This document shows positions 1-35,995 of a stretch of 35,995 bases of DNA, piece by piece. Under the pieces are notes generated by a model that worked only from the letters and a program-made list of their open reading frames with translations, was not told where the DNA came from and did no database searches. The stretch covers positions 1 through 35,995 of the forward strand of contig CAOJEC010000009.1 in assembly GCA_948433885.1 (NCBI GenBank). The letters are read 5' to 3'. Every line of letters begins with the position of its first letter. The stretch's first letter is position 1. The position numbers and the translations under genes were made by a program. Source of the DNA: an uncultured bacterium (lineage in GTDB: Bacteria > Bacillota_I > Bacilli_A > RF39 > UBA660).

Positions 1-79
1 TTGGGACATAATCAAATACTAACACTTAAGACATTATCATATACTAATCAAATTTAATTCAAGCATGTCACGATTTCAC

Positions 80-108
80 TTGCATTTTTTGGAGAATTGT
101 GGTAGAAT
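80..108 (+). promoter_or_regulatory. Sigma-A-type promoter of the HExxH lipoprotein gene
   Basis: A -35 box TTGCAT (80-85) and a -10 box TAGAAT (103-108) are separated by 17 nt. The gene begins about 20 nt downstream. Confidence 0.6.
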
Positions 109-129
109 ACGTCACATCAATGGGGGTTG

Positions 130-1932
130 ATGGTTGTGAAAGTGAATATTTTTAGTGGTGAAATTTTAAAGAAAAAATGCTTGAAACTTGTCAAAAAAGC
201 TACCTGTTTCTTTATGAGTGGGGTGTTTTCACTCGGTATATTATCAGGATGCGGTGGTCAATTAGATCACATCGATCATAATAGTAATACAAACAATAGC
301 AATGTAGGATCGTCTCAAAATACGGGTACTGTCGAAAATGTAGGAAATTCGGCTGAAAGTAAAGAAGACAATTTTTCTTATGATGAATCAAATAAAGATT
401 ATTCTCGTGATGTCAGTGAAGATTATGTCACAGTATTTGTAGGGGATACGGATGGAGTAATCGTCGCTAATAGAAATAATATAGTTCGTTATAAGGACAG
501 CAGCAACGCCTATACGAGAAATGCGAGTGGGTTCGAAGACTCTCAAGTCGAGATGGAAGACGACGATTTTGCTGAATTAAACGAATTTTTAGAAAATCAG
601 AAAGTAGATATTCCTTATAGTGAACTTTTCAATGTCGAACACTTGATGGATCGCGAGAAGGACGTGAAAGTTGAACATCGTGGCACTTTCAATTTAGTAA
701 ATGGACGTGTAGACGAAAACGAATTGTATAGAGTAGTAAAAATAAATAATGAAAATTACAATTATTCGATTACTTTCACCGATGATGAACTCAAAAATAT
801 ATGTCATATAGTAGCCCAAAATCTCAATTATTCACTTGCTACCAATCCTTATGTCGATAGAGAGGCTTTAAAATGCTTTCTATCCGAATTCAAAATATTC
901 AAAGCAAATGATGTATCAAATGCATGTATAACAAAAGACGGAGTTTTGGCGATCAGTCCCGATTCCATAGAAATGTTACAAAAAAACGCAGGCAGCTTAG
1001 TCGATGCATTCGGCGCTACTATAGCACACGAATCTGGTGGTCATATTCCTCAAATGAATTGTAATGACGAAGTCGATAAAACTAAAGGCGATAAATTGGG
1101 ATTCAATGTAAAGTACGATGATGAACCAATAAATTCACTTTTTTGGAATTGGTATTTCGAAGCTAGTGCTGAGAGCACTATGACAAATGCCACAGGTACA
1201 CCGACTTTGGTTTATCAAACAAAAGTAAACTATCTCAAATATTTGAAATTGACGATGGCGATGAAGGCCGGATTCGATGCCGATTCACTAGAAAATGTCT
1301 CTGCTTCGAGAGATAGAGATGATTTATTCTCATTGTTCGGCATAGTAGACGAAAAAGATAAAGTGGATTTTGCAAATGTCATGTATGCTATAGAGTTGAT
1401 ACAAAACGAGAGTAAAGAATTTGAAAAATTGTATTTAGCTTATATGAACGAAGGAAAAAGTTTCATGTCGAATGAAGATTGGATACAATTGAGATATGAA
1501 TTGAAATCAGCTTTGGCGATCAATTTGAGTTCGATGTTTTATAAAAACTTGGCGGTTGCTGTGAGAGAAGGAAGAGTCACATTGAAAGATGTTTATCATA
1601 TCATCAGTGTGTTCGAAGCAGAAATAGAATCTCACAATACTTATGACAGTTTGAACATATTCGAAAAGAATACAGAATTTATGAGATCTTATATAGAGAT
1701 GCAAGATGCATTCTTCTCTTGTATATCTACATCGTACACTTTTGCCGAAGTAGTAGCAGGGTTCGATGTTTACAGTTTCCAAGATGGAGCATCTTTGAAC
1801 GGTTTATCTGATGACGCGAAGAGTTTTGTCGAAACGCGTAGAGAAGAACTTCATGAAAAGACAACTTCCAATATTCGAACTTTCTACGATACTTTGAGTA
1901 GCCAATACGATAGAGCATTAGAGCTAAACTAA
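130..1932 (+). CDS. Putative lipoprotein with a zinc-metallopeptidase-like HExxH motif, next to type VII secretion genes
   Basis: I do not recognise a named family. The protein has about 600 residues. Near residues 25-42 lies a hydrophobic stretch ending in a lipobox (LSGC), which predicts a lipid-anchored extracellular protein. A low-complexity Asn/Ser/Asp-rich linker follows. Around residues 300-306 the sequence AHESGGH gives an HExxH motif, and about 40 residues later FEASAE offers acidic residues that could be a third zinc ligand, as in gluzincins. Peptidase activity is therefore plausible but unproven. The start is uncertain: TTG 127, ATG 130 and GTG 136 are all in frame behind a GGGGG ribosome site at 122-126, and GTG 136 has the best spacing. 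The gene directly precedes WXG100-like genes, so a role with the secretion locus is an inference from position. Confidence 0.75.
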   Translation: MVVKVNIFSGEILKKKCLKLVKKATCFFMSGVFSLGILSGCGGQLDHIDHNSNTNNSNVGSSQNTGTVENVGNSAESKEDNFSYDESNKDYSRDVSEDYVTVFVGDTDGVIVANRNNIVRYKDSSNAYTRNASGFEDSQVEMEDDDFAELNEFLENQKVDIPYSELFNVEHLMDREKDVKVEHRGTFNLVNGRVDENELYRVVKINNENYNYSITFTDDELKNICHIVAQNLNYSLATNPYVDREALKCFLSEFKIFKANDVSNACITKDGVLAISPDSIEMLQKNAGSLVDAFGATIAHESGGHIPQMNCNDEVDKTKGDKLGFNVKYDDEPINSLFWNWYFEASAESTMTNATGTPTLVYQTKVNYLKYLKLTMAMKAGFDADSLENVSASRDRDDLFSLFGIVDEKDKVDFANVMYAIELIQNESKEFEKLYLAYMNEGKSFMSNEDWIQLRYELKSALAINLSSMFYKNLAVAVREGRVTLKDVYHIISVFEAEIESHNTYDSLNIFEKNTEFMRSYIEMQDAFFSCISTSYTFAEVVAGFDVYSFQDGASLNGLSDDAKSFVETRREELHEKTTSNIRTFYDTLSSQYDRALELN

Positions 1933-1942
1933 TGCTTTTTTT
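1914..1942 (+). terminator. Intrinsic terminator overlapping the lipoprotein stop codon
   Basis: A perfect 8-bp stem AGCATTAG (1914-1921) / CTAATGCT (1929-1936) with a 7-nt loop is followed by a T run to 1942. The stem includes the end of the coding sequence. Confidence 0.8.
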
Positions 1943-1974
1943 GTAAACGAAATGTAAAAAATTGAGAGGCTTTG

Positions 1975-2004
1975 TTTACTTATCTTCGATGAATGTGTTA
2001 CACT
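1975..2004 (+). promoter_or_regulatory. Promoter of the first WXG100-like operon
   Basis: TTTACT (1975-1980) and TACACT (1999-2004) are separated by 18 nt, upstream of an AGGAGGA ribosome site at 2024-2030. Confidence 0.5.
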
Positions 2005-2036
2005 AGGTTTAGCAAGGTAAGTTAGGAGGATATGTG

Positions 2037-2342
2037 ATGCAAGAGAACATGATCGCGATCGATGCTAAAGCTTTCGACGAATTGATAATGAGTTTTTACA
2101 AAGTCAAAGAAGAACTGAATGCGACATTGGGATCAATAGATTCTCTAGTTGATGTACTAGAGTCCGACTATGAAAGCGATTCTAGTGCTGTGCTCATCGC
2201 CAATTATAGATCCTTTATGAAGGCCAACAAACCTGTCGTTTTAGACAATATGGAAACTTTCATATCGGATTTGAAAGCCGCGAGAGCAAATGTAGATGCA
2301 TTCGATCGAAGTTTATCTATGCGAATATATGAAAACAAGTAG
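2037..2342 (+). CDS. WXG100-like small helical protein (no WXG motif)
   Basis: A protein of 101 residues, acidic and predicted to be almost entirely helical, with a shape like the ESAT-6/WXG100 hairpin. It lacks the Trp-x-Gly turn. I chose ATG 2037 because it lies 6 nt behind AGGAGGA; GTG 2034 is the alternative. It is the first gene of a three-gene operon, followed 32 nt later by a true WXG protein. It could be a secreted partner of that protein in a heterodimer, or a chaperone-like factor for type VII substrates. Both are inferred from size, helicity and context. Confidence 0.7.
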   Translation: MQENMIAIDAKAFDELIMSFYKVKEELNATLGSIDSLVDVLESDYESDSSAVLIANYRSFMKANKPVVLDNMETFISDLKAARANVDAFDRSLSMRIYENK

Positions 2343-2374
2343 ACTATTATAGTCGGGGAGAGGATGGAAAAATT

Positions 2375-2683
2375 ATGGATTTTTCAAAAGCAACAATTGG
2401 TGTAAATACCGGTACAGTAGACCAATACTTAGAAAAAATTAAGGACAATGTTATCGATGAAGCGATCAGTACTTTGGAAAGAGAACAAGCAGCATTATTC
2501 GAAGCATTTAGAGCAAATTGGGTAGGACAATCGGAGGTCAACTTCGAGAATAATATGGCAAATGCGACTGAGGAAGTTAAAAAGAATCTTGCGTTACATT
2601 ATCATACTTTGAGAGAAAAAGTTTATGCGATAAACAATGCTTGGATTCAACAAGATGCCGGCATGGTAGATAGGAGAGGTTAA
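2375..2683 (+). CDS. WXG100 family type VII secretion substrate
   Basis: A protein of 102 residues with Trp49-Val-Gly between two predicted helices, the classic WXG100 layout (family length about 100). WXG100 proteins are exported as helical-hairpin dimers by the EssC/YukB ATPase. After the WXG turn come a run of charged helix residues and a C-terminal tail that contains an aromatic (HYHTLREKVY). The likely ribosome site is GGGGAGAGGA upstream (about 2354-2363). The gene sits between two other short helical proteins with almost no spacing, so the three are probably made together. Confidence 0.85.
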   Translation: MDFSKATIGVNTGTVDQYLEKIKDNVIDEAISTLEREQAALFEAFRANWVGQSEVNFENNMANATEEVKKNLALHYHTLREKVYAINNAWIQQDAGMVDRRG

Positions 2684-2685
2684 CG

Positions 2686-3186
2686 ATGGCAAGTTTAAAT
2701 GAAATCAAAGCAGCAGAATTGACTGCAAATGCAAGTGTAGAATCACGTACTAATGATACTAAAGGCGTATTGGACGGATTGGAAACTAATGGGGGAGCTT
2801 CTTTACAAAGAGCACAAATAGGTGGAGGCTTGTTCGGATTAGGCGCAAGCAATATGGATTTCATCGGAATCAACGCTGCAGGACTAGATGATATGTGTGC
2901 TGCTATAGACAGTTATTGTGTTGCAGTAACTAACAAATTGGGCGAATTCGATGCTCAAGCGAATACCGAAGGACACTTTGCAGGACAATATGCAGAATCT
3001 ATGAGAGAGTTCATGATGTCGATCAAATCTTCTTGTATTGCACAAGTGGAGGCGCTTAAAAACTTCAAACTCGATCTACAAGCAGTCGTAACGACTATGC
3101 AAGCAAAAGATACGGCAGTTGCTGGTGGAATCAATGCCGAAGCAAATTCTATTTCTTCTGCAAGTGGAATAAACAACAGCAATTAA
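2686..3186 (+). CDS. Small Ala/Asn-rich helical protein of the WXG100 operon, possible type VII substrate
   Basis: A protein of 166 residues that begins 2 nt after the preceding stop. It is helical at both ends, with a glycine-rich segment in the middle (near residues 40-62, RAQIGGGLFGLGASN) and a serine/asparagine-rich C terminus. No WXG motif, signal peptide or membrane segment is visible. Four cysteines are spread through the second half. The length and helical second half (residues 60-140) resemble a WXG100 hairpin with an N-terminal extension. Being a secreted substrate is an inference from the operon. Confidence 0.7.
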   Translation: MASLNEIKAAELTANASVESRTNDTKGVLDGLETNGGASLQRAQIGGGLFGLGASNMDFIGINAAGLDDMCAAIDSYCVAVTNKLGEFDAQANTEGHFAGQYAESMREFMMSIKSSCIAQVEALKNFKLDLQAVVTTMQAKDTAVAGGINAEANSISSASGINNSN

Positions 3187-3215
3187 AAACGAGGACGCAA
3201 GTCCTTTTTATTTTG
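3186..3215 (+). terminator. Intrinsic terminator of the first WXG100-like operon
   Basis: The stem AGGAC (3192-3196) / GTCCT (3201-3205) has a GCAA tetraloop. It is preceded by an A run and followed by a T-rich tract. Confidence 0.75.
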
Positions 3216-3245
3216 TAAATGTGCTGTAAAATTTTTAAGCATTCA

Positions 3246-3274
3246 TTTACAAGGTTTTATTAAATTGTTATCAT
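3246..3274 (+). promoter_or_regulatory. Promoter of the second small-protein operon
   Basis: TTTACA (3246-3251) and TATCAT (3269-3274) are separated by 17 nt. The next gene starts at 3297. Confidence 0.6.
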
Positions 3275-3296
3275 TAAAATAGAAAGAAGTGACAAT

Positions 3297-3623
3297 ATGA
3301 CATCCGATGAATTGGCAAGATTGAAACAAAAGTATTTGTCTTTTAAAGAAAGTTTAGAAAATATGCTTACCATATGCAGTCGAGCAATCGAGGAAATCGA
3401 TGGGACGGGAACTCTTTTGAATGATGGGTATTCTATAGATGGCGAACCTATTGATGATGGGTACATTCATAAGTCCGAATCGACAATGGAATTGGCAAGA
3501 GAATCATTTAGAAAGACGATCGGAATGGTCGTCGATAAGATAAATTCTTTAGATAAAGAAATAGAGATCGCTCGTGATAAAGAACTTGCCGAATTGATCG
3601 CAGCAAGAGGAGGGGCAGAATGA
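3297..3623 (+). CDS. Hypothetical coiled-coil protein, YwqH/DUF5082-like in context
   Basis: A protein of 108 residues with two predicted helices (about 3-36 and 60-105) joined by a Gly/Asp-rich loop. No signal peptide is seen. The charged, heptad-like pattern and the position at the head of an operon before a WXG protein resemble the small DUF5082/YwqH proteins that precede LXG or WXG genes in Bacillus. I cannot confirm the family from sequence alone. The stop overlaps the next start by 4 nt (ATGA), so translation is probably coupled. Confidence 0.65.
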   Translation: MTSDELARLKQKYLSFKESLENMLTICSRAIEEIDGTGTLLNDGYSIDGEPIDDGYIHKSESTMELARESFRKTIGMVVDKINSLDKEIEIARDKELAELIAARGGAE

Positions 3624-3910
3624 AAATAAAATGTGATATCGAGAAATCGAAGTCAACTATAAAAGATATCGATTTGAATATCGAGAGATACAAAGAAATA
3701 GTCGATAATTTTTACGATATCGTCGAATCTTTCAATGCACATGGCTGGTTAGGTAAATCTGCTTATGATTATGCAAATTATTTGGGGAAGAAAAAGAGAG
3801 ATTTCGATGTCATGTATGTCACTTTAAAGGAATTTGTCAAGACTGCTCAAAAGAATGTTTACGAATTGGAAAATACAGTGAAAGCATCGAAGGTGAGTGG
3901 AAATGAGTAA
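3620..3910 (+). CDS. WXG100-like protein
   Basis: A protein of 96 residues with Trp43-Leu-Gly between two predicted helices, matching the WXG100 layout. The second helix continues through a YANYLGKKKRDFD segment. It overlaps the upstream gene by 4 nt and the downstream gene by 8 nt, so the three are translationally coupled. It is probably a type VII secretion substrate or partner. It differs clearly from the WXG protein at 2375-2683, so this is not a recent duplication. Confidence 0.8.
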   Translation: MKIKCDIEKSKSTIKDIDLNIERYKEIVDNFYDIVESFNAHGWLGKSAYDYANYLGKKKRDFDVMYVTLKEFVKTAQKNVYELENTVKASKVSGNE

Positions 3911-4220
3911 AATTGTTTTCGATAGTAACATCATTTCCGAAGAATTGAATCCGAAGTTGACAAAGACGTTAGATGAGTTGAAAAAAGCCATCGATGTCAG
4001 CAAAAGAATCGCTGTTCCTTCGGGATTCGATGCCGCTGAGTATAGAAGTGCTCTAGATAAATTGAATAAAACTTTCATAGGTCTATCCAATGTCAAAGAC
4101 GATTTGCTGAAAGCCGTAAGTAACTTCGAAACTTCTGATATTCAAGCATTAAAAAATTCACGTGAAATAGATTTCGACGTGAGACTGGAATTAGTAGATG
4201 CGGTCATAGATCACGATTGA
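3903..4220 (+). CDS. Small helical protein of the WXG operon
   Basis: A protein of about 105 residues. ATG 3903 is preferred over the in-frame GTG 3897 because AAGGTGAG at 3890-3897 then lies at a usual distance. The protein is helical and acidic, with no Trp, no Cys and no signal peptide. It is the last gene before a strong terminator. The function is unknown; a partner of the WXG protein is possible. Confidence 0.65.
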   Translation: MSKIVFDSNIISEELNPKLTKTLDELKKAIDVSKRIAVPSGFDAAEYRSALDKLNKTFIGLSNVKDDLLKAVSNFETSDIQALKNSREIDFDVRLELVDAVIDHD

Positions 4221-4226
4221 ACCACC

Positions 4227-4253
4227 AAAAAAGCCAAAATTATGGCTTTTTTT
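4227..4253 (+). terminator. Bidirectional terminator between convergent operons
   Basis: A perfect 10-bp stem AAAAAAGCCA (4227-4236) / TGGCTTTTTT (4243-4252) encloses a 6-nt loop, with T runs on both strands. It separates the WXG operon from yukD on the minus strand, whose stop codon touches it. Confidence 0.85.
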
Positions 4254-4504
4254 CATACGAGAATCAACGAGCTTCCACTTTTGATGTCGGTATTGGCTAT
4301 CAGATCGTTCGCCGCATAGTTTTTGGCCGAGTAACGATTATATAAAACCATCGAATTGGGAAGTTTGTATTCTTCGTCTATTTCCACGAGAGCCTTGTTG
4401 ATGAGCATTATGACGTTTCCGACTCTCTTGTTGATAGGAATGTACAAATCTAGCGATTTGTCTATCGCAGGTATGTATATTTCTACGAGTATCTTATCAT
4501 CCAT
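4253..4504 (-). CDS. YukD/EsaB-like ubiquitin-fold protein of type VII secretion
   Basis: About 83 residues with an alternating strand-helix pattern (VEIYIPAIDKSLDLYIP, then a helix, then VLYNR, then SGSSLILV) that fits the ubiquitin-like YukD/EsaB family (about 80 residues). EsaB is a cytosolic regulatory part of the Firmicute type VII system. It directly follows essC, with its ATG one nucleotide after the essC stop. I prefer ATG 4504 because GGAGG then lies 9 nt upstream; an in-frame ATG at 4513 would put the ribosome site almost on the start codon. Confidence 0.8.
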   Translation of the reverse strand: MDDKILVEIYIPAIDKSLDLYIPINKRVGNVIMLINKALVEIDEEYKLPNSMVLYNRYSAKNYAANDLIANTDIKSGSSLILV

Positions 4505-4505
4505 A

Positions 4506-7500
4506 TCATTCATCCTCCGTCGTTATTACTTTTCTTAAAACATGATTTTGTCCATCTATCGAAGTCGAGAAGGCCACGTCGGCAATGTTTATTCTCTTTT
4601 GATCATTAGACAATTTGTTAAATGAGATGGCGATTTGGGTACCAACTCCCGTGCCGAGCCATATACCATTTTTCGAATCTATAGATTTCGAATACCACGA
4701 TTCTATTTGAAGCATTTTGTACGATTCATAATCATCGGCAAAGATGAAGAAAGCATTAGGAAGTCTATCTACATAAGTGAAAATCGAGTTGTATAGAGCA
4801 ACCGTGTCGCGGTTCAGTTTGCCTTTGAGTTTTCCTATACCGGTGATGATGTAGACATTGTAAATGTTTTCGATAGGGTGAGTCACATCCGTGTACATTC
4901 TACTGAATACGCCGTCGAAATCTCGATTGTAAAGTTCTACTAGGTTCAATTTGTCGAATTCTACATAGTTTTCGACATCGATTATCTGCAATTTTACGTT
5001 GCCTAGACTTTTTATTTCTTCGATGAGTGCATAGATGAAATTCATTTGTGATCTCAAATTGGCTGCAAGAATAGGGGTTATTTTGGTCTTCGAGAAGTCG
5101 AAAATGAGTTCGTCTTTCGTATCTATGTCGTAACCTATTACGAGAGTACTGAGCGATTTGACACTTTCTAAAACCATCTTCAAAGAGACAATTTTCGGCA
5201 AGACAGGTACATTCGGTGCTCTAGTTGTAAACCGTGCGGATAGAAGTTCGCCAACTTTCTTGATGGTTGCATTTACATTGTTCTTTTCACTGATGAAAGC
5301 AGTTTGGAATTCTAGCACTTCCCCTGAAAATGGGATCAGTCCACGACCTAAGCTCGTACTAGGTGTTAAACCGCGAGGTGCATCTAAGATGTTTCTATAC
5401 TGTTCTTTGTCGGCCAACTGTAGGCAAATCTTGTTTTCGAAATATTCCTGTATTTTGTATCGCATCGTCCCGGCATTGGTAGTCAAGATGAATTCTACGC
5501 CGTACTTTGGTCCATCGCGGAAGATGGTATTTAAGGCATCGGCAATTTTGGCAAAATTTTCTTGGAATACGTCGTAATAGTTGATGATGAAAATTAGAAG
5601 TGGCAACTTTTCGTTCGATGATTCGATGTAGGTTTTGTAGTCACCCGAATAATCGGCAAAGAGATCTTTTCTTCTAGTAATTTCGTTTTCGCCGATCATC
5701 AGCATGTTCAAAATCTTGTCTCCATCTTCGATCGTACATACATCTCCGACTTGAGGAAATTTGTTGAATATGCGTAGGGATTCTGCTCCCATATCTATGA
5801 GATAAAAGTTCACTTCTTCGGGTGTATGTTCGATACAAGTAGAGAATATGATTGTCTTCAGTATTTCGTCTAGACCACTCGTGTTAGTTCCTTGAATGAG
5901 TGTATTTTTAGATAGAAGATCTAATTTTAAAAGTCCTTGAGCTTGAATGGATGGTCTATCGTATTCTCCGATGATCGGTGTGATCACATACGGCACAGTC
6001 GCGGATGCGTCTTCATACTTTTCTTTGAGAGTAGAAAGGAGTATTTCTTCGGGTAATTTATCTAGCCAAAGTTTATGGTTTTTCAATTTCATCTTGATGG
6101 CTATTTCGGTCAAATATTTGACACAGTTTGTGAGTTGATCTCCTCTTTCGATCGTACGAATACTGTTAGCAGTATCGTTTACTGTCTTGTAACTCATCGC
6201 CGTATTGTCGATGAATTCGATCGAGTCATCGTGATACTTTATTAATCTATCGTTCGGTATGTATTTTGCACCCGACCAACCGGATTGTCCTATTTCGAAC
6301 ATTTCGTCATAGCCGACTTGTAAATAGAATCTACCTGTCTCTTTGAGAGAGGCAGCTTCCGGTCTTTTGAGCATTTCCATACTGTCGCCGCGTGTGGCAA
6401 CTTTCAAACATATTTTGAATTTGGAGTTAGACCATATTTGATCATTGACGACACCACTAGGTTTTTGAGTTGCCAAGATGAGGTGTACTCCTAGACTTCG
6501 TCCGATGCGCGAGATACTTATCAAGTTTGCCATGAAATCGGGTTGTTGACTTTTGAGTTCGGCAAACTCGTCAGATACGATGAAAAGGTGAGATATAGGT
6601 TTAGTGAGTATTCCTTCTCGATAGTATTTTTGATATTTGTATATATCGATGGTACTTTCTCCCGTGATGGTTTTAGCTTCGTTGAAAGCGTGTTCTCTTC
6701 TTTTGAGTTCACTTGTAATCGAAACTACGGCACGATTCATGTCGCTCGTATCCAAATCGGTTAGAATTCCTGCAATGTGAGGCACCTTTATACCAGATGC
6801 TTCATTCATGAATGCTCCAGCAAGGCCTCCACCTTTGTAGTCGATCAAGATGAACTGTACTTCATCGGGGTGATAGTTTATACACATCGATAGAACGAAG
6901 GTGATGATGAATTCTGATTTCCCTGAACCAGTAGCACCGGCGATCAGTCCATGTGGACCATGGAACTTTTCATGTAGATCCAAATAGAATGTTTCTCCAT
7001 CTGTATGAACTCCTATAGGAGCCTGCAAACTAGTGACAGGATTGTTGTTTTTCCAATTGTTTATGATGTTAAGTTGTTCTATTTTCGATACTTTGAACAT
7101 TTCTAAGAAACTGATGCTTTGTGGTAAGTACGTCTTGAAGTCGGTGCTCAAAACGGGTATCTTCATGAGATGTGTACCTATTTTGCGCATATCTATGGAA
7201 GTGTCGTATTCGGGGGTGAACATTTGTTGATTGTTGAGGGTCTTTCTTATGATCGCACCTCGTTGGTTGTCGATCGAAATTATCGTCTCACATTGACGAG
7301 GTAGTCTTTGCATAGATTTGTCTAGAATGACGAACGAAAAGCCGACATTTGTTCCCGAGTTGATGATGTCGTTCACCACTTGAGTATCTCGTATGTTCAT
7401 GTAATTGTCACAAAGAATCAAATAATATGTATTATAAAACTTGTAATCTTTAACTTTCTCAGGTCCTTCGGCCATCTTCATTCCCGACGTACGTTCATCG

Positions 7501-9068
7501 TATATCTTTTTGAGATGAGATAAAATGTTCTTTGCTTCCGAGACGTTCTCGGCGAAGAAACGCATGTCTTTGTCGTTCGAGAAAGAGTGGGGCAAATATT
7601 TCAAATAGTTGTACTTTATGGCATCGTTTTTATTGAAGAGACTGACAATCTTCAAGTCGTTCGGGCTGTGATGAGTTACCAATTCGAGAATGAGTCCCGA
7701 GAGAAAATCGGTCATGATGTCACAAGAAGAGATGATGGCCGAGACGAGACTATCGGTCAGCCTATAAGTGATAGGAACATCGTTCAAAATTCTCGCTTCG
7801 TTGACTATTTCGTATACTTTACTTTTCAACACATCATCGACGAGACTGAAATGTTCTTCAGGAGCATTCAATTTCAAATTACTTTGGATGTTTCCTAAGC
7901 CGAGTCGTATTTCGAGGAAGTCATCGTCTTTTATGCCGACACTCCATATATTTTGAGTACCGGTAGATGCAAAGGTATAGCAATCTTGAACACTTATTTT
8001 GGACGACCTCAAAATTTGAGTTTGATTTTCTAAAATGTTCTTTATCTCTTCTTCTTTTTTGAGTAAGTAAGCATTGTATTTTTCGATTCTAAGACGTTCT
8101 TTTTCTTGGCTCTTTTGTTTATTATATTTTCTAGTCAAATTTGGAAATATGAGACTTCCTGTGATCATGGCAAAGCTCGTGAGCAAAGTCGTGATGACCG
8201 TGAACAAGTTTGAAGAACCACTTGCGATGTTGTTTAGAAGATTGAGAATCGAGACAGCTGAGAAGGCGAGCATCGTGAAACTCGTACCGAAGGTGAGAAT
8301 CCAAGGCAGTTCTTCTTTTATTTGACTTTCCGGTGGTGGATCGATGTTGACTACTTTTTCATCCAAAGTTTGAACGAGGCGAGGTTTGTGGAAGAAGTAG
8401 GCGTCTTGTGAGATGGGGATATCGGAGTCTTTATCCACAGGATCGTACTTGCTGTTGTCGATATTTGTACTGTCTTTAAAAATCGAAAAGGCATTGCCGA
8501 GCGTAACTATATCTACAGGATTGTTTATTTCGATGAAAGTTCCTAGCCAAATGATCACTACACCGTAGATGAAGATGGAATCACCGACTTTGAGGTTGAC
8601 CGTTTTGACGCGTTTATCATTCACATAGACGTAGAGGGATTCATCTTCGACGAGCAATTTTGCTTCGTTGCCTGTTCGTTCTATTGTGATAGTTTTGTTT
8701 TCGAGAAATTCGACATCTATAGATATGGAGTTACTTTTAGCTCTACCTATGGTGATCTTATTTTCTACTATGGTCATTTTTTGGAATGTAGCATCGAGAG
8801 TAGGCATGCAAAACATCAGGTAATCTGCTGTAGTATTCGCGACTTGTAGATGGTAGTAATCGTAATTTCTCAATTCTATCTTGGCTAGTACATTAGCCGC
8901 GTCGGCAATGTTGATACTTCCGTTGCTCTTCGCTATCCAATGTTCGTTTTCGGCTTCTATACTCAAATATTTTTTCTCATCTCCAGGCGAGAAAATATAA
9001 GCACCACTTACGACACTTGGCAAGAATAGCTTAGTTACTTTATCTTCATCTAAAATCAAAACTCTCAT
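4506..9068 (-). CDS. essC: Type VIIb secretion ATPase EssC/YukB
   Basis: A protein of 1520 residues; EssC of S. aureus and YukBA of B. subtilis are about 1480-1495. The order is that of EssC: an N-terminal FHA-like region (about 95-175, with KITIGRAKSN), two membrane helices (about 255-280 and 288-310), then tandem FtsK/SpoIIIE ATPase domains. The first has an intact Walker A GATGSGKS (711-718) and Walker B ILIDYKGGG (740-748). The second has GTNTSGLDE (about 1060-1068) in place of Walker A, so it lacks GK[ST]. The third is also degenerate. EssC powers export of WXG100 and LXG proteins across the membrane. EssA, EssB and EsaA are not nearby. The gene is co-transcribed with yukD from a promoter at 9135-9107. 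Confidence 0.95.
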   Translation of the reverse strand: MRVLILDEDKVTKLFLPSVVSGAYIFSPGDEKKYLSIEAENEHWIAKSNGSINIADAANVLAKIELRNYDYYHLQVANTTADYLMFCMPTLDATFQKMTIVENKITIGRAKSNSISIDVEFLENKTITIERTGNEAKLLVEDESLYVYVNDKRVKTVNLKVGDSIFIYGVVIIWLGTFIEINNPVDIVTLGNAFSIFKDSTNIDNSKYDPVDKDSDIPISQDAYFFHKPRLVQTLDEKVVNIDPPPESQIKEELPWILTFGTSFTMLAFSAVSILNLLNNIASGSSNLFTVITTLLTSFAMITGSLIFPNLTRKYNKQKSQEKERLRIEKYNAYLLKKEEEIKNILENQTQILRSSKISVQDCYTFASTGTQNIWSVGIKDDDFLEIRLGLGNIQSNLKLNAPEEHFSLVDDVLKSKVYEIVNEARILNDVPITYRLTDSLVSAIISSCDIMTDFLSGLILELVTHHSPNDLKIVSLFNKNDAIKYNYLKYLPHSFSNDKDMRFFAENVSEAKNILSHLKKIYDERTSGMKMAEGPEKVKDYKFYNTYYLILCDNYMNIRDTQVVNDIINSGTNVGFSFVILDKSMQRLPRQCETIISIDNQRGAIIRKTLNNQQMFTPEYDTSIDMRKIGTHLMKIPVLSTDFKTYLPQSISFLEMFKVSKIEQLNIINNWKNNNPVTSLQAPIGVHTDGETFYLDLHEKFHGPHGLIAGATGSGKSEFIITFVLSMCINYHPDEVQFILIDYKGGGLAGAFMNEASGIKVPHIAGILTDLDTSDMNRAVVSITSELKRREHAFNEAKTITGESTIDIYKYQKYYREGILTKPISHLFIVSDEFAELKSQQPDFMANLISISRIGRSLGVHLILATQKPSGVVNDQIWSNSKFKICLKVATRGDSMEMLKRPEAASLKETGRFYLQVGYDEMFEIGQSGWSGAKYIPNDRLIKYHDDSIEFIDNTAMSYKTVNDTANSIRTIERGDQLTNCVKYLTEIAIKMKLKNHKLWLDKLPEEILLSTLKEKYEDASATVPYVITPIIGEYDRPSIQAQGLLKLDLLSKNTLIQGTNTSGLDEILKTIIFSTCIEHTPEEVNFYLIDMGAESLRIFNKFPQVGDVCTIEDGDKILNMLMIGENEITRRKDLFADYSGDYKTYIESSNEKLPLLIFIINYYDVFQENFAKIADALNTIFRDGPKYGVEFILTTNAGTMRYKIQEYFENKICLQLADKEQYRNILDAPRGLTPSTSLGRGLIPFSGEVLEFQTAFISEKNNVNATIKKVGELLSARFTTRAPNVPVLPKIVSLKMVLESVKSLSTLVIGYDIDTKDELIFDFSKTKITPILAANLRSQMNFIYALIEEIKSLGNVKLQIIDVENYVEFDKLNLVELYNRDFDGVFSRMYTDVTHPIENIYNVYIITGIGKLKGKLNRDTVALYNSIFTYVDRLPNAFFIFADDYESYKMLQIESWYSKSIDSKNGIWLGTGVGTQIAISFNKLSNDQKRINIADVAFSTSIDGQNHVLRKVITTEDE

Positions 9069-9106
9069 ATGTGCACACCCTTTACCCTTATTTATATGAT
9101 ATATCT

Positions 9107-9135
9107 ATTTTAACAAAATTAATGGACAATGTCAC
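9107..9135 (-). promoter_or_regulatory. Promoter of essC-yukD
   Basis: On the minus strand GTGACA (9135-9130) and TAAAAT (9112-9107) are separated by 17 nt. The essC start lies about 40 nt downstream. Confidence 0.65.
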
Positions 9136-9238
9136 TCATAATCGGCTTCAATTTTTTCCACAAAAGAATTATTTAATTATTATTTCTGTCTTTCTATAAA
9201 ATCTTTATTTATGCGTTAGAATCAGGATCAAAATTTTT

Positions 9239-9267
9239 TTGACAAATATAGTAAAACATGTTATGTT
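9239..9267 (+). promoter_or_regulatory. Orphan sigma-A promoter in a region without genes
   Basis: A consensus TTGACA (9239-9244) and TATGTT (9262-9267) are separated by 17 nt. No sizeable open frame follows before a terminator at 9378-9415. Confidence 0.5.
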
Positions 9268-9273
9268 GAATAT

Positions 9274-9415
9274 GTTGTTGATACTATTTTTGTTAACATG
9301 ATAATAATCACGGCGATAAGAAGTATTATGATGATACAAAGATATATCTAAAGTTAAACGTTCATATAGAGCGAATAAAAATCAAAGAATGTGGAAAACT
9401 TTCTTTGATTTTTTT
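9274..9415 (+). ncRNA. Possible short transcript between an orphan promoter and a terminator
   Basis: The promoter at 9239-9267 and the hairpin at 9378-9415 would bound an RNA of about 140 nt. Its only small frame is MIITAIRSIMMIQRYI (ATG 9298), without a clear ribosome site. It could be a small RNA, or a remnant of a tiny hydrophobic-peptide gene. The stretch 9069-9474 holds nothing else that I can recognise apart from the essC promoter. Confidence 0.3.
9378..9415. terminator. Bidirectional terminator
   Basis: AAAATCAAAGAA (9378-9389) pairs perfectly with TTCTTTGATTTT (9401-9412) across an 11-nt loop. T runs occur on the plus strand and, for the GNAT gene, on the minus strand. Confidence 0.8.
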
Positions 9416-9474
9416 CTATCAAGTTTTATTTTTCTCTAAACTCTAATTATAAAAGGGGGCGTTTTATAAATTTT

Positions 9475-10056
9475 TTATTTAAGCATTGGTTCAAAGATAT
9501 TTGAATTGTTTTTGATGCTTTCGTTTACATTTATTTCATAGTTTTTCATTATACTATGAGCACCATCGTGCTCATCTATAAATTCCCTTATATTTATACC
9601 ACCCAAAGCTTCCATTGTTTTCCATGAAGCCAGGTTTTCTTTATCTGCATCTAATAATACTGTCTCTATTCCATACTTTTGACAAACTTTTAGTCCTAGA
9701 TATAAGTTTATTTTATTATAGCCTTTTCTTCTTTCAGTAGGACGAATACTATAACCAATATGTCCTCCGCTTTTTTTCAAACTTTCATTTAAAGATAATC
9801 GTATGTTTATCATACCAATAATTCGACTATCACTTTCTCTTATTAAAAAATATGTCCTTGCTGGAACTTTTTCTTCGTTAGGTATTCTTGTATAATCTTC
9901 TTCCAGCTTTTTTAACCAACCTTCGTAGTCGTCTAAATATCTATAAAGACCTCCAACGCCATTAATCTTAGAGTTATAGTCATAAAATTCATTTATATAT
10001 GCTATTGCATCTTCTTTTCTACTTATATTTGGCTCTTCAAAATAAAATTTCTCCAT
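9475..10056 (-). CDS. GNAT family N-acetyltransferase
   Basis: A protein of 193 residues. The GNAT fold is indicated by the acetyl-CoA pyrophosphate-binding loop RRKGYNK near residue 110, the preceding strand GGHIGYSIRPTE and the later ENLASWKTMEALGG helix typical of these enzymes. It would transfer an acetyl group from acetyl-CoA to an amine; the substrate is unknown (small molecule or protein N terminus). The first part (FYDYNSKINGVGGLYRYLDDYEGWL) resembles stand-alone GNATs of Firmicutes with few known substrates. Its codons are more AT-rich (ATA, TTA, AAA) than those of essC or trmD, and it lies beside two insertion sequences, so acquisition by transfer is likely. A perfect hairpin lies in its leader. 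Confidence 0.85.
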   Translation of the reverse strand: MEKFYFEEPNISRKEDAIAYINEFYDYNSKINGVGGLYRYLDDYEGWLKKLEEDYTRIPNEEKVPARTYFLIRESDSRIIGMINIRLSLNESLKKSGGHIGYSIRPTERRKGYNKINLYLGLKVCQKYGIETVLLDADKENLASWKTMEALGGINIREFIDEHDGAHSIMKNYEINVNESIKNNSNIFEPMLK

Positions 10057-10081
10057 AATTAACTAACATTCCTTTCTTCGT

Positions 10082-10101
10082 CCTTTCAGTCCTCTGAAAG
10101 G
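10082..10101 (-). promoter_or_regulatory. Hairpin in the leader of the GNAT gene
   Basis: A perfect 8-bp stem CCTTTCAG (10082-10089) / CTGAAAGG (10094-10101) with a 4-nt loop lies just upstream of the AAGGAA ribosome site. It is not followed by a T run on the minus strand, so it is more likely a leader structure than a terminator. Confidence 0.4.
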
Positions 10102-10183
10102 CACAAATTGAGTTGAAAAATAATGTTAGAGTCAAGAAGTATCGGAAAAAATGAATCAAAATATAATAAAAAGTGTAAATGGG

Positions 10184-10251
10184 GTGGAAAGCGAAAAAGT
10201 TCTTTCCACTTTCTTTCAAAGAAAGTGGCCAGTCCGGCGAGGACCCGCCGG
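10184..10251. repeat. Cluster of overlapping hairpins at the IS left end
   Basis: Three structures follow one another. GTGGAAAG (10184-10191) pairs with CTTTCCAC (10202-10209). CCACTTTCTTT (10207-10217) pairs with AAAGAAAGTGG (10219-10229). CCGGCG (10234-10239) pairs with CGCCGG (10246-10251). The first two share bases and exclude each other. The last is unusually GC-rich for this genome. Confidence 0.6.
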
Positions 10252-10262
10252 AGGCACCATTT

Positions 10263-11725
10263 TCATACTTTAATCTCCCTGTCCATTCGACTGAGATCAG
10301 ATAAAGCATGGTAAGTAGGTAAAGTATTAGACCCGTTTAGATAAGGAAGACTGACGATAGGTAGTTCTTCTCTTTTTTTGAGAAGCGGAGTATTACAAGC
10401 AGATTCATCGCATTGAGAATTCTTTTCAGTTTGATTGTAAGTTATAGATAAGTGTTGAAAAGATTTATACCATTGATCTTGGCATCATTGAGCATAAAGT
10501 ATTTATTGATATTGCTTTCTTTATATCCTTTAGGTCTAGAGGCAAAAATAGATGCAATGAAGTGGGAGATATGGGCTTCCATCGAAGAACCAATGGCAGA
10601 AGACACCATGTGCTTTGCTGCTTTATAATGGTTTAATACATACTTTATCTTTTTTTCTATCGTTACTTTTCTATGAGGATATTTATCTATATAAGTATTA
10701 AGTACATATTTGAATACTTTCCTCTTATCATTAAGAAACGATTGAAAGATAGCCTTACGTTCCTCTTCGACAGTAGTGATATGGTGAATGGCTTGCTTGA
10801 AATGAAATAGGCATAGAAGGTGTTCTACTTTTTGAAAAGATTCTAGTTTTAGCTCGTGCATCCCAACAGTAAGCCAATTACCTCCATCGGAGAGTACATA
10901 GAAATCCTCTATCTCGTCGTAGTCGTATATTTTTATAAGTCTATCCAATAGTTCTTCCCAAGGCTTACTAGAACGGCAAGTGAATACGTGTCTATTGATA
11001 AGTGCTCGTCTACCTTTACTAACTTGCTTGACTCCTTCAAACACGACAAAAGCTTTTGCCATAATGTCACCATCTTTACCTTGAGCACCTATATACTTCT
11101 CATCTGCCATAATATATAGAGTACGAGGTGTAGATTTGTGTCTTTCATAAACGATGGTAGTATTCCATTTACTGAGCCAGCTGTAGATCGTTTGTCTCGA
11201 TATAGCGAATGGAGCAGTATTCTTATCGGCCAAGTTGGCTATATCGGTTATTCGCTCACCGACAATTCTACCTGCTTGGGCTTGGTTAGTATAGAATGTT
11301 TCTCTTATGGCAAGTCCTTTAACAATTGGATCATAGTGATCATATTTAGGTAGTCCAAGCATCTCATCCATATAGAAATAGTATTCATTCCTATCTTTGG
11401 TTACATAAAGAGTTCTAGTAAATGTTAGATCACCTAGAATAGTAGTAATAGTTCTAGGAACATCTTTTTTGCTCACATAGTAAGTACGCTTCCTTTCTTT
11501 GGAGTCTCTAAAGTAAGCATCAAATTCTTCGATTACTTCTATGATAACTTCTTTAGCTATATCTTTGGAAACACGGTTAGCTTCACTTGCAAGAGTAAGA
11601 TAGACATTGTCTTTACCAGTTAAACTATTCATCAAATTATCTACAAAAGTTGAAGTTAGATAATTTATTTTACTTTCTAGTCGATTTTTTAACACATTTC
11701 TAAAGTTTTGTGATATTATGTTCAT
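10263..11725 (-). pseudogene. ISLre2/UPF0236 transposase, frameshifted near the C terminus
   Basis: The intact frame gives 427 residues from ATG 11725 to a stop at 10442. It carries UPF0236 features: a regular N-terminal part with a strand-rich region (RTLYVTKDRNEYYFYMDEML), a helix-turn-helix-like SRQTIYSWLSKW, then ADEKYIG and VLSDGGNW with acidic residues suited to an RNase H-like transposase. Past the stop, the -1 frame stays open to a stop at 10263. It encodes about 58 residues, including LPYLNGSNTLPTYHALSD, which look like the natural C terminus (total near 487 residues, the usual length). A one-base change around 10442-10450 therefore probably truncated the protein. A programmed shift is less likely because no slippery heptamer is visible there. 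Confidence 0.75.
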
Positions 11726-11867
11726 AAGGACACCTGATTTCTAGTATAATAACACTTCTATTATATCAGATGTTCTTTTTTTGTGTTTCCGAATCCATTT
11801 TACTCTATCAAAATAATAATTAAATTTCCAACACTTATTATCTATTGTATAATAGTAAACTGTTATT

Positions 11868-12060
11868 GGGCATACTACAGAGCACGGCAAGGTGAGTAGT
11901 GTTAAAGTATAACTTTAAACCCGTATAATTATATGTGTCGATTATTCTCGGTGTACAAATGAGTGTTGCCTTTTTGAGCACGGAACCTTATCTATGTGAA
12001 AAACATTTCTTGTTATTTTCTAGTTGAGAATTTTCAGTCAAAGCCCTTTAACAAAATATT
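11868..12060 (+). ncRNA. Candidate IS110 bridge RNA region
   Basis: The region between the left repeat and the transposase start is non-coding and structured. One stem-loop has ACTAC (11874-11878) with GTAGT (11896-11900), enclosing CAC (11883-11885) with GTG (11892-11894). The next has a 7-bp stem TTAAAGT (11902-11908) / ACTTTAA (11912-11918). An 8-base repeat GAGCACGG occurs at 11880 and 11976. A -10 box TATAAT (11848-11853) overlaps the left repeat, with TTTCCA 17 nt upstream (11825-11830). IS110-group elements are known to make a bridge RNA from such a 5' region that pairs with donor and target DNA. The exact ends and loops are not resolved here. Confidence 0.55.
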
Positions 12061-12073
12061 TTTAGAAAGGAAA

Positions 12074-13333
12074 ATGTTTATGTTAAAGATTGTTAACAGA
12101 AATTGCGCAGGTATTGATGTTCATAAAAAGATTATTGTTGTAACTATTGCTAAAACTAACGAACATGATATTACTGACTATCAAACTAAATCTTTTAATA
12201 CTTTTACTGAAGAATTGATAAAATGCCGTGATTGGTTAGTTTCTAATGACACTTTAGACGTCTGTATGGAATCTACTGGTAAGTATTGGATTCCAGTTTT
12301 TAATATTTTAGAAGAAAAATGCAAATGCATTATTACTCATCCTAAATATGTTAGATCAATACCAGGAAAGAAAACTGACAAGAAAGATTCTATTTGGATT
12401 GCAGATATGTTTAAGCATGGCTTAGTTGAACCCTCGTTTATGCCACCAGCAGATATTAGACAATTGAGAGATTTGATGCGGTATAGAAATAAGCTAATTA
12501 ACGCTCGTTCTTCAGAAAAAAATAGATTTCAAAATTCTCTTACTATGTCTAATGTTCAAATTGCTAATGTTGTAAGTGATGTTTTCGGCAAAACATCTCA
12601 ATCAATCCTAAAGTTAATGCTTTCTAGTCCAAATTTAACTCTAAAAGATATTACACCATTAATGCATGGTCATTTGAAATCATCACCTGAAGAGATTTTG
12701 AAATCTATCAATGGTAATTTTGATGAATCTCAATCATCAAAAATGAATATTGTTCTAAAACATTATGATTCAATTAATAAATGCATCGATGAATTAGAAG
12801 AGCAAATTTTAAAACTTGCAATTCAATATTCAACTGAAATTAATCTTCTTTTAACAGTTCCTGGTATAAAAGAAATATCAGCGATATTTATTATAGCAGA
12901 AATTGGTACAAATATGAATACTTTTGTTGATGATAAACATCTTTGTTCTTGGGCCGGTCTTACTCCTAGATGTAATGAATCTGCCAAGAAAAAGAAATCT
13001 GTTAGAATTACCAAAGCAGGAATTTATATTAAACCTTTGCTTGTTCAATGTGCTTTATGTGCCATTAAAGATAAATCTTGTCCTTATATTAAAGCTAGAT
13101 ATGAGTCTTTAAAAAGAAGACGCGGTCACAAGAAAGCTATTATTGCTATTGCAAGATTATTACTTACTAGCATATATCATATTTTACTTACTGGTGAGGT
13201 TTTTGATTATCAAAGATTTGAAAATCTATTGGATAGAAATTTTAAATCCCATAAAAATATTCAAAATACTCCTGAAGAAATGATTTCTTATTTAACTAAT
13301 TTAGGTTACAACATTACTTTGCAGAATACCTAA
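12074..13333 (+). CDS. IS110-family DEDD transposase
   Basis: A protein of 419 residues starting at ATG 12074, 2 nt after AGAAAGGAA; an upstream GTG at 11996 lacks a ribosome site. The N-terminal RuvC-like DEDD domain shows Asp15 (AGIDVHKK), Glu66 (MESTGKYW) and Asp102/Asp105 (KTDKKD). The C-terminal Transposase_20 domain shows LLLTVPGIKEISA, FVDDKHLCSWAGLTP and the basic RRRGHKKAIIAIARLLL helix. The length is usual for the family and the frame is intact, so the element may be active. Codon use is very AT-rich with T-ending codons (ATT, AAT, GTT), unlike the neighbouring chromosomal genes, which fits a foreign origin. Confidence 0.92.
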   Translation: MFMLKIVNRNCAGIDVHKKIIVVTIAKTNEHDITDYQTKSFNTFTEELIKCRDWLVSNDTLDVCMESTGKYWIPVFNILEEKCKCIITHPKYVRSIPGKKTDKKDSIWIADMFKHGLVEPSFMPPADIRQLRDLMRYRNKLINARSSEKNRFQNSLTMSNVQIANVVSDVFGKTSQSILKLMLSSPNLTLKDITPLMHGHLKSSPEEILKSINGNFDESQSSKMNIVLKHYDSINKCIDELEEQILKLAIQYSTEINLLLTVPGIKEISAIFIIAEIGTNMNTFVDDKHLCSWAGLTPRCNESAKKKKSVRITKAGIYIKPLLVQCALCAIKDKSCPYIKARYESLKRRRGHKKAIIAIARLLLTSIYHILLTGEVFDYQRFENLLDRNFKSHKNIQNTPEEMISYLTNLGYNITLQNT

Positions 13334-13386
13334 TAACAGTTTACTATTTCAAAGATCTGCTTATTTTATAGTCTTCATTGACTTAT

Positions 13387-13420
13387 AGTTCAAAAAAATA
13401 TTATTTTTGAACTCCTTTTG
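13387..13420 (+). terminator. Hairpin downstream of the IS110 element
   Basis: AGTTCAAAAA (13387-13396) pairs with TTTTTGAACT (13404-13413) across a 7-nt loop, with a weak T tract after it. It would shield rimM from transcription out of the element. The rest of 13349-13570 is AT-rich and I see nothing else in it. Confidence 0.5.
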
Positions 13421-13571
13421 CGTGTTTTAATTTAATTATCTTTTTTTAACCTTCTCCTTAAAAATATTCTAATTAAATTATAACACAACTATGATTGTTT
13501 GTATAATTCTAACTCTATAAAATTAGAATGATTTTTAAAGGATATTTATATAAAAAATACGGACTTTTTCT

Positions 13572-13599
13572 TTGATAAATGACGAGTTTGTGCTATAAT
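13572..13599 (+). promoter_or_regulatory. Promoter of rimM-trmD
   Basis: TTGATA (13572-13577) and a consensus TATAAT (13594-13599) are separated by 16 nt. The rimM ribosome site GAGGGGA lies at 13614-13620. Confidence 0.7.
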
Positions 13600-13626
13600 C
13601 TAGTCAATGAAACGAGGGGATGCGTT

Positions 13627-14112
13627 TTGAATAAAATTCACATAGGTTTTGTACAAGGTGTTCATGGTTTGAGGGGAGACTTGAAAATCAAAAATAGGTT
13701 CGAAAAAACCGAGAAAGTCTTTGTAGAAGGTAATAAGATATATTTGAATGAAGAAGAACATACGATTACTAAGGTGAAATTTTATAAGGGTCATTATTTG
13801 ACTACGATCGACAATTTGAAAGATATCAATTTGGTCGAAAAGTATATCGGATACGATGTGTACTTTGCGAGAGAAGATTTGAAGGAGCAAGCAGGGGATT
13901 ACATCGTCGACGATTTGTTCGGATTGAAAATAGTTTCAAATGGTCGGGAGTATGGATTAGTAAAAGAGATATTAGATAATGGCAAATACAAGATTTTGTC
14001 GATAGAGTTCGAGAAAAACTACATGATACCACTTATTCCCGAATATGTTTTGAATGTCGATTTGGAAAGAAAGACGATCGAAGTGGCGGACGTCGAAGGA
14101 TTGATATTATGA
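13627..14112 (+). CDS. rimM: Ribosome maturation factor RimM
   Basis: A protein of 161 residues starting at TTG 13627, 6 nt after GAGGGGA. An upstream in-frame ATG at 13579 lies inside the promoter and cannot be the start. The N-terminal RimM domain shows IGFVQGVHGLRGDLKIKN, and the C-terminal PRC-barrel shows DYIVDDLFGLKIV and NYMIPLIPEYV. RimM binds S19 and helps mature the 16S rRNA head. It overlaps trmD by 4 nt, the usual partnership. Unlike in many Firmicutes, rpsP and rplS do not flank the pair. Confidence 0.95.
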   Translation: MNKIHIGFVQGVHGLRGDLKIKNRFEKTEKVFVEGNKIYLNEEEHTITKVKFYKGHYLTTIDNLKDINLVEKYIGYDVYFAREDLKEQAGDYIVDDLFGLKIVSNGREYGLVKEILDNGKYKILSIEFEKNYMIPLIPEYVLNVDLERKTIEVADVEGLIL

Positions 14113-14771
14113 AAATCACTGTCTTGACGTTATTTCCGAATATGTTCGATGGATTTTTGAGTGAATCGATCATCAAACGTGCTAGAGAGAAGGGCATTGT
14201 CGACATAGAACTCGTCAATTTTAGAGATTACACACCTTTAAAGAACGGTCAGGTCGACGATTCCATATACGGTGGTGGACCTGGTATGTTGTTGAGATGT
14301 GAACCGATATTCGAATGTTTGGATGCTGTTCGTACTCAGAATTCTTTGGTAGTCATGTTGACTCCGGATGGAAAGACTTTCGATCAAACTTGTGCTCGCG
14401 AGTTTGCCGAAGTCGAGCATCTCATACTGCTATGTGGCCACTACGAAGGTTTCGACGAGAGAATAAAGACGATCGTTGATGTTCAACTTTCTATTGGCGA
14501 TTTCATATTGACCGGTGGAGAAGTTCCTGCCATGGCTATCGTCGATGCGGTAACGAGGCTTTTGCCGGGTGCCATACGCGAAGAGAGTTTGGATTCGGAG
14601 GCTTTCGAGGATGGACTACTCGATTATCCTTCTTATACTAAACCTAGTGAATATAGAGGCTTATCTGTACCCGAAGTTCTCTTGAGTGGAGATCATGCTA
14701 AGATCGATGCTTGGCGAGAGAAAATGCGTCTAGAAAAGACGAAAGAAAAAAGACCCGATTTATTGGAGTGA
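14109..14771 (+). CDS. trmD: tRNA (guanine-37-N1)-methyltransferase TrmD
   Basis: A protein of 220 residues. The SPOUT methyltransferase signature is clear: YGGGPGMLLRCEPI, LLCGHYEGFDERI and the knotted S-adenosylmethionine site IGDFILTGGEVPAM followed by AIVDAVTRLLPG. It methylates G37 beside the anticodon, which prevents +1 frameshifting at proline and leucine codons. The acidic/basic C-terminal helix (about 200-220) is somewhat shorter than in E. coli TrmD. The start overlaps the rimM stop (ATGA), so translation is coupled. Confidence 0.97.
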   Translation: MKITVLTLFPNMFDGFLSESIIKRAREKGIVDIELVNFRDYTPLKNGQVDDSIYGGGPGMLLRCEPIFECLDAVRTQNSLVVMLTPDGKTFDQTCAREFAEVEHLILLCGHYEGFDERIKTIVDVQLSIGDFILTGGEVPAMAIVDAVTRLLPGAIREESLDSEAFEDGLLDYPSYTKPSEYRGLSVPEVLLSGDHAKIDAWREKMRLEKTKEKRPDLLE

Positions 14772-14777
14772 TTAGAT

Positions 14778-15152
14778 ATGGATTATTTTTTAGTATATAA
14801 AACTGATAAAAAAGCAAAATTAGTCAAAAGAGTGACTTTTACTGATGGATATTCTTTTGCCCGTAAGTTCACTATTACTCTTTACAATCCCGAGATGACG
14901 AGGTATATTCTCAAGAAGAAGATCAATTCGTCATTGAAATCTATGATCAATTTGTACTTGATGTGTGAGAACGACGAAGATGATGCCGCGAGAGAAGCAT
15001 TGATTCCGAAAGTCGATTTTTTGAGAAGTGTTCTCATAGAAAAGTACGCATTTTATCTATCGAGAAGTGACGTGGAGGACTATTTGAATAAGCTCGACAA
15101 AATGGAGAAAAAAGTCGGAATGTTACAAAGTAAGAAAAGTAGAAGTCTCTGA
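14778..15152 (+). CDS. Hypothetical helical protein in the rimM-trmD operon
   Basis: A protein of 124 residues starting 6 nt after trmD. It has a short strand-rich start (DYFLVYKTDKKAKLVKRVTF) and a mostly helical remainder with a charged C-terminal coiled-coil-like end (LNKLDKMEKKVGML). No signal, membrane segment or cysteine pair is visible; there is a single Cys. I do not recognise a family. A strong terminator follows, so it closes the operon. A role tied to translation is only a guess from position. Confidence 0.75.
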   Translation: MDYFLVYKTDKKAKLVKRVTFTDGYSFARKFTITLYNPEMTRYILKKKINSSLKSMINLYLMCENDEDDAAREALIPKVDFLRSVLIEKYAFYLSRSDVEDYLNKLDKMEKKVGMLQSKKSRSL

Positions 15153-15160
15153 CACAATAT

Positions 15161-15187
15161 GACACCAAACGCGGTGTCTTTTTTTTA
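15161..15187 (+). terminator. Intrinsic terminator of the rimM operon
   Basis: A perfect stem GACACC (15161-15166) / GGTGTC (15173-15178) with a 6-nt loop is followed by eight T. Confidence 0.9.
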
Positions 15188-15208
15188 TACTATGGGCGAG
15201 GTGAGAAT

Positions 15209-15964
15209 ATGATTGTCTATTGGGATTTGGTTGCACTTATCAATTTTGTCTTCGACTTCACATTGCTTTTGACAGTAAATCTCTTATTGAAGAGAAATGT
15301 TTCTAAAAAGAGGATAGTCTTGGGAAGTTTGGTAGGAGAACTCAGTATGATCACTTTGTGGATAGACTTTGATGGTCTAACGTTGTTCGCGTTCAAAATA
15401 TTTTTGAATTTGTTGATGGTCACAAGTACTTTTTCGCACAAAGATGTGAAATACACATTTTACAATGCAGTCTATCTTTATTTGGTCGGGATAATCTTAG
15501 GAGGTTTCGAATATTATCTATTTAACGAATTTCAAGTAAATGGAAGATTCGGTCTCAAATATTTGGCCGTGTTGGTTTTGAGTCCATTGGTTTTATCAGT
15601 TTATTGCAAATTGTCGCGAACCTTGAAAAACAATTATAACAATAGACACGAGGTAAAAATCGTCTATGACGACGGCGAGTTCAATGGAATGGGCTATTTG
15701 GACAGTGGAAACAAGCTAGTGAGTCCTCTCAATGGAAAACCGATCATCTTGGTCGAGAAGGAATACATCGTCTATCACAAATTGAAGTTGGTACCCGTTC
15801 CTTACAATGCCCTGAATCATCACGGACTACTGTATTGTTTTGTACCTAGAAGTGTGGAGATCGATGGGCAAGTTTACAAAAATGTGCTCGTCGGATTGTC
15901 GGAAGTGAAGTTCAATATCGATGGATGTAATACTTTGCTAAATGCTAGAATGGAGATTTTATGA
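15209..15964 (+). CDS. spoIIGA: Sigma-E processing peptidase SpoIIGA
   Basis: A protein of 251 residues. About five hydrophobic membrane segments fill the first 140 residues (for example LINFVFDFTLLLTVNLLL). A soluble protease-like domain follows, with the Asp-Ser-Gly of an aspartic protease at Asp165 (GMGYLDSGNKL); the matching B. subtilis residue is the catalytic Asp183. SpoIIGA sits in the mother-cell membrane and cleaves pro-sigma-E when SpoIIR signals from the forespore. Its stop overlaps the sigE start by 4 nt, the classic pairing. It is somewhat shorter than the B. subtilis protein (about 309 residues). Confidence 0.93.
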   Translation: MIVYWDLVALINFVFDFTLLLTVNLLLKRNVSKKRIVLGSLVGELSMITLWIDFDGLTLFAFKIFLNLLMVTSTFSHKDVKYTFYNAVYLYLVGIILGGFEYYLFNEFQVNGRFGLKYLAVLVLSPLVLSVYCKLSRTLKNNYNNRHEVKIVYDDGEFNGMGYLDSGNKLVSPLNGKPIILVEKEYIVYHKLKLVPVPYNALNHHGLLYCFVPRSVEIDGQVYKNVLVGLSEVKFNIDGCNTLLNARMEIL

Positions 15965-16647
15965 TATTTAAAAAGATAATCGAATTTTTGAAGAAGAAGT
16001 ACAACGACTGCTTCTTCGTCGGCAGTACTGATGCACTGCCTCCTCCTTTGGATAAGAGTAGGGAGTTGGATTTGCTATTGAAATGTCAGGACGGTGACAT
16101 GGAAGCTCGCAATGTGTTAATCGAGCACAATCTTCGTTTGGTCGTCTTTCTCGCCAAAAAGTTCGACAGTACAGGTTACGATTTGGAAGATTTGGTTTCT
16201 ATCGGTTCTTTGGGGTTGATCAAAGGTATCATGACTTACAAGGTCGATAAAAATATCAAGTTGGCAACTTATGCGTCGAGATGTATTACGAATGAGATTT
16301 TGATGTACATAAGAAAAAATAAAAATAGAAAGGGTGAAGTGAGTTTCGAAGATGCCCTCAATTACGATTCTGAAGGGAATGAATTGCATTTAGAAGATAT
16401 CATGGGGACGGAGGAGGATGTCGTTCACGACGAGATAGAGAACAAATTGGCCAAAACACAACTTTTAGAATGCTTGAGCGATCTAACGGATCGCGACAAA
16501 GAAATTATGACTATGCGATATGGGCTTTACAATACTAGGGAATACACTCAAAAGGAAGTGGCTGAGCTTTTGGGTATAAGTCAATCTTATATTTCTAGAA
16601 TAGAGAAGAAAGTCATAAAGAAGTTGCGTACTGTCATGAAAATATGA
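15961..16647 (+). CDS. sigE: Sporulation sigma factor SigE (pro-form)
   Basis: A protein of 228 residues, clearly SigE: ALPPPL at the start of the mature part, RLVVFLAKKFDSTGYDLEDLVSIGSLGLIKG (region 2, cited in parts), KLATYASRCITNEILMYIRKN, and region 4 YTQKEVAELLGISQSYISRIEKK. SigE drives early mother-cell genes after removal of an N-terminal pro-peptide by SpoIIGA. The segment before the conserved GSTDALPPP is about 20 residues, against about 29 in B. subtilis, so the pro-peptide is short. A strong terminator ends the operon. In B. subtilis sigG follows directly; here a surface-protein gene lies between. Confidence 0.96.
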   Translation: MIFKKIIEFLKKKYNDCFFVGSTDALPPPLDKSRELDLLLKCQDGDMEARNVLIEHNLRLVVFLAKKFDSTGYDLEDLVSIGSLGLIKGIMTYKVDKNIKLATYASRCITNEILMYIRKNKNRKGEVSFEDALNYDSEGNELHLEDIMGTEEDVVHDEIENKLAKTQLLECLSDLTDRDKEIMTMRYGLYNTREYTQKEVAELLGISQSYISRIEKKVIKKLRTVMKI

Positions 16648-16653
16648 TTTATA

Positions 16654-16691
16654 AAAACCGTATTTTTGATGAGGAAAATACGGTTTTTTTG
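16654..16691 (+). terminator. Intrinsic terminator of spoIIGA-sigE
   Basis: AAAACCGTATTTT (16654-16666) pairs perfectly with AAAATACGGTTTT (16675-16687) across an 8-nt loop, followed by T. Confidence 0.9.
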
Positions 16692-16773
16692 CATGTGATA
16701 CATGTATTCGATCTACTTTGTCGAGATCAACTATCAAATTAGAAACGATCGCTTGAAATGATCATAATTTTTC

Positions 16774-16802
16774 TTGTTTATACAAAACTAGTGTAGTATA
16801 AT
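16774..16802 (+). promoter_or_regulatory. Promoter of surface-protein gene A
   Basis: TTGTTT (16774-16779) and a consensus TATAAT (16797-16802) are separated by 17 nt. There is no homopolymer in this spacer, unlike the promoter of the paralogue at 34121-34152. Confidence 0.6.
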
Positions 16803-16881
16803 AATTGTAACATAGAGATCGTACGTATTATGTATGGATTAGTAAGGTCTTCTATAATAATGAAAGGGTAAGGGATGTATA

Positions 16882-18180
16882 ATGAACAGTAAGAAAATGT
16901 CGAGAATTTTGTTGATGATGAGTATCATGATAAATGTCACTCTCGTGATAGGAATAAATTTGAGTAAAAGTCCAAAAGATGATGAGAAGCCTATCACATC
17001 GGAAGCGATTGCTATGTACGTCGAAGGTGAAAACGGTGAGTACAGTCAAAGCAATGAGAAAACTTTTCCAAAAGAAGGGTACATCTTGAACGTAGAGAAG
17101 AGCACTTGTAGAAATGGTGGATCGTTAACACAAGATGCGAGTACTAAGGCTATAAGTTTGAGTGTAGGAAATGCTGAATCGTGTACATTGTATTTTGATA
17201 AAGAAGTTCTTGGTGGAATAGATTCAATAATAGCTTCATCAAAAGGAACTAGAACAAATTTTGATGATCCAGCAACAACTGATGAAGGCGTGTTCGAGAT
17301 GGAGGATGATTATGGTACAAGTTACTACTATCGAGGAGCAGTGACAAATAACTATGTGAAGTTTGCAGGATACTATTGGAGAATCATCAGGGTCAATGGA
17401 GACGGAAGTTTGAGAATAATATATGATGGAACACAAGCATATGCGAATGGAACAAGTAGTACAGGAAGGTTCATCAAGACAGGACAAGCATACAACTCAA
17501 GTTACAATGATACAAAATATGTAGGATGGATGTATGGTCCTGTAGGGACCACGGCTAGTACAAGCAAGACACAAGCTCAGACAAATACAGTAGACTCAGA
17601 AATTAAAGAAGTAGTAGATGCATGGTATAAAACTAACATAGAAGACGCAGGATATGGAAATGCAGTGTCCGACACATTGTTTTGTAATGATAGAAGTACA
17701 CCAGGAAAAGAGGCAACTGGATGGAATGATGATACAGGGCTAGGCTATGGTACTCAAAAGACGGCGTATGGAGCATATGCTAGAATGAAAGGAGCAATTA
17801 GTGACTATACAGGAGCAACCCCAACATTCAAATGTCCAGAGAGGAATGACGCATTTACAGTGAAAGACACGAGAAAAGGAAATGGAGCATTGACATACCC
17901 AATAGGGTTAATAACCGCGGATGAAATAGTAGCTGCAGGATCAGGAAAAATGTATACATTAAACGAAAATTATTATTTAGATCGAGGCTTATATTATTGG
18001 ACTCTCTCGCCTTTCACTTTCCAAAGTGTTGCTACTATATTCAATGTGGATACTAATGGGAGACTTCTCGATAACTATATGGCATACGGTGGTGCCGTTG
18101 CGCCGGTTATCAACCTAAGTGCAAACTACGTGAAAACCTTAAGAGGTACAGGTACTATGACGAATCCATATCAAGCTTAA
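16882..18180 (+). CDS. Membrane-anchored surface protein A with FGE/DUF6273-like C-terminal domain
   Basis: A protein of 432 residues. A signal anchor (about residues 7-27) is followed by a module with two cysteines (about 44-108; MYVEGENGEYSQS to CTLYFDK) that is almost identical in the paralogue at 34274-35587. The large C-terminal part contains FAGYYWRIIRVNGDGSLRIIY, then GLITADEIVAAGSGK, a divergent segment with YYWTLSP, and GGAVAPVINLSA near the end. This order (W-x-L/R-SP, variable stretch, G-V-x-P-V/A-I-N/L) is typical of the DUF6273/formylglycine-generating-enzyme-like fold used for displayed binding faces. Catalysis is not indicated. It is probably held on the outer membrane face. 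Its place between sigE and sigG is unusual. Confidence 0.8.
   Translation: MNSKKMSRILLMMSIMINVTLVIGINLSKSPKDDEKPITSEAIAMYVEGENGEYSQSNEKTFPKEGYILNVEKSTCRNGGSLTQDASTKAISLSVGNAESCTLYFDKEVLGGIDSIIASSKGTRTNFDDPATTDEGVFEMEDDYGTSYYYRGAVTNNYVKFAGYYWRIIRVNGDGSLRIIYDGTQAYANGTSSTGRFIKTGQAYNSSYNDTKYVGWMYGPVGTTASTSKTQAQTNTVDSEIKEVVDAWYKTNIEDAGYGNAVSDTLFCNDRSTPGKEATGWNDDTGLGYGTQKTAYGAYARMKGAISDYTGATPTFKCPERNDAFTVKDTRKGNGALTYPIGLITADEIVAAGSGKMYTLNENYYLDRGLYYWTLSPFTFQSVATIFNVDTNGRLLDNYMAYGGAVAPVINLSANYVKTLRGTGTMTNPYQA
17014..17205 (+). repeat. N-terminal module shared with the paralogue (copy A)
   Basis: About 190 bp that match 34403-34594 with only scattered, mostly third-position changes. The first 38 bases are identical. 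The upstream anchors of the two genes are unrelated. Confidence 0.85.
17950..18090 (+). other. Divergent C-terminal cassette of surface protein A
   Basis: Between the conserved GLITADEIVAAGSGK and GGAVAPVINLSA codons, the two paralogues differ at most residues and by small indels. Codons here are rich in T/C endings and CTC/TTC/TCG, while the flanks use A-ending codons (ACA, GGA, GCA). Confidence 0.6.
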
Positions 18181-18243
18181 GGTAGAAGCCTTTAGTAAAA
18201 AGCAAGTAATTATTAAAAAAGTATATTGAATAAAACTTCAAAT

Positions 18244-18276
18244 AATCTCCCAAAAAGTAAGCAAGGGGGATTTTTT
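18244..18276 (+). promoter_or_regulatory. Hairpin covering the sigG ribosome-binding site, also terminator-like
   Basis: AATCTCCC (18244-18251) pairs with GGGGGATT (18265-18272), with one G-U pair, across a 13-nt loop. The 3' arm is the Shine-Dalgarno sequence of sigG. Six T follow (18271-18276), so the same element could end transcription of gene A. A B. subtilis precedent exists for a sigG leader hairpin that limits translation (from memory). Confidence 0.6.
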
Positions 18277-18277
18277 G

Positions 18278-19054
18278 ATGAGCAAATATAAAGTCGATAT
18301 AGTCGGCATCGATACTAATAAATTGAAGGTTTTAAACAATAAAGAAATGGAAGTGTTGTTTGCAAGGTACAAAGAAGGAGATGAAGCTGCAAAGGATGAA
18401 TTGGTGAACGGCAATTTGAAGTTGGTGTTGAGTATCATTTCCAAGTTTAGAAATAAAGATATCGATATGAACGATCTATTTCAAGTCGGTTGTATCGGTC
18501 TCATAAAAGCTGTCGACAACTTTGATAGCAGTTATGGGGTGATGTTTTCTACATATGCTGTTCCACTCATTTTAGGAGAAGTCAAAAGACTAGTTAGAAC
18601 TAATTCTAGTGTACGAGTGGCGAGGAGTATTCGAGATACGGCTTATCGTATTTTGAAATTCAAAGAAGAGTATTCCAACATATATGGAATCGAGCCTCGC
18701 AATGCGGTCATAGCCAAAGAACTAGGAATCGAAGAATACGAAATAAGAGATGCCCTAGAGTCCTTACAAGATCCTGTCAGTATATTCGAACCTATATACA
18801 ACGATGGAGGTGATACGATATATCTTTTAGACCAAGTAGCCGACGTCAAGAAAGGTGCTACTGACAAAGATATGTTGATCGCGATGAGAGAAGCATTAAA
18901 AAAGATTAAAAAAAGAGAACGCGATGTGTTGGTGTCTCGCTATATTGTGGGCAAGACACAAAGTGAAATTGCCGAAGATTTGGGAGTCAGCCAAGCACAG
19001 ATTTCTAGAATCGAGTCTACTGCGATGAAAAATGTCAAAAAACTTCTAGAATAG
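18278..19054 (+). CDS. sigG: Forespore sigma factor SigG
   Basis: A protein of 258 residues starting at ATG 18278, 7 nt behind AAGGGGGA. It matches SigG strongly: an N terminus KYKVDIVGIDTNKLKVLNN (like the SigG gin-box region), LVNGNLKLVLSI, DLFQVGCIGLIKAVDNFD, FSTYAVPLILGEVKR, QDPVSIFEPIYNDGGD and region 4 KTQSEIAEDLGVSQAQISRIES. The SIFEPIYNDGGD motif separates it from SigF. SigG directs late forespore genes. A hairpin masks its ribosome site. TGAATA at 18227-18232 could be a forespore -35 box, but I see no convincing -10. Confidence 0.95.
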   Translation: MSKYKVDIVGIDTNKLKVLNNKEMEVLFARYKEGDEAAKDELVNGNLKLVLSIISKFRNKDIDMNDLFQVGCIGLIKAVDNFDSSYGVMFSTYAVPLILGEVKRLVRTNSSVRVARSIRDTAYRILKFKEEYSNIYGIEPRNAVIAKELGIEEYEIRDALESLQDPVSIFEPIYNDGGDTIYLLDQVADVKKGATDKDMLIAMREALKKIKKRERDVLVSRYIVGKTQSEIAEDLGVSQAQISRIESTAMKNVKKLLE

Positions 19055-19091
19055 TCGATCGACGAAACCATATAATTAAATAGGTGGTTTT

Positions 19092-19325
19092 ATGCGCATG
19101 AGTGATTTGCAAGCAAAGGATATCGTCAATACAAAAAATGGAGCTAAAATAGGGAAAATTTGTGATATAGTCGTGAACGAAACTGGCGAAATACTCTATT
19201 TGGTCGTCGAACCTTTGAAATTTTTTAAAAAATATACTTCTTTCGGGGTGGAGACCAATATAAAATTTTCACAAATTGTCAAATTTGGAACCGATGTTAT
19301 ACTTGTGGATTTGTCGAACGGGTAG
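19092..19325 (+). CDS. YlmC/YmxH family PRC-barrel sporulation protein
   Basis: A protein of 77 residues with the PRC-barrel pattern RMSDLQAKDIVNTKNGAKIG, DIVVNETGEILYLVV and a terminal strand VILVDL. YlmC/YmxH proteins (about 80 residues) are small, widespread in spore formers and often lie beside sigG and ylm genes, as here. Their molecular role is not well known. The ribosome site AGGTGG lies upstream of ATG 19092; ATG 19098 is also possible. Confidence 0.8.
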   Translation: MRMSDLQAKDIVNTKNGAKIGKICDIVVNETGEILYLVVEPLKFFKKYTSFGVETNIKFSQIVKFGTDVILVDLSNG

Positions 19326-19349
19326 TATAATTCTTGTGTGGTGAACTTT

Positions 19350-19844
19350 ATGGAAAGAAAAGTTTTCGTGTATGGAACTTTGTTTTTAGTAATCGATCAA
19401 ATTACGAAAATATTGATCGAGTCTTTTTTAAAAATAGGTGAGACAGTGACGATCGTCAAGAACTTTTTTTCGCTCACTTGTGTTTACAATACAGGAGCTG
19501 CATTCAGCATCTTAGAAGGAAGAGTTTGGTTTTTGACACTTTTGAGTTTGGTCGTTTTGATAATACTTTTGAAGATGAGTAAAGAGTTCGTCAAAAATGA
19601 ACGGAATATATTGGCTTTCGGTATGTTATTCGGAGGAATATTCGGCAATTTGAGTGATCGTCTCTTTTTGGGAATGGTCAGAGACTTTTTGAAGTTCAAA
19701 ATTTTTGGATACAATTTTCCCGTATTCAATGTGGCGGATATATGTATAACAGTCGGCATAGGATTGTTGATCATAGGAATGATTAAAGGAGAAGATAGTG
19801 GTGGAAGTAGTAGTAGAGATAAAAGAATCGGCGAGAATAGATAA
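19350..19844 (+). CDS. lspA: Lipoprotein signal peptidase LspA (signal peptidase II)
   Basis: A protein of 164 residues from ATG 19350; two GTG codons at 19338 and 19341 are in frame but less likely. It has four hydrophobic segments and the conserved blocks VIDQITKILI, YNTGAAFSIL, GGIFGNLSDRL and FNVADICITVG. The aspartates in the last two blocks form the catalytic dyad. It removes signal peptides of lipoproteins, such as the product of the first gene in the window. Its C-terminal 15 or so codons overlap the rluD start, so the two genes are coupled. Confidence 0.95.
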   Translation: MERKVFVYGTLFLVIDQITKILIESFLKIGETVTIVKNFFSLTCVYNTGAAFSILEGRVWFLTLLSLVVLIILLKMSKEFVKNERNILAFGMLFGGIFGNLSDRLFLGMVRDFLKFKIFGYNFPVFNVADICITVGIGLLIIGMIKGEDSGGSSSRDKRIGENR

Positions 19845-20685
19845 ATATTTGGCTGAGAATACGAATTACTCTCGCAGTAAAATTTTGGAAATGATAGAAG
19901 CGGGGCTAATCACGATCGACGGTGAGAAAGTGAAGCCTAGTCGCAAAGTGAAAGATGGAGAAACGATCTATTTGCCCGATGATTATGTGAGCGAAGTGGA
20001 CATCGAAGCTGAGGATATCGAATTGGATATTTTGTACGAAGACGAATACATCATCGTCGTCAATAAACCTTCCGGCATGGTCGTTCATCCGGGAAATGGT
20101 AACAGTGAACATACTTTGGTGAATGCTCTTTTGGGTCATACGAATAAGCTTTCTTCCGAGAATGGAGAAATAAGACCCGGCATAGTCCATCGAATCGACA
20201 AGGACACGAGTGGTGTTTTGTTGGTAGCCAAGACGGACGATGTGCATCAAAAGTTGGCCGAAGGGTTTAAAAACAAGACTATCAAAAGAGTATATGTAGC
20301 ACTTCTAGATGGTGTGTTTCCAAATGCGAGTGCGACAATCGACGCGCCGTTAGGTAGGGATCCTAAAAATAGATTGGCATATACGGTCACCGGAGAAAAT
20401 GCCAAAGAAGCAGTGACACACTTACGAGTTTTGAAAAGATACGAACATCATACTTTGGTAGAACTTCGTTTAGAAACGGGAAGAACACATCAAATCAGGG
20501 TTCATATGAAGTATATTGGCTATCCTGTGCACAACGATCCTATTTACAACACTAAAAAAGCAAGCGACTTTGGACAGTTTTTGCATGCGAAGAGTCTAGA
20601 GTTCGAACACCCTGTGACGAACGAGATGATGTATTTCGAAAGCCCATTGCCAAAAGAATTCGAAGAGTTCTTAGACGAGTTGTGA
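19798..20685 (+). CDS. 23S rRNA pseudouridine synthase, RluD/YlyB type
   Basis: A protein of 295 residues. An N-terminal S4 RNA-binding domain (about 8-65; RIDKYLAENTNYSRSKILEM) is followed by the RluA-family catalytic domain with HRIDKDTSG, in which Asp134 is the nucleophile. Later motifs are GRTHQIRVHMKYIGYPVHND and LHAKSLEFEHP. It isomerises uridines in 23S rRNA. The start is GTG 19798 or GTG 19801 behind AAAGGAGA, inside the end of lspA. The lspA-ylyB order is the same as in Bacillus. Confidence 0.93.
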   Translation: MVEVVVEIKESARIDKYLAENTNYSRSKILEMIEAGLITIDGEKVKPSRKVKDGETIYLPDDYVSEVDIEAEDIELDILYEDEYIIVVNKPSGMVVHPGNGNSEHTLVNALLGHTNKLSSENGEIRPGIVHRIDKDTSGVLLVAKTDDVHQKLAEGFKNKTIKRVYVALLDGVFPNASATIDAPLGRDPKNRLAYTVTGENAKEAVTHLRVLKRYEHHTLVELRLETGRTHQIRVHMKYIGYPVHNDPIYNTKKASDFGQFLHAKSLEFEHPVTNEMMYFESPLPKEFEEFLDEL

Positions 20686-20713
20686 TTTTGAAATTTTAGG
20701 TATGAAATAACAC

Positions 20714-20742
20714 TTGCAAAAGGGGTAGTTATTTAGTATACT
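20714..20742 (+). promoter_or_regulatory. Promoter of rpsO
   Basis: TTGCAA (20714-20719) and TATACT (20737-20742) are separated by 17 nt. The leader to 20827 is about 80 nt and ends in AAAGGAGGA. It may carry an S15 autoregulatory fold, but I see only a weak TTGTA/TACAA stem. Confidence 0.65.
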
Positions 20743-20827
20743 ACTTATAGATTTTTACATTGTTTGTATGAACTCCATCTTACTTACAAGGTTTTAATCG
20801 GTCAATAATATAAAGGAGGAATTTTTT

Positions 20828-21097
20828 ATGGCAGTTTCTAAAGAAAGAAAACTTGCTCGTGTCAAAGAGTTCGGTAAAAGTGAAAAAGACTCAGGAAGAA
20901 CTGAAGTACAAATTGCAATTCTTACTGACGAGATCAACGATTTGACTGAACATTTGAAAGAACACAAACACGATTATCACTCTAAAAGAGGATTACTCAT
21001 GAAAGTCGGTAAGAGACGTAGTCTATTGGATTATCTTCGCGACACCGATGTAGTAAGTTATCGTGAATTGATCAAGAAATTGAATATCAGAAAATAA
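20828..21097 (+). CDS. rpsO: 30S ribosomal protein S15
   Basis: A protein of 89 residues, the usual length. The family blocks are present: [41 protein letters not shown] and [20 protein letters not shown] (cited in parts). S15 binds the central domain of 16S rRNA early in 30S assembly. It has a strong AAAGGAGGA ribosome site and its own terminator, and lies one gene before pnp, close to the common rpsO-pnp order. Confidence 0.98.
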
Positions 21098-21100
21098 GGG

Positions 21101-21131
21101 CACTAAATTTTTTAGTGTCTTTCTTTTTATA
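21101..21131 (+). terminator. Intrinsic terminator of rpsO
   Basis: CACTAAA (21101-21107) pairs with TTTAGTG (21111-21117) across a short loop, followed by a T-rich tract. Confidence 0.75.
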
Positions 21132-21140
21132 GGAGACATT

Positions 21141-21767
21141 ATGCAAGAGATCGAACTGTTTTTTAATGCCGGAGATTATGGTCGTCAAGAAAATTTTCTC
21201 ATATATCCGAAGAGCTTGGATGGAAGTAGTATGGGAGAAGTTTCTAGTATTGTGTTCGACGATGTAGAAAAATCTTCGGATGAATTAGCAAAAATATTTT
21301 GGACAGTAGAAGAACAATTGAAAAGAGAAAATTTATATCCCGATCCTACAAAGGTGAAAAGTGTGACCGCATGGCGATTTCATCAAATTGAGAATGGGGC
21401 GATAATGTTTAGGCACAGTATCGACGGGCGAAGAGAATCTGGGACAAAAAGAATGAACACAGCAATAGAAGGAATCTTTTTGAAAGGGATAAATTTAGAA
21501 AAAAGTGTAAAAAAGTATGATAAAATAGGAATAGATATCGTCGATGAAATAGGAAGACAATTTCCTTCGGATATCGAAAAACTTCTAATTGGGGCGAACT
21601 TTGACCTATTTCGTGACATGTTTGTAGATTATTCCAATAATGGAAATTTGCAAGATTTATTTAATCACTTCTATGTGGCATGTTGTGGTAGGGAAATTCG
21701 TGATACACGAAGTATAGAAGTTCATCAACTTCAAAAGAACGGTCCTTTAGATAAATATTTCAAGTGA
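21141..21767 (+). CDS. Hypothetical protein between rpsO and pnp
   Basis: A protein of 208 residues that I do not recognise. It has a mixed alpha/beta profile and no signal or membrane segment. Features are an acidic first third, KSVTAWRFHQIENGAIMFRHS near residues 75-92, and a C-terminal CCGREIRDTRSIE. The ribosome site AGGAG lies a few bases before ATG 21141. It ends 20 nt before pnp and is probably transcribed with it. It occupies the gap between two genes that are adjacent in many bacteria. Confidence 0.7.
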   Translation: MQEIELFFNAGDYGRQENFLIYPKSLDGSSMGEVSSIVFDDVEKSSDELAKIFWTVEEQLKRENLYPDPTKVKSVTAWRFHQIENGAIMFRHSIDGRRESGTKRMNTAIEGIFLKGINLEKSVKKYDKIGIDIVDEIGRQFPSDIEKLLIGANFDLFRDMFVDYSNNGNLQDLFNHFYVACCGREIRDTRSIEVHQLQKNGPLDKYFK

Positions 21768-21787
21768 TATAAGAAAGAGAGGTAAAC

Positions 21788-23953
21788 ATGAAAAGAGAAT
21801 TCAAATTAGATTTCAGGGGAAGAGAAGTCACAATTGAAACGGGAGAACTTGCCAAACAGGCAAATGGAGCAGTACTCGTTCGATATGGCGACACGGTAGT
21901 ATTGTCGGTATCCGTCATGTCTTCGAATGTCAGTACAGCAGACTTTTTTCCATTGACAGTGCTATATCAAGAAAAACTTTATTCGGTCGGAAAGATACCT
22001 GGTGGATTCATAAAAAGAGAAGGTCGCCCTACTGAGGAAGCAACATTGGCATCGAGACTCATAGATAGACCGATCAGACCGATGTTTCAAGATGGTTTTA
22101 GAAACGAAGTGCAAGTCATCAATACAGTTTTGTCAGTAGATCCCGACAATAGTCCCGAGATGACTGCTATGTTAGGCGCATCTTTGGCACTTTGTATAAG
22201 CGATATTCCGTTCGATGGACCGATTGCGGGAGTTCGTGTAGGTAAGATAGGTAAAAATTACATCATCAATCCGACTGTCGAAGAGACGGAAGAATCCGAA
22301 TTGTTATTGACAGTAGCAGGTACGAAGAGCGACATTTGTATGATCGAAGCAGGTGCAAAAGAAGTGGATGAGAAGACCATGATCAAGGCGATTTCAGAAG
22401 GACAAAAGGCCATACGTGAACTATGTGAATTCCAAGAGAAGATCATAGAAGAAGTTGGGCGTCCTAAGGTGACTGTAGATTTGGTGGCCATAGATACAGA
22501 ACTTACCGAAATGGTCAAGACTTATACGCACGATTCTTTGTTGGCAGTTTTGAAAGAGAAAAGTGAGCATACCAAAAAGAATGCCGACATAGAAAATGTC
22601 AAGGTACAAGCGATCGGACATTTTAGTGAGATATATGCAGAAAGAGAAGATTTGGCCGATGTATTGAAGTCCGTCCGTACGATAGTAGACGATTTGGAAG
22701 CAAAATTGGTTCGCGATTTGATCGTAGAAGAACACATTCGTCCGGATGGAAGAGCTCTCGACGAGATAAGACCACTTTCCGCAAGTATCGATCTTTTGCC
22801 GAGAACTCACGGAAGTGCTTTGTTCACACGTGGACAAACACAAGCATTGGCGACGACTACTTTGGGAGCGATGGGAGAACATCAAATCTTGGATGGACTC
22901 GGAATCGAAGATATGAAGAGATTCATGCTTCATTACAATTTCCCAAATTACAGTGTCGGAGAGACTGGTAGATACGGTGCTCCCGGAAGACGCGAAATCG
23001 GTCACGGAGCTTTGGGAGAAAGAGCATTACTACAAGTCATGCCTAGTGAAGAGGAGTTCCCTTATACAGTTCGTGTCGTCAGTGAAATATTGGAATCGAA
23101 TGGATCTTCGAGTCAGGCTTCGATATGTGCTGGATGTCTATCGTTGATGGCGGCAGGTGTTCCAATCAAAGCACCGGTGGCCGGCATAGCGATGGGTCTC
23201 ATCACCAAAGGTAAAAAGCATGCGGTACTCACCGATATTCAAGGATTGGAAGATCACATGGGAGATATGGATTTCAAGGTAGCCGGGACAAGAAACGGAA
23301 TCACTGCATTGCAGATGGACATCAAGATAAAAGGTATAACTGAAGCGATCTTGAAAGAGGCATTGAATCAAGCACACGAGGCGAGAATGCAAATTTTGGA
23401 TTTGATGCATACAGTCATCGAAAGTCCTCGCAAAGAATTGTCTCCATATGCTCCTAAGATTGCGACGATCACTATAAAACCTGAAAAGATCAAGGATGTC
23501 ATAGGTCGCGGTGGAGAGATGATCACCAAGATCATTTTAGAAGCTTCGAACGTCAAGACTGTAAACGATAAAGATGCGGTCAAAGTCGACATCGATGACG
23601 ATGGTCATGTAGTAGTTTACCATACTGACAAAGCGATAATAGATAAGACTATCGAAATGATCGAGAGTGTCGTTCGCGAGGTCGAGGAAGGTAAAATCTA
23701 CAGTGGAAAGGTAATCAAAGTAGAAGAATTCGGCTGCTTCGTAGAACTTTGGACAGGTTGTGAAGGCCTGGTGCACGTTTCACAATTGGCTCATGAAAGA
23801 GTCAATTCTCCTAAAGATGTAGTAGCCGTCGGAGATGAGATAATGGTAAAATCATTAGGTTACGACAATCGAGGAAGACTTAACCTTTCGAGAAAAGATG
23901 CACTTCCTAAGGTAGAAAAAAAAGAAAAAGACGAAAAGAAGAAGAGCGAATAG
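21788..23953 (+). CDS. pnp: Polyribonucleotide nucleotidyltransferase (PNPase)
   Basis: A protein of 721 residues, full length. Two RNase PH domains (about 10-215 and 315-540) flank an all-helical linker. A KH domain follows (about 557-615; VIGRGGEMI), then an S1 domain (about 630-700; GKVIKVEEFGCFVEL and EGLVHVSQLAHERV) and a charged Lys/Glu tail. Motifs FFPLTVLYQEKLYSVGKIPGG and GRREIGHGALGERAL are typical. It degrades RNA 3' to 5' using phosphate and can add tails. Its terminator stem overlaps the stop codon. Confidence 0.98.
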   Translation: MKREFKLDFRGREVTIETGELAKQANGAVLVRYGDTVVLSVSVMSSNVSTADFFPLTVLYQEKLYSVGKIPGGFIKREGRPTEEATLASRLIDRPIRPMFQDGFRNEVQVINTVLSVDPDNSPEMTAMLGASLALCISDIPFDGPIAGVRVGKIGKNYIINPTVEETEESELLLTVAGTKSDICMIEAGAKEVDEKTMIKAISEGQKAIRELCEFQEKIIEEVGRPKVTVDLVAIDTELTEMVKTYTHDSLLAVLKEKSEHTKKNADIENVKVQAIGHFSEIYAEREDLADVLKSVRTIVDDLEAKLVRDLIVEEHIRPDGRALDEIRPLSASIDLLPRTHGSALFTRGQTQALATTTLGAMGEHQILDGLGIEDMKRFMLHYNFPNYSVGETGRYGAPGRREIGHGALGERALLQVMPSEEEFPYTVRVVSEILESNGSSSQASICAGCLSLMAAGVPIKAPVAGIAMGLITKGKKHAVLTDIQGLEDHMGDMDFKVAGTRNGITALQMDIKIKGITEAILKEALNQAHEARMQILDLMHTVIESPRKELSPYAPKIATITIKPEKIKDVIGRGGEMITKIILEASNVKTVNDKDAVKVDIDDDGHVVVYHTDKAIIDKTIEMIESVVREVEEGKIYSGKVIKVEEFGCFVELWTGCEGLVHVSQLAHERVNSPKDVVAVGDEIMVKSLGYDNRGRLNLSRKDALPKVEKKEKDEKKKSE

Positions 23954-23972
23954 TAAAGTTTTGCTCTTTTTG
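23942..23972 (+). terminator. Intrinsic terminator of pnp
   Basis: AAGAGC (23942-23947) pairs with GCTCTT (23963-23968), followed by T. The 5' arm lies in the last codons of pnp. Confidence 0.75.
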
Positions 23973-24140
23973 TATTGTCGAAATGTCTTACATGGCACAT
24001 AATCGGATGAGTTTTACCATAAATATTAGATATCTACAGTTAAATTGGTATTAATTACCTCTGGAAAAATCGTCGAAGTTCGTGTACAATCGTTTGACAG
24101 AGAAATTTGTCGAAACTTTACAAATTTTCTCATAAAAACG

Positions 24141-24169
24141 TTGACATAGAAAGACCGAGTGCTTATAAT
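24141..24169 (+). promoter_or_regulatory. Perfect consensus sigma-A promoter upstream of the structured leader
   Basis: TTGACA (24141-24146) and TATAAT (24164-24169) are separated by exactly 17 nt. It is the best promoter match in the window. Between pnp and this point I see nothing else. Confidence 0.85.
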
Positions 24170-24175
24170 AGGGCT

Positions 24176-24370
24176 TACAGATATAGGTGTTTTCTCGTGG
24201 GTAATTCTGCCCATCAGATTCTCTTGTCGAAAGGTTTGGCGAGCGGAATTGCAGGAGAAAGCATTGCATGAGTCGGAGACATGTACAACACCGATTCGAT
24301 ATCTAAGGAGAGTGATTAGGGGTAAAAATTTTAGACATTAAGTGTCAAGTGGTACCGAGTGTACCTAAAA
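24176..24370 (+). ncRNA. Highly structured leader RNA of unrecognised class
   Basis: The long 5' region folds by eye into two junctions. First, AGATAT (24179-24184) and GGTGTT (24186-24191) pair with ATATCT (24299-24304) and AACACC (24287-24292). Inside are TGGG/CCCA (24198-24201/24210-24213), ATTC-CTTGTC with GGCGAG-GAAT (24218-24228/24238-24249) and TGCATG/CATGTA (24265-24270/24280-24285). Second, TTTTA/TAAAA (24329-24333/24366-24370) encloses GACA/TGTC (24334-24337/24343-24346) and GGTAC/GTACC (24351-24355/24361-24365). I match it to no riboswitch class. It could be a cis-regulator of the three downstream genes or a stable RNA. Confidence 0.6.
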
Positions 24371-24392
24371 CAAAATTAGAAAGAGGTTAATG

Positions 24393-25457
24393 ATGAAAAA
24401 GAAAAATATCGCTATTTTGGTTTCAGTCATAGTAGTAGCCGTCATCGTGATATTGTTATTGCTTTTCAATCTTAAGACTTATAGTGTAATGTACAATACT
24501 AATGGTGGCTCATTTATCGCGACTGATAAAGTCAAGGTCTTCATGAAAGCTACTCGTCCTAGCGATCCAGTCAAAGATGGTTATACTTTCGATAATTGGT
24601 ATTACAACGACGGAATATTCGATTTCGATACTAGAATTACTCAAGATATGATCATCGAAGCTCGTTGGATCGAAGGTAATCCGGTGGCTGGAACATTCGT
24701 AATATCGTTCAATTCGAACGGTGGAAGCAGTATCGCTTCTGTAAGATCGAATGAAGACGGTACGGTGAATCGTCCTGAAGATCCAGTGAGAGAAGGTTAT
24801 CGTTTTGTCGCATGGCAACATAATGGTCAAGATTTTGACTTCGAATCGAAGGTAAAATCTAATATGACTTTAGTAGCCAAATGGGAAGTAGACGACGGTT
24901 CTAAGGATTCAGTTCCTGCAGAAAAAGTCACATTGTCTCCTACAACTCTAAGTCTTAAAGTCGGCAATACGAGAAGACTTACTGTCACATTGTCTCCGAG
25001 CGGAGCAGTAAATAGAGAGAAGAAATGGACTACTTCGAACAATAGAGTAGCAACTGTCGATGCTAACGGCACTGTGAGAGCAGTCGGTGTCGGTACTGCG
25101 ACGATAACTGTCGAAGTGGACGGCGTAAAAGCAACTATGAAAGTTACTGTCACACAAGCTACAAGTGGTGGAAACAATAACGGTGGTGGAAACGTAACAC
25201 CGATCGACCCTAGACCGGAAGATCCTAAACCTACACCTGAGGAACCCGAAACTTATTCTATCGAATACGTACCTGAGCCTACTAGTGCTATGGGTGAAGT
25301 ATACATAAGAATAAAGAGTTCTAAACGCGGATATGTAAGTGGAGTAGTTCAAATTACGACAACCGGTGGTCAAGTCATAAATGAAGCGGTCACGGCAGGC
25401 GGTAAATTGATGCCTAGAAGTGTCATTCAAAGTACAGTAGTCGTAAGTACAAATTAA
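24393..25457 (+). CDS. Surface protein with two InlB-type repeats and a bacterial Ig-like (BIG2) domain
   Basis: A protein of about 354 residues (ATG 24393; the in-frame ATG at 24390 is too near the AGAGG site). A membrane anchor lies at about residues 6-26. Two Listeria-Bacteroides (InlB B-type) repeats follow (about 30-93 and 103-165), each with an NTNGG or NSNGG start, a DPV-x-x-GY turn and a W-x-x-x-FDF-T end. A BIG2 domain (about 175-253) has WTTSNNRVATVDANGTVRAV. A Gly/Asn then Pro/Glu-rich linker (about 256-288) leads to a beta-rich C-terminal part. Such repeats usually act as stalks in adhesins. There is no LPxTG motif. It follows the structured leader. Confidence 0.88.
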   Translation: MKKKNIAILVSVIVVAVIVILLLLFNLKTYSVMYNTNGGSFIATDKVKVFMKATRPSDPVKDGYTFDNWYYNDGIFDFDTRITQDMIIEARWIEGNPVAGTFVISFNSNGGSSIASVRSNEDGTVNRPEDPVREGYRFVAWQHNGQDFDFESKVKSNMTLVAKWEVDDGSKDSVPAEKVTLSPTTLSLKVGNTRRLTVTLSPSGAVNREKKWTTSNNRVATVDANGTVRAVGVGTATITVEVDGVKATMKVTVTQATSGGNNNGGGNVTPIDPRPEDPKPTPEEPETYSIEYVPEPTSAMGEVYIRIKSSKRGYVSGVVQITTTGGQVINEAVTAGGKLMPRSVIQSTVVVSTN

Positions 25458-25475
25458 AAGAAAGGATAAAGCAAT

Positions 25476-26861
25476 ATGAATAGATTAAACAAAATATTAT
25501 TGAGTGTTTTAGTTGTTGTAGCATGCGGGTTCATGACTTTTGTCGGTACCGTGGACGCTTCTATTAAGGAAACTGTCGATGTGAACAATACGCTTTACGA
25601 CCATATAGAAAATGGTACAAAGATAATCGGAATTACGAAGTTCAATCCAAATACGATATTGACAGCTAAACGTGCTTCACAAGCGACAATGAACGATGTT
25701 GCGTACAATTTGAATAATCCGAATTACGATGGTGTTCATATCTATTATTACTATTATGGTTGGTATGAATTCGACGAAAATAACAATTCGACACCAGTAA
25801 GTAATCCTAGTGTTCTAAATGAGCTCAACATTTTCTACGTCGACAATGTCGAGAAGAAACTTTCAATCAATTATTCAGGAGCAACTAACAATTTGAGTTT
25901 CAAAACTGACAAAGCTAACAAGAATAGAGAAGTCAGTTATGCAAACGGAGTTATAACAGTTCCTGCTACAGTCAAGAATTTGACTGTATTGAGCAATAAC
26001 ACTCCTCAAATCACTTATGCAAAAGTAGATGAGAGTGACATGACGTTTCTCGAAAATCCTACGACTGGTAAATTAATTGCAATAGATAATTCGTTGAATT
26101 ACTTACCTATGGATTCTTCTATCATGTTCGATGGTCACATACCATTCAAGATCACCGATAATGATATCGTTCCAAATGGAAACTATGTATCAGTAGGTAT
26201 TGTCAGAAACAGTAACGATACTCCCGAAGAAAGCGATAGAGAGAAGATCACTTTTATCGTTCAAGATGCGGCTAATCTAGAAGGTACAGTCTACAATTGG
26301 GGTGTCGACAATGACGATATCATGCGTCAATTGGATATCATGTTTTCCGAGAATATCAGAGAAGCTACTATCACAGTAATTTGGGAAAAAGGGAACAGCG
26401 AAACGTTCAAAGTCAGCATCACAAATGGAACCGAATTGGAAGAGATTCCTGAAGGAAAGATGATTTGGGATAGCAGAACGGGAATCGCGACAGACGAAGA
26501 AGGAAACGAATTGAATTTCCCTGTCGATAGTTCTACTGTAAAAAATACTGTCATCTTCTCAGGAGTAATCGGATATGTAGAATCTGGCGCTAACAGTATA
26601 GCAGGTAACAGAGTAGGTGTAGAAATCACTCCTAACGACAAGTATAAAAATACGGATACTAGTAAAATAGGTATTACTGTCGAAGGAACTACTAGTGAAG
26701 AAGACGCAGTTCCAACTTGGGACAACGGTGTCATTCACTTTACTCCTGTCATCACCGATACTAATAGAGTTATAACTATCAAAGTCACATGGGAACAAGG
26801 ATTTACACAAGTTTTCACTATCGATGCTACTCAAGCATTCCTTCAAGGACCTACCGTCTAG
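25476..26861 (+). CDS. Secreted beta-rich protein of unknown function
   Basis: A protein of 461 residues. The N-terminal signal peptide (about residues 5-29, ending near TVDA-S) has a typical Ala-containing cleavage region. The mature part is rich in Asn, Thr and Val with alternating strands and has no recognised domain. Two related segments occur, TVIWEKGNSETFKVSITNG (near 303-321) and VTWEQGFTQVFTIDA near the end, so the C-terminal half may hold two beta-sandwich copies. There is no sorting signal. It starts 18 nt after the BIG2 protein gene with an AAAGGA ribosome site and probably works with it on the surface. Confidence 0.75.
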   Translation: MNRLNKILLSVLVVVACGFMTFVGTVDASIKETVDVNNTLYDHIENGTKIIGITKFNPNTILTAKRASQATMNDVAYNLNNPNYDGVHIYYYYYGWYEFDENNNSTPVSNPSVLNELNIFYVDNVEKKLSINYSGATNNLSFKTDKANKNREVSYANGVITVPATVKNLTVLSNNTPQITYAKVDESDMTFLENPTTGKLIAIDNSLNYLPMDSSIMFDGHIPFKITDNDIVPNGNYVSVGIVRNSNDTPEESDREKITFIVQDAANLEGTVYNWGVDNDDIMRQLDIMFSENIREATITVIWEKGNSETFKVSITNGTELEEIPEGKMIWDSRTGIATDEEGNELNFPVDSSTVKNTVIFSGVIGYVESGANSIAGNRVGVEITPNDKYKNTDTSKIGITVEGTTSEEDAVPTWDNGVIHFTPVITDTNRVITIKVTWEQGFTQVFTIDATQAFLQGPTV

Positions 26862-26867
26862 GAACCG

Positions 26868-27239
26868 ATGAAGAAATCGACTAAAATAATAACCATTGGA
26901 CTTGTGAGCAGTGTATTGCTCGCAAGTTTAATTTTGATATTGGTCTATTTCCTTCCACGATTACAAAGGGATGAAAAAGAATTGAGTATGAAGGAATCTT
27001 TGGAGTCGCTCGTCGTCGATTATTATGAAAACGAATTGATAAAATTGATGCCCGATTATTTGGATTCGATGGGGTATTTGAAAGTCACTTTGGATAGTCT
27101 TCAAGGTATGAACAAAAACATCAAATTGTTCGAAGATAATTCTTGTGATTACGATGAGACGTACGTCGAATTGACCAAAGATGAGGAAAGTGAAAAGGGA
27201 TATAAAACTGAGGTAGTCTTAAAGTGTGAATATAGATGA
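26868..27239 (+). CDS. Small membrane-anchored protein of the surface operon
   Basis: A protein of 123 residues. One N-terminal membrane helix (about 8-29) leaves an acidic outer domain of about 90 residues with two cysteines (NSCDYDETY and VLKCEYR) that could form a disulphide. No family is recognised. It starts 6 nt after the preceding stop and ends at a strong terminator, so it is the last gene of the operon. It may be a pilin-like or accessory anchor protein, but this is a guess. Confidence 0.7.
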   Translation: MKKSTKIITIGLVSSVLLASLILILVYFLPRLQRDEKELSMKESLESLVVDYYENELIKLMPDYLDSMGYLKVTLDSLQGMNKNIKLFEDNSCDYDETYVELTKDEESEKGYKTEVVLKCEYR

Positions 27240-27267
27240 GCATTGGAATAAAATGCTCATTTTCTTT
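27236..27267 (+). terminator. Intrinsic terminator of the surface operon
   Basis: A perfect 8-bp stem ATGAGCAT (27236-27243) / ATGCTCAT (27253-27260) with a 9-nt loop is followed by a T-rich tract. The stop codon lies in the stem. Confidence 0.8.
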
Positions 27268-27326
27268 GGCAAATTGAGGCTCATTTTCTTTGGCAAATTG
27301 AGGCTCATTTTCTTTGGCAAATTGAG
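27255..27326 (+). repeat. Three exact 24-bp tandem repeats
   Basis: Units at 27255-27278, 27279-27302 and 27303-27326 are identical. Each starts with GCTCATTTTCTTTGG and ends with CAAATTGAG. The first unit includes the 3' arm and T tract of the terminator, so the array appears to have grown out of the terminator. Confidence 0.95.
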
Positions 27327-27327
27327 G

Positions 27328-27356
27328 TTGCTACTATGTTACATTTATAATATAAT
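27328..27356 (+). promoter_or_regulatory. Promoter of the acyltransferase gene
   Basis: TTGCTA (27328-27333) and TATAAT (27351-27356) are separated by 17 nt, directly after the tandem repeat. Confidence 0.7.
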
Positions 27357-27378
27357 ACTAACGAAGTAGGTGTTTAAA

Positions 27379-28605
27379 TTGCGAGAAAAAAGATGGTATA
27401 AATTGGACAACTCTGCCAAAATAATTCCTTCTATGACGAACAACTTGAATACTAATGTATTTCGCCTTGTATGTAGTCTAAAAGAAAAGGTCGAGGCGGA
27501 TAAATTGGCTATAGCTTTGAAGATGACATGCGAGGAGTTTCCCATGTTCACTTGTAAAATGAAGAGTGGCTTATTTTGGCATTATTTGGAGACTTCATCG
27601 AGCGAGCCTTTTGTAGAAGAGGATCATGTGTATCCTTGTTCTAAGTTGGATGGCGATTTACTTTTCAAGGTTACTTATTATAAAAATAGGATCAATTTAG
27701 ATATGTATCACGTTTTGGCCGATGGGAATGGTGCATTAGAATTTTTAAAATATTTGGTAGCCTGTTATTTGGATCTCGTGTACGGTTTATCTCATCATGA
27801 CAAAGTCAATACGGCGAGTATCTATGCTAGAGAGAGCGACGACTTCAAAAAGTTCAGCAAATTCGGCAAGAAAAAAGTCTATGACAAGTATAAAAGTGCA
27901 TATAAATTGAAGTTCCCACGAAAGGAAAATACGGTCGGCGACGTCATAGAAGTTCATCTATCGGCAAGCGAAATAAAAAGGATAGCTCACGAATGCGATT
28001 GTACTGTGACGGTGTATTTGACCGCAGTACTCATAAGAAGTATTGTGCAATGTGCACACGTCGGAGATTTGAAAAAACCGATAGGTATAATCGTCCCGAT
28101 CGATTTGAGAGGCATATTCCCTTCGCAGACGGTCAGAAACTTCTTCTATACTGTGAATATTCAATACGAATATAGAGAAGAGGATACACTCTTAGATATA
28201 ATAAAGTTTTTGAAAGAAAAATTTTCGGAGAAATTTTCCAAAGAAAACTTGCAAGCTCTTTTAGATTCTTATATGTCTTTAGAAAAATTGTTGTTGTTGA
28301 GAATTATACCTAATTTTTTGAAAGATTTTATTCTTGGAATAATTACGGGATTTAGAAATACCGAGACGATGGGATTTTCCAATTTGGGAGTGGTCGAGAT
28401 GCCAGAGGTATATTCAGATTACATTTGTGCTTTTTCGGGTGTAATGAGTACGGTCGATTTACATTTGACGACGATGACTTACAATGACGAATTGAGATTC
28501 AGTTTCATGTCACATTTTGTAACCAACGAGATCGAAAGAAACATGGTGAAATTTCTAAAAGACGCAGGAATAGAAAAGTGTAAAATCGTGAGTAATAAGG
28601 AGTGA
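27379..28605 (+). CDS. Condensation/alcohol acetyltransferase-like acyltransferase
   Basis: About 408 residues from TTG 27379, which lies 6 nt behind TAGGTG; GTG 27370 is the alternative. It carries the acyltransferase motif HxxxDG (His111, Asp115, Gly116 in YHVLADGNGAL) found in the condensation-domain and alcohol acetyltransferase superfamily, and a later DLRGIFPSQTVRNFF of the second half-domain. Such proteins move acyl groups from CoA or carrier proteins to alcohols or amines; the substrate is unknown. It is followed 7 nt later by a zinc-ribbon membrane protein, a pairing I recall for DUF6320 proteins, which suggests work at the membrane, perhaps on lipid or glycolipid. Confidence 0.8.
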   Translation: MREKRWYKLDNSAKIIPSMTNNLNTNVFRLVCSLKEKVEADKLAIALKMTCEEFPMFTCKMKSGLFWHYLETSSSEPFVEEDHVYPCSKLDGDLLFKVTYYKNRINLDMYHVLADGNGALEFLKYLVACYLDLVYGLSHHDKVNTASIYARESDDFKKFSKFGKKKVYDKYKSAYKLKFPRKENTVGDVIEVHLSASEIKRIAHECDCTVTVYLTAVLIRSIVQCAHVGDLKKPIGIIVPIDLRGIFPSQTVRNFFYTVNIQYEYREEDTLLDIIKFLKEKFSEKFSKENLQALLDSYMSLEKLLLLRIIPNFLKDFILGIITGFRNTETMGFSNLGVVEMPEVYSDYICAFSGVMSTVDLHLTTMTYNDELRFSFMSHFVTNEIERNMVKFLKDAGIEKCKIVSNKE

Positions 28606-28612
28606 CTAGAAA

Positions 28613-29266
28613 ATGGCTAAGTGTAATAAATGCAATGTAGAAGTCGACACTAGAGGGGAACGTTGTCCTCTTTGTGCTGCAAAGATAGAGAAAACTATAG
28701 ATCCTACGTATCCGACGATCAAAACGACTTCGACTTGGCAATTTATAAAAAGAATCATGATCATATTTGTGCTTTGTACTTCTATCATTGTGGTATTCCT
28801 GAATGGATTTTTGACACCGAATATGAAATGGAGTGTGTTCGTGATCGCTGCCTTGCTGTCGATGTACACGGTTTTCTTGGGAATAGTAAAAGGCCGCAAG
28901 AGAATTTTATCTATGATGTTCTACATGAGTTTTGCTATATTGGCAATAACTTTCATTTGGGATAGGTTGATAGGATATAAAGGTTGGAGTTTGAACTATG
29001 TTCTACCGAGTGTGGCGATAGGTTACGGAGTTTTCTTGTTGATTTTGAGATTCGTTTCTCATTTTGCGATAGAAAACTATAGAGGGTATATTTATTTGCA
29101 TATCTTATTGGAATTTTTGCCTTTAGTGATGTACGTCAAAAATGTCGTCACTTTTGAGCCTTTGGCTCTCGTCAGTGCCTGTTTTGGTACGATCAATTTG
29201 TTAGTGTTACTCTTGTTCGATTTTTCTCATTTGAAAAACGATTTGGGTATGCGATTGCACATTTGA
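28613..29266 (+). CDS. Zinc-ribbon membrane protein, DUF6320-like
   Basis: A protein of 217 residues. The first 21 residues hold a CxxC...CxxC zinc ribbon (Cys4, Cys7, Cys18, Cys21; CNKCNVEVDTRGERCPLC). About six hydrophobic segments follow from residue 45 on. This matches the layout of DUF6320 proteins. With the acyltransferase before it (7 nt gap) it probably forms a membrane-bound acylation pair. The promoter of serS overlaps its stop codon. Confidence 0.75.
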   Translation: MAKCNKCNVEVDTRGERCPLCAAKIEKTIDPTYPTIKTTSTWQFIKRIMIIFVLCTSIIVVFLNGFLTPNMKWSVFVIAALLSMYTVFLGIVKGRKRILSMMFYMSFAILAITFIWDRLIGYKGWSLNYVLPSVAIGYGVFLLILRFVSHFAIENYRGYIYLHILLEFLPLVMYVKNVVTFEPLALVSACFGTINLLVLLLFDFSHLKNDLGMRLHI

Positions 29267-29291
29267 CGTCATAAAAAAAGTGTGCTATAAT
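29263..29291 (+). promoter_or_regulatory. Promoter of the serS T-box transcript
   Basis: TTGACG (29263-29268) and TATAAT (29286-29291) are separated by 17 nt. It overlaps the end of the preceding gene. Confidence 0.8.
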
Positions 29292-29297
29292 CGGTTT

Positions 29298-29508
29298 AAT
29301 ACGTCGAAGAAATCTAAGTAATGAGAAGTTTGAAAGCGAAGAGATTTAGTGGTAGGTGCGAACTAAAGTGACGAATTCTCATGAATCTAATTTCTGAGTG
29401 CATTTAATAGATGCCGGATGACTTCCGTTAGAGAGTTTATAAGTTAAAAATTAGGATGGCACCGCGAGTAAGTTCGCTCCTTCAGGGGAGTACATACTCG
29501 CGGTTTTT
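29298..29508 (+). ncRNA. T-box riboswitch (serine) upstream of serS
   Basis: Stem I shows AGTA on the 5' side of the specifier loop and GAA-UCU-A on the 3' side, giving the serine codon UCU at 29386-29388. The T-box core ATGGCACCGCGAG lies at 29455-29467. Its UGGC pairs with a 3' end GCCA, which fits the G discriminator of tRNA-Ser. The terminator is CCGCGAGTA (29462-29470) with TACTCGCGG (29495-29503), then five T. Uncharged tRNA-Ser would favour the antiterminator and serS expression. Confidence 0.93.
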
Positions 29509-29529
29509 AGTTAGGAAAGGAATGATATT

Positions 29530-30813
29530 ATGATCGACATCGAACTTATAAGAAATGATAGGGATGCAGTAAAGGAAAACATCAAAAAGAAATTTCAAGA
29601 TGCGAAATTACCTTTGGTAGACGAAGTTTACGACTTGGATAGAAAGTTTAGAGATGCCAAGGCGGAGGGTGACAATTTACGCAGTGAAAAAAATAAGGCT
29701 TCGGGCGAAATAGGCAATCTCATGAAGGAAGGGAAAAAGGAAGAAGCCGAGGAAATCAAAAAGCGCGTTCAGGAATATGCTACTAGAATCGAAGAGTTGG
29801 AAACGTTGGAGGAAGAGTTGGCCGGAACTATAAAAGAGAAGATGATGGTCATTCCTCAAATCATCGACAACTCAGTTCCTATCGGTAAAGACGATAGTGA
29901 AAACGTCGAAATAGAGAAATTCGGAGAACCATTGGTTTCAGCGTATGAAATACCTCATCACGAAGATATTTGTGAATCTTTGGGAGGCATCGACAAAGAA
30001 TCGGCTGGTCGTACTAGTGGAAATGGTTTTTACTATTTGATAGGTGATGTGGCTCGTTTACATGAAGCGATGATCGCTTATGCACGCGATTTCATGATCG
30101 ATAAAGGATTCACTTACTGTATTCCACCGTTCATGATAAGAAGCGATGTAGTGACCGGCGTCATGTCTTTTGCCGAGATGGAAGCGATGATGTACAAGAT
30201 CGAAGGGGAGGATTTGTTCTTGATCGGAACGAGTGAACATTCTATGATCGGAAAGTTCAAAGGACAATTAGTAAAAGAGGACGAACTTCCTATTGCAATG
30301 ACATCTTATTCACCTTGTTTTAGAAAAGAAGTCGGTTCACATGGTATCGAGGAACGTGGGGTATATCGTGTTCACCAATTCGAAAAGCAAGAGATGGTCG
30401 TTCTTTGTAAACCGGAGGAAGCGATGGATTGGTATGACAAGATGTGGAGCTATACTGTAGAATTTTTCCGCAGCTTGGATGTCCCTGTTCGAACTTTGGA
30501 ATGTTGCAGTGGCGATTTGGCGGATTTGAAGGTCAAATCTTGTGATGTAGAAGCATGGAGTCCTAGACAAAAGAAATATTTCGAAGTTGGATCTTGTTCT
30601 ACTTTAGGAGATGCTCAAGCGAGAAGATTAGGAATTCGTATGAAGACTGCCGATGGAAATAAATTCGTCGCAACATTGAATAATACTGTAGTTGCATCAC
30701 CAAGAGGATTGATTGCCGTTTTAGAAAACAATTATCAAGAGGATGGGTCAATTTTAATACCAAAAGCGCTTCAACCTTACATGGGTGGCAAAGAAAAAAT
30801 TGAAAAAAGATAA
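29530..30813 (+). CDS. serS: Seryl-tRNA synthetase
   Basis: A protein of 427 residues, full length. An N-terminal antiparallel coiled coil (about 30-105) that grips the long arm of tRNA-Ser precedes the class II catalytic core. Motif 2 is in YSPCFRKEVGSHG and RVHQFEKQEMV; motif 3 is GLIAVLENNYQEDGSI. It charges tRNA-Ser with serine through seryl-adenylate. It is controlled by the T-box directly upstream and ends in its own terminator. Confidence 0.97.
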   Translation: MIDIELIRNDRDAVKENIKKKFQDAKLPLVDEVYDLDRKFRDAKAEGDNLRSEKNKASGEIGNLMKEGKKEEAEEIKKRVQEYATRIEELETLEEELAGTIKEKMMVIPQIIDNSVPIGKDDSENVEIEKFGEPLVSAYEIPHHEDICESLGGIDKESAGRTSGNGFYYLIGDVARLHEAMIAYARDFMIDKGFTYCIPPFMIRSDVVTGVMSFAEMEAMMYKIEGEDLFLIGTSEHSMIGKFKGQLVKEDELPIAMTSYSPCFRKEVGSHGIEERGVYRVHQFEKQEMVVLCKPEEAMDWYDKMWSYTVEFFRSLDVPVRTLECCSGDLADLKVKSCDVEAWSPRQKKYFEVGSCSTLGDAQARRLGIRMKTADGNKFVATLNNTVVASPRGLIAVLENNYQEDGSILIPKALQPYMGGKEKIEKR

Positions 30814-30825
30814 AGTATCAATATG

Positions 30826-30855
30826 AAAAAGTCTCGAATCTTTTCGAGGCTTTTT
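30826..30855. terminator. Bidirectional terminator after serS
   Basis: AAAAAGTCTCGAA (30826-30838) pairs with TTCGAGGCTTTTT (30843-30855), with one G-U pair, across a 4-nt loop. T runs lie on both strands between convergent genes. Confidence 0.85.
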
Positions 30856-30857
30856 AG

Positions 30858-31705
30858 TTATATTTTTTTTGTAGATCCTTCGCCGATTTCTCCCTTGTCT
30901 TCGTATTTCATGCGTTGTGCTACCAAATAAAGTTCTGGAGCAATAGCACATATAGTTTTGACTAAACTGATTTTTTGGTTGAGAAATGTGTCTTCAAGTT
31001 CCATTATACGATTTCGAAAATAGTTTTTGAAACGCGTAGTGGAGTAATCTTTCAAGCGAGCCAATAAGGCCAAGCCTTTTCTATCTTTTATAGTGAAAAC
31101 TAATGCGAGACTTTCATCGGTCATGATATATTTTATAGTTTCATAAACATTTTCGACAGTATAAAAGTTGGCAAAAACGGGACTGTAATGATTATTATTC
31201 GATGAATACAAGTATTTTTTTGCTTCTTCGTAATTACCTGTATTCAATTGTTCTTGTGAAACGAGGCTTATTACAGCAGCTAAGATGCCCCAAAAATTGT
31301 ATTCAGGACGATCCAAAATCAGCTCTATTATTTCTTTATCACAAAACATATTCATGTATGATGCATAATTGTATGGATTTATTTTCATTATATTGAAAAC
31401 TTGCACTACGTGTATTATTATGTCTAAAAAGTCATCATCTATTTCTGATAATCTCATATCGAACAGGATGAATAATATAGCTCTTTCTGAAACATTTTGA
31501 AAAAGAGAGAGATCTTGACAAAAAATTCTGAAGTTTGTCGGTTTTGAACTTTCGTGGTAAGCCACTTTTTTTCATCGAGAGTGCGCAATCTCTTTCTCAA
31601 TAACGCTAGGAGGTATTTATCGGTGATGTCGCCATCTTTTTTTTGCTCGAGACCATACAAGATTCTTTTAAAATATAATGATATTTCACTGATTACTGTC
31701 GGCAT
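30858..31705 (-). CDS. Hypothetical gene read in two frames, joined by -1 slip at A AAA AAG
   Basis: Frame 1 runs from ATG 31705 and would stop at 31454. Frame 2 is open from 31565 to 30858. At 31571-31565 the in-frame heptamer A AAA AAG occurs, the sequence used for -1 frameshifting in E. coli dnaX. A slip there joins LRTLDEKK directly to VAYHESSKPTNF and gives about 282 residues. The joined protein is helical, without signal or membrane segments, and I recognise no family. The second frame carries most of the sequence (about 235 residues) and looks coding. It may be a programmed shift, transcript slippage on A7, a true mutation or a sequencing error. It lies behind proS and the sortase-like gene on the same strand. 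Confidence 0.6.
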
Positions 31706-31731
31706 AAAAAAAACACTTCTTTCGATGTGTT
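31706..31731 (-). terminator. Terminator after the sortase-like gene, touching the next start codon
   Basis: On the minus strand AACAC (31731-31727) pairs with GTGTT (31716-31712) across a 10-nt loop. T runs continue to 31706, immediately before ATG 31705. The loop holds GAAAGAA, the only ribosome-site-like sequence for the next gene. Confidence 0.6.
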
Positions 31732-31746
31732 ATTTTACTACTTTTT

Positions 31747-32583
31747 TTATTTATTGTCATTACTTTCGTCTCTTATTTTGATCAGTTTGGCTTGAATAAC
31801 TAGATTAGTACCTTTAGAATTTGTCGTCAAGGTCAAAAATTTGTCGTCGGTTTTAGCATAGCCTTTGAATTTAATTTGAGTATTCTTGAGCATCGAATCG
31901 ATGTACTTTTCTATGTCAGAATCGTCTTCGAAAGTGGTTTGTAGATGATCTTTATCCTTAGTTTCGTAGACACTCACGATCTGCCATATTGTCGACTGTG
32001 TTCTAGTATAAAGTTTTATGATGTAGTTGTTGTCATCGTCTTTCCATTCATCCTTCAAAACGTCTTTCAAATCGGATGATAAAATGCCTAAGTAGTTTTT
32101 GTTGCCATATATTATCGTGTTAGTTCCTAGTTCATCTTCGTTGGCTTGTTCGTCCATATAGATCCATCCGAATGAGTTTTCACTTTTATCTAGTGTATGA
32201 TTCTTATAGAAAGAATTTTCTCCTTTGACGATCGGATAGGAAAATGATGTGCCTTTAAGTTCTATATAACCGACGCAGTCGGTATTTATCTTTTTTAGTT
32301 TAGCCATATCTACTTCTATGAGTCCGAGTTTTACATAATTCCAATAAGCATCGAATTTCGATAGGGTACTATCCGGCTTGATAGTCTTTGTAAGTTCATC
32401 ATCCACGATATTTTTAACTTCTATTTCTTCTTTGACCTTGTCGATCATCTCTTTTGTACCGAGATAATCTCTTAGAATTTTCGTACCAGTAAGTATCAAA
32501 AAGAGGACTGTGAAGCCTAATAGTACGATTAAAAACAAATTTTTCCATTTGATCTTGTAGACAGTCTTAGTCTTTTTGACCAT
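31747..32583 (-). CDS. Class B sortase-like protein without catalytic residues
   Basis: A protein of 278 residues from ATG 32583, which lies 6 nt after AAGGTG; the longer frame upstream is not needed. A membrane helix (about 15-40) is followed by a class B sortase domain with recognisable blocks: VGYIELKGTSFSYPIVKGEN, FGWIYMDEQAN, TNTIIYGNKN, FLTLTTNSKG and LVIQAKL. In active sortases these blocks carry His (YGH), Cys (TLxTC) and Arg. Here all three are Asn: codons 32103-32101, 31821-31819 and 31806-31804. Transpeptidation is therefore not expected. It may be a regulator, scaffold or binding protein. No LPxTG or NPQTN substrate is in the window. It lies 55 nt behind proS. Confidence 0.85.
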   Translation of the reverse strand: MVKKTKTVYKIKWKNLFLIVLLGFTVLFLILTGTKILRDYLGTKEMIDKVKEEIEVKNIVDDELTKTIKPDSTLSKFDAYWNYVKLGLIEVDMAKLKKINTDCVGYIELKGTSFSYPIVKGENSFYKNHTLDKSENSFGWIYMDEQANEDELGTNTIIYGNKNYLGILSSDLKDVLKDEWKDDDNNYIIKLYTRTQSTIWQIVSVYETKDKDHLQTTFEDDSDIEKYIDSMLKNTQIKFKGYAKTDDKFLTLTTNSKGTNLVIQAKLIKIRDESNDNK

Positions 32584-32638
32584 GAGCATCACCTTGATAT
32601 CATTATACAAAAAAAAGTTCATACTGACTAGTATAAAC

Positions 32639-34072
32639 TCAATATTGTTTACCAAAATAGATTTTGCATTTTGCTTCTTTTCCACAAACTGCACATTTTC
32701 CATCCGGTTCGTTGCCTTCGAATGGGATACATCTAGATTTGAGTCCAAGCTCATCTTTTATTTTATTTTCACAAGCAACATCTTCACACCAATTGATCTT
32801 TATGAATCCAGGTTTACTCGCGGCGATGTCTTTCATCTCTTCGTAGGTGTATGCATCGTAGAGCATAGTATTTCGACGTGCTAGAGCTCTTTCGTACATG
32901 TCATTTTGGATAGTCGTCAAAAGATCTTCGATCTTTTTAGGAGCTTCATCTAATGATACTTGCATCTTTTCTAGAGTGTCTCTTCGTACGAGAGTGATGT
33001 GTCCGGCTTCCAAATCGCGAGGACCGATTTCGACGCGAATAGGGTAACCTTTGACTTCAGCTTCGGCAAATTTGAATCCCGGTGTTTTATCTGTTCTATC
33101 GACTTTGTTCGAAATTTCCATTTCATCTAACTTTGTCGTAATGTTAGTGATAGCATCTTCGACGATGTCGGAGTCTTTTCCTATAGGTATGATGATGACT
33201 TCGATAGGAGCAATGCGCGGAGGTAAGACGAGTCCTGCATCGTCACTGTGAGTCATGATGAGCGAACCGATCATACGAGTAGTTACTCCCCAAGATGTTT
33301 GGTATGGTGTTTCGAGTTTGTTTTCTTTATTTAAGAATTCGATTCCGAAAGCTTTGGCAAAGTTGTTACCGAAGTAATGGCTCGTACCATTTTGAAGAGC
33401 GACACCGTCGTACATCATCGCTTCGATGGTGTAAGTTTTCTCGGCTCCTGCAAACTTCTCTTTGTCTGTTTTAGTTCCTGTGATGACAGGTAGAGCTAAG
33501 TAGTCTCTTTGGAAGTTTTCGTAAACTTCGAGCATTCTCTTAGTTTCCTCTAGTGCTTCTTCACTGGTCGCATGCATCGTGTGACCTTCTTGCCACAATA
33601 TTTCTCTACTTCTCAAAAATGGGCGAGTAGTCTTTTCCCAACGTACGATCGTACACCATTGATTGTATAGTTTTGGAAGATCTCGATAACTCTTTATGAT
33701 CTTTTTGTAGTGTTCACAAAAGAGTACTTCGCTAGTCGGACGAACACAGACTCTTTCTTCTAGTTTGTCTTTTCCACCTTCAGTGACCCAGGCTACTTCA
33801 GGTGCAAAACCTTCCACGTGGTCTTTTTCTATATTCAAAAGACTTTCTGGAATGAACATCGGCATTTGAACATTTTCGTGTCCTAAACGTTTGAATTCTT
33901 TATCCAATACTGCGACCATACGTTCCCAAATGGCATACCCATAGGGTCTTATGATCATGCTACCTTTCATGCTCGAATAGTCGACGAGATCAGCTTTTTT
34001 TACTATGCTCGTATACCACTCGGCGAAATCTGTATCTCTACTGACGATACTTTTATTTTGAATTTCGGCCAT
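32639..34072 (-). CDS. proS: Prolyl-tRNA synthetase, archaeal/eukaryotic-like type
   Basis: A protein of 477 residues. It lacks the editing insertion of the long bacterial form, and its start (DFAEWYTSIVKKADLVDYS) and blocks MIIRPYGYAIWE, RPTSEVLF, RSREILWQEGHTMHAT and TSHYFGNNFAKAFGIEF match the short type 3 enzyme. The C-terminal domain has cysteines (WCEDVACENKI and CAVCGKEAKC) of the zinc-binding end and finishes in KIYFGKQY, the usual terminal Tyr. It charges tRNA-Pro. The ribosome site GAAAGGAAG lies upstream of ATG 34072. Its promoter overlaps that of surface gene B. Confidence 0.96.
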   Translation of the reverse strand: MAEIQNKSIVSRDTDFAEWYTSIVKKADLVDYSSMKGSMIIRPYGYAIWERMVAVLDKEFKRLGHENVQMPMFIPESLLNIEKDHVEGFAPEVAWVTEGGKDKLEERVCVRPTSEVLFCEHYKKIIKSYRDLPKLYNQWCTIVRWEKTTRPFLRSREILWQEGHTMHATSEEALEETKRMLEVYENFQRDYLALPVITGTKTDKEKFAGAEKTYTIEAMMYDGVALQNGTSHYFGNNFAKAFGIEFLNKENKLETPYQTSWGVTTRMIGSLIMTHSDDAGLVLPPRIAPIEVIIIPIGKDSDIVEDAITNITTKLDEMEISNKVDRTDKTPGFKFAEAEVKGYPIRVEIGPRDLEAGHITLVRRDTLEKMQVSLDEAPKKIEDLLTTIQNDMYERALARRNTMLYDAYTYEEMKDIAASKPGFIKINWCEDVACENKIKDELGLKSRCIPFEGNEPDGKCAVCGKEAKCKIYFGKQY

Positions 34073-34098
34073 AATCCGTTCTTCCTTTCTATGTATTT

Positions 34099-34127
34099 AT
34101 TAAACCACATTTTTTAGGTCTTGACAA
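34099..34127 (-). promoter_or_regulatory. Promoter of proS
   Basis: On the minus strand TTGTCA (34127-34122) and TTTAAT (34104-34099) are separated by 17 nt. The -35 box shares five bases with the -35 box of the divergent promoter. Confidence 0.65.
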
Positions 34128-34152
34128 GTTGGTTCGGGGGGGGGGGTATAAT
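34121..34152 (+). promoter_or_regulatory. Putative phase-variable promoter of surface-protein gene B
   Basis: Consensus TTGACA (34121-34126) and TATAAT (34147-34152) are separated by 20 nt. The spacer includes 11 consecutive G (34136-34146). The optimum spacing is 17, which would need 8 G, so slippage on the G run should switch promoter strength. At 11 G the promoter is expected to be weak. The leader 34153-34273 follows; it contains a tiny frame MFSKKENIAMSTK (34182-34223). Confidence 0.75.
34136..34146 (+). repeat. Poly-G tract of 11
   Basis: This is the longest G run in the window, in a low-GC background where such runs are not expected by chance. It lies wholly between the -35 and -10 boxes. 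Confidence 0.95.
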
Positions 34153-34273
34153 CTCAAGTAGATGATATAGTAGACGGAGAAATGTTCAGTAAAAAAGAGA
34201 ATATTGCGATGTCTACAAAATGAAAAAATAGGGTGAAAGCGCCAGTCTTTAATGTGCTAGAAAAGAGGAGTTT

Positions 34274-35587
34274 ATGAAAAAGAAAGTTTTGTTAGTAGTT
34301 TCAGGGTTAGTTTTAATTCCATTGATGAGTTTATGGTTATGTAGTTTCGAAGATGAAGAAGCTAATAAAAAAACCAAAACCGGTGAAGAAAGTAAGATTG
34401 CAATGTACGTCGAAGGTGAAAACGGTGAGTACAGTCAAAGTAATGAGAAAACTTTTCCAAAAGAAGGATACATCTTAAACGTAGAGAAGAGCACTTGTAG
34501 AAATGGTGGTTCTTTGACACAAGACGCGAGCACAAAGGCGATAAGTTTGAGTGTAGGAAATGCTGAATCGTGTACGTTGTATTTCGACAAAGAGGAAATA
34601 CCATCAAGTGACAGTACATTGGCAACACTCGGGATAACATCGCAAGGAACAAAGAGTGGGTTCGACGATCCAGCAACAACAGCAGAAGGAGTCTTCGAGA
34701 TGGAAGATGACTATGGGACAAGTTATTACTATCGAGGAGCAGTAACAAACAACTATGTCAAATTCGCAGGCTTCTATTGGAGAATAATCCGAGTCAATGG
34801 AGATGGATCACTCCGAATCATATATGATGGAACACAGGCACATGCGAATGGAGCAAACAGTTCAAACAGATTCATCAAGACAGGACAAGCGTACAATAGT
34901 AGTTATAATGACAACAAATATGTAGGATGGATGTATGGACCGTCAGGGACAACGGCAAGTACAAGCAAGGCACAGGCTCAGACGAACACAGCCGATTCAA
35001 CAATCAAGGAAGTAGTAGATGCATGGTACAAGACGAATATAGCAGATAAAGGATATGGAAGCGCAGTATCGGATACACTGTTTTGTAATGATAGGAGCAC
35101 ACCAGGAAAGGCAGAAACAGGATGGTTTGAGGACACAGGATTAGGTTATGGAAGTAATTATACAGCCTATGGAGCATTCGCGAGAATGAGAGCATGTTTC
35201 GGCGGATATACAGGAGCAACTCCAACTTTCAGATGTGCACAAAAGAATGATGCATTTACAGTGAATGACACGAGTAAAGGAAACGGAGCACTAACATATC
35301 CAGTAGGACTAATAACCGCGGATGAAATAGTAGCCGCAGGGTCGGGTAAGTATGATACCTATAACCAAAGTTATTATTTATATCGTCCTGGATATTGGTA
35401 CTGGTCGCTCTCGCCTAGCAATTTCTACGGTACGTATTCTAGTGTATTCACTGTGAATCCTTCCGGTCAGTTCTACCGTAACTATGTGTACACCGGTGGT
35501 GCCGTCGCGCCAGTTATAAACTTAAGTGCAGAATACGTGAAAACCTTGAGAGGAACAGGAACAACGAGTGATCCATACCAAACTTAG
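34274..35587 (+). CDS. Membrane-anchored surface protein B with FGE/DUF6273-like C-terminal domain
   Basis: A protein of 437 residues, paralogue of the gene at 16882-18180. The N-terminal hydrophobic anchor (about 4-24, ending LWLC) differs in sequence from that of copy A and is not a standard lipobox. The two-cysteine module (about 44-107) and most of the framework (for example FAGFYWRIIRVNGDGSLRIIY and GLITADEIVAAGSGK) are nearly identical. The C-terminal segment between YWYWSLSP and GGAVAPVINLSA is divergent. Codons in the framework are strongly A- or G-ending. The domain probably displays a binding face outside the cell. Expression is likely controlled by the poly-G promoter. The ribosome site AGAGGAG lies just before ATG 34274. 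Confidence 0.82.
   Translation: MKKKVLLVVSGLVLIPLMSLWLCSFEDEEANKKTKTGEESKIAMYVEGENGEYSQSNEKTFPKEGYILNVEKSTCRNGGSLTQDASTKAISLSVGNAESCTLYFDKEEIPSSDSTLATLGITSQGTKSGFDDPATTAEGVFEMEDDYGTSYYYRGAVTNNYVKFAGFYWRIIRVNGDGSLRIIYDGTQAHANGANSSNRFIKTGQAYNSSYNDNKYVGWMYGPSGTTASTSKAQAQTNTADSTIKEVVDAWYKTNIADKGYGSAVSDTLFCNDRSTPGKAETGWFEDTGLGYGSNYTAYGAFARMRACFGGYTGATPTFRCAQKNDAFTVNDTSKGNGALTYPVGLITADEIVAAGSGKYDTYNQSYYLYRPGYWYWSLSPSNFYGTYSSVFTVNPSGQFYRNYVYTGGAVAPVINLSAEYVKTLRGTGTTSDPYQT
34403..34594 (+). repeat. N-terminal module shared with the paralogue (copy B)
   Basis: About 190 bp that match 17014-17205 almost exactly. This is a possible site for homologous recombination between the two loci, which lie in direct orientation about 17.4 kb apart. 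Confidence 0.85.
35350..35496 (+). other. Divergent C-terminal cassette of surface protein B
   Basis: The codons are mostly NNT/NNC (TAC, TTC, GGT, ACC, CGT), in contrast to the A-ending flanks. It is bounded by the conserved GTAGCCGCAGGGTCGGGTAA on the left and GGTGGTGCCGTCGCGCC on the right. Confidence 0.6.
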
Positions 35588-35680
35588 AACCGGACACTTT
35601 TGATCGAAGTCAGTATTTAAAGGGAAAAATAAGAGAAAATCGTGGTTCCAGTTGATGACTATGTGGCTGAAAGCTAGATA

Positions 35681-35706
35681 AAATGGGAGGTTTGCTCCCA
35701 TTTTTA
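35681..35706 (+). terminator. Intrinsic terminator of surface-protein gene B
   Basis: AAATGGGAG (35681-35689) pairs perfectly with CTCCCATTT (35695-35703) across a 5-nt loop, followed by T. Between 35588 and 35680 I see nothing. Confidence 0.9.
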
Positions 35707-35762
35707 TATGCAAAAATACCCTATGCAAGGGCTCATTTTTAAAATATAAGATTTTTGTTAAG

Positions 35763-35984
35763 TTACACGTCGGTTAATACAAAATTGAAAGGTATCCTAA
35801 TATACCTTAAGGAGTCTCTAGATAACTTAAATAGGGTGTAACCCACTTGAAAGATAGACATCTTTCTTCTATGCTTTCCTTTTACTACTCCATAATATCT
35901 TATCTTAACATCCTTATAATACTTGCCTTTGTGTCTAGTGTAATAAGTACCAACACAAGAAAAAAATAAAATACATATGCACAT
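35763..35984 (-). pseudogene. Possible transposase C-terminal fragment at the window edge
   Basis: A minus-strand frame of about 73 residues ends at 35763 and comes in from beyond the window; the ATG at 35984 need not be its start. It is rich in basic and aromatic residues (KGKYYKDVKIRYYGVVKG, then KHRRKMSIFQVGYTLFKLS), a style seen at the C terminus of some transposases. I cannot assign a family. It may also be a chance open frame in AT-rich DNA. Confidence 0.25.
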
Positions 35985-35995
35985 GCAAGTATACA

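Follow-up and report, generated by a model that had tools for sequence, protein, structure and literature searches.

A poly-G tract in the promoter of a retroelement-targeted surface protein gene: a probable slippage switch in uncultured Bacilli

Can a run of 11 consecutive G residues, placed between the -35 and -10 boxes of a promoter, decide how much of a surface protein a cell makes? Poly-G promoter switches are textbook knowledge in Neisseria and are known in Treponema, at one or a few loci and in pathogens. Here, the question is raised by a locus in a 35,995-nt stretch of DNA (the window, by which we mean the whole stretch that was analysed) from an uncultured, probably gut-dwelling bacterium (Bacillota_I; Bacilli_A; RF39; UBA660), the genome of which comprises 1.406 Mb in 62 contigs.

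The promoter of gene B and its surroundings

A first-pass annotation, made from the letters of the window, had described TTGACA and TATAAT boxes separated by 20 nt, including 11 consecutive G, 5' of a gene for a membrane-anchored protein (gene B). Read again from the sequence, this anatomy is exact. The features of the locus, and of a second gene of the same family (gene A), are as follows:

32639..34072, minus strand: prolyl-tRNA synthetase-like ORF, the divergent neighbour (named by inspection)
34099..34127, minus strand: possible divergent proS promoter (TTGTCA at 34127-34122, 17 nt, TTTAAT at 34104-34099; predicted from sequence)
34121..34126, plus strand: -35 box TTGACA of gene B (sequence; TTGACA in 7 of 7 intact copies in the same genome)
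34127..34135, plus strand: AGTTGGTTC, the nonrepeat part of the spacer (sequence)
34136..34146, plus strand: G11 homopolymer, the proposed slippage switch (sequence, run counts)
34147..34152, plus strand: -10 box TATAAT (sequence)
34153..34273, plus strand: 5' leader of 121 nt, resembling the leaders of poly-G paralogues in the same genome
34274..35587, plus strand: gene B, 437 aa, surface-type, with an N-terminal hydrophobic anchor (ORF and sequence)
16774..16802, plus strand: promoter of gene A, TTGTTT-17 nt-TATAAT, without a homopolymer (sequence)
16882..18180, plus strand: gene A, a paralogue 74% identical to gene B (ORF and comparison)

The standard promoter scan was limited to spacers of 16-18 nt and missed the promoter of gene B. 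The G11 run is the sole such run in the window, where dinucleotide shuffling gives an expectation of 0.07 for G8. A chance origin of the run is ruled out by this expectation and by the genome-wide and family-wide counts given below. The possible proS promoter overlaps the palindromic CTTGACAAG, and the G-run lies outside. Across poly-G paralogues, the leader of ~120 nt (34153-34273; L009-L015) is conserved and has possible pairing arms; an Rfam search of the gene B leader gave no real match. No Pfam or NCBIfam family matched the gene B product, and a search of viral contigs recovered no relative of it.

Gene A was confirmed to have a 17-nt spacer and no homopolymer (16774-16802). The first-pass view of one constant and one switchable copy is sound in so far as gene A is ordinary; however, it understates the family, because 33 stretches of the genome match gene B and seven intact poly-G promoters are present. 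Paralogues of gene B stand under poly-G promoters on contigs C3, C9, C18, and C19. The poly-G promoter on C4 precedes a protein whose N-terminus is related, and those on C13 and C49 reach contig ends. The paralogues without a poly-G tract (L057, L061, L064-L067, L070-L072) have a different promoter in common, which includes the palindrome TTATACAAAACATATTTTGTATAAT; thus, poly-G control is restricted to a subset of the family. The palindrome suggests that a repressor may be common to these nonswitching paralogues. Residues 42-107 are the same in genes A and B and the flanks have diverged (window 34274-34600 versus 16882-17200), a pattern suggestive of gene conversion among the two paralogues. 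In G003, a third species of the genus, another type of repeat lies upstream of a gene-B homologue (L363), where the 17-nt unit AAGGTCCGGATAAACAC occurs four times in tandem within the leader.

Poly-G promoters across the genome and the family

The genome has 11 runs of at least 7 G, seven of which are preceded by TTGACA and directly followed by TATAAT; the reversed control pattern gave none. These seven promoters have 10 or 11 G, with spacers of 19 nt in five cases and 20 nt in two (gene B among the latter). At an eighth site, on contig C45 (L116:8662-8680), TTGACA and G10 are present and the -10 box is missing. A cytosine-5 methyltransferase-like ORF follows this site, and perhaps a mobile element was inserted at the G-run.

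The arrangement, initially presented as unfamiliar for gut Bacilli, is not unique to this bacterium. The same design (GGGGGGGTATAAT) occurs in 49 of 386 family genomes, from 32 of 150 genera, versus two sites overall for the reversed control. Copies per genome number 76 in G189, 34 in G163, 31 in G338, and 29 in G091, and many of the family relatives are gut MAGs. This is an undercount, because promoters in the sister species G006 read G-run-TGG-TATAAT and G-run-TGT-TACAAT. In G162, the matches listed include 39 further promoters with a pure G-run and an altered -10 box (TATTAT, TATACT, TATCAT), which brings that genome to at least 54 poly-G promoters. In G189 (a 1.3-Mb genome), genes of ~1 kb stand in tandem with one poly-G promoter each (contigs C3, C7, C8, C10, C13, C17, and C19 of that genome). 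In a wider sample, the pattern was found in 18 of 392, and in a scan with one genome per species the matches listed include Clostridia, Saccharibacteria, Streptobacillus, Helicobacter, Blautia, and others. Two IMG/VR contigs (L239 and L240) each carry a TTGACA-poly-G-TATAAT promoter.

The genes at these promoters are of a restricted kind. An N-terminal TM or signal segment is present in 123 of 130 ORFs, and the classes seen include type IV pilin-like, sortase-motif, InlB-repeat, BspA-LRR, and tail-collar. Among 51 of the 130, the Pfam names include N_methyl pilin motifs, InlB repeats, BspA LRR, DUF285, tail-collar and lectin-like domains, and two ABC ATPases. The products are predicted to be, almost always, secreted or surface proteins.

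Spacer length

Among 151 poly-G promoters from 38 genomes, with ties in the assignment resolved towards 18 nt, 92 have a spacer of 19 nt, 127 have one of 18-20 nt, and just one has a spacer of 17 nt; a second count, based on exact hexamers and free of any tie rule, again showed the trough at 17 nt. When all collected sequence was considered with a relaxed -35, there were 22, 11, 53, 124, and 25 poly-G promoters with spacers of 16, 17, 18, 19, and 20 nt, respectively. Spacers of 17 nt thus make up 11 of 270, whereas this length is the commonest among ordinary promoters of that DNA (98 of 214; range 15-20 nt). For 17 nt versus the rest, Fisher's test gives p 9e-28, a value that is too small given related sites within genomes. 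A cross-phylum set shows the trough as well (3 of 86 at 17 nt), with modes at 15-16 and 18-19 nt. The non-G part of the spacer varies among genera and the total still comes to ~19 nt; the number of G and the length of the non-G part compensate for each other (Spearman -0.46).

These counts bear on the initial idea that loss of three G would bring gene B to a 17-nt optimum, which was an assumption: 92 of the 151 spacers are at 19 nt and a single one is at 17 nt. Given the family mode of 19 nt, the nearest family-typical state for gene B is one G lost.

Evidence for slippage

The G number differs by one between copies with identical 50-nt flanks in G267 (12 and 11), G338 (9 and 8), and G326 (9 and 8). 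Different lengths also occur in the sister species G006, where near-identical copies have 10 versus 12 G (TTGACAACTCTC-G10 versus G12-TGTTACAAT). Of the one-mismatch sites listed, the 39 from G162 all retain an uninterrupted G-run and have their change in the -10 box; the one interrupted run listed is from elsewhere.

The other classical slippage switch is an intragenic homopolymer that changes the reading frame. Four relatives of gene B in G006 (L367, L373, L387, and L362) have intragenic tracts of C9, C10, C10, and C11 just past the N-terminal TM, and in all four the start/TM and the body are in different frames. Judged by these frames, the G006 poly-C tracts are a predicted translational slippage switch within the gene B family.

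With recurrence at surface genes, pure G-runs, and lengths that differ by 1-2, the slippage-switched promoter of a surface protein proposed at the outset appears very probable, and we consider slippage-driven phase variation of the gene B promoter to be the best explanation, and a likely one. Counter to free slippage, when copies from one genome with 1-3 substitutions in their flanks were paired, only ~7% of the pairs had unequal G numbers. Because the total is held at ~19 nt and the spread is below that of free slippage, selection or slow slippage must act. Also on the other side of the balance, contigs frequently break near poly-G promoters. In short-read assemblies, homopolymer length may be off by one.

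Alternative explanations and the ON state

The G-tract could instead belong to a fixed architecture, as a structural or binding element with a 19-nt optimum (imposed, e.g., by a regulator or by stiffer G-tract DNA) and no switch. Such an element would fit the sharp 19-nt peak across 38 genomes, the way in which G number and non-G length offset each other, and the equal G number in most near-identical pairs. However, the spacer has no dyad operator (a MerR-type 19-nt promoter was also considered, and the spacer contains no dyad), and pure runs of 7-18 G are kept over many genera despite changing flanks and -10 boxes, although a binding site needs no pure homopolymer. A fixed element is also at odds with identical-flank copies that differ in G number, with the poly-C frame switches that members of this gene family carry in the sister species, and with use that is nearly confined to surface genes, and we regard it as unlikely. 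Far less probable still is that the G-runs are assembly or sequencing artefacts (e.g., from two-colour chemistry). G-runs are difficult to sequence and contig ends are frequent near poly-G promoters, but the runs have unique flanks on both sides and a constant position relative to the -35 and -10 boxes, and they recur across separate projects, in 49 genomes of the family and in many other phyla, with a reversed control near zero. An assembly artefact was rejected on this recurrence, the fixed placement, and the near-zero control.

If the promoters do switch by slippage, there is still the matter of which length is ON. In N. meningitidis porA, 11G is the high state, with 10G 2-fold and 9G 13-fold lower (PMC3639595); because the longest of these three tracts is the high one, 18-19 nt could be ON here. 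In this polarity, which is compatible with slippage, a change in G would lower the output and most copies would be ON, consistent with the mode of 19 nt and the conserved spacing. We consider it possible but doubtful, given that 17 nt is the commonest spacer of ordinary promoters in these genomes and that the frame-switched G006 relatives are OFF in 4 of 4 cases. Output of the Treponema pallidum tp0126 poly-G promoter is also best at 17 nt (PMC7864442), by which the majority of the poly-G promoters described here would be weak or OFF. Our preferred reading of the spacer lengths is that, at 18-20 nt, most copies give little or no expression and that loss of one or two G would raise it.

Gene B as a target of a diversity-generating retroelement

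Absent from the first-pass account is a retroelement variable region (VR) in gene B, paired with a template repeat (TR). The features concerned are listed here, with those on contig C35 numbered within that contig:

35402..35511, plus strand: VR of gene B (12 of its 14 mismatches to the C35 template lie at template adenines)
35494..35511, plus strand: G+C-rich 3' end of the VR, IMH-like by presumed role (18 nt identical to the template)
C35:9668-10819: reverse transcriptase (RT), PF00078, with FMDD motif (profile match and catalytic xxDD motif)
C35:4659-4768 and C35:6685-6794: two identical TR copies (same positions in L111)

The differences between VR and TR fall on template adenines in 12 of 14 cases for gene B (p 9e-7) and in 16 of 16 for the paralogue on C17 (p 1e-11), and all 14 changes in the gene B VR are in codon positions 1 and 2. 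The TR translates to WSLSPNNFNGSNSNVFNVNTSGQLNNNNVNNGGAVA, which is Asn-rich, the pattern expected for a TR. On this sequence evidence, it is close to certain that gene B is a retroelement target. A C-type lectin fold around the VR was sought without a Pfam or PDB match, and an AlphaFold run on gene B from two sequences only gave a pLDDT of 29.

The genome has two reverse transcriptases. The C35 RT shares its locus with the two TR copies, a paralogue of gene B, and ORFs for an Avd-like protein and a MutS domain I. The Avd-like ORF matches PF22296 (1.2e-5) and NF033474 (6e-6), both under the curated cut-offs; a homologue of Avd in G189 is over the Pfam cut-off. At least four TRs are dispersed over the genome (L111:4659-4768, L111:6685-6794, L114:2644-2754, and L115:2690-2799), with a conserved 3' tail common to at least some of them, and are predicted to form a multi-template retroelement. 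A small MutS domain I ORF adjoins Avd and RT in two genera (L111:8948-9292 and L291:4206-4619); it could be the MutS-like accessory gene of retroelement surveys.

In G189, which is from another genus, the retroelement lies inside a poly-G array (TR L291:3750-3855, MutS_I ORF, Avd, and RT), and all 17 mismatches between the TR and the adjoining poly-G gene are at template adenines. In at least two genera, therefore, a poly-G promoter and a predicted retroelement act on, or at least mark, the same genes. Enrichment of retroelements among poly-G genomes as a whole was rejected (19 of 49, versus 13 of 31 other family genomes; p 0.82). Because the retroelement is no commoner overall, we regard the pairing as genuine but facultative, and a functional link between the two layers need not exist. 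Among high-copy poly-G genomes, 8 of 11 have a retroelement versus 11 of 38 (p 0.014, a post hoc comparison). The G006 reverse transcriptase contains a stop, and no TR was found near it. In the open-access literature, we found no paper that describes a retroelement together with phase variation or slippage on one gene.

A two-layer model and its relation to known systems

We propose that the G11 tract would serve as a slipped-strand contingency element in a sigma-A-type promoter. When one or two G are lost or gained as the DNA is replicated, the -35/-10 spacing would shift, and the shift in spacing would alter the level of gene B expression. For a large family of predicted membrane-anchored proteins with hypervariable C-termini, the poly-G promoter (layer 1) would then determine which copies a cell displays, and the retroelement (layer 2; the C35 RT, Avd, and TRs) would rewrite the tip of the displayed protein. 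A broader reading, which we hold tentatively and rate a little short of probable, is that these largely gut-derived Bacilli carry retroelement-written binder libraries that are mostly silenced by poly-G promoters just off 17 nt, with few members shown per cell and single-G changes that reshuffle populations. Such switching, if real, explains how dozens of hypervariable surface binders can be encoded in one genome and yet not all be displayed. As a signature that is simple and quantitative, the deficit of 17-nt spacers could serve to find OFF-biased contingency promoters elsewhere.

In the Mycoplasma hyorhinis vlp gene family, each member has its own tract. To our knowledge, no template-directed mutagenesis is known for Mycoplasma vlp, maa2, or vmm. 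Indels between the -35 and -10 boxes switch these surface lipoprotein genes on and off (M. hyorhinis vlp, M. arthritidis maa2, and M. mycoides vmm; PMC2268961), with repeat and gene families that differ from those described here. As in N. meningitidis porA, which has ~11 G within the spacer of a surface-protein promoter and expression graded by length (PMC3639595), the tract of gene B lies inside the spacer; unlike porA, a single locus in a Gram-negative pathogen, the device here is multi-copy in uncultured Bacilli, has spacers of ~19 nt, and belongs to a gene that is apparently also diversified by a retroelement. The likeness to tp0126 is that its poly-G lies between -35 and -10 and its length sets the spacing, with the 17-nt optimum noted above; it differs in being a single gene, for which the text consulted describes no paralogue array or retroelement (PMC7864442).

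The retroelement resembles those of Bordetella phage Mtd, Treponema TvpA, and a Legionella lipoprotein in its RT, Avd, adenine-specific TR/VR pattern, and C-terminal VR in a displayed protein (definition in PMC4159848). In contrast to these, it has several dispersed TRs and many target paralogues, some with promoters predicted to be switched by slippage. What appears to be new is the scale and the pairing of the promoter switch with a retroelement, the type of switch itself being known: the poly-G device appears as a genome-wide programme in gut Bacilli that do not resemble pathogens, with up to 76 promoters per 1.3-Mb genome and genes often in tandem arrays.

Other features of the window

Small helical WXG100-like ORFs and an EssC-like ATPase of 1520 aa occur at 2034-9068, which is probably a type VII secretion locus (named by inspection). 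At 29295-29484, there is a T-box leader (RF00230, 97 bits), followed by a seryl-tRNA synthetase-like ORF.
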